Below, one piece after another: positions 1 to 64,000 of a stretch of 64,000 bases of DNA. Source of the stretch: an uncultured Pseudorhodobacter sp. (GTDB taxonomy: Bacteria > Pseudomonadota > Alphaproteobacteria > Rhodobacterales > Rhodobacteraceae). The number at the start of each line of letters is the position of its first letter. Within the stretch, counting starts at the first letter, position 1. Location: assembly GCA_913062925.1 (NCBI GenBank), contig CAJXWJ010000001.1, positions 1 through 64,000 of the forward strand. The letters are read 5' to 3'. The notes beneath the pieces are model-generated. The model did no database searches and was not told where the DNA came from. It worked only from the letters and a program-made list of their open reading frames with translations. A program made the position numbers and the translations under genes.

Positions 1-1450
1 GATGCCCCCACCACAGCTGGCGCGAGATGCACCAAGGCTCGATATTCTCCAGCCAATGGAAATAGGTCTTCTCGCCCGACTCTGGCATGATCTTCGTCGC
101 GCCCGAACGCACGGCCTCCAGCGCAGGCTCGACGATCTTGGCGGTGTCCACAAACCACTGATCGGTCAGCATCGGCTCGATCACCACCTTTGATCGGTCG
201 CCAAACGGCTGCATGATCTTTTTCGCCTCGACAAAAGGCTCGCGGGTCAGATGCTCGGAGCCGGTCTCGGGGTCGATCTCACTCATCAGCGTCGAGACGC
301 AAAGCCCCAGCGCGTTAATATCGGCGATTACCGCCTTGCGAGCCTCAAAGCGGTCGAGCCCGCGATATTTCTCGGGCACCAGGTTCAGGCTGTCGACCTC
401 GGCCTCGCTGGTGGCAGCCCCTGCCGCGATCTCGCGCGCGCGGGCAACACAATCAGCATAGGGCGCGCCATCGCTGCGCATCTGCGCGCGGGTGTCCATC
501 AAACGGTAGCAGGGCAGAGTGTTGCGCTTGGCCACCTGATAGTCGTTGAAATCATGCGCGCCGGTGATCTTCACCGCCCCCGAACCAAAGGTCGGATCAG
601 GATATTCATCGGCAATAATCGGGATCAAGCGATCACAAAGCGGCAGATGCACCATCTTGCCGATAATCGCCTGATAGCGCGCATCAGACGGATGCACCGC
701 AACCGCGCCATCGCCCAGCATGGTCTCGGGCCGGGTGGTGGCAATCGAGATATAATCGCGCTTCTCGCGCAAGATCACCGCGCCGTCTTCGTCTTTCTCA
801 ATGTATTCATAGGTCTCACCATTCGCGAGCCGGTATTTGAAATGCCACATGTGGCCGGCCACTTCGACATTCTCGACCTCAAGATCTGAAATGGCGGTTT
901 CAAAATGCGGGTCCCAATTGACCAAACGCTTGCCGCGATAGATCAGCCCCTTGGTGTACATATCCACAAAAACCTTGACCACCGCGTCTGGGAAATTGCC
1001 CGACATGGTGAAAGCCTCGCGGTCCCAATCACAAGACGCCCCAAGCCGCTGCAACTGGTTGATAATGGTGCCGCCCGATTGCGCCTTCCACTGCCAAACC
1101 TTGTCCAGAAAAGCCTCGCGGCCCATCTCGCGGCGCGAAGGCGCTTTGGCCTTGGCCAATTCACGCTCGACCACCATCTGCGTCGCAATGCCGGCGTGAT
1201 CGGTGCCAACCTGCCACAGCACATCATGCCCGCGCATCCGGTGCCAGCGGATCAAAATATCCTGCAGCGTGTTGTTAAAGGCATGCCCCATATGCAAAGA
1301 CCCGGTGACATTCGGCGGCGGGATCATGATCGAAAACGCCTCGGCCCCCGCCCGCGCATTCGCCCCCGCGCGCCCCACCTTTTGATCAATCCATTGCGCC
1401 GAAATCCGGGCTTCGGCTTCGGCAGCGTTAAAGGTCTTTTCCATCGGCAT
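1..1450 (-). CDS. valS: Valine--tRNA ligase, N-terminal part (cut by window edge)
   Basis: Charges tRNA-Val with valine in the cytoplasm. The minus strand reads about 483 codons from an ATG at 1450 and runs off the left edge, so the KMSKS loop and C-terminal coiled coil are not visible. The class I signature appears as [21 protein letters not shown], with the HMGH form of HIGH, near residue 45. It is followed by [17 protein letters not shown] and by the editing-domain stretch [21 protein letters not shown], both typical of ValRS. Near the edge it reads [18 protein letters not shown] lies 6 nt before the ATG at 1450; a second ATG at 1444 is possible. The downstream partner is outside the window. 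Confidence 0.96.
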
Positions 1451-1518
1451 CGCGGGCTTCCTTGCAACTGTTGGCTTGCAATACCCAATTGCCGTCAAAA
1501 GGCCAAGCGCGACTTCCC

Positions 1519-1550
1519 TTTCATCTTGGCAAAAATATCCCCGCCGGAGG
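1519..1550 (-). repeat. 22-bp interspersed repeat, copy R1
   Basis: On the minus strand this reads GGATATTT-TTG-CCAAGATGAAA at 1540-1519, preceded by a GC-rich stretch (CCTCCGGCGG). It lies just after the stop of the AsnC-type gene at 1583, in the same orientation as that gene. It is one of eight copies in the window; the others are at 27639, 33136, 38305, 41663, 43750, 47879 and 63727. This copy has no perfect GC hairpin. Confidence 0.85.
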
Positions 1551-1582
1551 CGCAGCTTTCAGCCCGCGCGGCGCGTGCCGGA

Positions 1583-2014
1583 TCAAACCGCCCGGTCCAG
1601 CCGCGTCGACAGATGGATCAGGCTTTCGCTCGATTTCACCCCCGTCAGCCCGCCGATCTGATCCAGCACCCCGTCCAGCACCTGCGTATCCGCCGCTGCA
1701 ATCTGCAACAACAGATCAAACCGCCCCGAGGTGGTAAACACCCGCTCAACCTCGGCCACCGCCTTCAGCCGGCTCAGGATCCCTGCTTGCGACCGTGGCT
1801 CGATGGTCAACAAAACCGAGGCCCGCAGCCGGCCTTGCCGCGCGGCCTCGCCCAGTTTCAGCGTATAGCCCGCGATCACGCCGCTGGTCTCCAACCGCTC
1901 CAGCCGCGCCTGAATGGTCGAGCGCGCCACCTTCAAACGCCGCGCCAAAGTCGCCACAGACATGCGTGCATCCGCCCCCAGCAGTGCCAAGATGTTGCGA
2001 TCCAGCTCATCCAT
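1583..2014 (-). CDS. Lrp/AsnC family transcriptional regulator
   Basis: A 143-residue protein, the normal length for a single Lrp/AsnC subunit. The N-terminal winged helix-turn-helix (residues 1-60) begins MDELDRNILALLGADARMSV, with RLKVARSTIQARLERLE as recognition region. The C-terminal half (about 65-140) is the ligand-binding RAM domain. The gene is divergent from the decarboxylase at 2225, so it probably controls that gene in response to an amino acid such as ornithine, lysine or arginine; this is inferred from position. A palindrome covers its own start codon and suggests autoregulation. The ligand cannot be read from the sequence. Confidence 0.9.
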   Translation of the reverse strand: MDELDRNILALLGADARMSVATLARRLKVARSTIQARLERLETSGVIAGYTLKLGEAARQGRLRASVLLTIEPRSQAGILSRLKAVAEVERVFTTSGRFDLLLQIAAADTQVLDGVLDQIGGLTGVKSSESLIHLSTRLDRAV

Positions 2015-2025
2015 ACAAAATGTAT
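2013..2025. promoter_or_regulatory. Inverted repeat over the AsnC start codon, candidate autoregulatory operator
   Basis: ATACA-AAA-TGTAT is a perfect 5+5 inverted repeat that includes the ATG of the AsnC-type gene (complement of 2012-2014). It lies in a locally AT-rich stretch (2013-2080). Lrp/AsnC proteins commonly bind such AT-centred dyads near their own promoters. Assignment to this regulator is inferred. Confidence 0.45.
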
Positions 2026-2098
2026 CCTTTTTTGGTTATTATAACGAAGAATTCCGGCATTTATATAGTTTTGTTCGGTGAAATTGTAGCCCATATGC

Positions 2099-2224
2099 GG
2101 CATCCTAAGTTGCAGGAAAAGGGCGGCTCATACGCACCTGGCCTGGTTGGAAAAACCATGCAGGTGCCGAGCCCCAAAAGGCAGCGGAGGGACTTGCATC
2201 TTGTTGGCAGAAAGGATCACGCCG
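2099..2224 (+). ncRNA. speF leader: Structured 5' leader of the decarboxylase gene, speF-like RNA
   Basis: The 5' region holds a long nested hairpin. GGCTC (2125-2129) pairs with GAGCC (2169-2173), GCACCTG (2134-2140) with CAGGTGC (2161-2167), and TGGTT (2144-2148) with AACCA (2154-2158). ATCCT at 2102-2106 is complementary to AGGAT at 2213-2217, which contains the ribosome-binding site of the next gene. The speF motif is a known alphaproteobacterial leader RNA found upstream of ornithine decarboxylase-type genes, and this context fits. I matched structure and context, not a covariance model, so the family name is probable rather than proven. Confidence 0.6.
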
Positions 2225-3370
2225 ATGGGACTGTCCAAGACAATCTGGACCAATCCGACCGAGTATTTGCGCACACAGCAGCCGGAAAATCCGGTGCTGT
2301 TTTTCGCACCCCAAGCGGTGCAGGCCTTGGCGCGCACATTCCTGAACGGGTTTCCGGGTTTGGTGACCTATGCGGTCAAATCGAATCCTTCGGAAGAAGT
2401 GATCGAAAACCTGATCGCGGCAGGGGTCAAAGGCTTTGACTGCGCCTCGCCCTTCGAGATTGACCTGATCCGGCGCTTGGCGCCCGATGCGGCAATCCAT
2501 TACCATAACCCCGTGCGCTCGCGCACAGAAATCGCCTTTGCGGTCAAACATGCGGTCAAAAGCTATTCTGTTGATTCCAAAACAGAATTGGCAAAGCTGA
2601 TCGAAATGGTGCCGTCCGAGGCTTGCGAGATTTCGGTGCGCTTCAAGCTGCCGGTTGCGGGGGCTGCCTATAACTTTGGGGCGAAATTTGGCGCCACGGC
2701 AGAAGATGCAGTGGACTTGCTGCGCACGGTGGCTGCTGCGGGCTATATCCCCTCGATCACCTTCCATCCGGGCACGCAATGCACCGATCCCGCCGCTTGG
2801 GCGTCTTATATCCGCGAAGCTGCGGTGATTGCGCAAAAAGCGGGCGTCAAGATCGCGCGTCTGAACGTCGGCGGCGGCTTTCCAAACCACCGCGCGGTTG
2901 GGGTGATGCCACAGTTGCAAGCCACCTTTGACATCATCGACGCGGTCACGGCCGAGGCCTTTGGCGACGCGCGCCCGGCGCTTGTCTGCGAACCCGGTCG
3001 CGGCATGTGCGGCGATGCCTTCACGCTGGCCTCGCGCGTCAAAGCCGTGCGCGACGACATGCATGTGTTTTTGAACGACGGGCTTTACGGCGCGCTGTTC
3101 GAGATGGGCCAGATCGGCATCATCGACCGCATCGACGTGATCTCGGCCGAAGGCGTGCCGCGCCATGGTGAAAGCCTGCCGCGGATCTGTTTCGGTCCGA
3201 CCTGCGATTCGGTCGACCGTCTGCCCGGCGATGTGCCTTTCCCCTCTGACATCGCCGAGGGCGATTTCGTGATCTGGCATGGCATGGGTGCCTATTCCAC
3301 AGTCACCAACAGCCGCTTTAACGGCTTTGGCGAGCTGAGCATGGTGACGGTGCTGACCCAAACGGTTTAA
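2225..3370 (+). CDS. PLP-dependent ornithine/lysine decarboxylase (fold type III)
   Basis: Decarboxylates ornithine to putrescine, and in some relatives lysine to cadaverine; cytoplasmic. The 381 residues carry the alanine-racemase-like barrel with PLP lysine K52 in YAVKSNPSEEV. Other family marks are HPGTQC, the glycine-rich phosphate-binding LNVGGGFPNHR, EPGRGMCGD, and the C-terminal GPTCDSVDRL that supplies the active-site Cys and Asp across the dimer. The start at 2225 is chosen because AAAGGA lies 8 nt upstream and because the N-terminus then matches the family; an in-frame ATG at 2147 lies inside the leader hairpin. A speF-like leader precedes the gene and a strong terminator follows it. 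With the amidase at 6810 it gives two routes to putrescine. Substrate preference between ornithine and lysine is uncertain. Confidence 0.9.
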   Translation: MGLSKTIWTNPTEYLRTQQPENPVLFFAPQAVQALARTFLNGFPGLVTYAVKSNPSEEVIENLIAAGVKGFDCASPFEIDLIRRLAPDAAIHYHNPVRSRTEIAFAVKHAVKSYSVDSKTELAKLIEMVPSEACEISVRFKLPVAGAAYNFGAKFGATAEDAVDLLRTVAAAGYIPSITFHPGTQCTDPAAWASYIREAAVIAQKAGVKIARLNVGGGFPNHRAVGVMPQLQATFDIIDAVTAEAFGDARPALVCEPGRGMCGDAFTLASRVKAVRDDMHVFLNDGLYGALFEMGQIGIIDRIDVISAEGVPRHGESLPRICFGPTCDSVDRLPGDVPFPSDIAEGDFVIWHGMGAYSTVTNSRFNGFGELSMVTVLTQTV

Positions 3371-3394
3371 TTTCGCCGAAACAAAAACTTCATG

Positions 3395-3436
3395 CGCCCT
3401 TGGCTGGACAAAATCAGCCAAGGGCGTAGTTATTTT
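3395..3436 (+). terminator. Rho-independent terminator after the decarboxylase gene
   Basis: A perfect 12-bp stem, CGCCCTTGGCTG (3395-3406) with CAGCCAAGGGCG (3415-3426), and an 8-nt loop, followed by a T-rich tail ending TTATTTT. It lies 24 nt after the stop codon. It also argues against the in-frame ATG at 3392 as start of the next gene. Confidence 0.9.
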
Positions 3437-3460
3437 GAGATGGCGATCTTGGAGGGTGGC

Positions 3461-5746
3461 ATGTCGAAATTTGGCGCAGCGCAGGGTGTGGGGCGGCTGG
3501 AAGATATCCGGCTGCTGACGGGCGAGGGGCGCTATGTCGATGATATCACCCCCAAAACAGCCCTTCACGGCTATTTCCTGCGCGCGCAGATGGCACATGC
3601 GGGGATCACGGCGCTGGATCTGGCGGCGGCGCGTGCGGCTGATGGCGTGCATCTGGTGCTTGCGGCGGCCGATCTAGAGGCGATGGGCGTGATCTTGGGC
3701 ATGACCGGCGCGCAGGTGCGCACGCGTCAGGGCGGCAAGGGTGCTGGCCCCGAACGTCCGGTGCTGGCGCGCGACGCGGTGCGCTATGCCGGCGAGGCGG
3801 TGGCCTTGGTGGTGGCCGATAGCCTGAGCCAAGCGCGCGACGCGGCAGAGCTGATCGGGCTTGATGTCGAAGAGCGCCCGGTGATCACCGCTTTGGTGCC
3901 TGGCGGCGAGGCCATTCATCCGCAAGCCCCCGGCAATCTGGCGTTTGACTACAGCCTTGGCGACGAGGCGGCGGTGGCTGCGGCCTTGGACGCTGCGGCG
4001 CATCGGGTGGCTTTGGATGTGGTGCACAACCGCATTATCGTGGCCTCGATGGAGCCGCGCGGCTGTTTTGCCGAATGGCAAGACGGGCGGCTGCATCTGG
4101 CGGTGAACGGGCAGGGCGTCTGGGTGCAAAAGGGCGAGCTTGCGCGGCAATTGCGGCTGGACCCTGCGGCGGTGCGGGTGACCAACCCCGATGTCGGCGG
4201 CGGCTTTGGCATGAAGGGCATGGCCTATCCCGAATATATCGCCATCGCGGCAGCCGCGCGGGCCTTGGGGCGTCCGGTGCGTTGGATGTCGGACCGATCC
4301 GAAGCGATGCTGACCGATAACGCTGGCCGCGATTTGCTGGCGCGGGCAGAGCTTGGCTTTGACGCCGATCTGAAAATCACCGGCCTGCGGGTGCATATCG
4401 TCTCGAACCTTGGCGCCTATAACTCGCAATTCGCGCAGATGATCCAGACCGAGCTTTATTCCAAGGTGCTGACCGGCATCTATGACATCAAAACCGCCCA
4501 TATGGGCGTGCTGGGGGTCTATACCAACACCACGCCGGTTGATGCCTATCGCGGCGCGGGGCGGCCCGAGGCGAATTTGACCATCGAGCGGGTGATGGAT
4601 CACGCCGCCCGCGTGCTGGGCGTGGACGGCTTTGATCTGCGAATGCGCAATGTGATCAAGGACTTCCCCTATCCGCTGTTGTCGGGCGCGCAGGTCGATT
4701 GCGGCGATTTCGCCAATGTGCTGGCGGTTGCGCGCGCGCGGGGCGATGTGGCGGGCTATGCCGCGCGTAAGGCTGCCAGTGAAGCGCGCGGCATGCTGCG
4801 CGGGCTGGGGGTGGCAAGCTATCTCGAGGCGATCTTGGGCTCGCCGGTTGAAACCGCGCGGGTGGTGTTGCAGCCTGACGGCGGCGCGACGCTTTATGTC
4901 GGCACCCAGTCCAACGGGCAGGGCCACGAGACGGTTTACGCCCGCATGCTGTCCGAGCAAACCGGCATTGATGTCGCATTGATCCGCATTGTGCAGGGCG
5001 ACAGCGATGCCATTCCAACCGGCGGCGGCACGGGGGGCTCGCGCTCGGTCACGGTGCAGGGCACGGCGACAAAGGCGGCCGTGGGCGCGCTTGTGGCTGG
5101 CATGATCGACTTTTTGCAAAGCGATGTCGGGGTGAAAGAGGTCAGTTTTGACGGCACAGCGTTTTCGGCCCCCAATTCCAACATGAGCCTGACCATGGCC
5201 GAGGCTGCGGAATGGGCGCGCGAAAAGGGGCGCGACGATCTGCTGGATGTAGCCCAAACCATTAAACTGCAAGCCGGATCCTATCCCAACGGCTGCCATC
5301 TGGTCGAGGTCGAGATTGACCCAGAAACCGGCGCGATGGTGATGGACCGCTACACGGTTGTGGATGATTTCGGCACGCTGATCTCGCCCGAATTGGTGGC
5401 AGGGCAGGTGCATGGCGGCATTGCCCAAGGCTTTGGCCAAGCGGTGATGGAGCTGGCGGTCTATGACGATCAGGGCCAGCTTTTGACCGGCAGCTTTATG
5501 GATTACGCCCTGCCACGCGCCACCGATCTGCCCTATTTCGACATTCACCACGCCCCCACCATCACCCAGACCAACCCCTTGGGCATGAAGGGCTGCGGCG
5601 AGGCGGGCACGGTCGGCTCTTGTGGCGCGATTTCCAACGCGGTGCTGGATGCGCTGGCGCCGCGCGGCGTGACATCGGTGGATATGCCCTTCACGCCCTC
5701 GCGGATCTGGGCGTGGTTGCAGGAGGCACAGGCTGTCTCTGCTTAA
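3461..5746 (+). CDS. Orphan molybdenum hydroxylase large subunit, CoxL form II-like
   Basis: A 761-residue xanthine oxidase-family catalytic subunit that binds molybdopterin cytosine dinucleotide. Residues 1-120 form the a/b hammerhead domain (GEGRYVDDI near residue 28). Then come the Mo-binding motifs NPDVGGGFGMKG, DAYRGAGRPEANL, GGGTGGSRSVTVQG and the catalytic-Glu motif GCGEAGTVGS (E714). AYRGAGR is the form II active-site loop, as distinct from the AYXCSFR of true CO dehydrogenase, so the substrate is probably an aldehyde or heterocycle. The FeS and FAD subunits that normally sit beside it are absent. The start at 3461 follows GGAGGG; the in-frame ATG at 3392 lies in a terminator. moaC and moeA in this window could supply its cofactor. 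Confidence 0.88.
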   Translation: MSKFGAAQGVGRLEDIRLLTGEGRYVDDITPKTALHGYFLRAQMAHAGITALDLAAARAADGVHLVLAAADLEAMGVILGMTGAQVRTRQGGKGAGPERPVLARDAVRYAGEAVALVVADSLSQARDAAELIGLDVEERPVITALVPGGEAIHPQAPGNLAFDYSLGDEAAVAAALDAAAHRVALDVVHNRIIVASMEPRGCFAEWQDGRLHLAVNGQGVWVQKGELARQLRLDPAAVRVTNPDVGGGFGMKGMAYPEYIAIAAAARALGRPVRWMSDRSEAMLTDNAGRDLLARAELGFDADLKITGLRVHIVSNLGAYNSQFAQMIQTELYSKVLTGIYDIKTAHMGVLGVYTNTTPVDAYRGAGRPEANLTIERVMDHAARVLGVDGFDLRMRNVIKDFPYPLLSGAQVDCGDFANVLAVARARGDVAGYAARKAASEARGMLRGLGVASYLEAILGSPVETARVVLQPDGGATLYVGTQSNGQGHETVYARMLSEQTGIDVALIRIVQGDSDAIPTGGGTGGSRSVTVQGTATKAAVGALVAGMIDFLQSDVGVKEVSFDGTAFSAPNSNMSLTMAEAAEWAREKGRDDLLDVAQTIKLQAGSYPNGCHLVEVEIDPETGAMVMDRYTVVDDFGTLISPELVAGQVHGGIAQGFGQAVMELAVYDDQGQLLTGSFMDYALPRATDLPYFDIHHAPTITQTNPLGMKGCGEAGTVGSCGAISNAVLDALAPRGVTSVDMPFTPSRIWAWLQEAQAVSA

Positions 5747-5831
5747 CCGTCTTCGCGCGTGGTGGCGCGGCAAAGCCCGCGCCCAAACTGCGCCTGCCGC
5801 ACCGCCCGAACCGGGGCGGGCGCGCGGCGCT

Positions 5832-6806
5832 GTGGATCATATCATCATTCTGGATGGCACGCTCTCGACCCTGACGCCGGGCCAAGAAGGCAATTGTGGC
5901 CTGCTTTACAAGCTGTTGATCGAAGACGGTCAGAAAACCCATCGCACGGTCTACTACGAGCAGGGGCTGCAATGGCAGGGCTGGAAACAGGTGATGGCGA
6001 TTGTCGAGGGGCGCGGGCTGAACCGGCAGATCCGCCGCGCCTATGGCTGGCTTGCCAGCCACTACCGCGAGGGCGACCGGATTTTCCTGTTTGGCTATTC
6101 GCGCGGCGCTTATGCTGTGCGCAGTCTGGCCGGCGTGATCGACCGTGTTGGCCTGCTGCGGCGCGAACATGCCACCGAGCGCGGCGTGCAGCTGGCCTAT
6201 CGCCACTATCAAAACGGCCCCGACACAGTGGCCGCCGCCGCCTTTGCCCGCCGCTTTTGTCACGCCAAACCCATGATCGAGATGATCGGGGTTTGGGATA
6301 CGGTCAAATCGCTGGGCCTGCCGCTGTTTGGCTTTGGCACCCTGCGCAAACATGCCTTTCACAGCCATCACTTGGGCAACAGCATTCGCCACGGCTTTCA
6401 GGCGCTGGCGATCCACGAGACGCGCTCGGTGTTTGAACCGGTGCTCTGGGACAGCCCCGAGACAGGCGCGACCCATGTGCAGCAGATGTGGTTTCGCGGC
6501 GCGCATGGCGATATTGGCGGCATGATCGGCGATGACGCCGCCGCCCGACCTTTGGCCAATATCCCCTTGGTTTGGATGCTGGATCAGGCGCAGGGCTTGG
6601 GGCTTGATCTGCCCGAAAATTGGCACGCGCGCTTTCCTTGTGACCCGGCTGCGCCCATGGTGGGCACGCTGCGCGGCTGGGGCGCGCTGTTCTTGCTTCG
6701 GCGCAAACGGCGGATGCTGCGCGACCGATCCGAGGCGGTGCATCCAAGCGCGCAGCAGGCACGCGTGGCGGGCGGTTGGCTTTCGGCTTTGACAAAAAGG
6801 GGATGA
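5832..6806 (+). CDS. DUF2235 family alpha/beta hydrolase
   Basis: A 324-residue protein of the DUF2235 family, which includes type VI effector phospholipases of the Tle1 group and many uncharacterised hydrolases. It begins HIIILDGTLSTL, equivalent to the family's DGTWN start. A nucleophile elbow GYSRG gives Ser90, and Asp156 in GVWDTVKS and His226 in FRGAHGDIGG complete a plausible triad. No signal peptide or membrane segment is seen. GTG at 5832 is the start used; the frame is open upstream without an ATG and the ribosome-binding site is poor, so the N-terminus is uncertain. It lies between the molybdenum enzyme and the putrescine amidase, 3 nt before the latter. No VgrG, PAAR or immunity gene is near, so an effector role is not supported. 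Confidence 0.8.
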   Translation: MDHIIILDGTLSTLTPGQEGNCGLLYKLLIEDGQKTHRTVYYEQGLQWQGWKQVMAIVEGRGLNRQIRRAYGWLASHYREGDRIFLFGYSRGAYAVRSLAGVIDRVGLLRREHATERGVQLAYRHYQNGPDTVAAAAFARRFCHAKPMIEMIGVWDTVKSLGLPLFGFGTLRKHAFHSHHLGNSIRHGFQALAIHETRSVFEPVLWDSPETGATHVQQMWFRGAHGDIGGMIGDDAAARPLANIPLVWMLDQAQGLGLDLPENWHARFPCDPAAPMVGTLRGWGALFLLRRKRRMLRDRSEAVHPSAQQARVAGGWLSALTKRG

Positions 6807-6809
6807 CAG

Positions 6810-7691
6810 ATGCGTAAGGTGACTGTGGCTGCGACGCAATTTGCTTGCAGTTGGGATCTGGCCGCCAATGCCGATAAGGCCGAGGCTTTGGTGCGGCGCG
6901 CGGCGGCGGACGGCGCGCAAGTTGTTCTGATCCAAGAGCTTTTTGCCACGCCCTATTTTTGCATCGAACAGCATCCAAAGTATTTTGATCTGGCCCAGCC
7001 GATGGCAGATCACCCGCTGATCGCCCGCTTTGCCGCCCTTGCGCGCGCGCTGGGCGTGGTTGTGCCGCTGTCGTTTTTTGAACGCGCAGGTCAGGCGCAT
7101 TTCAATTCGGTGGCGATGATTGATGCCGATGGGCGGGTCTTGGGCTGCTATCGCAAGACCCATATTCCGCAGGGTCCGGGCTATGAAGAGAAATACTACT
7201 TCTCGCCCGGCGACAGTGGCTATCGGGTTTGGGACACCGCCTTTGGCCGCATCGGCGTCGGGATTTGCTGGGATCAATGGTTCCCCGAATGCGCCCGCGC
7301 CATGGCGCTGATGGGGGCCGAGATTTTGCTTTATCCCACCGCCATCGGCTCGGAACCCCCCGCACCCGACTATGACAGCCAGCCGCATTGGCAGATCTGC
7401 ATGCGCGGCCATGCGGCGGCCAATATCCTGCCGGTGGTGGCCGCAAACCGCATTGGGCGCGAGACGGCCCCTGATGGGCGCGAGGTGACGTTTTACGGAT
7501 CAAGCTTTATCGCCGATCATCAGGGCGGCGTTGTTGCCGAACTGGGGCGCGCCGAAGAAGGCGTGGTGCAGGCGCAATTCGATCTGGCAGCGATTGCCGA
7601 TTTGCGCCGCAGTTGGGGCCTGTTTCGCGACCGCCGCCCGGAAACCTATGGTGCGCTGGCCGGGCTTGACGGGTCTAAAACACTTGGCTGA
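6810..7691 (+). CDS. aguB: N-carbamoylputrescine amidase
   Basis: Hydrolyses N-carbamoylputrescine to putrescine, CO2 and ammonia, the last step of the agmatine route. The 293-residue nitrilase-fold protein has the Glu-Lys-Cys triad: E43 in LIQELFATPYF, K116 in CYRKTHIPQGPGYEEKYYF and C153 in VGICWDQWFPE. FATPYFC, GPGYEEKYYFSPG and WDQWFPECAR are typical of AguB rather than generic nitrilases. It starts 3 nt after the DUF2235 gene, with AAAAGGGG just before the ATG, and its last 17 nt overlap the convergent DUF1624 gene. Agmatine deiminase (aguA) is not in the window. Confidence 0.93.
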   Translation: MRKVTVAATQFACSWDLAANADKAEALVRRAAADGAQVVLIQELFATPYFCIEQHPKYFDLAQPMADHPLIARFAALARALGVVVPLSFFERAGQAHFNSVAMIDADGRVLGCYRKTHIPQGPGYEEKYYFSPGDSGYRVWDTAFGRIGVGICWDQWFPECARAMALMGAEILLYPTAIGSEPPAPDYDSQPHWQICMRGHAAANILPVVAANRIGRETAPDGREVTFYGSSFIADHQGGVVAELGRAEEGVVQAQFDLAAIADLRRSWGLFRDRRPETYGALAGLDGSKTLG

Positions 7692-8385
7692 AGGCCCAGA
7701 CAAGCCCAAGCAAAATTGGCTGATGGATCAGATAGATCGGCAGGCTGTGGCGCCCCGCCCATGTTGACCAAGCGGGCAAAGTGATTTGCGACAGCCCGCG
7801 CCAAAGCCCAAGGCTGGTGCCGAATTGCCCCAGACTGATGCCCGCCAAAACCGCGCCAAACCATGGAAAAATCGGTTCAAAATCAAGCGTATAACTGGGC
7901 AGGGTGGAAAGGCCGATAAAGCGCAGCACCGCGGCGTCAAAGGCGGGTGAGGGCAGCAGATAGGCCCCCGCCACAACCGCCACCGCCAGCAGTGCGGTGA
8001 CAGCACTGGGCAGGCGCAGCACCACCAGCCCCATCAGGCTGTAAAGCGCAATGGCATGCAGGATGCCGAAATAGATGTAATATTCGGGCATCGCGACCCG
8101 CGTCGCCAAGGTGACAAGCGCCGCCGCTGCCGCGATTTTGCCAAAACGCCGCCAGAAGGCAGGCCAGCGGATCTCAGCCCCATGCGACAGGTAAAGCGCA
8201 ATCCCCGTCAGCACCAAAAAGCAGCCGGCAACAAGGCGCGCGTGATAGTAAAACATGGCGCTAGAGGCATATTCGGGTGCAATCAGGCCAAACATCACCA
8301 GATCAAAGCTAAAATGGAAGCTGGCCATGCCCAGCAGGGCAAGGCTGCGGATCAGGTCAAGCAGATCAATACGGCTTTGCTGCAC
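7675..8385 (-). CDS. DUF1624 polytopic membrane protein (heparan-alpha-glucosaminide N-acetyltransferase-like)
   Basis: A 236-residue integral membrane protein with about seven hydrophobic segments. It begins with the family's RIDLLDLIRSLALLGMASFHFSFDL, whose charged Asp/Arg and His-Phe pattern marks DUF1624 (YeiB/HGSNAT-like acyltransferases). It ends RHSLPIYLIHQPILLGLVWAF, another family hallmark. The GTG at 8385 is chosen because AAAAGG precedes it and the family starts here; the frame extends 58 codons further up but would run through the gltA terminator. It is convergent with aguB. The acyl donor and acceptor are unknown. Confidence 0.8.
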   Translation of the reverse strand: MQQSRIDLLDLIRSLALLGMASFHFSFDLVMFGLIAPEYASSAMFYYHARLVAGCFLVLTGIALYLSHGAEIRWPAFWRRFGKIAAAAALVTLATRVAMPEYYIYFGILHAIALYSLMGLVVLRLPSAVTALLAVAVVAGAYLLPSPAFDAAVLRFIGLSTLPSYTLDFEPIFPWFGAVLAGISLGQFGTSLGLWRGLSQITLPAWSTWAGRHSLPIYLIHQPILLGLVWAFSQVF

Positions 8386-8422
8386 GGCTGGCCTTTTGCG
8401 CAGGGATCGACCCGCGCGAGAT

Positions 8423-8450
8423 GAAAACGGCGGCCCTTTCGAGCCGCCGT
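8423..8450 (-). terminator. Terminator of gltA
   Basis: Read on the minus strand just after the gltA stop: an 8-bp stem ACGGCGGC/GCCGCCGT (8450-8443 with 8434-8427), loop TCGAAAGG, then TTTTC. The plus-strand side is flanked by AAAAG, so it could act in both directions. Confidence 0.85.
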
Positions 8451-8456
8451 AAAAGT

Positions 8457-9752
8457 TTAGCGCTTGGTGACGTCCGTATAATCGCGATGCGTCTCGCCGA
8501 CATAAAGCTGACGCGGACGACCGATCTTTTGGTTCTTTTCGGCGATCATCTCTTTCCACTGCGAGATCCAGCCGACAGTGCGCGAAATCGCGAAAATCGG
8601 CGTGAACATCGAGGTCGGGAAGCCCATCGCATCCAGAATGATGCCCGAGTAGAAATCGACGTTTGGATAAAGCTTTTTCGAGACGAAATAATCGTCTTCC
8701 AAAGCGATCCGCTCCAGCTCTTTGGCGACTTGCAGGGTTGGGTTGTTGTGGATGCCCAAAAGCTCCAGCACCTCGTCTGCCGATTCTTTCATCACTTTGG
8801 CGCGCGGGTCAAAGTTTTTATAGACGCGGTGGCCAAAGCCCATCAGGCGGAAGCCCGAGTTTTTATCCTTGGCCTTGGCGATATATTCCGGAATCCGGTC
8901 AACGGTGCCAATTTCGCGCAGCATTTCAAGGCAGGCTTGGTTGGCGCCGCCATGGGCAGGGCCCCAAAGGCAGGCAATGCCGGCCGCAATACAAGCAAAG
9001 GGATTCGCACCCGAAGAGCCCGCCAGACGCACGGTCGAGGTCGAGGCGTTTTGCTCGTGGTCGGCATGCAGCAGCATGATCCGGTCCATCGCCTTGGACA
9101 GAATCGGGTTCACCTCGTAATCTTCGGCCGGAACCGCAAAGCACATATTCAGGAAGTTGCCCGCGAACGACAGGGAATTCTTTGGATAAACAAAGGGTTG
9201 TCCAACCGAGTATTTATAGGCCATCGCGGCAATCGTTGGCAGCTTGGCGATCATGCGGATGGCTGCAACCTCGCGCTGCCATTCGTCGTTGATATCCAGA
9301 CTGTCGTGATAAAACGCCGACATCGCGCCGACGACGCCGACCATTGTCGCCATCGGATGCGCATCGCGGCGGAAACCGCGGAAGAAGTTGTGCATCTGTT
9401 CGTGCACCATGGTGTGGCGCGTCACACGATGCTCGAAATCCTGCAACTGGCTGGCGTTTGGCAGCTCACCATAAAGCAGCAGATAGCAAACCTCGATAAA
9501 GCTGGACTCTTCGGCCAATTGTTCGATCGGATAGCCGCGATACAGCAACTCGCCCTTGTCGCCGTCGATGAAGGTGATCGCGCTTTCGCAGGCGGCTGTA
9601 GAGGTGAAGCCCGGATCAAAGGTGAAGACATCCGCTTGGGCATAAAGCTTGCGGATATCAAGCACATCAGGACCAAGCGTCGGCGACATCACCGGCAGGT
9701 CATAGGTTTTTCCATCAAGGCTCAGCGTCGCGGTTTTGGTCGTGTCGGCCAT
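8457..9752 (-). CDS. gltA: Citrate synthase, type II (hexameric)
   Basis: Condenses acetyl-CoA and oxaloacetate to citrate, the entry of the TCA cycle; cytoplasmic. At 431 residues it has the length and N-terminal extension of the proteobacterial type II enzyme ([27 protein letters not shown]). Catalytic motifs are [32 protein letters not shown] and [19 protein letters not shown], followed by [18 protein letters not shown]. It stands alone on the minus strand, downstream of gltX, with its own terminator. Confidence 0.97.
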
Positions 9753-9826
9753 CTAACATCCCCAGTATGGTGCGCTGCACCGCCAAATGCGGGCAGGGTC
9801 GTTTCCGGATTGGCCAAAGATGCAGG

Positions 9827-11221
9827 TCAAAGACCTGCGTCGTTCAGCCGTGTGATCGTCTCAGTCTGACCGATGACAAGCATCATGTCATACACGCTTG
9901 GCGTCGTGCTGCGCCCTGCCAGTGCTGCGCGGAGCGGGGCGGCCAGTTTGCCAAAGCCAATTCCGTTTTCTGCAGCTGCATTGGTTAGGATCGTCTCCAA
10001 TTCCGCCTTTGTCCAGCTAGCATTTTGCAACTGCGGCGTCAATGAATTCAGTATACCACGGGATACCGAATCAAGCGACTTTGCCGATGCCTCATCGGCA
10101 GAAATGGGGCGCGAAACCAGCATAAAGTGAGCTTTTTCAAGCAGTTCATGAAAGGTTTTCGCACGATCTTTGACACAGTAAAGCCCGCGCGCCATTAGGT
10201 CTTTCTGTGCCTCTGTCAGAGCTGGCAGGCCCGCCGCTTGCATAAATGCGATCAATTCATGCAGCAGTGCAGCATCCGGCATCGCTGCCATATGATGGCC
10301 GCAGGTGTTTTCCAGCTTTTTGAAATCAAGCCGCGCAGGCGCACGCCCGATTCCCGCCAGATCAAACATCGCAAGCGCTTCGGTGGTGCTGAAAATCTCG
10401 GCATCGCCATGTGCCCAACCCAGACGGGTCAGGTAGTTACGCATACCCGCAGCCGGATAGCCCATGGCCTGATATTCTTCGACGCCCGTCGCGCCATGGC
10501 GTTTGGACAATTTCTTGCCATCTGGGCCGTGGATCAGCGGAATATGTGCCCAAACCGGAACTTCCCAGCCCATGGCATCATAAATCATCTGCTGGCGCGC
10601 GGCATTGTTCAGGTGATCATCCCCCCGAATGACATGAGTGACGCCCATGTCATGATCATCGACCACAACCGCGAGCATATAGGTCGGTGTACCATCAGAG
10701 CGTAAACAAATCATATCATCCAAAGTGTCATTCTGGATGGTGACGCTGCCTTGCACTTCGTCTTTTATGAAACTTTGACCGATTTGCGGCGCCTTCATCC
10801 GAATGACATAGGGCAGATCGGGGTGATCTTCGGTTGCTACATCGCGCCAAGGGCTGCGGAACACCGCATAGCTTGCGCTCGAGGCTTCGCGGAACGCAGC
10901 GATTTCTTCTTGGCTGGAAAAGCACTTATAGGCGGTGCCGCGGCGCAGCATCTCGTGGGCGACCTCGGCATGGCGGTCGCGGCGCTCAAACTGGCTGATC
11001 GGCTCGCCGTCCCAATCCAGACCCAGCCAAGTCAGGCCGCGCAAAATGGCGGCCGTGGCCTCTGGGGTGGACCGCTCGCGGTCAGTGTCTTCGATTCGCA
11101 GCAGGAATTTGCCGCCCCGTCCGCGCGCGTAAAGCCAGTTAAACAGCGCTGTACGGCCACCGCCAATATGAAGATAGCCCGTGGGCGAGGGCGCAAAGCG
11201 GGTGACGACTGGACGGGACAT
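9827..11221 (-). CDS. gltX: Glutamate--tRNA ligase 1
   Basis: Class I aminoacyl-tRNA synthetase of 464 residues. It has the HIGH-region motif [27 protein letters not shown], the [12 protein letters not shown] motif and the KLSKRHG form of KMSKS. The C-terminal anticodon-binding helical domain (about 330-464) is complete. The start at 11221 gives MSRPVVTR; eight further codons upstream are possible. A second GluRS lies at 62385. Alphaproteobacteria often have two, of which one may charge tRNA-Gln with Glu for GatCAB; the sequence alone does not show which. The 3' third, around 9840-10160, looks less GC-rich than its neighbours. Confidence 0.95.
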
Positions 11222-11296
11222 TGACGTTAACCTTTCGGAAACCATGACAGAGATAGTCTGGGCGCAGCTTTAGGCAAATGCGGAGGGCAAAACAAG

Positions 11297-13390
11297 GTGC
11301 GGGGGCCATTGGCCATCTTGGATGCGCTGGAGGCTGCGCGGGGGCAGCTGTTTGTCTGGGTTCCGGTCTTTATCGCGATCGGCATCGCGCTGTGGTTTGC
11401 GCTGCCGTTCGAGCCCGCGCTGCCGCTTTATCTGGCGGTTGCGGGGCTTGGGATTTGTGCAGCACTGGTGCCGCTGGGGGCGTTGCGGCCTTTGGCGATG
11501 GCCGTGGCCTGTGTCGCCTTGGGCTTCGGTGCGGCGGGACTGCGGGCGCATCAGGTGGCCGCACCGATGCTAGATTTTCGCTATTATGGGCCGGTGCAGG
11601 GCCGGATTGTCGAGATCGACCGCTCGCAATCAGACGCGCTGCGTCTGACGCTTGACCGCGTTGTCCTGTCAGATGTGGCACCGACGCGCACGCCGCTACG
11701 GGTTCGGGTTTCCCTGCATGATCAGGAGTTTAGCGCAACTCCGGGGCAGGTGATCTTGCTGACCGGGTTTCTGTCGGCGCCCGATGGCCCTGCCGAGCCG
11801 GGGGGATTTGATTTTCGCCGCATGGCGTTTTTCCGCCAATTGGGGGCGGTTGGCTATAGCCGCGCGCCGGTGCTGCTTTGGTCGGAGCCCGAGGACGGCA
11901 CGCAGCTGATTGACCGGCTGCGCAGCTTTCTGGCCGCAAAAATGATGGCGGCGGTCCCTTCCGAGGCGGGTGCTTTTGCGACAGGGGCGATGACGGGAGA
12001 TCGCTCGGGCATTGGCCTTTCGACGGTGCAGGCGCTGCGCGACAGCAATCTTGCGCATTTGCTGGCGATTTCGGGGATGAATATGGCGTTTCTGACCGGA
12101 TTTGTCTTTATGCTGCTGCGCTATGGCGTGGCTTTGCTGCCCGCTTTGGCACTGCGGGTGAATTCGAAAAAGCTGGCGGCAGGGGTGGCTTTGGGCGTGG
12201 CGTTTTTCTATCTGCTGCTGTCGGGCGCGAATGTGGCGACCGAGCGCGCGTTCTTGATGGTCTGCGTCATGTTGGGGGCTATTTTGTTGGATAGGCGGGC
12301 GCTGACGATGCGGTCAGTGGCGCTTTCGGCGGTGATCTTGCTGCTGCGCGAACCCGAGGCTTTGGGCGAGCCGGGGTTTCAGTTGTCTTTCGCCGCAACG
12401 ATTGTGCTGATTGCGGGCTTTGCGGCGCTGGATCGCGCGATTTTGCGTGAAAAGCTGCCACGCTGGCTTGTTCCGGTGTTCACGATGGTGCTGACCTCGG
12501 TTCTGGCGGGGGCGGCTACGGCGCCTTTTGCGGCGGCGACCTTTAACCGCTTTACCGATTATGGCTTGCTCGCCAATGTTTTGACCGCGCCATCGATGTC
12601 GGTGCTGATGGCTGCGGGGGCGATGGCGGCGCTTCTGGCGCCTTTGGGTGTGGCGGGGCCTGCGCTTTGGGTAATGGAGCTGGCCGCGCGCTGGATTTTG
12701 TTTGTGGCGCATTGGGTTGCGGGGCTGCAGGGCGCTGTCACGCCGGTGATTCAGCCGCAAGATTGGGTGATGCCGGTGATTGCGCTTGCGGGGATTTGGC
12801 TGTTGGTCTGGCGCGGGGTTTGGCGCTGGCTGGCGGTTTTGCCGCTGGTTCTGGCCTTTGGCGGCTGGAGCTTGGCGGCGCGACCGCAACTGCTGATCGC
12901 TTCAGATGGTGGACTGGTGGGGCTGATGGGCGGGCAGGGGCGTGCGCTGTCGGTTGCCAAGGGCGGCGGCTTTGTCGCGCAAAACTGGCTACAGGGCGAC
13001 GGCGATTTGGCTGATCAGCAGAGCGCTGCGGCGCGGCAGGGGTTTGACGGCCCACCCAGCGCGCGCCGCTTTCAGATTGCAGGCTGGCGCGGTATTGCGC
13101 TGCGAGGTAAGACGGCAGCGGCTTTGATGCAAAGTGCCTGCGCCGAGGCTGATCTGGTGATCTTACCCGCAGCGATCCCGCCGCCTGCTGCACCACCGCA
13201 AGGCTGCGTTTTAATCGGGCGCAAGATGCTTGATGCCACCGGCGCGCTGGCCTTGACGCTGCACCCAGAGTATCTGCAAATCACCCCATCCCGCTTTGGC
13301 GCGCGGATCTGGATGTCGCCACGGCCCGCGCTGCGCGATCTGCGCATCGCCAAACCGCAGCGATCAATAGCTGCGAATGAGCCCGACTAA
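11297..13390 (+). CDS. comEC: ComEC/Rec2 family competence-type membrane protein
   Basis: A polytopic inner-membrane protein of 697 residues related to the ComEC channel for single-stranded DNA uptake. Residues 1-180 hold the N-terminal DUF4131 region. The Competence domain follows (about 215-500), including [21 protein letters not shown] and [16 protein letters not shown]. The C-terminal 160 residues are short and lack an intact HxHxDH metallo-beta-lactamase motif. GTG at 11297 follows GGAGGG by 9 nt. It is divergent from gltX, and its last 27 nt overlap lexA in the opposite direction. A DNA-uptake role is family knowledge; no other competence gene is in the window. Confidence 0.88.
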
Positions 13391-14050
13391 GCGGCCCTGC
13401 ACCTTGACCATATGATCTGGGATCATGCGGGTCTCATAGGCTGGGTTCGCAGCCTCCAGCGCGATCATATTGCCCCTGCGGCGAAAGCGTTTCAGCGTCG
13501 CTTCGGCGTCTTCGACCAAGGCGACGACAATCTCACCATTTTCGGCCGAGCTTTGTTCGCGGATGATCACGATATCGCCATCGTTGATGCCAGCGTCGAT
13601 CATTGAATCGCCTTTAACTTCAAGCGCATAGTGTTGCCCATTGGCCGAGAGCATGGACCCAGGCACCGCGACATGATGCGAAACATGGCTGATCGCCTCG
13701 ATCGGCACACCGGCGGCGATGCGGCCCATCACCGGCAGTTCGGTGGCATAGACCGCTTCTATCGGGATCGCAGCGGCGGGGGGCGATACCTTATCGCCCT
13801 GAATAACCTTGGGCGTAAAGCCCGCGCGTTCCATCGATTCGGGCAGTTTGACGATTTCCAACGCCCGGGCACGGTGAGCAAGCCGGCGGATAAAGCCGCG
13901 TTCTTCCAAGGCGGTGATCAGCCGGTGGATGCCGGATTTCGAGCGCAGATCCAGCGCGTCTTTCATCTCGTCAAACGAGGGGGGCACGCCGTCAATGTCC
14001 ATCCGCGTCTTGATGAAATCCAGAAGTTCCAACTGCTTTCGCGTCAACAT
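13364..14050 (-). CDS. lexA: LexA repressor
   Basis: SOS repressor with RecA-stimulated self-cleavage; 228 residues, slightly long as in alphaproteobacteria. The N-terminal winged HTH (1-65) includes [25 protein letters not shown]. The cleavage site is A113-G114 in [12 protein letters not shown]. The catalytic Ser149 in [17 protein letters not shown] and Lys187 in [11 protein letters not shown] form the dyad. It is last in the run trpG-trpD-trpC-moaC-moeA-lexA, 79 nt after moeA, and has its own SOS box upstream, so it is autoregulated. Its 3' end overlaps comEC. Confidence 0.97.
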
Positions 14051-14081
14051 GGCGGGCCCCCGTGGCGGTTGTTGTCGCTAT

Positions 14082-14096
14082 GTTCTGCCCGTGTTC
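14082..14096. promoter_or_regulatory. SOS box (LexA operator) of lexA
   Basis: GTTC (14082-14085), seven bases, GTTC (14093-14096). This is the direct-repeat GTTC-N7-GTTC operator known for LexA in Rhodobacter and related alphaproteobacteria. It is centred about 39 bp upstream of the lexA start and between moeA and lexA. Confidence 0.9.
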
Positions 14097-14129
14097 TTGC
14101 TTTGTGTCAACTGTTTTGCGAATTTCGCC

Positions 14130-15308
14130 TCAAATCGCGATATAATCCACCAGACTGCCCGCAGGCAGAGCCGCGCTGTCGGGCGGCAGGATGATCAGCG
14201 CATCGGCTTCGGTCAAAATCGTCAGCAAAGCGCTGTCTTGGCGTTCAAAGGCGGTAACGGTGGGCGTGCCATTGGGCGTCGAGATCCGCGCGCGCATGTA
14301 ATGGCTGCGCGGGCCATTGGCGGGCAGATCGCGGCCCAATGTGGCGCGCAGGGTTTGCGGCGCGGGGTCGGGCAGACCCAGCATCGCCTTCAGCATCGGC
14401 ACCATAAACAGATGGCCGCAGACGATGGCCGAGACCGGATTGCCCGGCAGGCCCAGCATCGGAATGCCCAGCACCCGGCCCGCCATCAGCGGCTTGCCCG
14501 GACGCATGGCAATTTTCCAAAACGCCCGCTCAAGCCCAAGATCGGCGGCGACTTTTCCGACCAGATCATGGTCGCCAACCGAAGCACCGCCAACGGTGAC
14601 GATCAGATCCGCGCCTTCGCTCAGCGCAAAGACCGCGCGCAGGCTGGCTTCGGTGTCGCGCGCGATCGGCAGCATCCGCGCCTCGCCGCCCGCGGCCTCG
14701 ACCATGGCGGCAAGTGCGAAGGTGTTTGAGGCAATAATCTGATCCGGGCCGGGGTCTTCGCCCGGCATCACCAATTCATCGCCCGAAGCGATCAGCGCCA
14801 CGATGGGGCGCCTGCGCACCTGCACCTTGGCCACATTCATCGCAGCCAGCAGAGCAAGGTCATTGGGCCGCAAAAGCCTGGGCTGCAGGCTGTCACCAAG
14901 GGCGAAATCTTGGCCTTTCGGGCGGATATTGTCGCCCGCCCGCGCGGCTGCGTTCAGGGTGATCTGATCGCCTGTTGCGCTGATGTCTTCTTGAATAGCA
15001 ATCGTCACAGCCCCTTGTGGCAAGGGCGCGCCGGTAAAGATGCGGGTGGCCTGTTTGGCGGTCAGCGCGCCTGCAAAGCCGTGGCCCGCGCCCGCCTCGC
15101 CGATCACGGTAAAGCTGTCGCCAATCGCGGCCTCGGCCCCCAAGGCATAGCCATCCATCGCCGAGGCCGCAAAGGGCGGCTGGGTCAGTTTTGCCACCGC
15201 AGGCGTTGCCATCACACGGCCATTTGCGGCGCGCAGCGGCAGGGTTTCAAGCCCAAGCGGGGCGGCCAAGGCAAGGCAGCGCGCCAGCGCTTCGGCAACC
15301 GAGATCAT
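14130..15308 (-). CDS. moeA: Molybdopterin molybdenumtransferase
   Basis: Inserts molybdate into adenylylated molybdopterin, the final step of Moco synthesis. The 392 residues show the MoeA order: domain I begins [18 protein letters not shown] and includes [13 protein letters not shown]. The MoCF-like domain III has LIASGDELV and [27 protein letters not shown] and [13 protein letters not shown] precede the C-terminal beta domain. Its start overlaps the moaC stop by 4 nt, so the two are translationally coupled. The molybdenum enzymes at 3461 and 40523 are likely users. Confidence 0.96.
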
Positions 15309-15781
15309 GGCGCGGCCTCAAAGCGACCAGATTTGCCGCCGTCTTTCAGGGTCACATGAATGGCCTCGATCACCATGGATTTCTCGACCGCCTTGACCAT
15401 GTCAAAGATCGTCAGACAAGCGACCGAGACGGCCGTCAGCGCCTCCATCTCGACTCCCGTTTGCCCGCCGGTCTTGACGGTGGCCGCAACGCGAATGCCG
15501 GGCAGGCTGGGATCGGGGGTCAGATCAAGCGTTACCTTGGTGATCGGCAGCGGATGGCACAGTGGGATCAGATCGGCGGTTTTCTTGGCCGCCATGATGC
15601 CCGCAAGCCGCGCAACCCCCAAAACATCGCCCTTTTTCGCGCGGCCTTCGGTGATCAGCGCCAAAGTTTCGGCCCCCATGCGCACAGCGCCCACCGCGGT
15701 TGCGATCCGCGCGGTCACCGGTTTGTCCGAGACATCGACCATATGCGCATGGCCCTGATCGTCGAAATGCGTCAGGCTCAT
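15305..15781 (-). CDS. moaC: Cyclic pyranopterin monophosphate synthase
   Basis: Converts the cyclic GTP intermediate made by MoaA to cPMP, an early step of Moco synthesis. At 158 residues it has normal length. Motifs are [53 protein letters not shown] and [23 protein letters not shown], which carry the active-site Lys/His/Glu/Asp residues. It overlaps trpC and moeA by 4 nt each and therefore belongs to one tightly coupled operon. Confidence 0.97.
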
Positions 15782-16590
15782 GCCCGCCCCCCTGCGGTCA
15801 GCGGATTGGCCAAAATCGCGCGGGTGGCTGCGGCGACATCGTCTTGGCGCATCAAAGCCTCGCCAATCAGGAAGCAGCGCGCGCCATAGGCGGCGATATC
15901 GGCCAGATCGGCAGGGGTGAACAGACCCGATTCCGAGACGATCAGCCGGTCTTCGGGCACATGGCGGGCAAGCGCGCGGGTGGTATCCAGCGTCACCTCA
16001 AAGCTGTGCAGATTGCGGTTGTTGATCCCCATCAGCGGCGATTTCAGCGCACAGGCGCGGTCCAATTCGGCGCGGTCATGCACTTCGATCAGCACATCCA
16101 TCCCCAGCTCGAAAGCGGCCGCTTCCAGTTCGGCGGCTTGGGCATCGGACAAAGACGCCATGATGATCAAGATGCAATCGGCATGCAGCGCGCGGGCCTC
16201 GACCACCTGATAGGTGTCATAAAGGAAATCTTTGCGCAGGCAGGGCAGTTTGGTGGCGCCATGTGCTGCGGTCAAAAAGCTGTCGTCGCCTTGGAACGAA
16301 GGCGCATCGGTCAGCACCGAAAGGCAGGTCGCGCCACCTGCCTGATAGGCCCGCGCCAGATCGGCAGGGTGAAAGTCTTCGCGGATCAAGCCTTTGGAGG
16401 GGCTGGCCTTTTTGATCTCGGCGATCAAGCCATAGCCTGCGGCGGCGGCTTCGGACAAGGCCTTGGCAAAGCCGCGCGGGGCGGGGGCATGGGCTGCGGC
16501 CTCGGCCAGATCAGACAGGCTGCGCGCGGCTTTGCGGGCGGCGATTTCTTCCAGCTTATAGGCTTTGATGCGGTCTAGGATCGTGGGCAT
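15778..16590 (-). CDS. trpC: Indole-3-glycerol phosphate synthase
   Basis: Closes the indole ring from CdRP in tryptophan synthesis. The 270-residue TIM barrel has [65 protein letters not shown] and [12 protein letters not shown]. It is not fused to trpF. It follows trpD by 13 nt and overlaps moaC by 4 nt. Confidence 0.97.
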
Positions 16591-16603
16591 AGCGGCAGCC
16601 TTC

Positions 16604-17617
16604 TTAAAGGTGGGTCAGACGGGCAAGCGCCTCGATTTTCGCCTTGGCAGCGCCGGAATCCAAGGAATGCGCCGCAATTTCAACGCCTTCGCGCAGGCTG
16701 GTGGCATGGTCTGCGACCAAAAGCGCCGCCGCCGAATTCAGCAAAACCGCATCGCGAAACGCGCCCTTGGCCCCGCCCAGAAGCGCGCGAAACGCCACGG
16801 CGTTTTCGGCAGGCGTGCCGCCCATGATGGCGCTGAAGGGATGCGCGGGCAGGCCTGCGTCTTCGGGATGGATCTGAAATTCGCGGATCGCGCCGGCTTC
16901 AAGCGCTGCAACATCGGTCGGCTCGGCAATCGAGATTTCATCCGTGCCGTCACCCCCATGCACAAGCCAGGCCTTTTCCGACCCCAGCAGCTGCAAGATC
17001 TCGGCCATAGGCCGGATCAGGGCTGGCGAAAACGCGCCGGTCAGCTGGCGTTTCACGCCTGCGGGATTGGTCAGCGGGCCAAGGATGTTAAAGATCGTGC
17101 GGGTGCCAAGTTCGGCGCGCACCGGCATGACATGGCGGGTGGCCGGATGGTGCATCGGCGCCATCATAAAGCCGATGCCCGCCTCGGCCAGACAGCGTTC
17201 AACCACCGCAGGGCCGACCATGACGTTCAGGCCCATCTCGGTCAGCGCATCGGCAGCGCCTGATTTTGACGACAGATTGCGGTTGCCGTGTTTGGCGACC
17301 ACCACCCCCGCACCGGCCACCACAAAGGCGGTCGCGGTCGAGATATTCAGCGTGCCCTTGCCATCGCCGCCGGTGCCGACGATGTCCATCGCGCCTTCGG
17401 GGGCGCGCACGGGGTTGCATTTGGCGCGCATCACGCTGGCGGCTGCGGCGTATTCGTCCACCGTCTCGCCACGCGTGCGCAGCGCCATCAAAAAGCCGCC
17501 CATTTGCGCAGGCGTCGCAGCCCCCTCAAATAGCGCCGAAAACGCCGCCTCTGCCTCGGAGCGGGTCAGTGCGCGGGTGGCGGCAATGCCGATCAGCGGG
17601 CGCAGAATGTCGCTCAT
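16604..17617 (-). CDS. trpD: Anthranilate phosphoribosyltransferase
   Basis: Transfers phosphoribose from PRPP to anthranilate. The 337 residues include the PRPP loop [79 protein letters not shown] and [12 protein letters not shown]. It overlaps trpG by 4 nt. The trpE subunit that normally pairs with TrpG is not in the window. Confidence 0.97.
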
Positions 17618-18201
17618 GCCGGCACCTTTGCCCGCGCGGCCTCAAGGAAGTTGCGCAACAACTGGTGGCCATGTTCCGAGGCAATGGATTCGGGGTGAAA
17701 CTGCACGCCTTCGATCAGTTTTTCGCGGTGGCGCAGGCCCATGATGGTGCCGTCTTCCAGCCAAGCGGTGACCTCAAGACACTCGGGCAGGCTGTCTTTT
17801 TCCACCACCAAAGAATGATAGCGGGTGGCGGCAAAGGGCGAGGGCAGATCGCGGAACATGCCTTGGCCCTTGTGGTGCATCATGCCCATTTTGCCGTGCA
17901 CAATCTCGTGGCAGCGAATGACGCGGCCGCCAAAAGCCTCGCCAATGGTTTGATGCCCCAGACAAACGCCCAGCAAGGGCACATCAGCCGCCGCCGCCGC
18001 GCGTGTCAGCGGCACGCAGATGCCCGCCTGTGCCGGATCACAAGGCCCGGGCGACAGCACGATCAGCTCGGGGCGCAGCGCCAACGCCTCTTGCACCGAC
18101 ATCGCGTCGTTGCGCACCACCTTAACATCGGCCCCCAACTCGCCCAGATAATGCACAAGATTGTAGGTAAAGCTGTCGTAGTTATCGATCAAAAGCAGCA
18201 T
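17614..18201 (-). CDS. trpG: Anthranilate synthase component II (glutamine amidotransferase)
   Basis: Supplies ammonia from glutamine to TrpE; close relatives also serve PabB. The 195-residue class I amidotransferase has Cys80 in [17 protein letters not shown], and His169 and Glu171 in [14 protein letters not shown]. The N-terminus [23 protein letters not shown] fixes the start at 18201; an ATG 9 nt upstream is possible. It is first of the trpGDC-moaC-moeA-lexA run. The 240 bp between it and the divergent LacI gene must hold both promoters; I see no tryptophan-rich leader peptide there. Confidence 0.95.
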
Positions 18202-18441
18202 GGCGGGCACAACCGTTTGTTTTGTTTCGCTTCTTTGTCTGAAGGTCCGCTGGTTGCCTGCTGTTTGGCAAGAAACCCCTGCAACCCTGCGCGACTGGTC
18301 GAAGCTTTCATCCGACTTATCGCCGATCCGACCTGCGGTGTAAACCTAGCGCTGCGGGCAGACTTGCGGCACTTTGTGCAGGCGCGGTGACAAGGCGCGC
18401 GGGCTGGGCTAGGCTTTGCGGGCAACAACTGGAAGAGGCCG

Positions 18442-19431
18442 ATGGCGATTACCCTTAAGGATGTGGCGGCGCGGGCAGGGGTGTCGCATGCGGCCGCCTC
18501 GCGCAGCTTTACCCCGGGGGCTTCGGTTTCGGCCAAGACCCGCGCCAAGGTCGAGCAAGCTGCCGCCGCCTTGGGCTATAGCCCGAATATGCTGGCGCGC
18601 AGCCTGACCACGCGCAAGACGCAGCTGGTGGGGCTGGTGTCGAACAACTTTCAAAATCCGGTGTTTTTGCAGATTTTTGATCTGTTCACCCGCGCGCTGC
18701 AAGAACAGGGTCTGCGCCCGCTGTTGGTGAACCTGTCAGATGAAACCGACCCCGAGCGCTGTTTGCAGATGCTGCGGCAATATTCGGTGGATGGGGTGAT
18801 CGTGGCCTCGTCGCATCTGCCGCAGGGCTTTGCGCGGGCGTTCCAACAGGCGGGCATCGCGGTGGTGCATGCCTTTGGCCGCGCGGCTGCGGTGCCGGAT
18901 GTTTCGGTCGCAGCGATTGACAATGTGGCCGCAGGGCGGATGGCGGCGCAGGCGCTGATCGCGCGCGGCTATGCCCGCATCGGATTTCTGGGCGGGCCAG
19001 AGCAGGCCTCGACCACCCAAGACCGCATGGCGGGGTTTTTGGCCGAGGCCAAACGCTGCGGCGCGCAGGCCAGTGTCAGCTTTGCCGCTGCCTATAGCTT
19101 TGAGGCAGGGCGGGCCGAGATGGCGCGGCTTTTGGCGCAATCGCCTTGCGAGGCGTATTTTCTGGGCGATGATGTGCTGGCACTGGGCGCGCTTGCCGCC
19201 GCCCAAGCGGCCGCGGTGCGGGTGCCGCAGGATCTGGGCATTCTTGGGCTGAACGATATGGCGATGGCGGCTTGGGCCAATGTCAACCTTTCGACCATCC
19301 ATCAGCCGTTCGAGGCGATTGTGCGCGGCGCGGTCGATCTGCTGATCGCCCGCTTTGCGAACCCCGAGGCTGCCCCCGAGGTTCGGATTTATCCCTGCCA
19401 CCTTGTCAGCCGGGCGACGCTGCGCGGCTAG
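18442..19431 (+). CDS. LacI family transcriptional regulator of the inositol-type cluster
   Basis: A 329-residue repressor. The N-terminal HTH and hinge are ITLKDVAARAGVSHAAASRSF and ARSLTTRKTQLVGLV; the periplasmic-binding-protein-like effector domain spans about 60-329. GGAAGAGG precedes the ATG. It faces the two-armed iol cluster and overlaps the convergent dehydrogenase at 19428 by 4 nt. The perfect 18-bp palindrome at 22620 has the form of a LacI-family site and is the likely target. The inducer is presumably an inositol or a pathway intermediate; this is inferred. Confidence 0.88.
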   Translation: MAITLKDVAARAGVSHAAASRSFTPGASVSAKTRAKVEQAAAALGYSPNMLARSLTTRKTQLVGLVSNNFQNPVFLQIFDLFTRALQEQGLRPLLVNLSDETDPERCLQMLRQYSVDGVIVASSHLPQGFARAFQQAGIAVVHAFGRAAAVPDVSVAAIDNVAAGRMAAQALIARGYARIGFLGGPEQASTTQDRMAGFLAEAKRCGAQASVSFAAAYSFEAGRAEMARLLAQSPCEAYFLGDDVLALGALAAAQAAAVRVPQDLGILGLNDMAMAAWANVNLSTIHQPFEAIVRGAVDLLIARFANPEAAPEVRIYPCHLVSRATLRG

Positions 19432-20585
19432 CGAAACAGCCCCGGCCGGGCATCGACCCAAGTGCCTTGCCCCGCAGCCGAAGCCACCGCCGAATGGATC
19501 GCGGCAATCGAGCGCAACCCATCCTCGGCTGTTGGAAACAGCGCGGCGGCAGGGTCTGGCGTGCGGCCTGCCTGTAGCGCCAGAATGGTTTCGCCCAGAT
19601 CGCGGTAGATATTGCCAAAGGCCAGCGGCATGCCCTCGGCATGGCCGACGGTGACGCGGCTGGCGCGGTCGGCTTCGGGCGAAAGATTGCCCTCGCCGCG
19701 CTCGATCACCTGCAAGCGTTGGCCCAGCGGCATGTAGAAAAGCTGGTTCGGCTGCTCTTGCGACCAGCGCAGCCCGCCGGTTTCGCCAAAGACCTGAATC
19801 GTCAGACCGTGCTGCCGCCCGATCGCGACAGACGAGGTCCAAAGCCGCCCGACTGTGCCGCCGCTCATGCGGAAATTCACCATGGCGTCGTCTTCCAGCA
19901 CCCGCGCCGGCAGGCACGAGGCGAAGTCCGCCGAAAGCGTGCTGACCTCTTGGCCGGTGACAAAGCTGGCCATATGCAGCGCATGGATGCCGCAATCGGC
20001 AAATTGCGCCGAAACTCCGGCCTGTGCCGGATCATAGCGCCAGCGCACGCGCGGATTGTCCATATCGGCGGCATTGGCGTGGTGGCCATGGGCAAATTCC
20101 GCCACCACCAGCCGCACGCCGCCAATATCGCCGCGCGCCACCATGGCCCGCATGTGGCGCACCAGCGCATAGCCGGTATAGCCGTAATTCACCGCACAAA
20201 TCCGCCCCGCCTTGCGCGCGGTCAGCACCAGATCTTCGGCCTCGGCCTCTGTTACGGTCATCGGCTTTTCGCACAGCACGTTAAAGCCCGCCTGCAAGAA
20301 AGCCTTGGAAATCTCGTAATGGGTGGCGTTTGGCGTCGCCACCGTGACCAGATCAACGCGGTCGGCGCGGCTGCTTTCGCCTGCCAGCATCTCGCGCCAA
20401 TCGCCATAGGCGCGCTCGGGCGCAAGGCCCAGCTCTTGGCCAAAGGCGCGGCCCGCAGCGGGGTCGTGGTCCAGCGCGCCTGCGGCAAAGCTGTAAAGCC
20501 CGTCAAGGCCAGCTGCAAGCCGATGCGCTGGGCCGATCTGGCTGCCTTTGCCGCCGCCAATCATACCCCAATTCAGTTTTTTCAT
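19428..20585 (-). CDS. Gfo/Idh/MocA family oxidoreductase 1 (inositol dehydrogenase-like)
   Basis: A 385-residue NAD(P)-dependent sugar or polyol dehydrogenase. The Rossmann start is KKLNWGMIGGGKGSQIGPAHR, with VATPNATHYEISKAFLQAGFNVLCEKPMTVTEAEA as the family's EKP motif (catalytic Lys); the C-terminal alpha/beta domain follows. GGGKGSQIG and the family's inositol-cluster relatives suggest a role in the iol pathway, but the substrate may be a scyllo- or keto-inositol. The start at 20585 follows 13 nt after iolE; upstream codons in frame lie inside iolE. It is last on the minus-strand arm. Confidence 0.85.
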   Translation of the reverse strand: MKKLNWGMIGGGKGSQIGPAHRLAAGLDGLYSFAAGALDHDPAAGRAFGQELGLAPERAYGDWREMLAGESSRADRVDLVTVATPNATHYEISKAFLQAGFNVLCEKPMTVTEAEAEDLVLTARKAGRICAVNYGYTGYALVRHMRAMVARGDIGGVRLVVAEFAHGHHANAADMDNPRVRWRYDPAQAGVSAQFADCGIHALHMASFVTGQEVSTLSADFASCLPARVLEDDAMVNFRMSGGTVGRLWTSSVAIGRQHGLTIQVFGETGGLRWSQEQPNQLFYMPLGQRLQVIERGEGNLSPEADRASRVTVGHAEGMPLAFGNIYRDLGETILALQAGRTPDPAAALFPTAEDGLRSIAAIHSAVASAAGQGTWVDARPGLFR

Positions 20586-20598
20586 GCTTAGGCCCCTT

Positions 20599-21483
20599 TT
20601 AGAAACCGATAGAGGAAAGATAGTCGCGATTGGCGCGGGCGTCATCTATGGGCGATGTGCCCCCCGCCGGATCGCAATCTTGTTCAACTGTGCACCATCC
20701 GGCAAAGCCCGCGTCAAGCAGCAGCTGACGAACGCTGACGAAATCCACATCGCCCTTGCCCAGATTGCAGAAAATACCTTGGCCGCAGGCGTCATAAAAC
20801 CCGGTGCGATTGGCCACGGCGCGGGCTTTGACCACGGGATCAATGTCTTTGAAGTGCATATAGGAGATGCGGTCGATATGGCGGCGCATAAAGCTGATCG
20901 GATCAAAGCCCGCATAGGAATGATGGCCGGTGTCAAAGCAGATTTTCAACAGATCGGGGTCGATCTCGGACAACAGCCGCTCCAGCTCGGGTTCGAAATC
21001 GACAAAGCCTGCGGCATGGGCGTGAATGCCCACGGTCAGCCCGTGGTCTGCGCCCAGTTGGGCGGCGCGGCGAATGCGGTCAACAAAGCTGGCCCATTCG
21101 GCAGGCGGCATCTGCTCGGCCTCGCTGGCGCGCCCTGCGGTGGGGGCGCGGCGCGGCGAGATGCTGTCGATCAGCACCAAATGCTGCGCGCCATGGGCGA
21201 CAAGCGCGGTGCAAGTGCGCTGGGTGGCATCCCAGACATCGTCCCAAGCGGCTGGGTCGTGAAAGGGGCGAAACACCACGCCGCCGATCAGCGTCAGATC
21301 ATGCTCGGCCAGCGCATCGGCCAAAATCGCGGGGTCTTCGGGCATAAAGCCAATCGGGCCAAGCTCGATGCCCTTATAGCCTGCCTGCGCGCAATCAGAC
21401 AGCACCCGCCGCCATGCAGGATTGCGCGGATCGCTGGCGAATTCGACGCCCCAAGAGCAGGGGGCATTGCCGATCTTGATCAT
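20599..21483 (-). CDS. iolE: Inosose dehydratase-like TIM barrel protein
   Basis: Dehydrates scyllo-inosose to the trihydroxycyclohexane-dione. The 294-residue xylose isomerase-like barrel begins with the IolE signature IKIGNAPCSWGVEFA. It carries metal-binding residues in GIHAHAAGFVDFEPELERLL, KICFDTGHHSYAG and HFKDIDP, and ends GWCTVEQDCDP. It sits between the two Gfo/Idh/MocA genes with 13-nt gaps on each side, so it is co-transcribed. Related sugar isomerases/epimerases share the fold, but GNAPCSWG strongly favours IolE. Confidence 0.9.
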   Translation of the reverse strand: MIKIGNAPCSWGVEFASDPRNPAWRRVLSDCAQAGYKGIELGPIGFMPEDPAILADALAEHDLTLIGGVVFRPFHDPAAWDDVWDATQRTCTALVAHGAQHLVLIDSISPRRAPTAGRASEAEQMPPAEWASFVDRIRRAAQLGADHGLTVGIHAHAAGFVDFEPELERLLSEIDPDLLKICFDTGHHSYAGFDPISFMRRHIDRISYMHFKDIDPVVKARAVANRTGFYDACGQGIFCNLGKGDVDFVSVRQLLLDAGFAGWCTVEQDCDPAGGTSPIDDARANRDYLSSIGF

Positions 21484-21496
21484 GTTTTTGCGTCCT

Positions 21497-22597
21497 TTAC
21501 AGATCGACCCAAGCGCCGGCCTGCGCCGAGCTATGGGCGGCCGCGATGATGCGGTTCACCTCCATCCCGTCGTGAAAGCTGGGCCAAAGGCTGGTGTTGG
21601 TTTCAATGGCGCGCAGGAAATCGCGGGCCTCGATGATGATTTGGTCTTGATAGCCGGTGCCGTGGCCGGGGCCTTGGCAGAAGGGCAGGTAATCGGGATG
21701 CTCTGGCCCCATCAGGATCTTGCGAAACCCGCGCAGGGCGGGCGGGTCTTCGGCACGATAGAGCCAAAGCGCATTCTGGTCTTCTTGGTCAAAGCGGATG
21801 GCACCTTTTGTGCCCGTGATTTCATAGGCATAGCCCATCTTGCGCCCCATGGCGATGCGGCTGAACGACAGATGCCCCATCGCGCCATTGTCAAAGCGGC
21901 AGATGAATTGGCCGATGTCGTCATTCACCGCGCGGCCCTGCGTGCCGGGGCGGTTGGTGTGGACAGTGGTGATATCGGCACTCAACCGCGCAATCGGGCC
22001 GATCAGCGCAAGGGCTGCGTTGATCATATGCGGTGCCAGATCGCCCATTGTGCCATTTGCCGCGCCAAAGTTGCGCCAGGTTGCAGGCTTGCTGGCATCG
22101 GCGTCGAAATCTTCGGTATGTTCGCCGCGAAACCAGGTGATCTCGCCAATCTCGCCGCGCGCCACCAGATCGCGAGCAAAGCGCGAGGCTGGCGTGCGGA
22201 TATAGTTAAACCCCACCATATTGACGCAGCCCGAAGCTTTCGCCGCCGCCACCATCGCAAGGCTGTCTTCATAGCTGGCCCCAAGCGGCTTTTCGCAAAA
22301 CACCGGCTTGCCCAGCGCAAAGGCCGCCTCGGCAATCGCGCGGTGGGTTTCTTGCGGCGAGGCGATCACCACCGCCTGCACCTTGGGGTCCGCGACCAGC
22401 ACCCGCCAATCTGCGGTGGCGCGCGCAAAGCCAAAGGCGGCGCGATAGCCCTCGGCCGAGGCGTCAGAGCTGGCGCAGATCATCTCGAGCCTTGGCCGCA
22501 GCGCTGTGTCAAACACCGCCCCCACCGCCGCCATGGCCACCGCATGGGCCTTGCCCATATAGCCGCCGCCGATAAGTCCGATGCCGATATCTTGCAT
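21497..22597 (-). CDS. Gfo/Idh/MocA family oxidoreductase 2 (myo-inositol 2-dehydrogenase-like)
   Basis: A 366-residue NAD-dependent dehydrogenase. It begins MQDIGIGLIGGGYMGKAHAVAM, with VIASPQETHRAIAEAAFALGKPVFCEKPLGASYEDSLAM (EKP motif) and the C-terminal substrate domain with NFGAANGTMGDLAPHMINAAL. It is first of the minus arm, next to the operator at 22620. In iol clusters such genes oxidise myo-inositol or further inositol isomers. Two paralogues here suggest at least two stereoisomers are used; this is inference. AAGGAAG lies upstream of the chosen ATG, and the longer frame would start on the far side of the operator. Confidence 0.85.
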   Translation of the reverse strand: MQDIGIGLIGGGYMGKAHAVAMAAVGAVFDTALRPRLEMICASSDASAEGYRAAFGFARATADWRVLVADPKVQAVVIASPQETHRAIAEAAFALGKPVFCEKPLGASYEDSLAMVAAAKASGCVNMVGFNYIRTPASRFARDLVARGEIGEITWFRGEHTEDFDADASKPATWRNFGAANGTMGDLAPHMINAALALIGPIARLSADITTVHTNRPGTQGRAVNDDIGQFICRFDNGAMGHLSFSRIAMGRKMGYAYEITGTKGAIRFDQEDQNALWLYRAEDPPALRGFRKILMGPEHPDYLPFCQGPGHGTGYQDQIIIEARDFLRAIETNTSLWPSFHDGMEVNRIIAAAHSSAQAGAWVDL

Positions 22598-22619
22598 AGG
22601 CTGGCTTCCTTGGTTTGTG

Positions 22620-22637
22620 TTTGCAACCGGTTGCAAA
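22620..22637. promoter_or_regulatory. LacI-type operator between the divergent iol arms
   Basis: TTTGCAACCGGTTGCAAA is a perfect 18-bp palindrome with a central CG, the classical form of a LacI/GalR-family site. It lies 22 bp before the minus-arm dehydrogenase and about 100 bp before iolC, so one bound repressor could block both promoters. TTGCAA at 22631-22636 could itself be the -35 element of the iolC promoter, with AAGATA near 22656 as -10. Confidence 0.85.
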
Positions 22638-22738
22638 ATAGGTAACCTAAGGCGCAAGATATGGTCAATCCGATTTCAGCACCGGCAGGAAAGGAATGCG
22701 ATGCGCGCTTTGAAAACCCCTCAGTCACCGGCGGCTTT

Positions 22739-23713
22739 ATGAGCCTGCAACGGCTTTCTGCGCGCATGGCTTTGAACAGCTTTGTGGTCTTGGGGCGGGT
22801 GGGGATGGATCTTTACGCCGACCCACCGGGCACGCAGATCGAGGCGGCAGGCCGCTTTACGGCGGCGATTGGCGGCTCGGCGGGCAATATCGCGGTGGCC
22901 TTGGCGCGACAGGGCGCAAAGGCTGCTTTGCTGACGCGGGTGTCGCAGGATGCGGTGGGGCGGTATTGCTTGGCCGAACTGGGTCGTTACGGCGTGGCGA
23001 CGGGCCATGTCGGCTTTGCAAGGGCCGAGGCCCGCACCTCGCTTGCCGTGGTCGAGACGATTGCCGAAGGCCCGCAGACGGTGCTTTACCGCAATGATGC
23101 CGCCGATTTCGCGCTGACCGAGGCGGATGTGGCGGCGGTGGATTTCAGCGCGGTTGCGGCTTTGGTTGTCACCGGCACAGCACTTGCGCGCGAGCCGTCG
23201 CGCGCGGCCAGCTTTGCCGCAATCGCGGCGGCACGGGCTGCGGGGGCGATTGTGGTGCTGGATATTGACCATCGCGCCTATTCTTGGGCTTCGGATGCCG
23301 AAGCCGGCGCGCTTTACCGCGACGCCGCCGCAAGTGCCGATATTGTCATCGGCAATGACGACGAATTTGGCCTGATGGCGGGGGATTACGCCAAGGGCCA
23401 AGCGCTGGCGCAGGCTTTGGCCACAGATGGCGCGCTGGTGTCGATCTATAAGCGCGGCAGCGAAGGCGCGGTCAGCTATACCGCCGAGGGCACCTTTGAG
23501 ACCGGCATTTTCAAGGTCACAGCGCAAAAGCCGATGGGCGCGGGCGATGGCTTTATGGGCGGGTTTCTGGCGGGGCTTGCCCGCGGCCATGCGCTTGAAG
23601 CGGCGGTCGCACGCGGGGCGGCCACTGCGGCGATCATTGTGGCAGGGGTGGGCTGCGCGCCTGCCTCGCCCGACACGGCGGCGCTTGACGCCTTTTTACA
23701 GTCTTATTCCTAG
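22739..23713 (+). CDS. iolC: 5-dehydro-2-deoxygluconokinase
   Basis: Phosphorylates 5-keto-2-deoxygluconate in inositol breakdown. The 324-residue PfkB/ribokinase-fold protein has the IolC-type start FVVLGRVGMDLYADPPGTQIE, AAIGGSAGNIAVALARQGAKAALLTRVS, and the C-terminal ATP/anion-hole motif KPMGAGDGFMGGFLAGLARG with catalytic Asp. The ATG at 22739 (MSLQRLSARM) fits family N-termini. An in-frame ATG at 22661 would overlap the predicted promoter. iolB follows after 8 nt. Confidence 0.92.
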   Translation: MSLQRLSARMALNSFVVLGRVGMDLYADPPGTQIEAAGRFTAAIGGSAGNIAVALARQGAKAALLTRVSQDAVGRYCLAELGRYGVATGHVGFARAEARTSLAVVETIAEGPQTVLYRNDAADFALTEADVAAVDFSAVAALVVTGTALAREPSRAASFAAIAAARAAGAIVVLDIDHRAYSWASDAEAGALYRDAAASADIVIGNDDEFGLMAGDYAKGQALAQALATDGALVSIYKRGSEGAVSYTAEGTFETGIFKVTAQKPMGAGDGFMGGFLAGLARGHALEAAVARGAATAAIIVAGVGCAPASPDTAALDAFLQSYS

Positions 23714-23721
23714 AGGTTCCG

Positions 23722-24564
23722 ATGCATATTGCCCCCTATGACAACGAAAATCAGCCGATCATTGCGGCGGGCCATGCGCTGGTGCCGCTGGTCTATTTCA
23801 ACATCATCAAACTGACGCGCGGGCAAAGCTTTGTCTCGCAGGTGGCGGGATATGAGACCTGCATCGTGCCCGCCACGGGGCGCATCCGTGTGCAGGTGGG
23901 CGGCCAAGACTTTGGCCCGATCGGCAATCGCACGGCCAGCGTTTGGGATGCCGATCCCGAGGGCGTTTATGTCCCCACCGGCGCCGAGGCGGTGTTGATC
24001 TGCGACAGCGAACAGGCCGAGGTTTTTGTCGCAGGCGCGCTGACCGACGAGGTCTTTCCCGCCTTTGCTATTGTGGCAAGCGAGATTGATCCGGTGCAAT
24101 ACGGATCGGATGACACCAAGACCCATCGCAAGATCAAGCATATCCTTGGCACCAAATACCACGGGCGGGTCAGCCGTCTGCTGGTGTCAGAGCTTTACAC
24201 CGTGGGGGCTGGCGGCTGGTCGGGGTTTCCCAGCCACAAGCATGACACCAACCGCCTGCCGCTCGAATCGCGCCATGACGAGGTCTATAACTTCCGCTTT
24301 AACCCGCCGCATGGCTCGGGCTTGCAGATGTTGCAGCGCGAAGATGGGCTGTCGGGCGATGCCTATCATCTGGTCGATGGCTCGACCATGGTGATTGACC
24401 GTGGCTATCATCCCTGCTGCGTGCTGCCGGGCTATGAGATGTATTACTTCACCATTCTGGCCGGAGAAACCCAGCGGTCCTTGGTGCAATATTTCCAGCC
24501 AAGCCACGCCGATCAGATCGAAACCATTCCGGGGATCAAGGATATGATCGCCAAGTTCAAATGA
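23722..24564 (+). CDS. iolB: 5-deoxy-glucuronate isomerase
   Basis: Isomerises 5-deoxy-glucuronate to 5-keto-2-deoxygluconate, the IolC substrate. The 280-residue bicupin has the metal-binding HKHDT and the typical FPSHKHDTNRLPLESRHDEVYNFRF stretch, then GYHPCCVLPGYEMYYFTILAG. AGAGG is close before the ATG. It overlaps iolJ by 4 nt, so iolC-iolB-iolJ form one transcript. Confidence 0.95.
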   Translation: MHIAPYDNENQPIIAAGHALVPLVYFNIIKLTRGQSFVSQVAGYETCIVPATGRIRVQVGGQDFGPIGNRTASVWDADPEGVYVPTGAEAVLICDSEQAEVFVAGALTDEVFPAFAIVASEIDPVQYGSDDTKTHRKIKHILGTKYHGRVSRLLVSELYTVGAGGWSGFPSHKHDTNRLPLESRHDEVYNFRFNPPHGSGLQMLQREDGLSGDAYHLVDGSTMVIDRGYHPCCVLPGYEMYYFTILAGETQRSLVQYFQPSHADQIETIPGIKDMIAKFK

Positions 24565-25388
24565 CGCTGGCCACGCTGCGCGAGGTGTTGCGGCCCTGCC
24601 TGCGCGATGGCACGGCGGTGGCGGGGCTGGTGGTGCTGGGCTGGGAGGATGCGCGCGCCTTTGTCGCCGCCGCCGAAGCCGAGGCGCGACCGGTGATCTT
24701 GCAAGCAGGCCCCGGCTGTCGCGCGCATATGCCGCTTGAGGTTTTGGGCGCGATGTTTCGCAGTCTGGGGCAGGCTGCAAGCGTTCCGGTGGTGGCGCAT
24801 CTGGATCACGGCGAAGATTTGGCGGTTTGCCTGCGCGCGATCGATGCGGGCTTTACCTCGGTGATGTATGACGGATCTGCCCTGCCTTTGGCGGAAAACA
24901 TCGCTCGAACCGCCGAAATCGCCAAACGCGCGCAGGCGCAGGGGGTCTCGGTCGAGGCAGAGCTTGGCTATGTCGGCTATCATCAGGGCGCGGCCTCGGT
25001 TGGCACCAAAGCCGAGGAGGTGGCGCAGTTCTGGGCCGAGACGGGGGTCGATGCGCTGGCGGTTTCGGTTGGCAACAGCCATCTGATGACGCAAAGCGGT
25101 GCAGAGGTGGATTGGGCGCGCTTGGCCGCGATTCAGGCGGCGGCCCCCGATCTGGCCTTGGTGCTGCATGGCGGATCGGGGCTTGCGCCTGATCTGCGCC
25201 GCCAGATCGTGCGGCAAACATCTGTCTGCAAGGTCAATATCGGCACCGAGCTGCGCATGGCCTTTGGCCAAGCCCTGCGCGCGGCGGTTTTGCAAACCCC
25301 CGAACGCTTTGACCGCAATCAACTGTTGTCCGAAACCATCGCGCCGATGACCCTTGCCGCGCGGGCAGCTATGCGCAGCCTAAGTTAG
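24561..25388 (+). CDS. iolJ: Class II fructose-bisphosphate aldolase family protein, probable 5-dehydro-2-deoxyphosphogluconate aldolase
   Basis: Cleaves the IolC product to dihydroxyacetone phosphate and malonate semialdehyde. The 275-residue zinc TIM barrel has VPVVAHLDHGEDLAVCLRAIDAGFTSVMYDGSALP, VEAELGYVGYH, LAVSVGNSHL, LVLHGGSGLAPD and VCKVNIGTELRMAF, which carry the Zn ligands and phosphate loop. By sequence it could also be a tagatose or fructose bisphosphate aldolase; coupling to iolC and iolB favours IolJ. Its last 4 nt overlap the convergent aminotransferase. Confidence 0.82.
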   Translation: MTLATLREVLRPCLRDGTAVAGLVVLGWEDARAFVAAAEAEARPVILQAGPGCRAHMPLEVLGAMFRSLGQAASVPVVAHLDHGEDLAVCLRAIDAGFTSVMYDGSALPLAENIARTAEIAKRAQAQGVSVEAELGYVGYHQGAASVGTKAEEVAQFWAETGVDALAVSVGNSHLMTQSGAEVDWARLAAIQAAAPDLALVLHGGSGLAPDLRRQIVRQTSVCKVNIGTELRMAFGQALRAAVLQTPERFDRNQLLSETIAPMTLAARAAMRSLS

Positions 25389-26563
25389 GCGCGCACCTCT
25401 GCCAGTCTGCGGAAGGTTTCTGCAATGCCTGCGGCGTCGATATTGGCAAAGGCAATGCGGATCTGACGCGCGCCAGCGGCAGAGCCTTCGGGCTGGAACA
25501 TCGTGCCCGGCAGCATCAACAGCCCGGCCTCGCGCACCAGCCGCTTGCACAGCGCGTCCGAGGCTTCGGCAAAGGGATGCTCGACATAGGCGAAATAGGC
25601 GCCACAGCCCAAAAGTTTCCAATCGGGCAGGGCGGCAAAGCCCGACACCATCGCAGCCCGACGCGCCAAAATCTCGGCCCGCTCGCCCGCCAGCCATTGA
25701 CCAAGGTTCTGCATGCCCCAAAGCGCTGCAATCTGGCCCAATTGGTTGGGACAGATCGCGACGCTGTCCAGAAACTTCTCGATCTGAAACAGCCGCGCGG
25801 GGCTGGCCACAACGGCGCCGACGCGGTGGCCGGTCAGCCGGTAGGCTTTGGAAAAGGAATAAAGCTGGATCAGCGTGTCGTCCCAATCGGGATCGGTGAA
25901 CAGATCATGCGGCGCGCCGCTGCGGCTGTCAAAATCGCGGTAGGTTTCATCGACGATCAGCGCAAGGCCGCGCGCGCGGCACAGATCGCGGAAGGCGGCC
26001 AAGGTCTGGGCAGGATATTCCGCCCCACCGGGGTTGTTGGGCGAGACCAGAACAATCGCCCGCGTGCGCGGTGTGATCAGCTGGGCTGCGGCCTCTGCCT
26101 CGGGGATCAGACCAGCGCCTGCGGGCAGTGGCACGGTTTTGACGCCCTGCATATCAAGCCACATTTTATGGTTGAAATACCATGGCGTTGGCAAAATCAC
26201 CTCGTCGCCCGCCGCAGCAAGTGTCGACATCACGGCGCAAAAGGCTTGGTTGCAGCCTTGGGTGATTGCGGTTTGGCTCTCTGTGACTTGGCCGCGATAC
26301 TGCGCAGACCACTGCGCCGCAATCTCGGCGCGCAGCGCGGGCAGGCCCAGCACGGGGCCGTAAAGATGCGCCTCGGGATTGTTCACTGCGGCCTCGGCAA
26401 TCGCTTGACGCAGCGCCAAGGGCGGCAGATCCACGGGTGCGGCCTGCGAGATATTGATCAGCGGCCGTTCGGGCGGAAAGCTGACGCCTGCCAACCAGCG
26501 CCGCGCCTCCATCACCGGAGGCGGAAAGGTGGCGGCCATATGCGGGTTAAGCGGCTGGGTCAT
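25385..26563 (-). CDS. PLP-dependent aminotransferase, class I/II fold
   Basis: A 392-residue fold type I aminotransferase. Motifs are INISQAAPVDLPPL near the N-terminus, AITQGCNQAFCAVM, VSPNNPGGAEYPAQTL (the NPGG motif), LIVDETYRDF (Asp to the PLP ring nitrogen) and YSFSKAYRLTGHRVGAVV (PLP Lys and phosphate Arg). The C-terminal RQIRIAFANID holds the carboxylate-binding Arg. It resembles aspartate/aromatic or methionine aminotransferases, but the donor cannot be set. It is convergent with the iol arm. Confidence 0.88.
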   Translation of the reverse strand: MTQPLNPHMAATFPPPVMEARRWLAGVSFPPERPLINISQAAPVDLPPLALRQAIAEAAVNNPEAHLYGPVLGLPALRAEIAAQWSAQYRGQVTESQTAITQGCNQAFCAVMSTLAAAGDEVILPTPWYFNHKMWLDMQGVKTVPLPAGAGLIPEAEAAAQLITPRTRAIVLVSPNNPGGAEYPAQTLAAFRDLCRARGLALIVDETYRDFDSRSGAPHDLFTDPDWDDTLIQLYSFSKAYRLTGHRVGAVVASPARLFQIEKFLDSVAICPNQLGQIAALWGMQNLGQWLAGERAEILARRAAMVSGFAALPDWKLLGCGAYFAYVEHPFAEASDALCKRLVREAGLLMLPGTMFQPEGSAAGARQIRIAFANIDAAGIAETFRRLAEVRA

Positions 26564-26572
26564 GCGCGGTCC

Positions 26573-27070
26573 TTAGGCTTGGGCGATCCGGGCTTTTAGG
26601 GCTTTGTATTCCTGCCAGATCAATCCGATCATAAACAGATCGAAAAACGCCAAAAGCAAGAGCATAGGCGAGCCGGTGAGGTGAAATTCGTAAAGCTGGT
26701 AGCTGACAAAGCCCGACAGCACCACCATGGCGGCAGGATAGGCCCAAAGCACCCGCAGCCAAAGCATCACCACCATCAAGACCTTAAGCCCGCCGTGGAA
26801 CATGAGATAATAGGCGTAGAAATTCTGCGTGCTGAGCGGAAACTGCGAAATCGCGGTCTGCGTCCATTGCGCCATGGTGTCGGTCGAGTTTTCAGCAATC
26901 TCGTAATGGGTGATGAAATAGCGCAGGCGTGCGACCAGCGGATTGGGGGTCAGCAACAGGCCAAGGCCGGTTAGGGCCTCGGCGCTGGTTAGCACGGCCT
27001 TGATCGCGAGGCTCATCTCGAAGAGCCAATGCAAAATGCGCGCAAGCCCGATACGTGCTAGGGTTTTCAT
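26573..27070 (-). CDS. DUF2127 family membrane protein
   Basis: A 165-residue protein with four predicted membrane segments (around LHWLFEMSLAIKAVLTSAEAL, QNFYAYYLMFHGGLKVLMVV, YPAAMVVLSGFVSYQLYEF and SPMLLLLAFFDLFMIGLIW). This is the pattern of DUF2127, whose function is unknown. The ATG at 27070 lies 10 nt after the gpt stop; an earlier in-frame ATG at 27109 would overlap gpt. It follows gpt in the same direction, so the pair is probably co-transcribed. Confidence 0.75.
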   Translation of the reverse strand: MKTLARIGLARILHWLFEMSLAIKAVLTSAEALTGLGLLLTPNPLVARLRYFITHYEIAENSTDTMAQWTQTAISQFPLSTQNFYAYYLMFHGGLKVLMVVMLWLRVLWAYPAAMVVLSGFVSYQLYEFHLTGSPMLLLLAFFDLFMIGLIWQEYKALKARIAQA

Positions 27071-27080
27071 AAGCTTGGGT

Positions 27081-27587
27081 TCAGTCCTGTCCGCGGAAAG
27101 GTTGGACATATTGCAGCGCCATATCCCAAGGGAAAAAGATCCAAGTGTCTTGGCTGACCTCGGTGATATAGCTGTCGACCTGCGGTTTGCCCGATGGCTT
27201 TGCGTATACAGTGGCAAAATGCGCGCGGGGGTAAAGTTTGCGCACAACTTCGAGAGTTTTGCCCGAATCGACCAGATCATCGACGATCAAGATGCCGCTG
27301 CCGTCGCCCATCAGCTCGGCCTGCGGTGATTTGATCACTTGGGCGGCGCCTTGGTTCTGGTGGTTGTAGCTTTTGATCGAAATGGTATCGACGGTGCGGA
27401 TATCAAGCTCGCGCGCCACGATCATCGCAGGCACCAGCCCGCCGCGGGTGATGCCCACCACCGCGCGCCAAGCGCCGCCCTCCTCGGGACCCTTGCCATC
27501 AAGCCGCCAAGCCAGCGCGCGGCTGTCGCGGTGCATTTGGTCCCAAGAGACATGGAAACCTTTTTCGTGCGGCAGGCGATCGGTCAT
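27081..27587 (-). CDS. gpt: Xanthine phosphoribosyltransferase
   Basis: Salvages xanthine and guanine (and hypoxanthine poorly) with PRPP at the inner face of the membrane. The 168 residues include the PRPP loop [23 protein letters not shown] and [45 protein letters not shown] is typical of Gpt. It links to purine use by xdhABC elsewhere in the window. Confidence 0.93.
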
Positions 27588-27614
27588 GGCGGGTTCCTTT
27601 GTTTGGTGGCGCAG

Positions 27615-27660
27615 CGGGGGCCAGCCCCCGCACCCCCGGGATATTTAGGGACAGATGAAG
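27615..27660 (+). repeat. 22-bp interspersed repeat with GC hairpin, copy R2
   Basis: Hairpin CGGGGG/CCCCCG at 27615-27630, then GGATATTT-AGG-GACAGATGAAG at 27639-27660 on the plus strand. This is the most divergent copy. It lies between gpt (start 27587) and the stop of the LysE gene, antiparallel to both. Confidence 0.8.
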
Positions 27661-27661
27661 G

Positions 27662-28276
27662 TCAGGTGACGGCGATTTTGACGCCCAAAAGCGCCAGCAG
27701 GCCGCCAAAGCTGCGGTCGATGGTGGATTTCAGGCCGATATAGGCGGCTTTGGAGCGGTGGAAGGAGAAGAGGCGGGCGACAAGGGTGTTCCAGATCGCC
27801 TCGTTCAGAAACACCACCAGCAGCAGGGCGGCGATCACCCAGAGCGGGGTGGCTTTGGGTACGGTGCCGATGAAGATGGCCGAGAACAGCACGGCGGGTT
27901 TGGGGTTGGAGAGTTGGGTGACAAGGCCAAGCCGGAAGGCCGAGGCCGCGCTGCGCGGGGTGCGGCTGGTGGCCGACATATCGAGCGGGGTGTCGGCTGT
28001 GCGCCACATGCCCCAAGCCATATGCATCAGGTAAAGCCCGCCTGCGATTTTCAGCGCCCAAAGCAGGGCAGGGGCGGCTTGGAACAAAACCGCGAGACCA
28101 AAGAGCGCGGCTGCGGCCCAGACCACGGCGCCTGCGCCGATGCCGATTGCCAGAAATGCGCCGGTGCGCAGGCCTTCCGTAACGCCGGTGCGCGCCGACA
28201 TCAGCACGGCGGGGCCGGGGCTGATGGCTGCCATCAAATGCAGCAGCGCGACGGTCAGGAAGGCGGCAAGGGTCAT
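27662..28276 (-). CDS. LysE family translocator
   Basis: A 204-residue inner-membrane exporter of the LysE/RhtB superfamily. It has about six hydrophobic segments, with the hallmark LHLMAAISPGPAVLMSARTGVTEGLRTGAFLAIGIGAGAVV at the N-terminus and FRLGLVTQLSNPKPAVLFSAIF in the middle. It exports an amino acid or derivative; the substrate is unknown. It overlaps fabI by 4 nt. Confidence 0.88.
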   Translation of the reverse strand: MTLAAFLTVALLHLMAAISPGPAVLMSARTGVTEGLRTGAFLAIGIGAGAVVWAAAALFGLAVLFQAAPALLWALKIAGGLYLMHMAWGMWRTADTPLDMSATSRTPRSAASAFRLGLVTQLSNPKPAVLFSAIFIGTVPKATPLWVIAALLLVVFLNEAIWNTLVARLFSFHRSKAAYIGLKSTIDRSFGGLLALLGVKIAVT

Positions 28277-29094
28277 TCTTTGCGGCCTGTGACCACATCA
28301 ATATCGGGCGCATCAACGGCTTTCATACCGACGACATGATAGCCTGCATCGACGTGCAAATTCTCGCCCGTGGTGCCCGAGCCGAGATCAGAGAGCAGGT
28401 AAAGCGAGGCCTTGCCGACCTCTTCTTGCGTCACATTGCGGCGCAGGGGCGAGTTCAGCTCGTTCCACTTCATGATATAGCGGAAATCACCGATGCCGCT
28501 GGCGGCAAGGGTTTTGATTGGGCCTGCCGAGATCGCATTGACGCGGATGCCGTCTTTGCCAAGGTCTTCGGCCAGATATTTCACGCTTGCCTCGAGCCCG
28601 GCTTTGGCGATGCCCATGACGTTGTAATGCGGCATCACCTTTTCGGCGCCGTAATAGGTCAGCGTCAGCATCGATCCCCCCTCGGGCATCATCGCTGCCG
28701 CACGTTGGCAGACGGCGGTGAAGGAATAGATCGAGATATCCATCGTCATGCTGAAATTCGCGCGGCTGGTATCGACATAGCGGCCACGCAGCTCGTTTTT
28801 ATCGGAAAAGCCGATGGCATGGACCAGAAAGTCGATCTTACCCCAGGTCTGTGCCAAATGTGCAAACAGCGCGTCGATGCTGTCATCCGAGGCGACATCG
28901 CATTCTACCATTTCGGACATGCCAATCGACTGGATCAGCGGCAGCACACGTTTCTTCAGCGCATCGCCTTGATATGAAAAGGCAATTTCCGCGCCTTGCG
29001 CAGCAAGGGCCTGGGCAATACCCCAAGCGATGGATTTGTCATTCGCAAGGCCCATGATCAGCCCGCGTTTTCCTGCCATAAGTCCGGTTGACAT
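28273..29094 (-). CDS. fabI: Enoyl-[acyl-carrier-protein] reductase (NADH)
   Basis: Reduces trans-2-enoyl-ACP in the last step of each fatty-acid elongation cycle. The 273-residue SDR-type enzyme has the FabI cofactor motif GKRGLIMGLANDKSIAWGIAQALAAQGAE, HAIGFSDKNELRGRYVDTSRANF, and the active-site Tyr-x6-Lys in HYNVMGIAKAGLEASVKYLA. The start at 29094 gives MSTGLMAGKRG; six codons further up are possible. It is divergent from pdxH, 94 bp away. Confidence 0.96.
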   Translation of the reverse strand: MSTGLMAGKRGLIMGLANDKSIAWGIAQALAAQGAEIAFSYQGDALKKRVLPLIQSIGMSEMVECDVASDDSIDALFAHLAQTWGKIDFLVHAIGFSDKNELRGRYVDTSRANFSMTMDISIYSFTAVCQRAAAMMPEGGSMLTLTYYGAEKVMPHYNVMGIAKAGLEASVKYLAEDLGKDGIRVNAISAGPIKTLAASGIGDFRYIMKWNELNSPLRRNVTQEEVGKASLYLLSDLGSGTTGENLHVDAGYHVVGMKAVDAPDIDVVTGRKE

Positions 29095-29188
29095 TCGCTC
29101 TTCCCCGCCCACCCTATTTCATCGAATAGCTGTGTAGGCGAAAGATTTGTCTGCATCAAGGCGCGCCGTGGGCGCAGAAGAGGGAACG

Positions 29189-29791
29189 ATGGACAGAACG
29201 GGCATTTTTGCGGGCGATAGCCCCTTTGAGATTGCGCGGCGCTGGCTGGGCGAGGCGGAAGTCAGCGAGGTCAACGACCCCAATGCGATTGCGCTGGCTT
29301 CGGTGGATGCCGATGGCTTGCCGAATGTGCGCATGGTGCTGTTAAAAGACATCGAACCTGCGGCTTTTGTATTTTACACCAATTATGGCTCTGCCAAAGG
29401 GCAGGAGCTGGACGCAAGCGGCAAGGCGGCTTTTGTGCTGCATTGGAAAAGCCTGCGGCGGCAGATCAGGGTGCGCGGATTGGTGACGCGCGAAGATGGA
29501 GAGGCGGCGGATCTCTACTATCAGTCGCGCAGTTTGACCTCGCGTTTGGGGGCTTGGGCGTCGGAACAATCGCGGCCTTTGGCCTCGCGGGGGAAATTGA
29601 TGGCCGATGTCGCGGCGCTTGGGGTGAAATTTGGCACGAACCCACCGCGGCCGCCATTCTGGGGCGGATACCGCGTTACTCCTTTAGAGGTAGAGTTCTG
29701 GGCCGATGGAGCATACCGCTTACACGATAGATTTCGCTGGTCTCGGCAAGCTATTGAAAATGAATGGAATATTAAAAGGCTAAATCCCTGA
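29189..29791 (+). CDS. pdxH: Pyridoxamine/pyridoxine 5'-phosphate oxidase
   Basis: FMN-dependent oxidation of PNP or PMP to PLP. It has 200 residues with the family marks [65 protein letters not shown]-type (here [13 protein letters not shown]) and [17 protein letters not shown]. It ends with the typical WNIKRLNP. The start at 29189 ([13 protein letters not shown]) is favoured; an upstream ATG at 29147 lacks family similarity. It supplies PLP for several enzymes in this window. Confidence 0.95.
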
Positions 29792-29792
29792 T

Positions 29793-29809
29793 TTTCACGA
29801 AGCGTGAAA
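29793..29809. terminator. Short hairpin after pdxH, possible weak terminator
   Basis: TTTCACG-AAG-CGTGAAA, a 7-bp perfect stem beginning 2 nt after the pdxH stop. It lacks a T-run, so termination is doubtful; it could instead be an operator in front of the cold-shock gene. A second dyad (CGCCAA-AA-TTGGCG) lies at about 29815-29828. Confidence 0.4.
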
Positions 29810-29910
29810 TAACACGCCAAAATTGGCGCGCCGTTTGGGGTTGCATCCATTAACCATTTGCCTGCATGACTATGGCTGTTAGGGGCTTAATCTGGGGAAA
29901 TGGTCCTTTT

Positions 29911-30438
29911 ATGACTGATGGGGAAATGGAACTGCAAACATTGCAGGGCCGTGTAAAATGGTTTGATCCTGCAAAGGGTTTTGGCTTTATCGTTTCGGAG
30001 GAACACTCTGGCGATATCCTTTTACACGCAAATGTGTTGCGCAATTTTGGACAGGGCTCGGTTGCCGATGGCGCGGGCATTTTGGTTAAGGTGCAACACA
30101 CAGAACGCGGTGTGCAGGCGGTAGAAGTGCTGCGGATTGACCCGCCAGAAGGCAGCGTGCTGCCGCTTGGCGAGGAAGACCAGCTTGCGACACCCGAAGA
30201 GATTGCCGCTTTGGCGCTGGAACCTGCCCGCGTCAAATGGTTTGACAAGGGCAAGGGCTTTGGCTTTGCCAATGTTTTTGGTCGACCTGAAGACGTTTTC
30301 GTGCATGTTGAGGTGCTGCGGCATTCTGGATTTGCCGACCTCGATGCGGGCGAAGCGATTTGCCTGCGCATTGTCGAGGGCAAGCGGGGCCGCATGGCGG
30401 TGCAGGTGGTATCATGGGAAACGTCCGTTCGCAAATAG
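29911..30438 (+). CDS. Double cold-shock-domain protein
   Basis: A 175-residue protein with two CspA-type OB folds, a typical alphaproteobacterial fusion. Domain 1 (about 12-75) has GRVKWFDPAKGFGFIV and DILLHANVL. Domain 2 (about 105-170) has ARVKWFDKGKGFGFANVFG and DVFVHVEVLR. These contain the RNP1 and RNP2 nucleic-acid-binding aromatic residues. A linker of about 30 residues is acidic. It probably binds single-stranded nucleic acid as an RNA chaperone. The start at 29911 is one of several possible ATGs (29866, 29926); GGGGAAA lies upstream. Its 3' end overlaps the next gene by 25 nt. Confidence 0.9.
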   Translation: MTDGEMELQTLQGRVKWFDPAKGFGFIVSEEHSGDILLHANVLRNFGQGSVADGAGILVKVQHTERGVQAVEVLRIDPPEGSVLPLGEEDQLATPEEIAALALEPARVKWFDKGKGFGFANVFGRPEDVFVHVEVLRHSGFADLDAGEAICLRIVEGKRGRMAVQVVSWETSVRK

Positions 30439-30896
30439 CTGCGATTTGGCTGATGATGATAAGTGCGGGGGCGGGCCAAGCGGCTTGCGCCCCTGATACG
30501 GTCGAGCTGCGCGGCCCAAGTGGTGTGCAGCGCTTTAGTGTAGAGATCGCCGACACGGCGGCCACACGCTCTAAGGGTTTGATGCTGCGCAAGCACATGC
30601 CCAGTTCATCCGGAATGTTGTTCGTTTATCCCGATCCGACACATGCGGTGTTCTGGATGAAAAACACCCTGATTCCCCTTGATATGATCTTTGCTGATGC
30701 CTCGGGGCTGGTCACGCATGTGCATTCGGATGCAATCGTCGAAGACGAGACGCCGATTGATGGTGGTCGGGATGTCAAATTTGTGTTGGAAATCAATGCT
30801 GGATTGGCGAAACGGCTGGGAATTTCGGCAGGCGCACAGATGCGGTCAGATCAAATTGAAAAAACTTCTGCAATTTGGTCATGTTCTGTCGAGTAG
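30414..30896 (+). CDS. Secreted DUF192 family protein
   Basis: A 160-residue protein with an N-terminal signal peptide (SQIAAIWLMMISAGAGQAACA, cleavage probably after AQAA or GQA, about residue 24). The DUF192 domain follows, with RSKGLMLRKHMPSSSGMLFVY and HAVFWMKNTLIPLDMIFAD and GLVTHVHSDAIVEDETPI. The function of the family is unknown. The ATG lies inside the last codons of the cold-shock gene, which suggests translational coupling. tRNA-Pro follows 42 nt later. Confidence 0.85.
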   Translation: MGNVRSQIAAIWLMMISAGAGQAACAPDTVELRGPSGVQRFSVEIADTAATRSKGLMLRKHMPSSSGMLFVYPDPTHAVFWMKNTLIPLDMIFADASGLVTHVHSDAIVEDETPIDGGRDVKFVLEINAGLAKRLGISAGAQMRSDQIEKTSAIWSCSVE

Positions 30897-30938
30897 CCCC
30901 TTTTCATTTCCGAAATGACGCAGTATCAGAGCCGCAGT

Positions 30939-31015
30939 CGGGGCGTAGCGCAGTCTGGTAGCGCGGCTGCTTTGGGAGCAGTAGGTCGAGAGTTCGAATC
31001 CCTCCGCCCCGACCA
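30939..31015 (+). tRNA. tRNA-Pro (anticodon TGG)
   Basis: A 77-nt cloverleaf. The acceptor stem is CGGGGCG/CGCCCCG with discriminator A and an encoded CCA. The D-arm is GCGCAGTCTGGTAGCGC and the anticodon stem is GCTGC/GCAGT with loop TTTGGGA, giving anticodon TGG. The T-arm loop GTTCGAATC is standard. The first base C1 and pair C1-G72 are usual for bacterial tRNA-Pro. Confidence 0.97.
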
Positions 31016-31089
31016 AAATCTCAAAAATCGTGATGATGACCTTGCACCCTCCGGGGGGCGGGTCATATTTGCGTTATGGGGGCAGCATT

Positions 31090-32499
31090 ATGATCACGTT
31101 TGACAACAGCTATCTGCGCGAACTTCCGGGCAGCTATCTTCGGCTGGCGCCGGATGTGGCGCCTGATCCTAAAGTCTTGGTGCTGAACGCGGATTTGGCG
31201 GCAGAGCTGGGGCTTTCGGTCAGCGATGCGGCGGGGTGGTTTTCGGGGGCACGCCTGCCCGAGGGCGCGGATCCTGCGGCTTTGGCCTATGCGGGGCATC
31301 AGTTTGGCGGGTTTTCGCCGCAGTTGGGGGATGGGCGCGCGCATCTTTTGGGCGAATTTCTGGGGCCTGATGCGCGGCGCTGGGATCTGCAATTGAAAGG
31401 CTCGGGCCGCACGCCGTTTTCGCGCGGTGGCGATGGCAAGGCGGCTTTGGGGCCGATGCTGCGCGAATATCTGATTTCGGAAGCGATGGCGGCTTTGCGC
31501 ATTCCCACCACCCGCAGTTTGGCAGTGGTGACGACGGGCGAGCGGATTTTGCGCGATCAGGGGCTGGTGACAGGGGCGGTGCTGGCGCGGGTTGCGGCAA
31601 GCCATATCCGCGTTGGCAGCTTTCAGTTCTTCTCGGCGCGCGGCGAGGTCGAAAAGCTGCGGGCTTTGATGCACTATACAATGGCGCGGCATTATCCGCA
31701 GGCCGAAGATCCTTTGGCGTTTTTCGCCGCCGTTGCCCAAGCGCAAGCGCGGCTGATCGCGCAGTGGATGGGTGTTGGCTTTGTGCATGGGGTGATGAAC
31801 ACCGACAATATGGCGCTTTCGGGCGAGACGATAGATTACGGCCCCTGCGCCTTTATGGAGGCCTATGCGCCGGGCACAGTGTTTTCCTCGATTGATCGGC
31901 AGGGGCGCTATGCCTATGCCAATCAGCCGCTGATTCTGGGATGGAATCTGGCGCGGCTGCTGGAAACGCTGCTGCCCTTTATTGATGCCGACCCCGAACG
32001 CGCGCTGGATCTGGCGAATGCGGCGCTTGAGGGCATTGCAGGCACTTACCGCGTCGCGTTTCTGGCGGTGATGCGCGAAAAGCTGGGCCTTGCCGGCGAG
32101 GCTGCGGGCGATGGCAGTTTGATCGACGATTTTCTGACTGCAATCGAGGGCGTGGACTGGACGCTGGCGCATCGGCGTTTGGCGGCGGCTGTGACGGATG
32201 AGGCGGGGTATCTGGCGTTGTTTGATAATAGGGCTGCGATCACGGCTTGGCTGCCGCGTTGGCGCGCGCGGCTGCGCGCGGATGCGGCAGAGGCACTGCT
32301 TGCGGTCAATCCGGCGGTGATTGTGCGCAATCATCTGGTCGAGGCGGCCTTGCAGGCGGCAGAGGCGGGTGATTTGAGCGATTTCAACGCGCTTTTGGCC
32401 GCCGTGCGCGACCCCTTTGGGCCCGAGGCGGGGCGGGAGGGATTTGTTCTGCCCAGCCCCAAGGGCGCTGCTGACTATGTAACCTATTGCGGCACTTGA
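31090..32499 (+). CDS. selO: Protein adenylyltransferase SelO (YdiU/UPF0061)
   Basis: A pseudokinase-fold enzyme that transfers AMP to Ser/Thr/Tyr of target proteins, linked to redox stress. The 469 residues have the family core AYAGHQFGGFSPQLGDGRAHLLGE, LQLKGSGRTPFSRGGDGKAALGPMLREYLISEAM (nucleotide-binding Lys and Arg), FVHGVMNTDNMALSGETIDYGPCAFMEAY (metal-binding Asn/Asp) and a C-terminal helical region. It lacks the C-terminal Cys-Ser-Ser motif seen in many SelO proteins; it ends YCGT. The start at 31090 (MITFDNSYLREL) is favoured over 31030. Confidence 0.93.
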   Translation: MITFDNSYLRELPGSYLRLAPDVAPDPKVLVLNADLAAELGLSVSDAAGWFSGARLPEGADPAALAYAGHQFGGFSPQLGDGRAHLLGEFLGPDARRWDLQLKGSGRTPFSRGGDGKAALGPMLREYLISEAMAALRIPTTRSLAVVTTGERILRDQGLVTGAVLARVAASHIRVGSFQFFSARGEVEKLRALMHYTMARHYPQAEDPLAFFAAVAQAQARLIAQWMGVGFVHGVMNTDNMALSGETIDYGPCAFMEAYAPGTVFSSIDRQGRYAYANQPLILGWNLARLLETLLPFIDADPERALDLANAALEGIAGTYRVAFLAVMREKLGLAGEAAGDGSLIDDFLTAIEGVDWTLAHRRLAAAVTDEAGYLALFDNRAAITAWLPRWRARLRADAAEALLAVNPAVIVRNHLVEAALQAAEAGDLSDFNALLAAVRDPFGPEAGREGFVLPSPKGAADYVTYCGT

Positions 32500-32541
32500 T
32501 TAAGATTGACGGCGACCGGTCAGAGCGGCTTTACTGCTGCA

Positions 32542-33102
32542 ATGAATGCACGTTCCGAAATCCATGACCGACTCGCCGCTTCACTGCGCGAGGCCCGTAA
32601 AGCCCGCGGGCTGAGTCTTGATGCTGTGGCCAAACTTTCGGGGGTTAGTCGCTCGATGGTCAGCCAGATTGAGCGGGCGGAAAGTTCGCCGACGGTGGCG
32701 ACACTTTGGAACCTGACACAGGCCTTGCAGGTGGATTTCGCAGGGCTTTTGGAAGGGCGCGGCGATGTCGGCATTGAGGTGGTGCGCGCAGGGGCTGCTC
32801 CGGTGATTGGCGGGCGTGGCAAGGGCGTAAGCATTCGGATCTTATCGCCGGCCGAGGCGGTGGGCGATTACGAGGTTTATGATCTGCGCTTTGCTGCCGA
32901 AGGGGTCTTGGACAGTGAGCCCCATACCGCTGGCTGTCGCGAGCATCTGACGGTGATCGAGGGGCAGGTAAGGGTGGTCTCGGGCGAGGAGACGCAGGTC
33001 TTGGCGGTGGGCGATACCGCGCGCTACCGCGCCGATCGTAGCCATTTGATTGCCGCCGAGGGCGGCGCTGCGCGGGCTTTGCTGATTGTTCAGGACAGCT
33101 GA
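32542..33102 (+). CDS. XRE family regulator with C-terminal cupin
   Basis: A 186-residue two-domain regulator. Residues 8-65 form a Cro/C1-type HTH (LREARKARGLSLDAVAKLSGVSRSMVSQIERAESSPTVATLW). Residues 105-183 form a cupin_2 domain with HLTVIEGQVRVVSGEETQVLAVGDTARYRADRSHLI. Such proteins usually sense a small metabolite through the cupin. It stands 137 bp upstream of kbl-tdh in the same direction and is the natural candidate to regulate them; this is inferred. The start at 32542 gives MNARSEI; ATG-less or longer starts at 32506 are possible. Confidence 0.88.
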   Translation: MNARSEIHDRLAASLREARKARGLSLDAVAKLSGVSRSMVSQIERAESSPTVATLWNLTQALQVDFAGLLEGRGDVGIEVVRAGAAPVIGGRGKGVSIRILSPAEAVGDYEVYDLRFAAEGVLDSEPHTAGCREHLTVIEGQVRVVSGEETQVLAVGDTARYRADRSHLIAAEGGAARALLIVQDS

Positions 33103-33110
33103 GGCGTAGG

Positions 33111-33157
33111 GCGGGGGCTGGCCCCCGCGCCCCCAGGATATTTTTACCAAGATGAAA
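33111..33157 (+). repeat. 22-bp interspersed repeat with GC hairpin, copy R3
   Basis: Perfect hairpin GCGGGGGC/GCCCCCGC (33111-33128), then GGATATTT-TTA-CCAAGATGAAA at 33136-33157. It begins 8 nt after the XRE-cupin stop, in the sense direction. The hairpin is not followed directly by a T-run, although the repeat itself contains TATTTTTA. Confidence 0.9.
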
Positions 33158-33168
33158 TCCGTAAGATT

Positions 33169-33192
33169 GGAATTTATTCCGCTATATTGACA
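33169..33192 (+). promoter_or_regulatory. Promoter region of kbl-tdh with inverted repeat
   Basis: GGAAT-TT-ATTCC (33169-33180) is a perfect short inverted repeat directly upstream of a consensus -35 hexamer TTGACA (33187-33192). The -10 box is unclear: TAGGCT at 33208 is only 15 bp away. The repeat is a candidate site for the XRE-cupin protein. Confidence 0.5.
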
Positions 33193-33239
33193 TTTTTTCA
33201 GGCAGGCGTAGGCTCCGCTAAACTGGAGGGTTTTCTGCT

Positions 33240-34433
33240 ATGACAGATGTTGCGGGATTTCTGGCGGATGTGGGCGGGCGGTTGGCGGCGCTTGAGGCCG
33301 AGGGGCTTACAAAGCGCGAGCGGCTGATTGAAGGGGCGCAAGGCGCGCGGCTGCGGATTGGCGGGCGCGAGATGCTGAACCTTTGTGCCAATAATTACCT
33401 TGGCCTTGCGAATGATCCGCGGTTGGTCGCGGCGGCTGGGGCGGCGATGCAAAGCCATGGGTTTGGCATGGCCTCGGTACGGTTCATCTGCGGGACGCAG
33501 GATATTCACCGCAGTTTGGAAGCGCGGATTGCCGGGTTTTTGGGGATGCAGGATGCGATTCTGTTTGCGGCGTGCTTTGACGCCAATGGCGGCGTGTTCG
33601 AGGCCTTGTTGACCGAAGCCGATGCGGTTGTGTCCGATAGTCTGAACCATGCGTCGATCATTGACGGGGTGCGTTTGTGCAAGGCGGCACGCTACCGCTT
33701 TGCCAATAACAATATGGCCGATCTGGAGGCGCAATTGCAGGCGGCGCGGCAGGCGGGGGCGCGGTTTATCTTGATTGCGACGGATGGCGTGTTCTCGATG
33801 GATGGCACAGCGGCCGATCTGGCGGGGATCACCCAGCTGGCCGGGCGCTATGGCGCGGTGACATTGGTGGATGATTGTCATGCGACGGGGTTTGTCGGGC
33901 CGCAGGGGCGGGGTACTGCGGCGGCGGCGGGCGTGCGGGTGGATATTTTGACCGGCACCTTTGGCAAAGCGCTGGGTGGGGCCTTGGGCGGCTATATCGC
34001 TGGGCCGCAGCCGGTAATTGATCTTTTGCGCCAGCGCGCGCGGCCCTATCTGTTTTCCAATGCGCTGCCGCCTGCGGTGGTGGGGGCGGCGCTGGCGGCT
34101 TTCGATATTGTGGAGGGCGCTGATGATCTGCGCGCCAAGCTGGCGAAGAATGCCGCCTATTGGCGGGCGGGGCTGACGGCTTTGGGGTTTGATCTGCTGC
34201 CGGGCAGCCATCCGATTGTGCCGGTTATGATTGGCGATGCCGTTTTGGCGCAAGCGTTTGCGCAGGCGCTGGACCGGCGCGGGATTATGGTCTCGGCCTT
34301 TTTCTTTCCGGTGGTGCCGCGGGGCGCGGCGCGGATCAGAACGCAGATGAGTGCGGGTTTGAGCCGTGCCGATCTGGATTTTGCCTTGGCAGCCTTTGCG
34401 GCGGCAGGCAAAGAACTGGGGGTTTTGGCATGA
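33240..34433 (+). CDS. kbl: 2-amino-3-ketobutyrate CoA ligase (glycine C-acetyltransferase)
   Basis: Splits 2-amino-3-ketobutyrate with CoA into glycine and acetyl-CoA, the second step of threonine breakdown. The 397-residue alpha-oxoamine synthase has [76 protein letters not shown], and the PLP lysine in [27 protein letters not shown] and the tdh neighbour separate it from ALA synthase and BioF. GGAGGG precedes the ATG. It overlaps tdh by 4 nt. Confidence 0.96.
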
Positions 34434-35455
34434 AAGCCTTGGTCAAGGCGCGGCCCCAACAAGGCTTATGGATGCAAGAGCGCAGCATTCCCGAGATCGG
34501 CGCCGAGGATGTGCTGATCCGCATCAAGAAAACCGGCATCTGTGGCACCGATATTCACATCTGGAATTGGGATGAATGGGCGGCGCGCACGGTGCCACTG
34601 GGGCTTATCACCGGCCATGAGTTTGCCGGCGAGATTGTCGAGATCGGCGCGCAGGTGACCGGGCTTGCCATTGGGCAGCGCTGTTCGGGCGAGGGGCATT
34701 TGATTGGCAAGCAAAGTCGGCAATCGCGGGCGGGCAAGTTTCATTTGGACCCTGCCACTCGCGGTATTGGTGTCAATGAGCCCGGCGCTTTTGCCGAATA
34801 TCTGCGCCTGCCGGCCTTTAACGTCGTGGCTTTGCCCGACAGCATCGATGACGATATTGGCGCGATTTTGGACCCGTTGGGCAATGCGGTGCATACGGCG
34901 CTGTCGTTTGATCTGGTGGGCGAGGATGTGCTGATCACGGGCGCTGGGCCGATCGGGATCATGGCGGCTGCGGTGGCGCGGCATGTCGGCGCGCGCCATG
35001 TGGTGATCACCGATATCAACCCCGCGCGGTTGGCCTTGGCGGTCAAGGTCGCGGATGTGACGGCGGTGAATGTGGCGCAAGAGGATCTGCGCGATGTGAT
35101 GGCGCGGCTGAAGATTGTGCAGGGCTTTGATGTGGGCCTAGAGATGTCAGGCAATCAGGCAGCACTTGATCAGATGGTCGAGGCGCTGGTTATGGGCGGG
35201 CGCATTGCCATGCTGGGGATCGGCCCTGGCAAATCGGCGGTGGATTGGAGCCGGATCGTCTTTAAGGCGCTGACCATCAAAGGTGTTTACGGCCGCGAGA
35301 TTTTCGAGACCTGGTATAAGATGATCGCGATGCTGGAAAACGGCTTGGATCTGCGCGGGGTGATCACGCACCGCTTTGGCGTCGACGAATACCAGAAGGG
35401 GTTCGAGGTGATGCGGGCTGGAGCCTCGGGCAAGGTGGTGCTGGACTGGAGCTAG
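34430..35455 (+). CDS. tdh: L-threonine 3-dehydrogenase
   Basis: Oxidises threonine to 2-amino-3-ketobutyrate with NAD+. The 341-residue zinc MDR enzyme has catalytic-zinc residues in [16 protein letters not shown] and [16 protein letters not shown], and the Rossmann loop [34 protein letters not shown]. The usual four-Cys structural zinc loop is replaced: the segment reads [24 protein letters not shown]. This loop has one Cys where typical E. coli-type Tdh has GHCRNCRAGRTHLC, so the structural zinc is probably not bound. It ends in a 4-nt overlap with the convergent Hpt gene. Confidence 0.94.
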
Positions 35456-35793
35456 GCTGCCGCCTGCCGCTGGCGCAGCAAACCCGTCAGGCCCGCGCGC
35501 AGCGGCGTCAGGGCCGCGACATGCGCCGCAAGACTGCCCGCGTCTTGGGCGTGAACAGCGTCTTGGCAGGCGCGCAGCTTGGCCGCAAGATCGACAAGCC
35601 CCAAGATCGCGGCCCCGCCTGCAACCTTATGCGCCTTTTGCCCGATTTCGGCGCTGGGGCCCTGCGGCAGAAGCGTGGTGATCTGGGCAATCGCCTCGTC
35701 AAGATCGGCAAGCAGGCGTTGGTATTGCACCGTCAGACGGTCGACCCCCAAGAGGTCTTCAAGCTCGGCGATAAGATTATGATCAATCTGCAT
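35452..35793 (-). CDS. Histidine phosphotransfer (Hpt) domain protein
   Basis: A 113-residue single-domain protein. The Hpt signature [13 protein letters not shown] carries His55 as likely phosphate acceptor. It is predicted all-helical, as a four-helix bundle. Small stand-alone Hpt proteins shuttle phosphate between hybrid kinases and response regulators; alphaproteobacterial examples include ChpT-like and small general-stress types. No kinase or response regulator gene lies near it, so the partners are unknown. Confidence 0.82.
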
Positions 35794-36105
35794 TATCCAC
35801 GGACCTTTGCAAAAATCGTTTGATTTGAAACTGGCATCCTAGCGTCTTTCTTTTAAGGAGGTGTGACCCTGACGCAGTAAAGCCTACTTCTGCGGCAAGA
35901 AAAGCGGGGGGTCAACGCATGCCTTCAAGCTTTCAGCTTAGGCGGGGCGCAGCAAGCTGCCACCCCATGCGGGCAAAGATCGGCTTCTGCCGACTGCGAC
36001 AAGCCTAGCAGAAAAGCCGGCTGCGCGTGCCATGCAGCGGCATATCCTTGCTATGCTTTGAGATATTTGACGCAGCGTCATGGGCCCCGCGCGCCGGCAT
36101 TGCTG
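35794..36105. other. Intergenic, 312 bp, no gene recognised
   Basis: Lies between the start of the Hpt gene and the stop of the ABC exporter; both are on the minus strand, so it must hold the Hpt promoter. It contains several small GC-rich inverted repeats, for example TCGGC-TTCT-GCCGA near 35989, and the sequence AAGGAGGTGTGACC near 35856 without a credible reading frame after it. I tested it by eye for SRP RNA, tmRNA, 6S RNA and tRNA features and found none. An unannotated small RNA is possible but unsupported. Confidence 0.5.
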
Positions 36106-37884
36106 CTAGCTGCGCTCTTGAAATTGTTGATCGTAAAGCGCGCGGAACTTGCCGCCTTTGGCCAAAAGCGCATCCAGACTGCCCGATTCCTCGACACGAC
36201 CGGCCTCGATGTAGCAGATCTGGTCGGCGCGCAGCACAGTCGAAAGCCGATGCGCGACCACGATGGTCGTCACCCCTGTCGTCACGCGTTCGAGCGCATC
36301 GCGGACCAAGGTTTCCGAATGGCTGTCCAGCGCGCTTGTGGCCTCATCCAGCAACAAGATCGGCGCGCGGCGCAGCACGGCGCGGGCAATCGCAAGGCGT
36401 TGACGCTGACCACCGGACAAAAACGCGCCATTCTCGCCGATTTGGGTTTGGTAGCCATTGGGCAATTGGCAAATGAATTCATCGGCATGGGCGACCTTTG
36501 CCGCTTCGATCACCTCGGCGTCGGTTGCGTCTTGGCGCGCCACTCGCAGGTTTTCGATGACATTGGCCGAAAACAAGAAGGTGTCTTGCCCGACATAGGC
36601 GACCGTGCGGCGCAGCGAGTCAAAGCTGGCCTTTTGAAGATCCAGCCCGTCGATGCTGACAGAGCCGCTGCTGGGGTCATAAAGCCGCAGCATCAGGTTC
36701 AACAGGGTGGATTTGCCGCCGCCCGAGGGGCCAACCAGCGCTGTGGTCTTGCCAGCAGGACAGTCGATGGTGATCTCATTCACCACTGAGGTGGCACCCG
36801 TATATGAAAACGACACCTTGTCCAGCCGCAGATGGCCCTTGCCCTCGGGGATAGCGACGGCATCATCGGCTTCGACCATGGTTTGCGGCGCGTCCAGCAG
36901 GGTGTACATCATCTGCACCCCGACCATGCCGCTTTCGATCGAAACCCGCATCCGCGACAAGCGCTTGGCGGGCTCATAGGCCATGATGAAGGCTGTGACA
37001 AAAGACATCAGCTGGCCAGGCGTGCCTGCCTCTTGGCCGAACAGATTGCTGCTGCTCAGAACCACCACCGCTCCGATGGCCACCCCTGTCAGCGTGTCCA
37101 TCAAGGGCGAGGTGGCGCTTTCCAGGCGGATCATCTTATTCGCACGCGATTCCACTTGCCGCACGGCGACATCCATGCGGTCGGCCATCACGCGATCCAG
37201 CGCAAAGGCCTTGATCACCCGCGCCCCAACCGAAGCTTCTTGCACCACGCGGATGATCTCGGCCATGCCCATCATCTCTTGCGCCATGATTGCGCGCACT
37301 TGCACCAGAATAAGCCGCACCCCAAACAGCGCAGCAGGCCCAATCACCAAACAAATCAGCGACAGCACCGGCTGCTGGTAGAACATCACAAAGATCAGGC
37401 CGAACAACGTCAGCAGATCGCGGACAAAGCCGGTAACGATAATATCAATCACACCGCGCGCCATCTGCGCGCTTTGCGTCACCTGCATCAAGACCATCGA
37501 GGATTCGGTGTTGTTGAAAAAACCGATGCTTTGCTTCAGCAGGCGGCGAAACAGCTCGCTTTGTTTCTCGGCCACGATGCGATTGCCTGCACGCGCCATC
37601 AGAACGGTTTGTGCAAATGACGACAAGCCCTTGATCATGAAGATCGCCACCACAGCACCCGCGACCAAAAACACCCGCAAACGGTCCTCGGGATGCGTCA
37701 TCGCTTGCACGATTTCGCCCATGATCCAAGCCGAGAGCGCCGTCGAAACCGCCACCAGCACCATCGCTGTGATAGCGGCAAAGTAGCGGCCGCCGTTCTC
37801 CAGCAGGCTTTCTGAAAGCAAACGCCACAACAGGCTGCGCTTGGCGAAAGCGGCGCTCCACTTGGCCAATCTTGAAGGGATCAA
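36106..37884 (-). CDS. ABC transporter, fused permease and ATPase (MsbA-type exporter)
   Basis: A 592-residue half-transporter. The ABC membrane domain (about 20-310, six helices) is followed by the ATPase with Walker A GPSGGGKST, signature LSGGQRQRLAIARAVLRRA, Walker B ILLLDEATSALD and the switch His in VVAHRLSTV. This is the type I export architecture of MsbA and multidrug exporters; the cargo is probably a lipid or hydrophobic compound. The TTG at 37884 is chosen because AAAAGGAAG lies 5-8 nt before it and the length then fits; no good ATG exists near. The frame stays open to 38070, but this part looks non-coding. Confidence 0.9.
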   Translation of the reverse strand: MIPSRLAKWSAAFAKRSLLWRLLSESLLENGGRYFAAITAMVLVAVSTALSAWIMGEIVQAMTHPEDRLRVFLVAGAVVAIFMIKGLSSFAQTVLMARAGNRIVAEKQSELFRRLLKQSIGFFNNTESSMVLMQVTQSAQMARGVIDIIVTGFVRDLLTLFGLIFVMFYQQPVLSLICLVIGPAALFGVRLILVQVRAIMAQEMMGMAEIIRVVQEASVGARVIKAFALDRVMADRMDVAVRQVESRANKMIRLESATSPLMDTLTGVAIGAVVVLSSSNLFGQEAGTPGQLMSFVTAFIMAYEPAKRLSRMRVSIESGMVGVQMMYTLLDAPQTMVEADDAVAIPEGKGHLRLDKVSFSYTGATSVVNEITIDCPAGKTTALVGPSGGGKSTLLNLMLRLYDPSSGSVSIDGLDLQKASFDSLRRTVAYVGQDTFLFSANVIENLRVARQDATDAEVIEAAKVAHADEFICQLPNGYQTQIGENGAFLSGGQRQRLAIARAVLRRAPILLLDEATSALDSHSETLVRDALERVTTGVTTIVVAHRLSTVLRADQICYIEAGRVEESGSLDALLAKGGKFRALYDQQFQERS

Positions 37885-38329
37885 AGTACTTCCTTTTCGC
37901 CACCCCGACCGAATATCGCCGCCGATGTGGCGCGACAAAGGTCGCAAATACAGAGCCGCGTCTTCGCATCCACGCGCGGGTTTGTCAATGTGACAGCCAT
38001 GCCGCAGCGCCAAGACGCGGGGTTTCCGCCCAAGTCGGCGCAGAGGCGTGGCGATGCCTTGGCGCCCCAAAACTCTACTCGGGCCTCAGTCAATCGGCAG
38101 GCTGTGCCAAGACCGGCAAATCCCTGTGCTGAGACCTTCAGTCATGTCTATAAGCGGCTTTGGAACGCGGCTGCTCTAGCGCTTTGGGCCGTTGGCCATG
38201 TCAAGGCTGCCGGCCACCCAATCGCAATCTTGCATGATCTCTGCAACGGCTTGGTCCGCTGTGATAAGGGTTCAGATTTCTAAGCGTGGTTGCTGCATAA
38301 GTCTGGATATTTATGCCAAGATGAAAGCG
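37885..38329. other. Intergenic, 445 bp, promoter of the ABC exporter plus repeat R4
   Basis: Between the TTG start of the exporter and the codA stop. Apart from the exporter ribosome-binding site (about 37889-37897) and repeat R4 (38305-38326) I see no gene. Open frames on both strands here have no family resemblance and unusual composition. GGCC-rich short repeats near 38195-38215 could form weak hairpins. Confidence 0.5.
38305..38326 (+). repeat. 22-bp interspersed repeat, copy R4
   Basis: GGATATTT-ATG-CCAAGATGAAA on the plus strand, 3 nt from the codA stop and antisense to codA. The usual GC-rich hairpin upstream is missing, so this copy looks degenerate. Confidence 0.85.
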
Positions 38330-39616
38330 TCAGAGTTTGGGCGCATAATCGGCGGGGTTTACGGTTTGGGGGCGGCTGTCCAGCATCAGGGCGCTGATGC
38401 GGGGGGCGGTTTGCGCGATGATTGTGCCGGATTTGATCACGGCAAGGCGCGCGGGTTTAAGCCGCAGGGCCTCGGCGGGAGATCTGGCTTGCAAGAGCAC
38501 CAGATCGGCGGCGCAGCCGACATCAAGCCCGTAGTTTTCAAGCCCCATGGCGCGGGCGGAGTTGGTGGTCAGCGCGTTGAAGATCGCGGTTTTGTCATCA
38601 AGACCGGCCATTTGCGCGACATGGATCGCCATATGGCCGACCTCGAGCATATCGCCAGAGCCCATCGAATACCAAGGGTCCATCACGCAATCATGGCCGA
38701 AAGCCACATTGATGCCAGCCGCCATCAGCTCGCGCACCCGCGTCATGCCGCGGCGTTTGGGATAGCTGTCGTGGCGGCCTTGCAGCATGATGTTGATCAG
38801 CGGATTGGGGATCACATGCATCTGTGCCTCGGCGATCAGTGGGATCAGCTTTGAGACATAGTAATTGTCCATCGAATGCATCGAGGTGAGATGCGAGCCT
38901 GCGACGCGGGTTTGCAGCCCGTGGCGGATGGTCTCGGCGGCCAGGGTTTCGACATGGCGCGACAGCGGATCATCGGTTTCGTCGCAATGCATGTCGACGG
39001 GCAGGCCGCGCTCGGCGGCAAGGCGGCAGAGCGCGCGCACCGAAGCCGTGCCTTCCTCCATCGTGCGTTCGAAATGCGGGATGCCGCCGACGATATCAAC
39101 GCCCATATCCAGCGCGCGGGCAAGGCTTTGCACGCCGTGTTCGGCGCGGGTATAGCCGTCTTGCGGGAAGGCCACGAGTTGCAGGGTCAGATAGGGCGCG
39201 ACGCGGCGTTTGACCTCGAGCATGGCCTCGACGGTGACAAGGCGCGGGTCCGAGGTGTCGACATGGGTGCGGATCGCAAGCAGGCCTTGGCTGACCGCCA
39301 GATCGCAATAGCGCAGCGCACGCTCGACCAGCGCGTCGATGGTCAGGGTCGGGCGCAGCTCGCCCCAGAGCGCGATGCCTTCAAGCAGGGTGCCCGAGCG
39401 GTTCATCCGTGGCAGGCCCAGCGAGAGCGTCGCATCCATGTGAAAATGCGGGTCCACAAAGGGCGGGGTGACAAGATAGCCTGCGGCGTCGATCTCTTGC
39501 CCGGCCTGCGCAGCAATCTTCGGTGCAACCGCAGCAATTTTTCCGGATTTCACTGCGATATCTTGGCCTTGGCGACCATCGGGCAGGTTGGCGTTGCGCA
39601 GGATTAGATCGAACAT
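38330..39616 (-). CDS. codA: Cytosine deaminase (amidohydrolase family)
   Basis: Deaminates cytosine to uracil in pyrimidine salvage. The 428 residues match the CodA length. Metal ligands lie in VDPHFHMDATLSLGLPRMNRSG and VDMHCDETDDPLSRHVETLA, His in GSHLTSMHSMDNYY, and the final Asp in VAFGHDCVMDPWYSMGSGDML. It begins MFDLILRNANLPDGRQG at 39616, overlapping the xdhC 3' end by 13 nt. The long in-frame extension upstream is antisense-like xdhC sequence and is excluded. As last gene of xdhA-xdhB-xdhC-codA it suggests nucleobase use. Related isocytosine or creatinine deaminases cannot be fully excluded. Confidence 0.88.
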   Translation of the reverse strand: MFDLILRNANLPDGRQGQDIAVKSGKIAAVAPKIAAQAGQEIDAAGYLVTPPFVDPHFHMDATLSLGLPRMNRSGTLLEGIALWGELRPTLTIDALVERALRYCDLAVSQGLLAIRTHVDTSDPRLVTVEAMLEVKRRVAPYLTLQLVAFPQDGYTRAEHGVQSLARALDMGVDIVGGIPHFERTMEEGTASVRALCRLAAERGLPVDMHCDETDDPLSRHVETLAAETIRHGLQTRVAGSHLTSMHSMDNYYVSKLIPLIAEAQMHVIPNPLINIMLQGRHDSYPKRRGMTRVRELMAAGINVAFGHDCVMDPWYSMGSGDMLEVGHMAIHVAQMAGLDDKTAIFNALTTNSARAMGLENYGLDVGCAADLVLLQARSPAEALRLKPARLAVIKSGTIIAQTAPRISALMLDSRPQTVNPADYAPKL

Positions 39617-40530
39617 TGGGACCTCTGGCTGAGAAAATTGCTGCGCAGCATTTGTGCTGCAACGCCGATGGCGATGGCTTGGGGGGCTTTGCCCAAGGCG
39701 GGGTCGCCGATGGGGCAGAGGATGCGGGATATCGCCTGTGGGCTGTGGCCAATCGCTGCCAAGCGGCTGCGAAAGCGCGCGGCTTTGCTTGCCGATCCGA
39801 TCAGGCCGCAAAAGCCAAAGCCGTGATGCAGCAGGCGGTGGCAAAGCTCTAGATCCAGCGCGTGCGAATAGGTGACGATCAGATGCTCGGCCGTTTGCGG
39901 CGCAAGCGTCACCGCGCATTCAGGCGCGGGCACGGGCAGGATGCGGCTTGGCGGCGGCGCATCCGGAAAGCGCTCGGCCGCAACATCAACCCATGTCAGC
40001 GCAAGCTGCGGCAGCGGGGACAAAACCTCGGCCAGTGCGCGGCCAACATGGCCGGCCCCCCAGATCCAGATCTGGCGCTGCGGCGTGGTGATCGGCTCGA
40101 TCAGCCAGCCTTGCAGCACCTGTGTGGCGGGCAGGCTGCCGCTGTTGCGGGCCTTTGCCAGCAAGCGCTTGACGCCAAGCGGCATCGGCGCGCCCTCCAG
40201 AGCGCGGGCGACAAGCGGGCCCTGTGGCAGGCTGTCTGCGCTGTAAACTTCGGTCAAAAGCGAGACCGCGCCGCCGCAGCACTGGCCAATATTGGGCCCA
40301 AGCGCCGTGGTTTCAAAATGCCGCCCGCCGCCCTTGGCCAGCATCACACGCGCGCGCTGCATCGCCTGCCATTCCAGCGCACCGCCGCCGATGCTGCCCG
40401 ATTGCCCATCGGCCCAGACCAGCATCGCAGCCCCAAGCTCGCGCGGCGACGAGCCCTTAAACCCTGCGATCACAATCCGCGCCACAGGGCCACGCGCGGT
40501 GGCCGCACGCAGGGCCGCCAGATCAAACAT
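39604..40530 (-). CDS. xdhC: Xanthine dehydrogenase accessory protein XdhC
   Basis: A chaperone that binds Moco, helps its sulfuration and inserts it into XdhB. The 308 residues comprise an N-terminal XdhC/CoxI domain (VIAGFKGSSPRELGAAMLVW, SIGGGALEWQAM, GPNIGQCCGGAVSLL) and a C-terminal Rossmann-like domain (IWIWGAGHVGRALAEVL, LIVTYSHALDLELCHRLL, CGLIGSASKAARFRSRL). It overlaps xdhB by 8 nt and codA by 13 nt. Confidence 0.95.
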   Translation of the reverse strand: MFDLAALRAATARGPVARIVIAGFKGSSPRELGAAMLVWADGQSGSIGGGALEWQAMQRARVMLAKGGGRHFETTALGPNIGQCCGGAVSLLTEVYSADSLPQGPLVARALEGAPMPLGVKRLLAKARNSGSLPATQVLQGWLIEPITTPQRQIWIWGAGHVGRALAEVLSPLPQLALTWVDVAAERFPDAPPPSRILPVPAPECAVTLAPQTAEHLIVTYSHALDLELCHRLLHHGFGFCGLIGSASKAARFRSRLAAIGHSPQAISRILCPIGDPALGKAPQAIAIGVAAQMLRSNFLSQRSQCSI

Positions 40531-42850
40531 GGCGCTGCTTTTGCACGGCGGCTAAAATGCGCTCGGGCGTGGCGGGGGCATCCAGATCGGGATAGCGGCT
40601 GGCGTCGCCACAGGCGGCAATCGCATCCGACAGCGCATAAAACACCGCGATGCCAAGGTTAAAGGGCGGCTCGCCCACGGCTTTTGATTTGCCGACGGTA
40701 TCCTCGCGGTTGGGCTGATCGTAAAGGCTCACATTGAACACCGCAGGCCGGTCCGAACAGGCGGGGATCTTATAGGTGCTGGGCGCATGGGTCAAAAGCC
40801 CGCCCTTGGCATCCCAGACCAATTCCTCAGTGGTCAGCCAGCCCGCCCCCTGCACAAAAGCCCCCTCGATCTGGCCAATATCCAGCGCAGGGTTCATCGA
40901 ACTGCCGGTGTCATGCAAAATATCCGCCCGCAAAATCCGGTTCTCGCCGGTCAGCGTGTCGATCACCACCTCGGCCACCGCCGCACCATAGGCGAAATAC
41001 AAAAACGGCCGCCCCCGCCCGCGCAAACGGTCCCAAGTGATCTTGGGCGTGGCGTAAAACCCGGTCGATGACAGCGAAATCCGCGCCTGATAGGCCCAAG
41101 CCGCAACCTGCGCAAAGCCAAAGACCTCGCCCGCCACCCGCACCACGCCATCCGCAAAGCGCACGCTCGCAGGTTCCACCCCATGCTTTCCGGCCAGAAA
41201 CGCCGCCATGCGGTCGCGGATGGTCTCACAAGCCTGCTGCGCCGCCATCCCGTTCATATCCGACCCGGACGAGGCCGCCGTGGCCGAGGTATTGGGCACT
41301 TTGCCGGTATCTGTGGCCGTGATCTTCACCGCCTCCATTCCCACCCCAAAAACCGAAGCCGCCACCTGCGCGATCTTTTGGTTCAAACCCTGACCCATCT
41401 CGGTGCCGCCATGGTTCAGATGGATCGAGCCGTCTTGATAGACGTGCACCAAAGCCCCGGCCTGGTTCAGCCAGGTCAGAGTAAACGAAATCCCAAACTT
41501 CACCGGCACCAAGGCCAAACCGCGCTTCAAAATCGGGCTTGCGGCATTCCAATCCGCCACCGCCTGCCGCCGTGCCTGATACCCCGACAGGGCCTCCAGC
41601 TTTGCCGTCAGATCATGGCCGATAAAATCCTCCACCTCCATGAAATAGGGCGTGGTCTCGGCTTTCATCTTGGCCAAAATATCCCCGCCGGAGGCTTCCA
41701 CCGCCGCCTCCCTCTCGCGGTAAAAATTCTGTCGCCGCAGCGCCAAGGGCTCGATCCCCAGCACAAAGGCCGCGTGATCCATCACCCGCTCAATCCCGAT
41801 CAGCCCCTGCGGGCCGCCAAAGCCGCGATAGGCGGTGGCGCTTTGGGTATTGGTTTTCAGCCGGTGGCTTTCAATGCGGATATCGGGCAGATGATAGCAA
41901 TTGTCGGCATGCAGCATCGCACGGTCCGCCACCGCAAGGCTTAGATCCTGCGCCCAGCCGCAGCGGATCAGATGGGTGAAGGCAACCCCCAAAATCCGCC
42001 CCGAGGCATCAACTCCGGCGCGATAGCCTATGCGCAAATCGTGGCGCTTGCCGGTGATGATCATATCATCATCGCGGTCGTATCGCATTTTGCAGGCTCG
42101 CCCGGTGGCCTTGGCCGCCATGGCGCAAGCGATGGCCAGCGCATTGCCTTGGCTTTCCTTGCCGCCAAAGCCGCCGCCCATGCGGCGGGTCTCGACGCGA
42201 ACATCGGCCATGTTCAGATGCAAAGCATGCGCGACCTTGTGCTGAATTTCACTCGGATGCTGGGTTGAAGACAGCACATGCATGCCGTCTTCCAGCGGGA
42301 TCGCCGCCGCGATCTGGCCTTCAAGATAAAAATGCTCTTGGCCGCCAACCTCAAAGCTGCCCTCAATCTGATGGGGGGCTGCCGCGATCGCACGGGCGGC
42401 GTCGCCCTTGGCCCAGATCACCGGGCCGGATTCAAAGCGGGAATTGGCCGCCAATGCTTGATCTATCGTCAAAAGCGCGGGCAGTTCGGCGTAGCTGATC
42501 TTGCCCAGACGCGCGGCGCGGCGGGCCTGCAGATGGGTTTCGGCCACCACCAAAAACACCGGCTGGCCGCTGTAATGCACGGTTTCCACCGCCAAAAGCG
42601 GTTCGTCCTGCGAGGCCGGGCTGCAATCGGGCATATCGGGCCAGTCTTCGGCGCTGAACACCGCAACCACACCGGGGGCCGCGCGCACGGCCTCCAGATC
42701 CAGCGCGGTGATACGGCCATGGGCGCAGCTTGACAGGCCAAAGGCCAGATGCAGCGCGCCTGCGGGCAAGGGGATGTCATCCAGATAGCGCGCAGCCCCG
42801 GTGACATGCAGGGGCGCCGAATCATGGGGAAGCGATTTGCCAAGGCTCAT
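40523..42850 (-). CDS. xdhB: Xanthine dehydrogenase, molybdopterin-binding subunit
   Basis: Catalytic subunit that oxidises hypoxanthine and xanthine to urate with XdhA. The 775 residues show the Moco motifs [61 protein letters not shown] and the catalytic Glu727 in [17 protein letters not shown]. Substrate-binding residues are in [19 protein letters not shown]. Oddity: residues 380-396, including [13 protein letters not shown], are encoded by repeat copy R5 and part the usual NFY...TTPY motif (375-377 and 399-402). The gene still looks intact. Starts 4 nt inside xdhA. Confidence 0.96.
41663..41711 (-). repeat. 22-bp interspersed repeat with hairpin inside xdhB, copy R5
   Basis: On the minus (coding) strand: GGAGGC/GCCTCC hairpin (41711-41690), CGGGG, then GGATATTT-TGG-CCAAGATGAAA (41684-41663). 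It is in frame, has no stop, and encodes XdhB residues 380-396. Confidence 0.9.
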
Positions 42851-44262
42851 GGTGCCACCTCCAAAACCGAAACGGGGGTGCCGTTTAGGTCGTGGAAATA
42901 GCGCAGCGCCAGATTTTGCGCCGCTTGCAGCCGGTAGCCGGCCGAGGCGCGCATGTCTGACAGCGGCTGGAAATCGTCGGCAAGCGCGGGCAGGGCGGCA
43001 GTGATACTCTCAAGGCTCCAGCTTTGGCCGATCAGGGCGGCCTCAAAGCCGCTGGCGCGTTTGGGCGTGCCTGCCATGCCACCAAAGGCCACGCGAGCGG
43101 CGGTGATCTGACCTTCGGCGCAGGTCAGATTGAACGCCCCCAGCACCGCCGAGATATCTTGGTCAAAGCGTTTGCTGAGTTTGTAGCAGCGCAGCGCAGG
43201 CACGGCCTCTGGGATCGAAATCCCTGCGACGAATTCCGAAGCTTTGCGGTCTTGTTTGCGGTAGGCGAGGAAGAAATCCTCGAGCGGCAGCGTGCGCAGA
43301 TCGTCGCCGCAGCGCAGATGCAAGGTCGCACCCATCGCGATCAGCGCAGGCGGCGCGTCGCCAATCGGCGAGCCATTGGCGATATTGCCGCCAATGGTGG
43401 CAGCATTGCGCACCTGTTCGCTGGCATAGCGGCGCAGCAATTCGGCAAAGCTGGGGTGGCTGTGTTGTAAGGTGCTGCGCAACGTCGCGATGGTGACGCC
43501 CGCGCCGATGTGGATTTGGCCGCCGCCGCGTTCGATCTGTTGCAGATCGCGCATCTGGCCCAGAAACACCGGCTTTGGCAGATCGCGCAGGCCTTTGGTG
43601 ACCCAGAGCCCGACATCGGTTGCGCCGGCAATCAGGGTGGCATCGGGGTTTTGCAGATACCAGCTGGCGAAGTCGTCGCTGTTGTCGGGGCAATAGGCGC
43701 CCGTGACCTGCGGCGCGGGGAGGCTGTCTGCCTCCCCGGACCCCTCCGAGGATATTTGGGCCAAGATGAAAGCGTCTTGGGTCATTTGGGCGGGGATTGG
43801 GCGGGTTTCGGCGGCTTGGGCGGCGCGGATGATCGGGGCGTAGCCGGTGCAGCGGCAGAGGTTGCCTGCAAGCACGGTGTCGTGATCTGTGCGCCCTGTG
43901 GCATGGGCCACGGCCATCGAGACGATGAAGCCGGGGGTGCAAAAACCGCATTGGCTGCCGTGGTGGTCGACCATGGCCGATTGCACCGGATGTGGGGTGC
44001 CGTTGGGGGCGGCGAGGCCTTCGACGGTGCGCACGGCTTTGCCGTGCAGTTGCGGCAGGAACAAGATGCAGGCGTTAAGGGCACGGGGGCCGTTTTCGTC
44101 GGTGACCATGACGGTGCAGGCGCCGCAGTCGCCCTCATTGCAGCCCTCTTTGGTGCCGTTGAGAGCCTTGGTTTCGCGCAGGAAATCAAGAAGCGTCCGC
44201 GTTGGGGGCTGACCCTCAAGGCGGAGCGGCGTTCCATTCAGGAGAAACGCGACTTCGGTCAT
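42847..44262 (-). CDS. xdhA: Xanthine dehydrogenase, FeS/FAD subunit
   Basis: Carries electrons from the Moco subunit through two [2Fe-2S] clusters to FAD and NAD+. The 471 residues hold cluster ligands C41, C46, C49 and C65, then C105, C108, C136 and C138 in SQCGFCTPG and NLCRCTG. The FAD domain (about 195-360) has [17 protein letters not shown] and [15 protein letters not shown], and the C-terminal CO-dehydrogenase flavoprotein domain has [15 protein letters not shown]. The linker residues 164-182 ([19 protein letters not shown]) are encoded by repeat copy R6. [10 protein letters not shown] fixes the start at 44262. It is divergent from dnaE. Confidence 0.96.
43717..43771 (+). repeat. 22-bp interspersed repeat with hairpin inside xdhA, copy R6
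   Basis: Hairpin GGGGAGGC/GCCTCCCC (43717-43737, loop TGTCT), then GGATATTT-GGG-CCAAGATGAAA (43750-43771) on the plus strand, antisense to xdhA. It is fully in frame and encodes part of the linker between the FeS and FAD domains. Confidence 0.88.
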
Positions 44263-44433
44263 GGTATATCCTGCCGCGGTCTTTTCGGGTGGCCTTTTGC
44301 GCGCCCGCCCGATGCGGCGTAAAGCGGGTCGCGCGGCCTTTCGGGCAGATCTGCCCTTGCAAGGTATCAAAGCCGAGGTCTGGGGCTTTGGCAAGGCCTT
44401 TCCCCTGCCGCGCGGCTTCGATAGGTTGGCGGG

Positions 44434-47400
44434 ATGACCCAGACCCGATTCATCCATCTGCGCACCCATACCGAGCATTCCTTGTTGGAGGGGGCTGTGC
44501 CTGTAAAGGCGCTGATCAAGCTTTGCGGCAAGCATGCGATGCCTGCGGTGGCGGTGACCGACACCAACAACATGTTCGCGGCCTTGGAGTTTTCGGTCTA
44601 TGCCAAAGACGCGGGCGTGCAGCCGATTGTCGGCTGTCAGGTCTCGGTTGCCTATGATCCGCCTGCCCCCGGCGAGAAGCCGCGCGCGCCTGCGCCCATC
44701 GTGCTGCTGGCGCAGAACGAGGCGGGCTATATGAACCTGATGAAGCTGAACTCTTGTCTTTACATCGACAAGGGCGGGGCTTTGCCGCAGGTGACGCTGG
44801 CTGAGTTAGAGCAATATGCGGGCGGTCTTATCTGTTTGACCGGCGGGGCCGAGGGGCCTTTGGGGCGGCTGATCCAAGGCGGGCAGGTGCCAAAGGCGCA
44901 GGTGCTGTTAGAGCGGTTGGCCGCCTGTTACGGCGACCGGCTTTATGTCGAATTGCAGCGCCACCCCGGCGAGGGCGGCCGGCTGACCGATGGCGAGGCA
45001 GGCACCGAGCGCTGGTTTGTCGAGCAGGCCTATGCGCTGGGTCTGCCTTTGGTTGCCACCAATGACGTCTATTTCCCTGACCCCAAGATGTATCAGGCCC
45101 ATGACGCGCTGATCTGCATTGCCGAAGGCGCCTATGTTGACCAACAACAACCGCGCAGGCGTCTGACGCCGCAGCATTATTTCAAGACCGAAGCCGAGAT
45201 GGTGACGCTGTTCGCCGATCTGCCCGAGGCGATTGAGAACACCGTGGAAATCGCGCAGCGCTGCGCCTTTGCCGCCTTTAAGCGCAAGCCGATCTTGCCG
45301 AAATTTGCCGACGACGAGGTCAACGAGCTGCGCCGTCAGGCCAATGAAGGGCTGCAAAACCGGCTTAAAATCATCCCGCATGCGGTGACACCTCAAGAGT
45401 ACCAAGCGCGGCTGGATTTCGAGCTTGGGATCATCGAAAAGATGGGCTTTCCGGGCTATTTCCTGATCGTGGCCGATTTTATCAAATGGGCCAAGGATCA
45501 CGGCATTCCGGTCGGCCCGGGGCGGGGCTCGGGGGCGGGCAGTTTGGTGGCCTATGCGCTGACGATCACCGACCTTGACCCCTTGCGCTATGCCCTGCTG
45601 TTCGAGCGGTTCTTGAACCCCGAACGGGTCTCGATGCCCGACTTTGACATCGACTTTTGCATGGACCGCCGCGAAGAGGTGATCCGCTATGTGCAAGAGA
45701 AATACGGCCGTGACAAAGTTGGCCAGATCATCACCTTTGGCGCGCTGTTGTCCAAGGCGGCGGTGCGCGATGTCGGGCGGGTGTTGCAAATGTCTTATGG
45801 GCAGGTCGATCGTCTGTCCAAGATGATTCCGGTTGAAGGTGTGAAACCTGTCAGCATCACCAAGGCCTTGGCCGATGAGCCGCGCCTGCGAGAGGCCGCC
45901 AAGGAAGAGGTCGTGGCCCGGCTTTTGGACTATGGCGCGCAGATCGAAGGACTTTACCGCAACGCCTCGACCCATGCCGCGGGCGTGGTGATTGGCGACC
46001 GCCCGCTGGACGAGCTGGTGCCTTTGTATCAAGACCCGCGCTCGGATATGCCCGCGACGCAGTTCAATATGAAATGGGTCGAACAGGCCGGTCTGGTCAA
46101 GTTCGACTTTTTGGGTCTGAAGACGCTGACGGTCATCCAAAACGCGATTGATCTGTTGAAACTGCGCGGCGTTGATCTTGATATCAGCCTGATCCCGCTG
46201 GACGACAAACCCACCTACGAGCTTTATGCGGCGGCAAAAACCGTGGCGGTGTTTCAGGTGGAATCCAGCGGCATGATGGATGCACTGCGGCGGATGAAGC
46301 CGACCTGTATCGAAGATATCGTGGCGCTGGTCGCCCTGTATCGTCCCGGCCCGATGGAGAATATCCCCACCTATTGCGAGGTGAAAAACGGGCTGAAGGA
46401 TCTGGAATCGATCCATCCGACGATTGACCATATCCTGGCCGAAACCCAAGGCATTATCGTTTACCAAGAACAGGTGATGCAGATCGCCCAGGTCATGGCG
46501 GGCTATAGCCTTGGCGGCGCCGATCTTTTGCGCCGCGCGATGGGCAAAAAGATCGCCGAGGAAATGGCCAAGGAACGCCCGAAATTCGTCGAAGGCGCCA
46601 AGGCCACCCATAATGTCGATGCGAAAAAGGCAGGCGAAGTCTTCGATCTGCTGGAAAAATTCGCCAACTACGGCTTTAACAAATCCCACGCCGCCGCCTA
46701 TGCCGTGGTCAGCTATCAAACCGGCTATCTCAAGGCGAATTATCCGGTCGAATTCATGGCCGGCGTGATGAATTGCGATATGCATCTGACCGACAAACTG
46801 GCGGTCTATAAGCGCGAGATCGGCAAGCTGGGCATCAAGACCATAGCACCTTGCGTCAATGCCAGCCTTGCCAGCTTTACCGTGCGCGAGGGCGCCGTGG
46901 TCTATGCGCTGGGCGCACTCAAAGGCGTCGGGGTCGAGGCGATGGGGCTGATCGTCTCGGCGCGCGGCGACAAGGCCTTCGCCACCCTGTTCGATTTCGC
47001 CCGCCGCGTCGATATGAAACGCGTCGGCAAACGCCCGCTGGAAATGCTGGCGCGCGCCGGCGCCTTCGATCAGCTTGACCCCAACCGCGCCCGGGTCTTC
47101 GAGGCGCTCGACAGTCTGGTCGCCTATTCCGCCGCCATCCACGAGGCGAAATCCTCCAACCAAGTCAGCCTCTTTGGCGAGGCTGGCGCTGATATCCCCG
47201 AACCCCGCCTGCCGTTCCGCGACGATTGGCAGCCCGTCGAACGGCTGACCCAAGAACATCTGGCCATCGGCTTTTACCTCTCGGGCCACCCGCTCGACGA
47301 CTATATGGGCCCGCTGAAACGCCGCGATGTCAAAACCCTGACCGAACTGACGCAACTGGCCGAACGCGGCCCGCTGATTGCGAAACTGGCCGGCGCCGTC

Positions 47401-47862
47401 TCGTCAAAGCAAGAACGCAAATCGGCCAAGGGTAACCGCTTTGCCTTCGTGCAACTCTCTGATCCAACAGGGCTTTATGAGGTGACGGTGTTCTCAGACA
47501 CACTTGAGGCCGCCCGCGATCTGCTGGAACCCGGCAAGAATGTCGTGCTCACCGTCAAGGCCGAACTCGAAGGCGATACGCTGAAACTGCTGGCCAATGC
47601 CGTGCAACCCATCGACCAGGTCGCCGATGCCGCAGGTGCGCAGGCCCTGCGCATCCACCTCAACCAAGCCTCTGCCGCAACCTCAATCGCAAGCCTGCTC
47701 GCCACAGTTCAGGGCCGCAACCGCGCGCAAATCACGCTCTGCATCGCCGACGATCAGGGCCGCGAGATCGACCTTGCCCTGCCAACCCCCTATCCCGTCA
47801 CCGCCCAGATCAAAGGCGCTCTCAAAGCCATGCAAGGCGTCGTCATGGTCGAAGAAGTCTAA
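44434..47862 (+). CDS. dnaE: DNA polymerase III subunit alpha
   Basis: The replicative polymerase catalytic subunit. The 1142 residues begin with the PHP domain ([22 protein letters not shown]). The polymerase palm carries [54 protein letters not shown] with catalytic Asp residues. The thumb and fingers follow, including [15 protein letters not shown] and SFGF-type [29 protein letters not shown]. The OB fold is near 1000-1080. Length and PDFDID motif identify DnaE1 rather than the ImuC type. It stands alone, divergent from xdhA; repeat R7 lies 16 nt after its stop. Confidence 0.97.
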
Positions 47863-47878
47863 CCCCACCCCAAACCGC

Positions 47879-47944
47879 TTTCATCTTGGCGCAAATATCC
47901 TCGGGGGGTGAGCGCGCCAGCGCGAGGGGGCGCGAGCGCCCCCT
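47879..47944 (-). repeat. 22-bp interspersed repeat with GC hairpin, copy R7
   Basis: On the minus strand, after the slyX stop at 47965: hairpin AGGGGGCG/CGCCCCCT (47944-47925, loop CTCG), then GGATATTT-GCG-CCAAGATGAAA at 47900-47879. It lies between convergent dnaE and slyX, in the slyX sense direction. Confidence 0.9.
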
Positions 47945-47964
47945 GCCTCTGCCTCAAGCCGGCC

Positions 47965-48162
47965 TCACCAATGCGGCGGCCGCTGGTCTGCCAGCGGGAT
48001 TGTGCCTGTGCCGTCACTTTCGCGCTCTGCCTCGCGCTGGGCCAGCACTTGGGCGACGCGGGTCAGCCGGTCAATTTCGCTGGCATGGCGCGCCACCACA
48101 TCCGACAAATCCTCCACCGCACGGGTCAGATGCGCGATGCGTTCTTCTAACTGCTGAGTCAT
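47965..48162 (-). CDS. slyX: SlyX family protein
   Basis: A 65-residue coiled-coil protein: QLEERIAHLTRAVEDLSDVVARHASEIDRLTRVAQVLAQRE is one long heptad-bearing helix, and the C-terminus ends RPPHW, matching the PPHY/PPHW end of SlyX. The function of SlyX is unknown. The start is the ATG at 48162; a much longer open frame upstream is an antisense shadow of hisS. It is divergent from hisS and followed by repeat R7. Confidence 0.88.
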   Translation of the reverse strand: MTQQLEERIAHLTRAVEDLSDVVARHASEIDRLTRVAQVLAQREAERESDGTGTIPLADQRPPHW

Positions 48163-48255
48163 CTTGCCTCTTCTGCTTGGGCCTGCGCCTAATGCTTGCT
48201 GCCCCGCCCCCCATCCGATACACGGACCTCGACCAAAAGCGAAGGGGTCCAGACC

Positions 48256-49743
48256 ATGGCCAATGATAAACCCGCCCGCCGCCCGCGCGCCGAGACGCCA
48301 AAAGGCTTTCGCGACTATTTCGGCGCCGAGGTGACCGAGCGCAAGGCGATGCTTGATGCCATCACCGGCGTCTATCACCGCTATGGCTTTGACCCTTTGG
48401 AAACCTCGGCCGTGGAAACCGTCGAGGCTTTGGGCAAATTTCTGCCCGATGTCGACCGCCCCAATGCTGGCGTCTTTGGCTGGCAGGAGGAAGATGCCGA
48501 TTGGCTGGCGCTGCGCTATGATCTGACCGCCCCCTTGGCGCGGGTGGCCGCGCAATATCGCAACGATCTGCCCAGCCCCTACCGGCGCTATGCCATGGGC
48601 CCGGTCTGGCGCAATGAAAAGCCCGGTCCTGGCCGGTTTCGCCAGTTTTATCAATGCGATGCTGATACGGTTGGCGCAAGCTCTGTCGCCGCTGATGCCG
48701 AAATCTGCGCCATGCTGTCGGATGCCCTTGAAGTCGTTGGCATTCCGCGCGGCGATTATGTGGTCAAGATCAACAACCGCAAGGTGCTGAACGGCGTGAT
48801 GGAAGTGGCGGGGGTTCTTGACCCCTCCGACCTCAGCCGGTTTGAAGACGAACGCGGCATCGTGTTGCGCGCGATTGATAAGATGGACCGTCTGGGCGAG
48901 GCCGGCGTGCGCGCCCTGCTGGGCGAAGGGCGGCGCGACGAAAGCGGCGATGTCACCGCAGGCGCAGGCCTGACCGAGGCGCAGGCCGATGTGGTGATGG
49001 GCTTTGTTTCTGCCAAGCGCGACAGCGGCGCGCAAACGGTGGCGCGGCTGCGCGAGCTGGTGGCGGCCTCGGCAATTGGGCTTGAGGGCGTAGACGAGTT
49101 GGAAACCATCGCAGCTTTGCTGGCGGCACAGGGCTACGGTTCTGATCGCATTGTGATCGATCCGGGCGTGGTGCGCGGGCTCGGCTATTACACCGGCCCC
49201 GTCTACGAGGCCGAGTTGACCTTTGAAATCTTGGATGAAAAGGGCCGTAAGCGGCAGTTTGGCTCGGTCGCGGGCGGCGGGCGCTATGACGATCTGGTCA
49301 AGCGCTTTACCGGTCAGGCCGTGCCTGCCACGGGGGTTTCCATTGGCGTTGACCGCCTGCTGGCCGCGCTGCGCGCCAAGGGGCGGGCGGGGGCCGAGGC
49401 TGCGGGTCCGGTGGTTGTCACCGTGATGGACCGCGACCGCATGGCCGATTACATGGCGATGGTGGGCGAGCTGCGCGCCGCAGGCATCCGCGCCGAGATG
49501 TATCTGGGCAACCCGAAAAACTTTGGCAACCAGTTGAAATACGCCGACAAACGCGGCGCGCCGATCGCGGTGATCCAAGGCGGCACCGAGGCCGAGGCGG
49601 GGGTGGTTATCTTGAAAGACCTGATCCTTGGCGCCAAAATCGCGCAATCGGCGACGCTGGAAGAATGGAAAGACCGCCCCGCGCAGGTGGAAGTGGCGCG
49701 CGCCGATCTGGTGGCTGCGGTGCAGCGGATGCTGGCGCAATGA
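48256..49743 (+). CDS. hisS: Histidine--tRNA ligase
   Basis: Class II synthetase of 495 residues. Motif 1 region [33 protein letters not shown], motif 2 [29 protein letters not shown], the HisA motif [16 protein letters not shown] and motif 3 [13 protein letters not shown] are clear, with a C-terminal anticodon domain (about 400-495). The start at 48256 ([22 protein letters not shown]) is favoured. It overlaps hisZ by 4 nt, giving the coupled order hisS-hisZ-hisG found in alphaproteobacteria. Confidence 0.96.
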
Positions 49744-50834
49744 CCAAGCCCGCGATCCGTGCCGAAGCCGAGCGGCTGTTCGCAGCCTTTCAAGCCGCAG
49801 GGGCCGTCGCGGTCGAGGCCGATTTGCTGCTGCCCGCCGAGACCTTGCTGGACCTTTACGGCGAAGACATCCGCGCGCGCGCCTATGTCACCTCGGACCC
49901 GTTGCAGGGCGAGATGATGCTGCGCCCCGATTTCACGGTGCCGGTGGTGCAAGCGCATATGGCGCATGGCGCTGACCCCGCGCGCTATTGCTATATGGGC
50001 GAGGTGTTTCGCAAGCAGGCGCATCTGGGCAATCGGGCCAGCGAATATTTGCAGGTTGGCTTCGAGGTCTTTGACCGCAGCGCGCCAGAAGCAGCGGATG
50101 CCGAAGTTTTTGCCCTGTTTTCCGGGATGTTGGCCGGTTTGGGCTTGCGCGCAGTCACCGGCGATATCGGCATTTTGATGGCGGCGGTGCGCGGATTGGA
50201 CACCACCGCGCGGCGCAAGGCGGCGCTGTTGCGCCACATCTGGCGGCCCAAGCGGTTTCGCGCCCTGCTGGACCGCTTTGCCGGACGCGAGGCCTTGCCT
50301 GCGGCGCGGGCGGGGTTGCTTGCGCGTCTGGCGCAAGGCTCGCCCGAGGATTTGATCGCCCAAGCCGGCGGCTTTGTTGGCCTGCGCGGCGCGGATGAGA
50401 TTGCCGCACGCGCGCAAGCGCTGATCGAGGATGCCGAGGCCGCGCCGATCAAGGCCCCAGAGGCGGCCTTGCTTTATGATCTTTTGGGCCTGCAAGCGCC
50501 GGCACGCGCAGCCCTCGCGCATCTGCGCGGCATCACCCCGATGCTGCCCGCGATTCTGCCTGCGGTGGACCGCTTTGAAACCCGACTTGAGGCGCTGGCT
50601 GCGCGTGGCATCGCGGTTGAAGGCTTGGCCTTTGAAGCCAGCCTTGGCCGCACCTCGATGGAATATTACGACGGTTTTGTGTTTTCCTTTCACGGCCCTA
50701 ATGCCGAGCCGCCGATTGCCAGCGGTGGGCGCTATGACGCGCTGACGGCGGTGCTGGGGCAGGGGCGCTCTATTCCGGCGGTGGGGGGGATCATTCGCCC
50801 GCATTTGGTCGCGGCTTTGCGGGGGGCGATGTGA
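49740..50834 (+). CDS. hisZ: ATP phosphoribosyltransferase regulatory subunit
   Basis: A HisRS paralogue without synthetase activity, required with short HisG for the first step of histidine synthesis. At 364 residues it keeps the class II fold: [43 protein letters not shown] and [29 protein letters not shown], but lacks the C-terminal anticodon domain. It overlaps hisS by 4 nt and hisG by 1 nt. Confidence 0.95.
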
Positions 50835-51535
50835 TGCTGAAAATCGGTGTGCCCTCGAAGGGGCGGTTGATGGAAAAGACCTTTGACTGGTTCGGCGCGC
50901 GCGGTGTGACCATGCGCCAAACCGGGGCCGAGCGGGAATATTCCGGCGCGGTTGACGGCGTTGAAGGGGTCGAGCTGGTGCTGCTGTCTGCCGGCGAGAT
51001 TCCGCGCGAATTGGCGGCAGGGCGGATCCATCTGGGGGTGACCGGCAGTGATCTTGTGCGCGACAAGCTGGCCGATTGGGACATGCAGGTGGCCGAGCTG
51101 GCAAAGCTGGGCTTTGGCCATGCCGATCTGATTCTGGCGGTGCCCAGCGTTTGGATTGATGTCGATACGCTGGATGATCTGGATGCCGCGGCGGCGGCCT
51201 TTCGCGCCCGTCACGGCTTTCGGCTGCGCATTGCCACCAAATACCACCGCTTGGTGCGCGAGTTTCTGACCGCCAACGGCGTCGCCGATTATCAGCTGGT
51301 CGATAGCCAAGGCGCGACCGAAGGCACGGTCAAGAACCTGACCGCCGAGGCCGTGGCCGATATCACCTCGACAGGGGAAACCCTGCGGGCGAACCATCTG
51401 AAGATCTTGTCAGATTCGGTGATTCACCGCTCGCAAGCCACGCTGTTTGCGGCGCGGGCTGCGGATTGGTCGCAGGCGGGGGCTGGGCTTGCGGCGCTGT
51501 GTGAAAAGCTGGGGCTTACACCGCCTGCGCTTTAG
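50834..51535 (+). CDS. hisG: ATP phosphoribosyltransferase, short-form catalytic subunit
   Basis: Joins ATP and PRPP in the committed step of histidine synthesis. At 233 residues it is the short form that lacks the C-terminal regulatory domain and needs HisZ, which lies directly upstream. Motifs are LKIGVPSKGRLMEKTFDWF, HLGVTGSDLVRDKLADW, and the PRPP loop QLVDSQGATEGTVKNLTAEAVADITSTGETL. The start ATG overlaps the hisZ stop. Its last 20 nt overlap the convergent DMT gene. Confidence 0.95.
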   Translation: MLKIGVPSKGRLMEKTFDWFGARGVTMRQTGAEREYSGAVDGVEGVELVLLSAGEIPRELAAGRIHLGVTGSDLVRDKLADWDMQVAELAKLGFGHADLILAVPSVWIDVDTLDDLDAAAAAFRARHGFRLRIATKYHRLVREFLTANGVADYQLVDSQGATEGTVKNLTAEAVADITSTGETLRANHLKILSDSVIHRSQATLFAARAADWSQAGAGLAALCEKLGLTPPAL

Positions 51536-52403
51536 GTTTGCGGCTGACCAAGGCCACGCCCAGACCTGCCAGCGCCATGCCTGCCCAAGCCAAGGGCGGC
51601 ACCGCTTCGCCCAGCAGGGGCCAGGCAAAAACCGCCGAAAGCGCTGGCACAAGGTAGAACAGCGACGAGACCTTTGACACCGCCCCCGCGCGGATCATCG
51701 CCAGCAGCAGCGACATCGCCAGCAGCGAATTGCCGATCACCAGATAGGCCAGCACGGCGACAAAGGTCGGGGTCCAATCCACCGCCATGCCCTCGGTCGC
51801 CCAAGCCGCTGGCAGGGTAAAGGCCGCGCCAACGGCGTATTGAATAAGATTGGCGCTCACAGGGTGATGGTTCACGCCAAAGCGTTTTTCATAAAGCGTG
51901 CCCGCCGTGATGCCAAAAAGCGCCAGCACCGTGCACAGAATGCCGGTCAGATTTTCCGCACTTAGCCCCGAGCGCGCAAGGATCACCGTCAGCGCCCCCG
52001 CAAGCCCCAGCGCAAGGCCGATCCAGCCCGTGCGCGTGATCTTTTCGCCCACCAGCTTTGGCGCCGACAGCGCCACAAGGATCGGCTGCAAACAGACGAT
52101 GATCGACACCGTCCCCGCCGAGACGCCAGATTTAAAGGCGACGTAGCACAGGCCGAAATAGGCGACTTGGATCAGAAATCCGACCACCGCGATGTCGATC
52201 ACCCCGCGCAGGGTTTTCGGCATCGGCGGGCGCAGGATCAGCGCCAAGGGGATCAAAAGCGCCAGCACACAGACATAGCGCAGCGCCAAAAGCGTTAAGG
52301 GTTCGGCATGTTGCAGGCCAAGCTTGGCAATGCCAAAGCCTGCCGACCACAGCAGCAGAAAGATCACGGGGGCGGCGGCAAGCCAGAGCGGGCGTTTTGT
52401 CAT
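51516..52403 (-). CDS. DMT superfamily transporter (two EamA domains)
   Basis: A 295-residue inner-membrane protein with ten predicted helices in two EamA halves (about 10-140 and 150-285). It begins LAAAPVIFLLLWSAGFGIAKLGLQHAEPLTLLALRYV, typical of RhaT/YedA-like metabolite exporters, and the second half has VIGNSLLAMSLLLAMIRAGAVSKVSSLFYLVPALSAVFAWPLLGE. Substrate unknown. The start at 52403 (MTKRPLW) is chosen over 52445. Confidence 0.88.
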   Translation of the reverse strand: MTKRPLWLAAAPVIFLLLWSAGFGIAKLGLQHAEPLTLLALRYVCVLALLIPLALILRPPMPKTLRGVIDIAVVGFLIQVAYFGLCYVAFKSGVSAGTVSIIVCLQPILVALSAPKLVGEKITRTGWIGLALGLAGALTVILARSGLSAENLTGILCTVLALFGITAGTLYEKRFGVNHHPVSANLIQYAVGAAFTLPAAWATEGMAVDWTPTFVAVLAYLVIGNSLLAMSLLLAMIRAGAVSKVSSLFYLVPALSAVFAWPLLGEAVPPLAWAGMALAGLGVALVSRKPKAQAV

Positions 52404-52465
52404 CGCCGAGTTGTGGCTCGCCATGCTGCAAAAGGAAAGCGCCAAGATGCCCGCGCGGCCATGCT

Positions 52466-52894
52466 TTAGTGTAGCCCGATCTCGGCCAAGGCTTGGGCAA
52501 GGGCTGCGGGCAGGGCGTCGTCTTGCGCGCGGGTCTTGGGCAGATCGCGCGGTGATTCGGCCGCCGTAAGATAGCGCCAGCCCTGAAACGGGCGGCGGGC
52601 GGCAGGTTCCGTGCGGATCACGGCTGCCTCCAGCACCAAGGCGCAGCGCGCAATCCCATCAGAGCCGCGCCGCTCGGCCAGCCCCAAAATGCGCTGACGC
52701 GCCTGAATGCTGCCTTTGATCACCCAGTAAAGCGAGCCGCCGTCCAGCAATTCTTCGCTTCGTTTCGGCCACATACGCGTGATATGTTCAGTGGTGCCCG
52801 GTGTCCAGACATGGGCATGCGCGCGGTGCCAATCGGTCAGATCTTCGACGCTATCTGCTCCAACGCATAGTTTTAGTATATTCAGATCGCCCAT
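52466..52894 (-). CDS. DUF1489 family protein
   Basis: A 142-residue cytoplasmic protein matching DUF1489, an alphaproteobacterial family of unknown function. Characteristic parts are LNILKLCVGADSVEDL, HVWTPGTTEHITRMWPKRSEELLDGGSLYWVIKG, RQRILGL and FQGWRYL, with a C-terminal LPAALAQALAEIGL. It is divergent from nrdJ with 156 bp between. Confidence 0.85.
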   Translation of the reverse strand: MGDLNILKLCVGADSVEDLTDWHRAHAHVWTPGTTEHITRMWPKRSEELLDGGSLYWVIKGSIQARQRILGLAERRGSDGIARCALVLEAAVIRTEPAARRPFQGWRYLTAAESPRDLPKTRAQDDALPAALAQALAEIGLH

Positions 52895-53050
52895 GATTCC
52901 CCTCGGGTTAGAAATGGTAGAATAGGCCTAAATCTGGTAGGCTCAAGACTTGCCGACGCAGGGTGTTGGGGCTATGTAGTCACTCTTCCTGAGATAGTCT
53001 GCTGTTTTCGCCGCTGTCTTTTCATGCCCTGCCACCTGAAGGAACGTCCT

Positions 53051-55327
53051 ATGTCGCGCTTTTCCGCCCCCATCGCCGAACAGATTTGGGATATGAAGTA
53101 CCGTCTGAAAGCACAAGATGGGACGGCGATTGACGCCAGTGTTGAAGACAGCTGGCGGCGCGTGGCACGGGCTTTGGCTGTGGTGGAAAAAGAGCCAGCG
53201 GTTTGGGAAGAGCGGTTTTACAAAGCGCTGGAAGGTTTCAAATACCTGCCAGCAGGCCGGATTGCAGCGGGTGCTGGCACCGGGCGTAATGTCACGCTGT
53301 TCAACTGCTTTGTGATGGGCACGGTTCCCGACAATATGGGCGGGATCTTTGACGGGCTGAAAGAGGCCGCGCTGACCATGCAGCAAGGCGGCGGCATCGG
53401 CTATGACTTCAGCACCATCCGCCCGCGCGGCGCCGAGGTGAAGGGCGTGGCCGCAGACGCCTCTGGTCCCTTGTCGTTCATGGATGTTTGGGATGCGATG
53501 TGCCGCACCATCATGTCGGCAGGCTCGCGCCGCGGTGCGATGATGGCGACGATGCGCTGCGATCACCCCGATGTTGAAGCCTTTATCGAGGCCAAGAAAG
53601 ACGCAGCCCGCCTGCGCATGTTCAACCTGTCTGTGCTGATCACCGACCCCTTCATGGCAGCGGTCAAGGCTGATGGCCCATGGGAGCTGGTGTTTGGCGG
53701 CCGCGTCTACAAGACCCTGCAAGCGCGCGATCTGTGGAATAAGATCATGCGCAACACCTATGATTTTGCTGAACCGGGCGTGATCTTCATTGACCGGATC
53801 AACACTGCCAACAACCTCAGCTACTGCGAAACCATCGCCGCGACCAACCCTTGCGGCGAGCAGCCATTGCCACCCTATGGCGCTTGCTTGCTGGGTTCGA
53901 TTAATATGCCAACCTTGGTGACGGGCGCCTTTGGGCCGGATGCCAAGCTTGACCTTGACGCGCTGGATGATCTGGTGCGCGTTGCGGTGCGGATGATGGA
54001 CAATGTGGTTGACGCCAGCCGCTTTCCGCTGCCCGAACAGCAGGCCGAAGCCCGCGCCAAGCGCCGCATTGGTCTGGGGGTCACCGGTCTTGCCGATGCC
54101 CTGCTGATGCTGGGCCAGCGCTATGGTTCGGTCGAGGCTGCCGCACAGACCGAGGCTTGGATGCATGCCATCGCGCGCGCCTCGTATCTGGCCTCGGTCG
54201 ATCTGGCGAAAGAAAAAGGCGCCTTCCCGCTGTTCGAGGCAGATGCCTATCTTGCCGCGGGCAATATGATGAATATGGACGAGGATGTGCGCGCAGAAAT
54301 CCGCACCCACGGCATTCGCAACGCGCTTTTGACCTCGATCGCGCCAACCGGCACCATCAGCCTTTACGCGGGCAATGTCTCGAGCGGTATCGAGCCAGTG
54401 TTTGCCTATGCCTATAAGCGCAAGGTTCTGCAAAAAGACGGCTCGCGCACCGAAGAAGAGGTCGTCGATTACGCCGTGCGGCTGTGGCGCGAGCTGAAGG
54501 GCGACACCGCATTGCCCGATTACTTTGTCAACGCCCAGACCCTGCCACCGCTGGACCATGTGCGGATGCAGGCTGCCGCGCAAAAATGGATCGATAGCTC
54601 GATCTCGAAAACCATCAACTGCCCGGAAGACATCAGCTTTGACGAGTTCAAAGAGGTCTATATGGCCGCTTGGGATCAGGGCTGCAAAGGCTGCACCACC
54701 TATCGCCCGAATGCAGTGACGGGGTCGGTTCTGACCGTGTCAGAGGCCGAAGACAAATCGCCTGCCGAGGCGCATGCGTCGTTGGAGGGCGGGGAAGTCG
54801 TTTACCTGACCGAACCTTTGGACCGCCCCGCGTCGCTTGAAGGCAATACCTATAAGGTGAAATGGCCAGGCTCCGAGCATGCGCTTTACATCACCATCAA
54901 CGACATCATCATCTCGGGGCACCGTCGCCCGTTTGAAGTGTTCATCAACTCGAAGAACATGGAGCATTTCGCTTGGACCGTGGCGCTGACGCGGATGATC
55001 TCGGCAGTGTTCCGGCGCGGCGGTGATATCTCCTTTGTGGTGGAAGAGCTGAAAGCCGTGTTCGACCCACGCGGCGGCGCTTGGATGAACGGGAAATACA
55101 TCCCCTCGATTCTGGCCGCCATTGGCGGCGTGATCGAACAGCATCTGGTCGCGATTGGCTTTATCGAAGGCGAGGGCATGGGCCTGAAATCGGATCCACA
55201 GGCCGAAGTCATCGCGCTTGGCAGCGCGCCGCGCGGCAAAGCCTGCCCAAGCTGCGGCGAGTTCGGGTTGCGCATGGTCGAAGGCTGCATGACCTGCGGC
55301 TCTTGCGGCCATTCGAAATGCGGCTAA
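53051..55327 (+). CDS. nrdJ: Adenosylcobalamin-dependent ribonucleotide reductase (class II)
   Basis: Makes deoxyribonucleotides through a B12-derived thiyl radical, independent of oxygen. The 758 residues include VTLFNCFVMGTVPDNMGGIF (redox Cys), QQGGGIGYDFSTIRPRGAEV, AATNPCGEQPLPPYGACLLGSINM (catalytic NPCGE) and SIAPTGTISLYAGNVSSGIEP. A C-terminal Cys cluster CPSCGEFGLRMVEGCMTCGSCGHSKCG resembles a zinc ribbon and redox tail. GAAGGAA precedes the ATG at 53051; an in-frame ATG at 53024 is possible. I see no clear NrdR box or cobalamin riboswitch in the 156-bp upstream gap. Confidence 0.96.
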   Translation: MSRFSAPIAEQIWDMKYRLKAQDGTAIDASVEDSWRRVARALAVVEKEPAVWEERFYKALEGFKYLPAGRIAAGAGTGRNVTLFNCFVMGTVPDNMGGIFDGLKEAALTMQQGGGIGYDFSTIRPRGAEVKGVAADASGPLSFMDVWDAMCRTIMSAGSRRGAMMATMRCDHPDVEAFIEAKKDAARLRMFNLSVLITDPFMAAVKADGPWELVFGGRVYKTLQARDLWNKIMRNTYDFAEPGVIFIDRINTANNLSYCETIAATNPCGEQPLPPYGACLLGSINMPTLVTGAFGPDAKLDLDALDDLVRVAVRMMDNVVDASRFPLPEQQAEARAKRRIGLGVTGLADALLMLGQRYGSVEAAAQTEAWMHAIARASYLASVDLAKEKGAFPLFEADAYLAAGNMMNMDEDVRAEIRTHGIRNALLTSIAPTGTISLYAGNVSSGIEPVFAYAYKRKVLQKDGSRTEEEVVDYAVRLWRELKGDTALPDYFVNAQTLPPLDHVRMQAAAQKWIDSSISKTINCPEDISFDEFKEVYMAAWDQGCKGCTTYRPNAVTGSVLTVSEAEDKSPAEAHASLEGGEVVYLTEPLDRPASLEGNTYKVKWPGSEHALYITINDIIISGHRRPFEVFINSKNMEHFAWTVALTRMISAVFRRGGDISFVVEELKAVFDPRGGAWMNGKYIPSILAAIGGVIEQHLVAIGFIEGEGMGLKSDPQAEVIALGSAPRGKACPSCGEFGLRMVEGCMTCGSCGHSKCG

Positions 55328-55371
55328 GGCGGTAGAGCTTTCGGCTTCAGGGTGACGTCTGACATCAGAAG

Positions 55372-55400
55372 CCCGTTTTTGCGAAAAAAGACGGGTTTTT
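55372..55400 (+). terminator. Terminator 1 after nrdJ
   Basis: CCCGT ... ACGGG outer stem (55372-55376 with 55391-55395 approximately), inner TTTT/AAAA pairing, then TTTTT. Confidence 0.8.
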
Positions 55401-55436
55401 GGATGTCGGACTAAGTGCCTATGCGCTTATTAAAAA

Positions 55437-55475
55437 GAGCGGGTCGTTCTCAGGAACGCCCGCTCTGTTTCGTTT
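55437..55475 (+). terminator. Terminator 2 in the nrdJ-leuA gap
   Basis: Stem GAGCGGG/CCCGCTC (55437-55443 with 55459-55465) plus CGTTC/GAACG inside, then TGTTTCGTTT. It is about 110 bp after the nrdJ stop and well separated from terminator 1. Confidence 0.8.
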
Positions 55476-55546
55476 AGGGTGGTCTGTTTCAGCAGAACTC
55501 GGCCTCTGCCGTGATGTAAAATTCGGCAGGCCCAAACCCTGTTTTG

Positions 55547-55588
55547 CCAATAAATAGGGGGCCCTCAGGCCCCCCAATGATTTATTGG
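55547..55588 (-). terminator. Bidirectional terminator overlapping the leuA stop
   Basis: Core GGGGGCC-CTCA-GGCCCCC (55557-55574) flanked by CCAATAAAT (55547-55555) paired to ATTTATTGG (55580-55588). The outer arm includes the leuA stop codon (TAA, complement of 55582-55584). The AT-rich arms serve as T-tract in either direction. Confidence 0.85.
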
Positions 55589-57153
55589 TCTTTGTAGTTT
55601 ACCGACTTTTTGTCACTGTCCGGCGCGGTTTTTTGGCGCCGCACGATCAGCTTGTTCAGTGCGTTGACATAGGCTTTGACGCTGGCGACGATGGTGTCGG
55701 TATCGGCCGATTGTCCGGTGACGATGCGGCCGTCTTCCTCCATCCGCACCGAAACCGTGGCTTGGGCGTCGGTGCCTTCGGTGACAGCGCTGACCTGATA
55801 AAGCTGCAAGCGCGCTTCATGCGGGAACAGCATCTTGACGCAGTTGAAGGCCGCATCCACGGGGCCGTCGCCGGTGGCATCAATCGCATGATCGACGCCA
55901 TCGATGGTCAAGGTCAGCTCGGCCTCTTGTGGGCCATCGGTGCCGCAGACCACCCGCAGGCGTTTGACCTGTAGGGTGTCATGTGCCTCCATCGTGGCCT
56001 CATCGGCAATCAGTGCGACCAGATCGTCGTCATAGACCTCTTTCTTGCGGTCGGCCAAAGCCTTAAAGCGCACGAAGACGTCGTTCAGCTGGTTGTCGGC
56101 CAGCTCGTAGCCCAATTCGTGCAGCTTGGAGCGCAGCGCCGCGCGGCCCGAATGCTTGCCCATCGCGATGTTTTTCTGATGCAAGCCGATGTCTTCTGGC
56201 CGCATGATCTCGAAGGTTTCGACATTCTTCAGCACGCCGTCTTGGTGAATGCCGCTTTCGTGCAAAAACGCGTTCTTGCCGACGATGGCCTTGTTGAACT
56301 GCACCGCAAAACCCGAAACTGTGGCGACGCGGCGCGACAGGTTCATGATCTTGGTGGTGTCGATGCCAGTGCGGTAGGGCATGATGTCATTGCGCACCTT
56401 CATCGCCATCACCACCTCTTCCAGCGCGGTGTTGCCGGCACGCTCGCCCAAACCGTTGATGGTGCATTCAATTTGGCGCGCGCCTGCATCCACTGCGGCA
56501 AGCGCGTTGGCGGTCGCCATGCCCAGATCGTTGTGGCAATGGGTGGCAAAGATGATCTTATCGGCCCCCGGCACCCGTTCCAGCAACATCCGGATCAGCG
56601 CCGCACTTTCGCGCGGGGCGGTATAGCCGACAGTGTCGGGAATGTTGATGGTGGTGGCGCCGGCCTTGATCGCAATTTCGACGACGCGGCACAGATAATC
56701 GTGTTCGGTGCGGGTGGCATCCATTGGCGACCATTGCACGTTGTCACACAGATTGCGCGCATGGGTCACGGTGTCATGGATGCGCTGGGCCATCTGATCC
56801 ATATCCAGATTGGGAATGGCGCGGTGCAGCGGCGAGGTGCCGATAAAAGTATGTATGCGCGGCGAGGGCGCGTGTTTCACGGCCTCCCAGCAGCGGTCAA
56901 TGTCTTTGTAATTGGCGCGGGCAAGGCCGCAGATCGTCGAGTTCTTGGCGCGCTTGGCAATTTCGGCCACGGCGGCGAAATCGCCTTCCGAGGCAATCGG
57001 AAAGCCCGCTTCGATCACATCGACGCCCATTTCATCCAGCAGGCCCGCGATTTCAAGCTTTTCATCATGGGTCATGGTTGCGCCGGGCGATTGTTCGCCG
57101 TCGCGCAGGGTGGTGTCAAAAATCATCACGCGGGGTTGCGAGGAAGTGGTCAT
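55582..57153 (-). CDS. leuA: 2-isopropylmalate synthase
   Basis: Condenses acetyl-CoA and 2-ketoisovalerate, the first step of leucine synthesis. The 523-residue enzyme has the HMGL-like barrel (IFDTTLRDGEQSPGATMTHDEKLEIAGLLDEMGVDVIEAGFP, FATHCHNDLGMATANALAAVDAGARQIECTINGLGERAGNTALEE, with Asp and His metal ligands) and HESGIHQDGVLKN. The C-terminal leucine-binding regulatory LeuA_dimer domain is about 390-500. A leucine-rich leader peptide lies 75 bp upstream, so attenuation is likely in addition to feedback inhibition. Confidence 0.97.
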   Translation of the reverse strand: MTTSSQPRVMIFDTTLRDGEQSPGATMTHDEKLEIAGLLDEMGVDVIEAGFPIASEGDFAAVAEIAKRAKNSTICGLARANYKDIDRCWEAVKHAPSPRIHTFIGTSPLHRAIPNLDMDQMAQRIHDTVTHARNLCDNVQWSPMDATRTEHDYLCRVVEIAIKAGATTINIPDTVGYTAPRESAALIRMLLERVPGADKIIFATHCHNDLGMATANALAAVDAGARQIECTINGLGERAGNTALEEVVMAMKVRNDIMPYRTGIDTTKIMNLSRRVATVSGFAVQFNKAIVGKNAFLHESGIHQDGVLKNVETFEIMRPEDIGLHQKNIAMGKHSGRAALRSKLHELGYELADNQLNDVFVRFKALADRKKEVYDDDLVALIADEATMEAHDTLQVKRLRVVCGTDGPQEAELTLTIDGVDHAIDATGDGPVDAAFNCVKMLFPHEARLQLYQVSAVTEGTDAQATVSVRMEEDGRIVTGQSADTDTIVASVKAYVNALNKLIVRRQKTAPDSDKKSVNYKDQ

Positions 57154-57185
57154 CTGGGAAATCCTTGGAAAGTTTTGCTTGGGGT

Positions 57186-57221
57186 TTGGGCGCTGTTCCC
57201 TTCCGAGCGGTCGCGCCCCAA
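57186..57221 (-). promoter_or_regulatory. Candidate attenuator hairpin of leuA
   Basis: On the minus strand TTGGGGCGC (57221-57213) can pair with GCGCCCAA (57193-57186), one G bulged, just after the leader stop codon. No strong T-run follows directly, so termination could need Rho or act on leuA translation instead. Confidence 0.45.
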
Positions 57222-57228
57222 GGCACGC

Positions 57229-57333
57229 TCAGAAGCGCGTAAGAAGCAGCAGCAGCCCAAGCGCCAAAGGCATGAAAACGCCAAGCGCCAAAGCGGCGTT
57301 CGGGGCAGTCAGGCTGATGGCTTTGCTGTTCAT
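57229..57333 (-). CDS. Putative leuA leader peptide
   Basis: A 34-codon frame ending GLLLLLTRF: five consecutive Leu codons (CTG CTG CTG CTT CTT), then Thr-Arg-Phe and TGA. It lies 75 bp before leuA on the same strand and its stop is followed by the hairpin at 57186-57221. This is the layout of ribosome-stalling attenuation by leucyl-tRNA shortage. The peptide begins MNSKAISLTAPN; I see no strong ribosome-binding site, which weakens the case. Confidence 0.6.
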   Translation of the reverse strand: MNSKAISLTAPNAALALGVFMPLALGLLLLLTRF

Positions 57334-57408
57334 GGTGGCGACTATAAGCAGGATTTCTGCCAAGGGAAGGGGGTTTTGTAAAAAACCTAACGACCAAGGG
57401 CCGGACTT

Positions 57409-57425
57409 GGGGGCATCGAGCCCCC
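57409..57425. repeat. Isolated GC hairpin, palindromic part of the repeat family
   Basis: GGGGGC-ATCGA-GCCCCC. It resembles the hairpins that precede the 22-bp repeats but has no GGATATTT motif beside it. It lies between the leuA leader and the SDR gene. The rest of the gap 57334-57508 holds a GGTTTT/AAAACC dyad near 57371-57387 and otherwise nothing I recognise. Confidence 0.5.
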
Positions 57426-57508
57426 GCGTCCGGCTGCTGCCGCGCAACAGCCTTGCACGGGGGCGTGGGCGGGCTAGGTAAGGCGCAAGGATAGGGGAGG
57501 CGTAAGGC

Positions 57509-58162
57509 ATGCGGTCTTTGGTGATTGGGGCGTCTGGTGGCATTGGGGCGGCGCTGGTGCAGGCGCTCTCCGCTCAGGGCGAGGTGGTGGCGCTGTCGCG
57601 CAGCGCTGACGGTTTGGACATCACCGATGAGGCCTCGGTGGCCCGGCTGATGGGCGCGCTGGAGCCGAGTTTTGAGCGCATTGTCATCGCCACCGGCGCG
57701 CTGGCGGGGCCGGGGCAGGCGCCCGAGAAATCGCTGCGCGCGTTGAATGCGGGGCAGATCGCGGCGCAGTTTGCGCTGAATGCGATGGGGCCTGCTCTTG
57801 TGGTGAAACACGCGCTGCGGCTGTTGCCGCGCGACCGCCCTGCGCAGCTTGGGGTGTTGTCAGCGCGAGTGGGGTCGATTGGCGACAATGCTTTGGGGGG
57901 GTGGTATTCCTATCGCGCGTCAAAGGCGGCGCTGAACCAGATGATCCACACCGCCTCGATTGAAATCGCGCGCAGCCATCCGCTGGCGGTGGTTGCCTGC
58001 CTGCATCCGGGCACGGTCGCCACCAATTTCACCGCCGATTATGCCGCTGAAAAAGTCACCCCTGCCGTTGCCGCCGATCGACTGCTGAGGGTGTTAGCAG
58101 GACTGACGCCGAGCCAAAGCGGCGGGTTTTACGATTGGGCCGGGCGGGTGATCGTTTGGTAG
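57509..58162 (+). CDS. Short-chain dehydrogenase/reductase (C-factor-like)
   Basis: A 217-residue SDR. It has the N-terminal nucleotide motif RSLVIGASGGIGAALVQAL and the active-site YSYRASKAALNQMIHTASIE (Tyr-x3-Lys), with VGSIGDNALGGWYSY ahead of it. CLHPGTVATNFTADYA is typical of the CsgA/C-factor subgroup. Length is short for the family, as usual in that subgroup. Substrate unknown. It is convergent with the MORN gene, 7 nt apart. Confidence 0.87.
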   Translation: MRSLVIGASGGIGAALVQALSAQGEVVALSRSADGLDITDEASVARLMGALEPSFERIVIATGALAGPGQAPEKSLRALNAGQIAAQFALNAMGPALVVKHALRLLPRDRPAQLGVLSARVGSIGDNALGGWYSYRASKAALNQMIHTASIEIARSHPLAVVACLHPGTVATNFTADYAAEKVTPAVAADRLLRVLAGLTPSQSGGFYDWAGRVIVW

Positions 58163-58169
58163 GTTTGGG

Positions 58170-59747
58170 CTAAGGCGTGCCAGTACCAGTACCAGTGCCA
58201 GCCTCAGCGGCGGGCGCGTCAGGGCTTTGCGGCTCTGGTGCTGGCACTGTCGCAGGCGCGGGCGTAGGGGCAGGGTCTGGCGCGGGTGTAGGGGCTGGTC
58301 CGACCAGAACCCCCGCTTTCCAGATCCCTTCCGAGACATCGCCCTTGGCCTTATAGGTCAGCTTGCCTAGACCCTCGCGCTTGCCGCTGACAAAGCCGCC
58401 CTCATAAATATCGCCATTGGGATAGACCGCACGGCCTTGGCCCGAGATCTCTCCGCCAAGCCAATCACCCTCGTAGCGAAAGCCGTCGGGCTGTTCTAAC
58501 AGGCCCTTACCCTCGCGCTTGCCGGCGACAAAGCTGCCGCTATAGCGGCTGCCATCGGCCCAAATGCCTAGGCCCTGGCCCTCGCGCAGGCCCGCCTTCC
58601 AGGCGCCTTCATAGCGAAAGCCGTCGGGATAGGTCATCGTGCCAATGCCTTCGGGTCTGGCCGAGACAAAGCTGCCCTCATAGGCGGTGCCATTGGGATA
58701 GGCGGCCTTACCAGAGCCCGTGATCGCCCCACCTTGCCATGTGCCTTCGTAGAAGCTGCCATCGGCATAGGTGATCTTGCCTATGCCATCGGGTTGGTCG
58801 GCCCGAAAACCGCCAGCATAGATCGCGCCGTCGGGGTAGCGCATCACGCCTTCACCCTGCATCTGCCCCGCGACCCAAGCGCCGTCGTAGGTCGTGCCAT
58901 CTTTGGCGGTAAACTTGCCCTGACCGTCGCGCTTATCTGCCTTGAAGCCCCCCTTGTAGAGATCGCCATTGGCATAGCTGAGTGTGCCCTTCCCCGCGCG
59001 GAGGCCTTCGATGAAATCACCTTCGTAGACATCGCCATTGGGCTGGGTCAACTTGCCCAAGCCGTTGATCTGGCCGGCTTTCCATGCCCCCACATAGGTC
59101 AGGCCATTGGGCATGGTCAGACTGCCTTTGCCTTCTCGCGCGTTGTCGACCAAAGTGCCATCATAGGTGGTGCCATCGGGATAGGTGATCTTGCCCAAGC
59201 CCTGCTTGGCCCCCAAGACCCAGTCGCCCTCGAAGCGATAGCCCGAGGCATCTGTCATCACGCCTTTGCCGTCATGTACGCCGTCTTTGAAGCCGCCGCG
59301 ATAGACCGCACCATTGGCATAGCGTGCCTCGCCTTCGCCGGTCATCTTGCCGTTCTGCCAGATGCCCTCATAGCTGCCGCCATCGCCAAAGGTGATCTTG
59401 CCGCGGCCCTGAGGCTTGCCTTCGGAAAACGCGCCCACATAGATCGAGCCGTTTGGATAGCGCGCGCGCCCCAATCCCTTGATCTCGCCCTTGACCCATT
59501 CGCCGCTGTATTCATAGCCGCTGGGTAGGGTGTAGGTGCCAGTGCCCTCTTGCACCCCGTCGACGAAGGTGCCGACATAAACCGAGCCGTCGTCATATTG
59601 CTTGGTCTGCACCGGCCCATAATCGCGGGCAGGATCAAGCGCCGAGCGCGGCGCAGTCGCATCGAGCGGCGCTGCGCTGTCTTGCGCAAACAGCGCCGAG
59701 CCGCAGGCAAGCGAGAGGGCAACGGTAAATCCAAGGGTCTTGCGCAT
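58170..59747 (-). CDS. Secreted MORN-repeat protein, 19 repeats
   Basis: A 525-residue protein with a signal peptide (KTLGFTVALSLACGSALFAQ, cleavage after about residue 22), so it is periplasmic or secreted. From about residue 55 to 490 it consists of 18 clear MORN repeats of 23 residues (YxGxW/F...G.G.xxYPDG) plus one degenerate end unit (SEGIW). The C-terminal tail is Pro/Ala rich and ends in Gly-Thr repeats. MORN repeats act as scaffolds and in some systems contact lipid; the function here is unknown. The start at 59747 is set by the signal peptide; the open frame further upstream is an antisense shadow of nadE. Confidence 0.9.
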   Translation of the reverse strand: MRKTLGFTVALSLACGSALFAQDSAAPLDATAPRSALDPARDYGPVQTKQYDDGSVYVGTFVDGVQEGTGTYTLPSGYEYSGEWVKGEIKGLGRARYPNGSIYVGAFSEGKPQGRGKITFGDGGSYEGIWQNGKMTGEGEARYANGAVYRGGFKDGVHDGKGVMTDASGYRFEGDWVLGAKQGLGKITYPDGTTYDGTLVDNAREGKGSLTMPNGLTYVGAWKAGQINGLGKLTQPNGDVYEGDFIEGLRAGKGTLSYANGDLYKGGFKADKRDGQGKFTAKDGTTYDGAWVAGQMQGEGVMRYPDGAIYAGGFRADQPDGIGKITYADGSFYEGTWQGGAITGSGKAAYPNGTAYEGSFVSARPEGIGTMTYPDGFRYEGAWKAGLREGQGLGIWADGSRYSGSFVAGKREGKGLLEQPDGFRYEGDWLGGEISGQGRAVYPNGDIYEGGFVSGKREGLGKLTYKAKGDVSEGIWKAGVLVGPAPTPAPDPAPTPAPATVPAPEPQSPDAPAAEAGTGTGTGTP

Positions 59748-59909
59748 TCTGTATTCCTTCGTGTCGTGGCCATAGTATGCGCGGCGCAGGCCAGCTGACA
59801 AGCGCGCAGACCCAAACGCGCCATCCCAAGCCGATTGTGGCGCGCCGTCACCCTTTCCCTCACGCGCGAACCTGCTAGAACGCTTGCGAACCCTTTGACG
59901 GAGCCGCCC

Positions 59910-61568
59910 ATGTCCGCCACCTTTCGCCTGACCTTGGCGCAGCTGAACCCCTCTGTCGGTGCGATCGAGGCCAATGCAGCGCTTGCCTATGACGCTTGGA
60001 CCAAGGGTCAGGCGGCAGGCGCACAGATGGTTGCGCTGACCGAGATGTTTATCACCGGCTATCAAACCCAAGATATGGTCATGAAGCCTGCGTTTTACAC
60101 CGCGGCGATGGCGGCGATCAGCGCGCTTGCGCTGCGCATTGTCGATGGCCCCGCGCTGGGCATCGGGGGGCCTTGCCTGCAAAACGGTCAGCTTTACAAC
60201 GCCTACTACATTCTGGCTGAGGGCAAAATCGCCGCCACCGTGCTGAAACACGATCTGCCCAACGAGGGGGTGTTCGACGAAAAGCGCATCTTTGCAGCCT
60301 CGCCACCGCAGGGCCCCTACCGCATTGGCCCGCTGCGGATTGGCTCGCCGATCTGTGAAGACGCTTGGCACCCCGAAGTGGCCGAGACTTTGGCCGAATC
60401 TGGGGCGCAGATTCTGCTGGTGCCAAATGGCTCGCCCTATCACCGCGACAAGGCGGATGTGCGATCGGCGCTGATGGTGGCGCGGGTGGTCGAGACTGGG
60501 CTGCCGCTGGTCTATCTGAACATGATTGGCGGCCAAGACGATCAGGTCTTTGACGGCGGGTCTTTTGTGCTGAACCCCGGCGGCGCGCTGATGGCACAGC
60601 TGCCGCAGTTTCTGCCCGCCATTGCCCATATCGACTTTGTTGAAACCGATGACGGCTGGCGCGCGCTGCCCGCCGAAAAGGCCCTGTTGCCAGAGGCTTA
60701 CGAGGCAGACTATCACGCGATGGTGCTGTCTTTGCGCGATTATCTGGGCAAAACCGGCTTTAAAAAGGTGCTGCTGGGTCTGTCTGGCGGCATCGACAGC
60801 GCGCTTGTCGCGGCGATTGCCGCCGATGCGCTTGGCCCGCAGAATGTGCGCTGCGTGATGCTGCCGTCGCGCTATACCTCGCAGGCCAGTCTTGATGACG
60901 CCGCGGCTTGCGCCCGCGCGCTGGGCTGTCAGCTTGACACCGTGCAAATCTCGGCGCCGCAAGACGCGGCCACGGCGGCGCTGGCGCATCTGTTCCAAGA
61001 CCGCCCCGCCGATGTCACCGAAGAAAACCTGCAATCGCGGCTGCGCGGCCTTTTGCTGATGGCGATGTCGAACAAATTTGGCGAAATGCTGCTGACCACG
61101 GGCAATAAATCCGAAATGGCGGTGGGCTATTGCACCATCTACGGCGATATGAACGGCGGTTATAACCCGCTGAAAGACCTTTATAAAACCCGCGTCTTCG
61201 AGACCTGCCGCTGGCGCAATGCCGCACACCGGCCTTGGATGCTTGCCCCTGCGGGCGAGGTGATCACGCCGCGCATCATCGACAAACCCCCCAGCGCCGA
61301 GCTGCGCCCCGATCAAAAAGACGAAGACTCGCTGCCGCCCTATCCGGTGCTGGATGCCATCCTTGACGGGCTGGTTGACCGCGAAGCCTCGGTCGCCGAT
61401 CTGGTGGCCGATGGCTTTGATCACGCGACTGTGATGCAAGTGCAGCATCTGCTCTACATCAGCGAATACAAACGCTTTCAATCTGCGCCCGGCACCCGCC
61501 TGACCCGCCGAGCCTTTTGGATGGATCGCCGCTATCCCATCGCCAACCGCTGGCGTGATCAGGGCTAG
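59910..61568 (+). CDS. nadE: Glutamine-dependent NAD+ synthetase
   Basis: Amidates deamido-NAD to NAD+. The 552 residues combine an N-terminal nitrilase-fold glutaminase (1-260; triad E45 in ALTEMFITGYQ, K113 in VLKHDLPNEGVFDEKRIF, C149 in SPICEDAWHPE) and a C-terminal synthetase (about 280-552). The latter has the PP-loop LLGLSGGIDSALVAAIAADALG and TTGNKSEMAVGYCTIYGDMNGGYNPLKDLYKT. The ATG at 59910 (MSATFRLTLAQLNP) is chosen because family proteins begin there. It is divergent from the MORN gene. Confidence 0.96.
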   Translation: MSATFRLTLAQLNPSVGAIEANAALAYDAWTKGQAAGAQMVALTEMFITGYQTQDMVMKPAFYTAAMAAISALALRIVDGPALGIGGPCLQNGQLYNAYYILAEGKIAATVLKHDLPNEGVFDEKRIFAASPPQGPYRIGPLRIGSPICEDAWHPEVAETLAESGAQILLVPNGSPYHRDKADVRSALMVARVVETGLPLVYLNMIGGQDDQVFDGGSFVLNPGGALMAQLPQFLPAIAHIDFVETDDGWRALPAEKALLPEAYEADYHAMVLSLRDYLGKTGFKKVLLGLSGGIDSALVAAIAADALGPQNVRCVMLPSRYTSQASLDDAAACARALGCQLDTVQISAPQDAATAALAHLFQDRPADVTEENLQSRLRGLLLMAMSNKFGEMLLTTGNKSEMAVGYCTIYGDMNGGYNPLKDLYKTRVFETCRWRNAAHRPWMLAPAGEVITPRIIDKPPSAELRPDQKDEDSLPPYPVLDAILDGLVDREASVADLVADGFDHATVMQVQHLLYISEYKRFQSAPGTRLTRRAFWMDRRYPIANRWRDQG

Positions 61569-61643
61569 GCGCGCGCAAAGGCAGGGCGGGAAAGCCAGCC
61601 CTTGGCATAGTACGATGATACGAAAAACCCGCGTCGTGCGCGG

Positions 61644-62228
61644 CTATTCGGTAAATTCGACCTCGGTCTCGAACCGGCCAGTTTTGCCCGAATTTTTGTC
61701 GCGTAGGGTGGTTTCCAACACATAGGTGCCGGGGGTAATGCCGGTCAGCGTATAGGTCAGATTGGCCTGAAACTCGCGGTTCTTATAGCGCGAGGTCAGC
61801 GCCAGATTGGCGACATCGGCGACTTCGGCGATCATCTCGCCCATCGGGGTGGTGACGCGTAAATCTACTGCGAAATCAATCGTATAAAGCCCGTCTCCGC
61901 CCGATCCGTAGCCAAAGCCATAGGGCTCGGCATAGATATAGACCGGCGCGCCCGACTTGAACTTATTGTCCGCGCGCGGATTATAAAGCCCAAAGCCCGG
62001 CGCAGGCTCGGCCACCAGCAAAGCGTCGTGCAACCCGATCTCGGGGCTGGCATCCCAGATTTGGCCCTGCAAATCGGCCGCCACCGCCAAGGCCCCTGCG
62101 GTATCGCCTAGGGCCAGCCGCTGCTCGGCCCGCGCGGCAAGATCACCCAAGGGCCCAGCCGCTGCCGCCCCGCCAAGGCCAACAGCCAGCAAAAGCCCTG
62201 ATAAAACACGCGCCGCACAGAAGGTCAT
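61644..62228 (-). CDS. Secreted protein of unknown function
   Basis: A 194-residue protein with a signal peptide (ARVLSGLLLAVGLGGAAAAGP, cleavage near residue 24). A short helical part (LAARAEQRLALGDTAGALAVAADLQGQIWD) is followed by a beta-rich region from about residue 75. I do not recognise a named family. VYIYAEPYGFGYGSGGDGLYTIDFAVDL and the end LTGITPGTYVLETTLRDKNSGKTGRFETEVEFTE look like an immunoglobulin-like beta sandwich. Convergent with nadE; divergent from gltX2 with 156 bp between. The open frame upstream of 62228 is discounted because of the clear signal peptide. Confidence 0.72.
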   Translation of the reverse strand: MTFCAARVLSGLLLAVGLGGAAAAGPLGDLAARAEQRLALGDTAGALAVAADLQGQIWDASPEIGLHDALLVAEPAPGFGLYNPRADNKFKSGAPVYIYAEPYGFGYGSGGDGLYTIDFAVDLRVTTPMGEMIAEVADVANLALTSRYKNREFQANLTYTLTGITPGTYVLETTLRDKNSGKTGRFETEVEFTE

Positions 62229-62384
62229 TGTTACGTCTATCCGTTCCCAAAGCGCCAGTCGCGCCGGTTTCGACGCCATACTAGGGGCAAATGCTGCAAC
62301 TGTCCAAGTTTGAAAGCGCATCGCACCAACTGGACAAATCCCTGCCCATGTGACATCGATCCCTCGTTGCAGGAGAGCCATTTC

Positions 62385-63719
62385 ATGACCGCCAGACCCA
62401 CCATCACCCGTTTCGCCCCCTCGCCGACCGGATATATCCATGTCGGCAATCTGCGAACGGCGCTGATGAACTACCTGATCGCCCGTAAAAACAACGGCAC
62501 CTTCATCCTGCGACTGGATGATACCGATCAGGAACGCTCCAAGCAGGAATATTCCGATGGCATCATGCAAGATCTGGAATGGCTGGGCCTGACATGGGAT
62601 CGGGTCGAACGCCAATCGCTGCGCTTTGACCGCTATTACGAGGCCGCAGATCAGCTGCGCGCAGCAGGCCGGTTTTATGAATGCTTCGAGACCCCGGTCG
62701 AGCTGGACCTCAAGCGCAAAAAGCAACTCAACATGCACAAGCCGCCGGTCTATGACCGCGCCTCGCTGCGCCTGACCGAGGATGAAAAAGCCCAAGCCCG
62801 CGCCGAAGGCCGTGCCGGCTATTGGCGCTTTCAGCTGGATTTGCAGCGTATCGAATGGCCCGATGGCATTGTCGGCCCGATTTCAATCGACGCCGCCTCG
62901 GTCTCGGATCCGGTGCTGATCCGCGCCGATGGTCAGATCCTTTACACCTTCGCCTCTTCGGTCGATGACATCGACATGGGCGTCAGCTTTATCGTGCGCG
63001 GTGCCGACCATGTCACCAATACCGCAACGCAAATCCAGATCATGCAGGCGATGGGCGGCACCCCGCCGAATTTCGCGCATCACTCGCTGCTCACCGGTGC
63101 CAAGGGCGAAGAGCTGTCCAAACGTCTGGGCACCCTCAGCCTGCGCGACCTGCGCGCCCAAGGTGTGGAACCTATGGCGCTGTTGTCGCTGATGGCGCGG
63201 CTCGGCTCCTCGAAACCGGTCGAACTGGCAAGCTCGATGCAAGACCTGATCGACGGCTTTGACATCGGCGCTTTCGGGTCTGCCCCCACCAAATTCGACG
63301 CCGAAGACCTGTTCCCGCTGACCCGCGCGCATGTGCAAAGCCTGCCACTGCCGGCTGTCGCCGACCGCATCGCAGCCCTGGGTGTGCCCGCCGATCTTGC
63401 CGAAGCCTTCTGGGGTGTTGCCAAAGCAAACATCACCGTGCTCGCCGATCTTGAAGGCTGGTGGGCGCTGTTCCGCGATGGTGCAACCCCGGTTGTGGCC
63501 GAAGAAGACCGCGACTTCATCAAAGAAGCCTTCGCGCTGCTGCCCGAAGGCCGCTTCACCCAAACCACTTGGTCCGAATGGACCCAAGCAGTGAAAGAGG
63601 CCACCGGCCGCAAGGGCAAAACCCTGTTCCGCCCGCTCCGCCTTGCTGTCACCGGCCTTGATGCCGGCCCAGAAATGGCCGATGTGCTGCCGCTATTGCA
63701 AAAACGCCCAAGCCTCTAA
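62385..63719 (+). CDS. gltX: Glutamate--tRNA ligase 2
   Basis: A second GluRS, 444 residues. The class I motif is [28 protein letters not shown] (HVGN in place of HIGG), then LRLDDTDQERSKQEYSDGI, and the KMSKS loop reads ELSKRLG (KLSKRHG in the copy at 9827). These changes mark it as the other alphaproteobacterial GluRS subgroup. It is not truncated, so it is not a GluQ-RS (queuosine) homologue. One of the pair may misacylate tRNA-Gln for GatCAB. The start at 62385 gives MTARPTITRF. Confidence 0.94.
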   Translation: MTARPTITRFAPSPTGYIHVGNLRTALMNYLIARKNNGTFILRLDDTDQERSKQEYSDGIMQDLEWLGLTWDRVERQSLRFDRYYEAADQLRAAGRFYECFETPVELDLKRKKQLNMHKPPVYDRASLRLTEDEKAQARAEGRAGYWRFQLDLQRIEWPDGIVGPISIDAASVSDPVLIRADGQILYTFASSVDDIDMGVSFIVRGADHVTNTATQIQIMQAMGGTPPNFAHHSLLTGAKGEELSKRLGTLSLRDLRAQGVEPMALLSLMARLGSSKPVELASSMQDLIDGFDIGAFGSAPTKFDAEDLFPLTRAHVQSLPLPAVADRIAALGVPADLAEAFWGVAKANITVLADLEGWWALFRDGATPVVAEEDRDFIKEAFALLPEGRFTQTTWSEWTQAVKEATGRKGKTLFRPLRLAVTGLDAGPEMADVLPLLQKRPSL

Positions 63720-63726
63720 GGCCGGC

Positions 63727-63774
63727 TTTCATCTTGGTAAAAATATCCTGGGGGTCCGGGGGCAAAGCCCCCGG
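63727..63774 (-). repeat. 22-bp interspersed repeat with GC hairpin, copy R8
   Basis: On the minus strand, after the cobS stop: hairpin CCGGGGGC/GCCCCCGG (63774-63756), then GGATATTT-TTA-CCAAGATGAAA at 63748-63727. It lies between convergent gltX2 and cobS, in the cobS sense direction. Confidence 0.9.
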
Positions 63775-63783
63775 CCGCAGCGG

Positions 63784-64000
63784 CTAAACCAAGGCTGAAA
63801 GCACAACCCAGCCCGCAATCTCGCTCACCTGTTGCAGCGCACCCAAAACATCACCGCTCTGCCCACCAATCTGGCGCAGCGCCAGCAGTCCCAGCGCCAA
63901 ACCTGCCACCGCCATCGCCAAAACCGCAAACGGTGCGCCAATCGCAAGCAATGCGCCAATCCCAACCGCCAAGGCAAAGCCCGCGCGCAGCCCGTCGACC
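63784..64000 (-). CDS. cobS: Adenosylcobinamide-GDP ribazoletransferase, C-terminal end (cut by window edge)
   Basis: Joins adenosylcobinamide-GDP and alpha-ribazole in the last steps of cobalamin synthesis, in the inner membrane. Only the last 71 residues are in the window: a hydrophobic segment (IGALLAIGAPFAVLAMAVAGLALGLLAL) and the CobS hallmark RQIGGQSGDVLGALQQVSEIAGWVVL. The N-terminus lies beyond 64000. It fits the presence of the B12-dependent nrdJ in the same region. Confidence 0.85.
   Translation of the reverse strand, partial: VDGLRAGFALAVGIGALLAIGAPFAVLAMAVAGLALGLLALRQIGGQSGDVLGALQQVSEIAGWVVLSALV

Follow-up and report, generated by a model that had tools for sequence, protein, structure and literature searches.

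The speF leader of enterobacteria relies on translation of a reading frame that it contains. It controls an ornithine decarboxylase gene, and does so with alternative RNA folds (PMC6386406). In alphaproteobacteria, a conserved leader that is likewise named speF (RF00518, PMC1273637) precedes genes of the ornithine decarboxylase type, and another ornithine decarboxylase leader, the odc1 motif (uORF-25-1), sequesters the region of translation initiation (PMC8632094). The odc1 leader encodes an upstream peptide of 11 residues and holds the ribosome-binding site inside a stem, with two UUG start codons located 2 nt apart and the main frame beginning from UUG (PMC8632094). A pseudoknot joining the 5' end to the stem loop is a further feature of the odc1 motif.

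The leader described here precedes an ornithine decarboxylase-like gene in a 64,000-nucleotide stretch of DNA (the window), and it shares certain traits with each of these systems. As with alphaproteobacterial speF, a conserved leader is found in alphaproteobacteria before an ornithine decarboxylase-type gene, but its sequence, structure and host lineages are different, and the distance from speF to the start codon is much greater than the one seen here. The odc1 motif also belongs to an alphaproteobacterial ornithine decarboxylase and sequesters the initiation region, whereas, when compared with the published description of odc1, the gene in the window uses an AUG at 2225 and carries its Shine-Dalgarno sequence in a loop. 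Control of an ornithine decarboxylase gene by a leader with alternative RNA folds would be a likeness to the enterobacterial element, but no conserved leader reading frame of that type was found here. Apart from the association with the gene, none of the defining features examined for alphaproteobacterial speF and for odc1 is present. Finally, translational riboswitches of Rhodobacterales, such as the SAM/SAH class (RF01727, PMC2864571), are similar in that an order-restricted leader is tied to a single metabolic gene, but they show no sequence match with the decarboxylase leader. Searches of the freely accessible literature yielded no description of this leader. Provisionally, therefore, it is considered to be a new conserved leader RNA that is unlisted in Rfam and distinct from both speF and odc1.

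Features of the decarboxylase leader and its surroundings, with positions numbered from the first nucleotide of the window
Feature	Positions	Strand	Basis
Lrp/AsnC-family regulator gene, divergent from the decarboxylase gene	1583-2014	-	PF13404, PF01037
Near-palindrome TTGGTTATTATAACGAA in the region separating the promoter from the divergent lrp gene	2032-2048	.	consensus TTCGTCATTATAACGAA
Promoter-like pair, TTGTTC (2071-2076) and CATATGCG (2092-2099)	2071-2099	+	spacing, inference
Ultraconserved block AGGAAAAGGGCGGCUCAUACGCACCUGGCCUGG, 33 nt	2114-2146	+	comparison of leaders
Helix a (central hairpin of the first-pass annotation), GCACCUG (2134-2140) with CAGGUGC (2161-2167)	2134-2167	+	minimum-energy fold
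Hairpin P2, GGUU (2145-2148) with AACC (2154-2157)	2145-2157	+	pairing in relatives
Helix b, AUGCAGGU (2158-2165) with ACUUGCAU (2192-2199), abutting the start-codon helix	2158-2199	+	covariation
Start-codon helix, UCUUGUUGGC (2199-2208) with GCCGAUGGGA (2221-2230), AUG inside	2199-2230	+	pairing, covariation, folding
Shine-Dalgarno AAAGGA in the 12-nt loop of the start-codon helix	2211-2216	+	sequence, 8 nt upstream of ATG
Ornithine decarboxylase-like gene (fold type III PLP decarboxylase)	2225-3370	+	PF02784 (6.5e-34), PF00278

The best solved relatives of the encoded decarboxylase in the PDB are lysine/ornithine and ornithine decarboxylases. Because none of the NCBIfam equivalogs searched reaches its own cut-off with this protein, we infer its substrate, and the gene is taken to be a putrescine-making, ornithine decarboxylase-like one.

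An earlier, first-pass annotation of this DNA had likened the leader to speF, an identity that did not withstand a direct comparison. A covariance search with RF00518 produced no match at E values up to 10 between positions 1900 and 2400, and none in the whole genome from which the window derives; the same search found RF00518 in 11 of 289 genomes of the class. When the complete Rfam collection was applied to the window, nothing except a tRNA matched at the gathering score. Membership was also rejected on the basis of sequence, given that AAAGCAACGACGG...GGGCTTTTTTGGTC and the further conserved blocks downstream of it in real RF00518 leaders are absent from 2100-2224. Although a decarboxylase of the same kind lies downstream in alphaproteobacteria in both cases, the unrelated sequence and layout make the chance that this RNA is a speF element vanishingly small.

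Short reading frames are used in decarboxylase leaders elsewhere (PMC6386406, PMC8632094), and a leader-peptide attenuator resembling the enterobacterial speF leader or odc1 could be imagined for this gene as well. However, the leaders have no common start codon before or within the conserved block, single-base insertions and deletions just upstream of it shift all frames, and the window itself has a stop codon just upstream in one frame. No upstream frame of 11 residues of the odc1 type is conserved. The absence of a shared start codon together with the frame-shifting indels argues against a translated leader, and this explanation is judged to be very improbable. A UUG at 2204 was likewise considered as an alternative in-frame start and was discarded, as it stands in frame with the ATG only in roughly two thirds of leaders.

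The 33-nt block is almost invariant. Over a core of 28 nt, 136 leaders are 99.3% identical to the consensus, compared to 54% at the third codon positions of their genes. The leaders were collected both as those of orthologues found by protein homology and as loci found with a motif pattern for the block, and because most were gathered with this pattern, the apparent conservation of the block is inflated; the block is nevertheless present in 34 of the 38 leaders collected by homology. At 147 of 150 motif loci the decarboxylase gene lies directly downstream on the same strand. Two of the other three loci are truncated where the retrieved sequence ends, and the third is taken as a chance match in coding sequence. 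This last match, 21 nt long (L143, positions 111-131, from Labrenzia), falls inside a coding sequence resembling 2-oxoglutarate dehydrogenase E1 (KGGSYAP).

The distribution of the motif is narrow. Of 394 Rhodobacteraceae genomes, 58 contain it, and of 385 genomes sampled across the class one does, namely the window's own. In decarboxylase leaders from other families, agreement with the block never exceeds 20 of its 33 positions. Among the genomes sampled, the motif was thus found only in a group of Rhodobacteraceae, to which it appears to be confined on this evidence. The leader and the gene occur together in Cereibacter, a genus that includes laboratory strains. A record titled as an Exiguobacterium profundum metagenome-assembled genome (CP059262.1) also carries this Rhodobacteraceae leader and its gene, and this record looks misnamed or mixed.

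The structure with the best support in the leader is the helix that encloses the start codon, which was overlooked by the first-pass annotation and extends beyond the interval treated there (2099-2224), to position 2230. Ten of its positions are paired in 95-100% of 135 leaders, a count from which four further leaders lacking the anchor sequence were excluded. The helix comprises 9-11 base pairs and is rich in G-U, which accounts for about half of its pairs; by itself it is predicted to contribute -9.8 kcal/mol. Nearly all single-sequence folds contain it, and the A of the AUG is paired with a median probability of 0.996. The gene start is conserved as GCCGAUGGGACU, and the loop, rich in A and G and bearing the Shine-Dalgarno sequence, is retained in relatives.

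Evidence that this helix is maintained by paired changes comes from its outer pair, 2199-2230, which is U-A in 108 leaders and C-G in 20. Codon 2 of the gene (GGA or GGG) covaries with the facing leader base, which is C in all 18 of the GGG genes included in a tree of the coding sequences. This tree shows nine changes of codon 2, and the leader base agrees in six of six supported independent comparisons (p = 0.03). The concordance between codon 2 and the leader base is 0.976, whereas none of 38 other wobble columns exceeds 0.82. Judging from these sequence comparisons, both the conservation of 2114-2146 and the covariation of the start-codon helix are far beyond chance. In its broader claim, that this decarboxylase of the polyamine pathway has a structured cis-regulatory leader whose structure touches translation initiation, the first-pass annotation was right.

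With about half of its pairs being G-U and with such modest predicted stability, the start-codon helix might function as an RNA thermometer or as a passive, always-on damper, and the block might merely be a standby site for the 30S subunit, which would agree with the purine-rich AGGAAAA being unpaired in most predicted folds. A standby site, however, has no need for 33 nt of near-identical sequence, and the helices upstream are conserved as well. This explanation is regarded as quite unlikely. One relative (L025) lacks the block yet has a perfect start-codon helix, and therefore the two appear to be separable modules. More generally, in three orthologues (L025, L016 and L022) the block is absent or degenerate and the start-codon helix is largely retained.

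Different means of masking the ribosome-binding site had been proposed for this leader, namely pairing of ATCCT (2102-2106) with AGGAT (2213-2217). Both strings are present at these positions, but they are not paired with each other in the predicted fold, and their complementarity is not conserved, an outcome that the first-pass annotation had itself named among the grounds for refutation. ATCCT is found in 103 of 164 leaders and AGGAT in 57; the two occur together in 45, compared to 36 expected from the marginals. In several congeners, ATCCT is retained and AGGAA(T) stands in place of AGGAT. Moreover, ATCCT is located downstream of the promoter-like pair and upstream of the conserved block. 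This places it at the putative transcription start or immediately ahead of it, and it might for this reason be only partly included in the RNA. That start is placed near 2104-2107 from the position of sequence elements. The spacing of the promoter-like pair is constant in 90 of 93 leaders, and a scan with the strict sigma-70 consensus gave no match.

The same annotation had described a nested hairpin. Such a hairpin is indeed present in the predicted minimum-energy fold (around 2121-2177), but the stability of the fold is unremarkable, as 20 of 200 shuffled sequences are at least as stable (z = -1.20). Thus, the fold of the leader by itself proves nothing, and it is conservation that carries the case.

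Comparison of the leaders reveals two structural groups, with the window belonging to group 1. In this group, helix a encloses the hairpin P2, which is paired in 100% of 24 diverse group 1 leaders. In helix a, 89% of cells are paired and covariation is absent; 9 of 24 leaders have a mismatch at one of its pairs. As an invariant sequence, the block leaves no room for covariation in the pairs that it forms. The base that mismatches in helix a (2162) varies instead together with 2195, immediately upstream of the start-codon helix. The pair 2162-2195 occurs in all four Watson-Crick types and is paired in 75% of cases versus 44% expected. This pair is part of helix b, which shares the 3' strand of helix a, so that the two helices are mutually exclusive. 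Four pairs of helix b include 13 cells changed on both sides, compared to 5.0 in shuffles (sd 1.7), a count reached by 0 of 500 shuffles. Because a phylogenetic sign test for helix b was not significant, this helix is graded as suggested. The predicted energies favor helix a over helix b, with an advantage of about 6 kcal/mol in the window and a median advantage of 3.8 kcal/mol over 84 leaders. Given that only helix b covaries among the two helices that compete for the strand, the leader could be bistable.

The block has other partners in group 2 (GCGGC/GCUGC and GCaCCUGGC/GCCGGGGC), and in this architecture 93% of cells are paired, versus 33-46% in slid versions. The group 2 counterpart of P2, GGUUGG/CCRACC, exhibits compensatory changes on both sides. 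The 33-nt strand thus keeps its sequence despite having different partners in groups 1 and 2, as is typical of a recognition site. The block might accordingly be bound by a protein, or by a small RNA acting in trans, that governs translation of the decarboxylase or the stability of its mRNA. However, no second copy of a 26-nt core of the block exists in the genome on either strand when up to three mismatches are allowed, and so no long perfect complement is present elsewhere in the genome. Such a site is considered rather unlikely.

Taken together, the findings probably reflect a cis-regulatory leader, specific to the family, which sequesters the start codon and so controls decarboxylase translation, with the block as a receptor or landing site and with the balance between helices a and b as the connection. 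The comparison of leaders supports the placement of the start codon in a conserved helix and of the Shine-Dalgarno sequence in its loop, and with the start codon so placed, initiation would require the helix to open. Pairing of the strand 2158-2167 either back with the block, as in helix a, or forward, as in helix b, suggests two folds, and in the second of these helix b would stack on the start-codon helix. The block could serve as the sensing or landing part for a small molecule, a protein, a small RNA or a 30S standby site. Its occupancy would then shift the a/b balance, and with it the ease with which the start-codon helix opens, thereby tuning putrescine synthesis. Transcription might be set by the divergent Lrp-type regulator. 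Because the start-codon helix persists in both alternative folds, the predicted folds give no account of how it opens.

A rival explanation is that the leader is a metabolite-binding riboswitch, in which the block, helix a and P2 form an aptamer for ornithine, putrescine, spermidine, arginine or a similar compound, and binding shifts the a/b balance. An aptamer would be in keeping with the ultraconserved unpaired AGGAAAA and UCAUAC beside conserved helices, with the single target gene in one pathway, and with the mutually exclusive helices. The supported start-codon helix resembles an expression platform, to which the suggested alternative helices would have to be coupled. Nevertheless, the leader precedes one gene only and in one family group, and none of six pathway metabolites was bound by the speF leader, which is associated with a similar gene (PMC1273637). 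A riboswitch is put forward tentatively, as less likely than not. The fuller proposal, a new riboswitch class exclusive to Rhodobacteraceae that senses the polyamine pathway and controls decarboxylase translation via a start-codon helix reaching into, and co-evolved with, codon 2, is both tentative and somewhat doubtful.

The leader represents a new candidate for a genetic switch that governs polyamine synthesis. At least three unrelated leaders, namely speF, odc1 and the present one, appear to precede such decarboxylase genes in alphaproteobacteria, which suggests that control by RNA at the point where the polyamine pathway begins has been invented repeatedly. The base pairs proposed here offer sharp targets for experiments, including the paired change with codon 2. 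If a ligand is found, it would settle, for at least one such leader, a question that has been open since the 2005 report of speF.

The surroundings of the leader present additional clues. A pattern for the consensus of the near-palindrome is present upstream of 107 of 147 leaders, and this element is likely a candidate operator of the Lrp/AsnC regulator. The gene order valS-lrp-decarboxylase of the window is also annotated in Cereibacter azotoformans. The next gene downstream in the window (3461-5746) encodes a large subunit resembling molybdopterin-binding aldehyde oxidase/xanthine dehydrogenase, whereas in C. azotoformans the neighbor of the decarboxylase gene is a DUF2235 protein. Because this neighbor differs, the decarboxylase gene is probably not part of any fixed operon. 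Farther along, a tRNA-Pro (TGG) at 30939-31015 is the sole match of Rfam and ARAGORN in the entire window.
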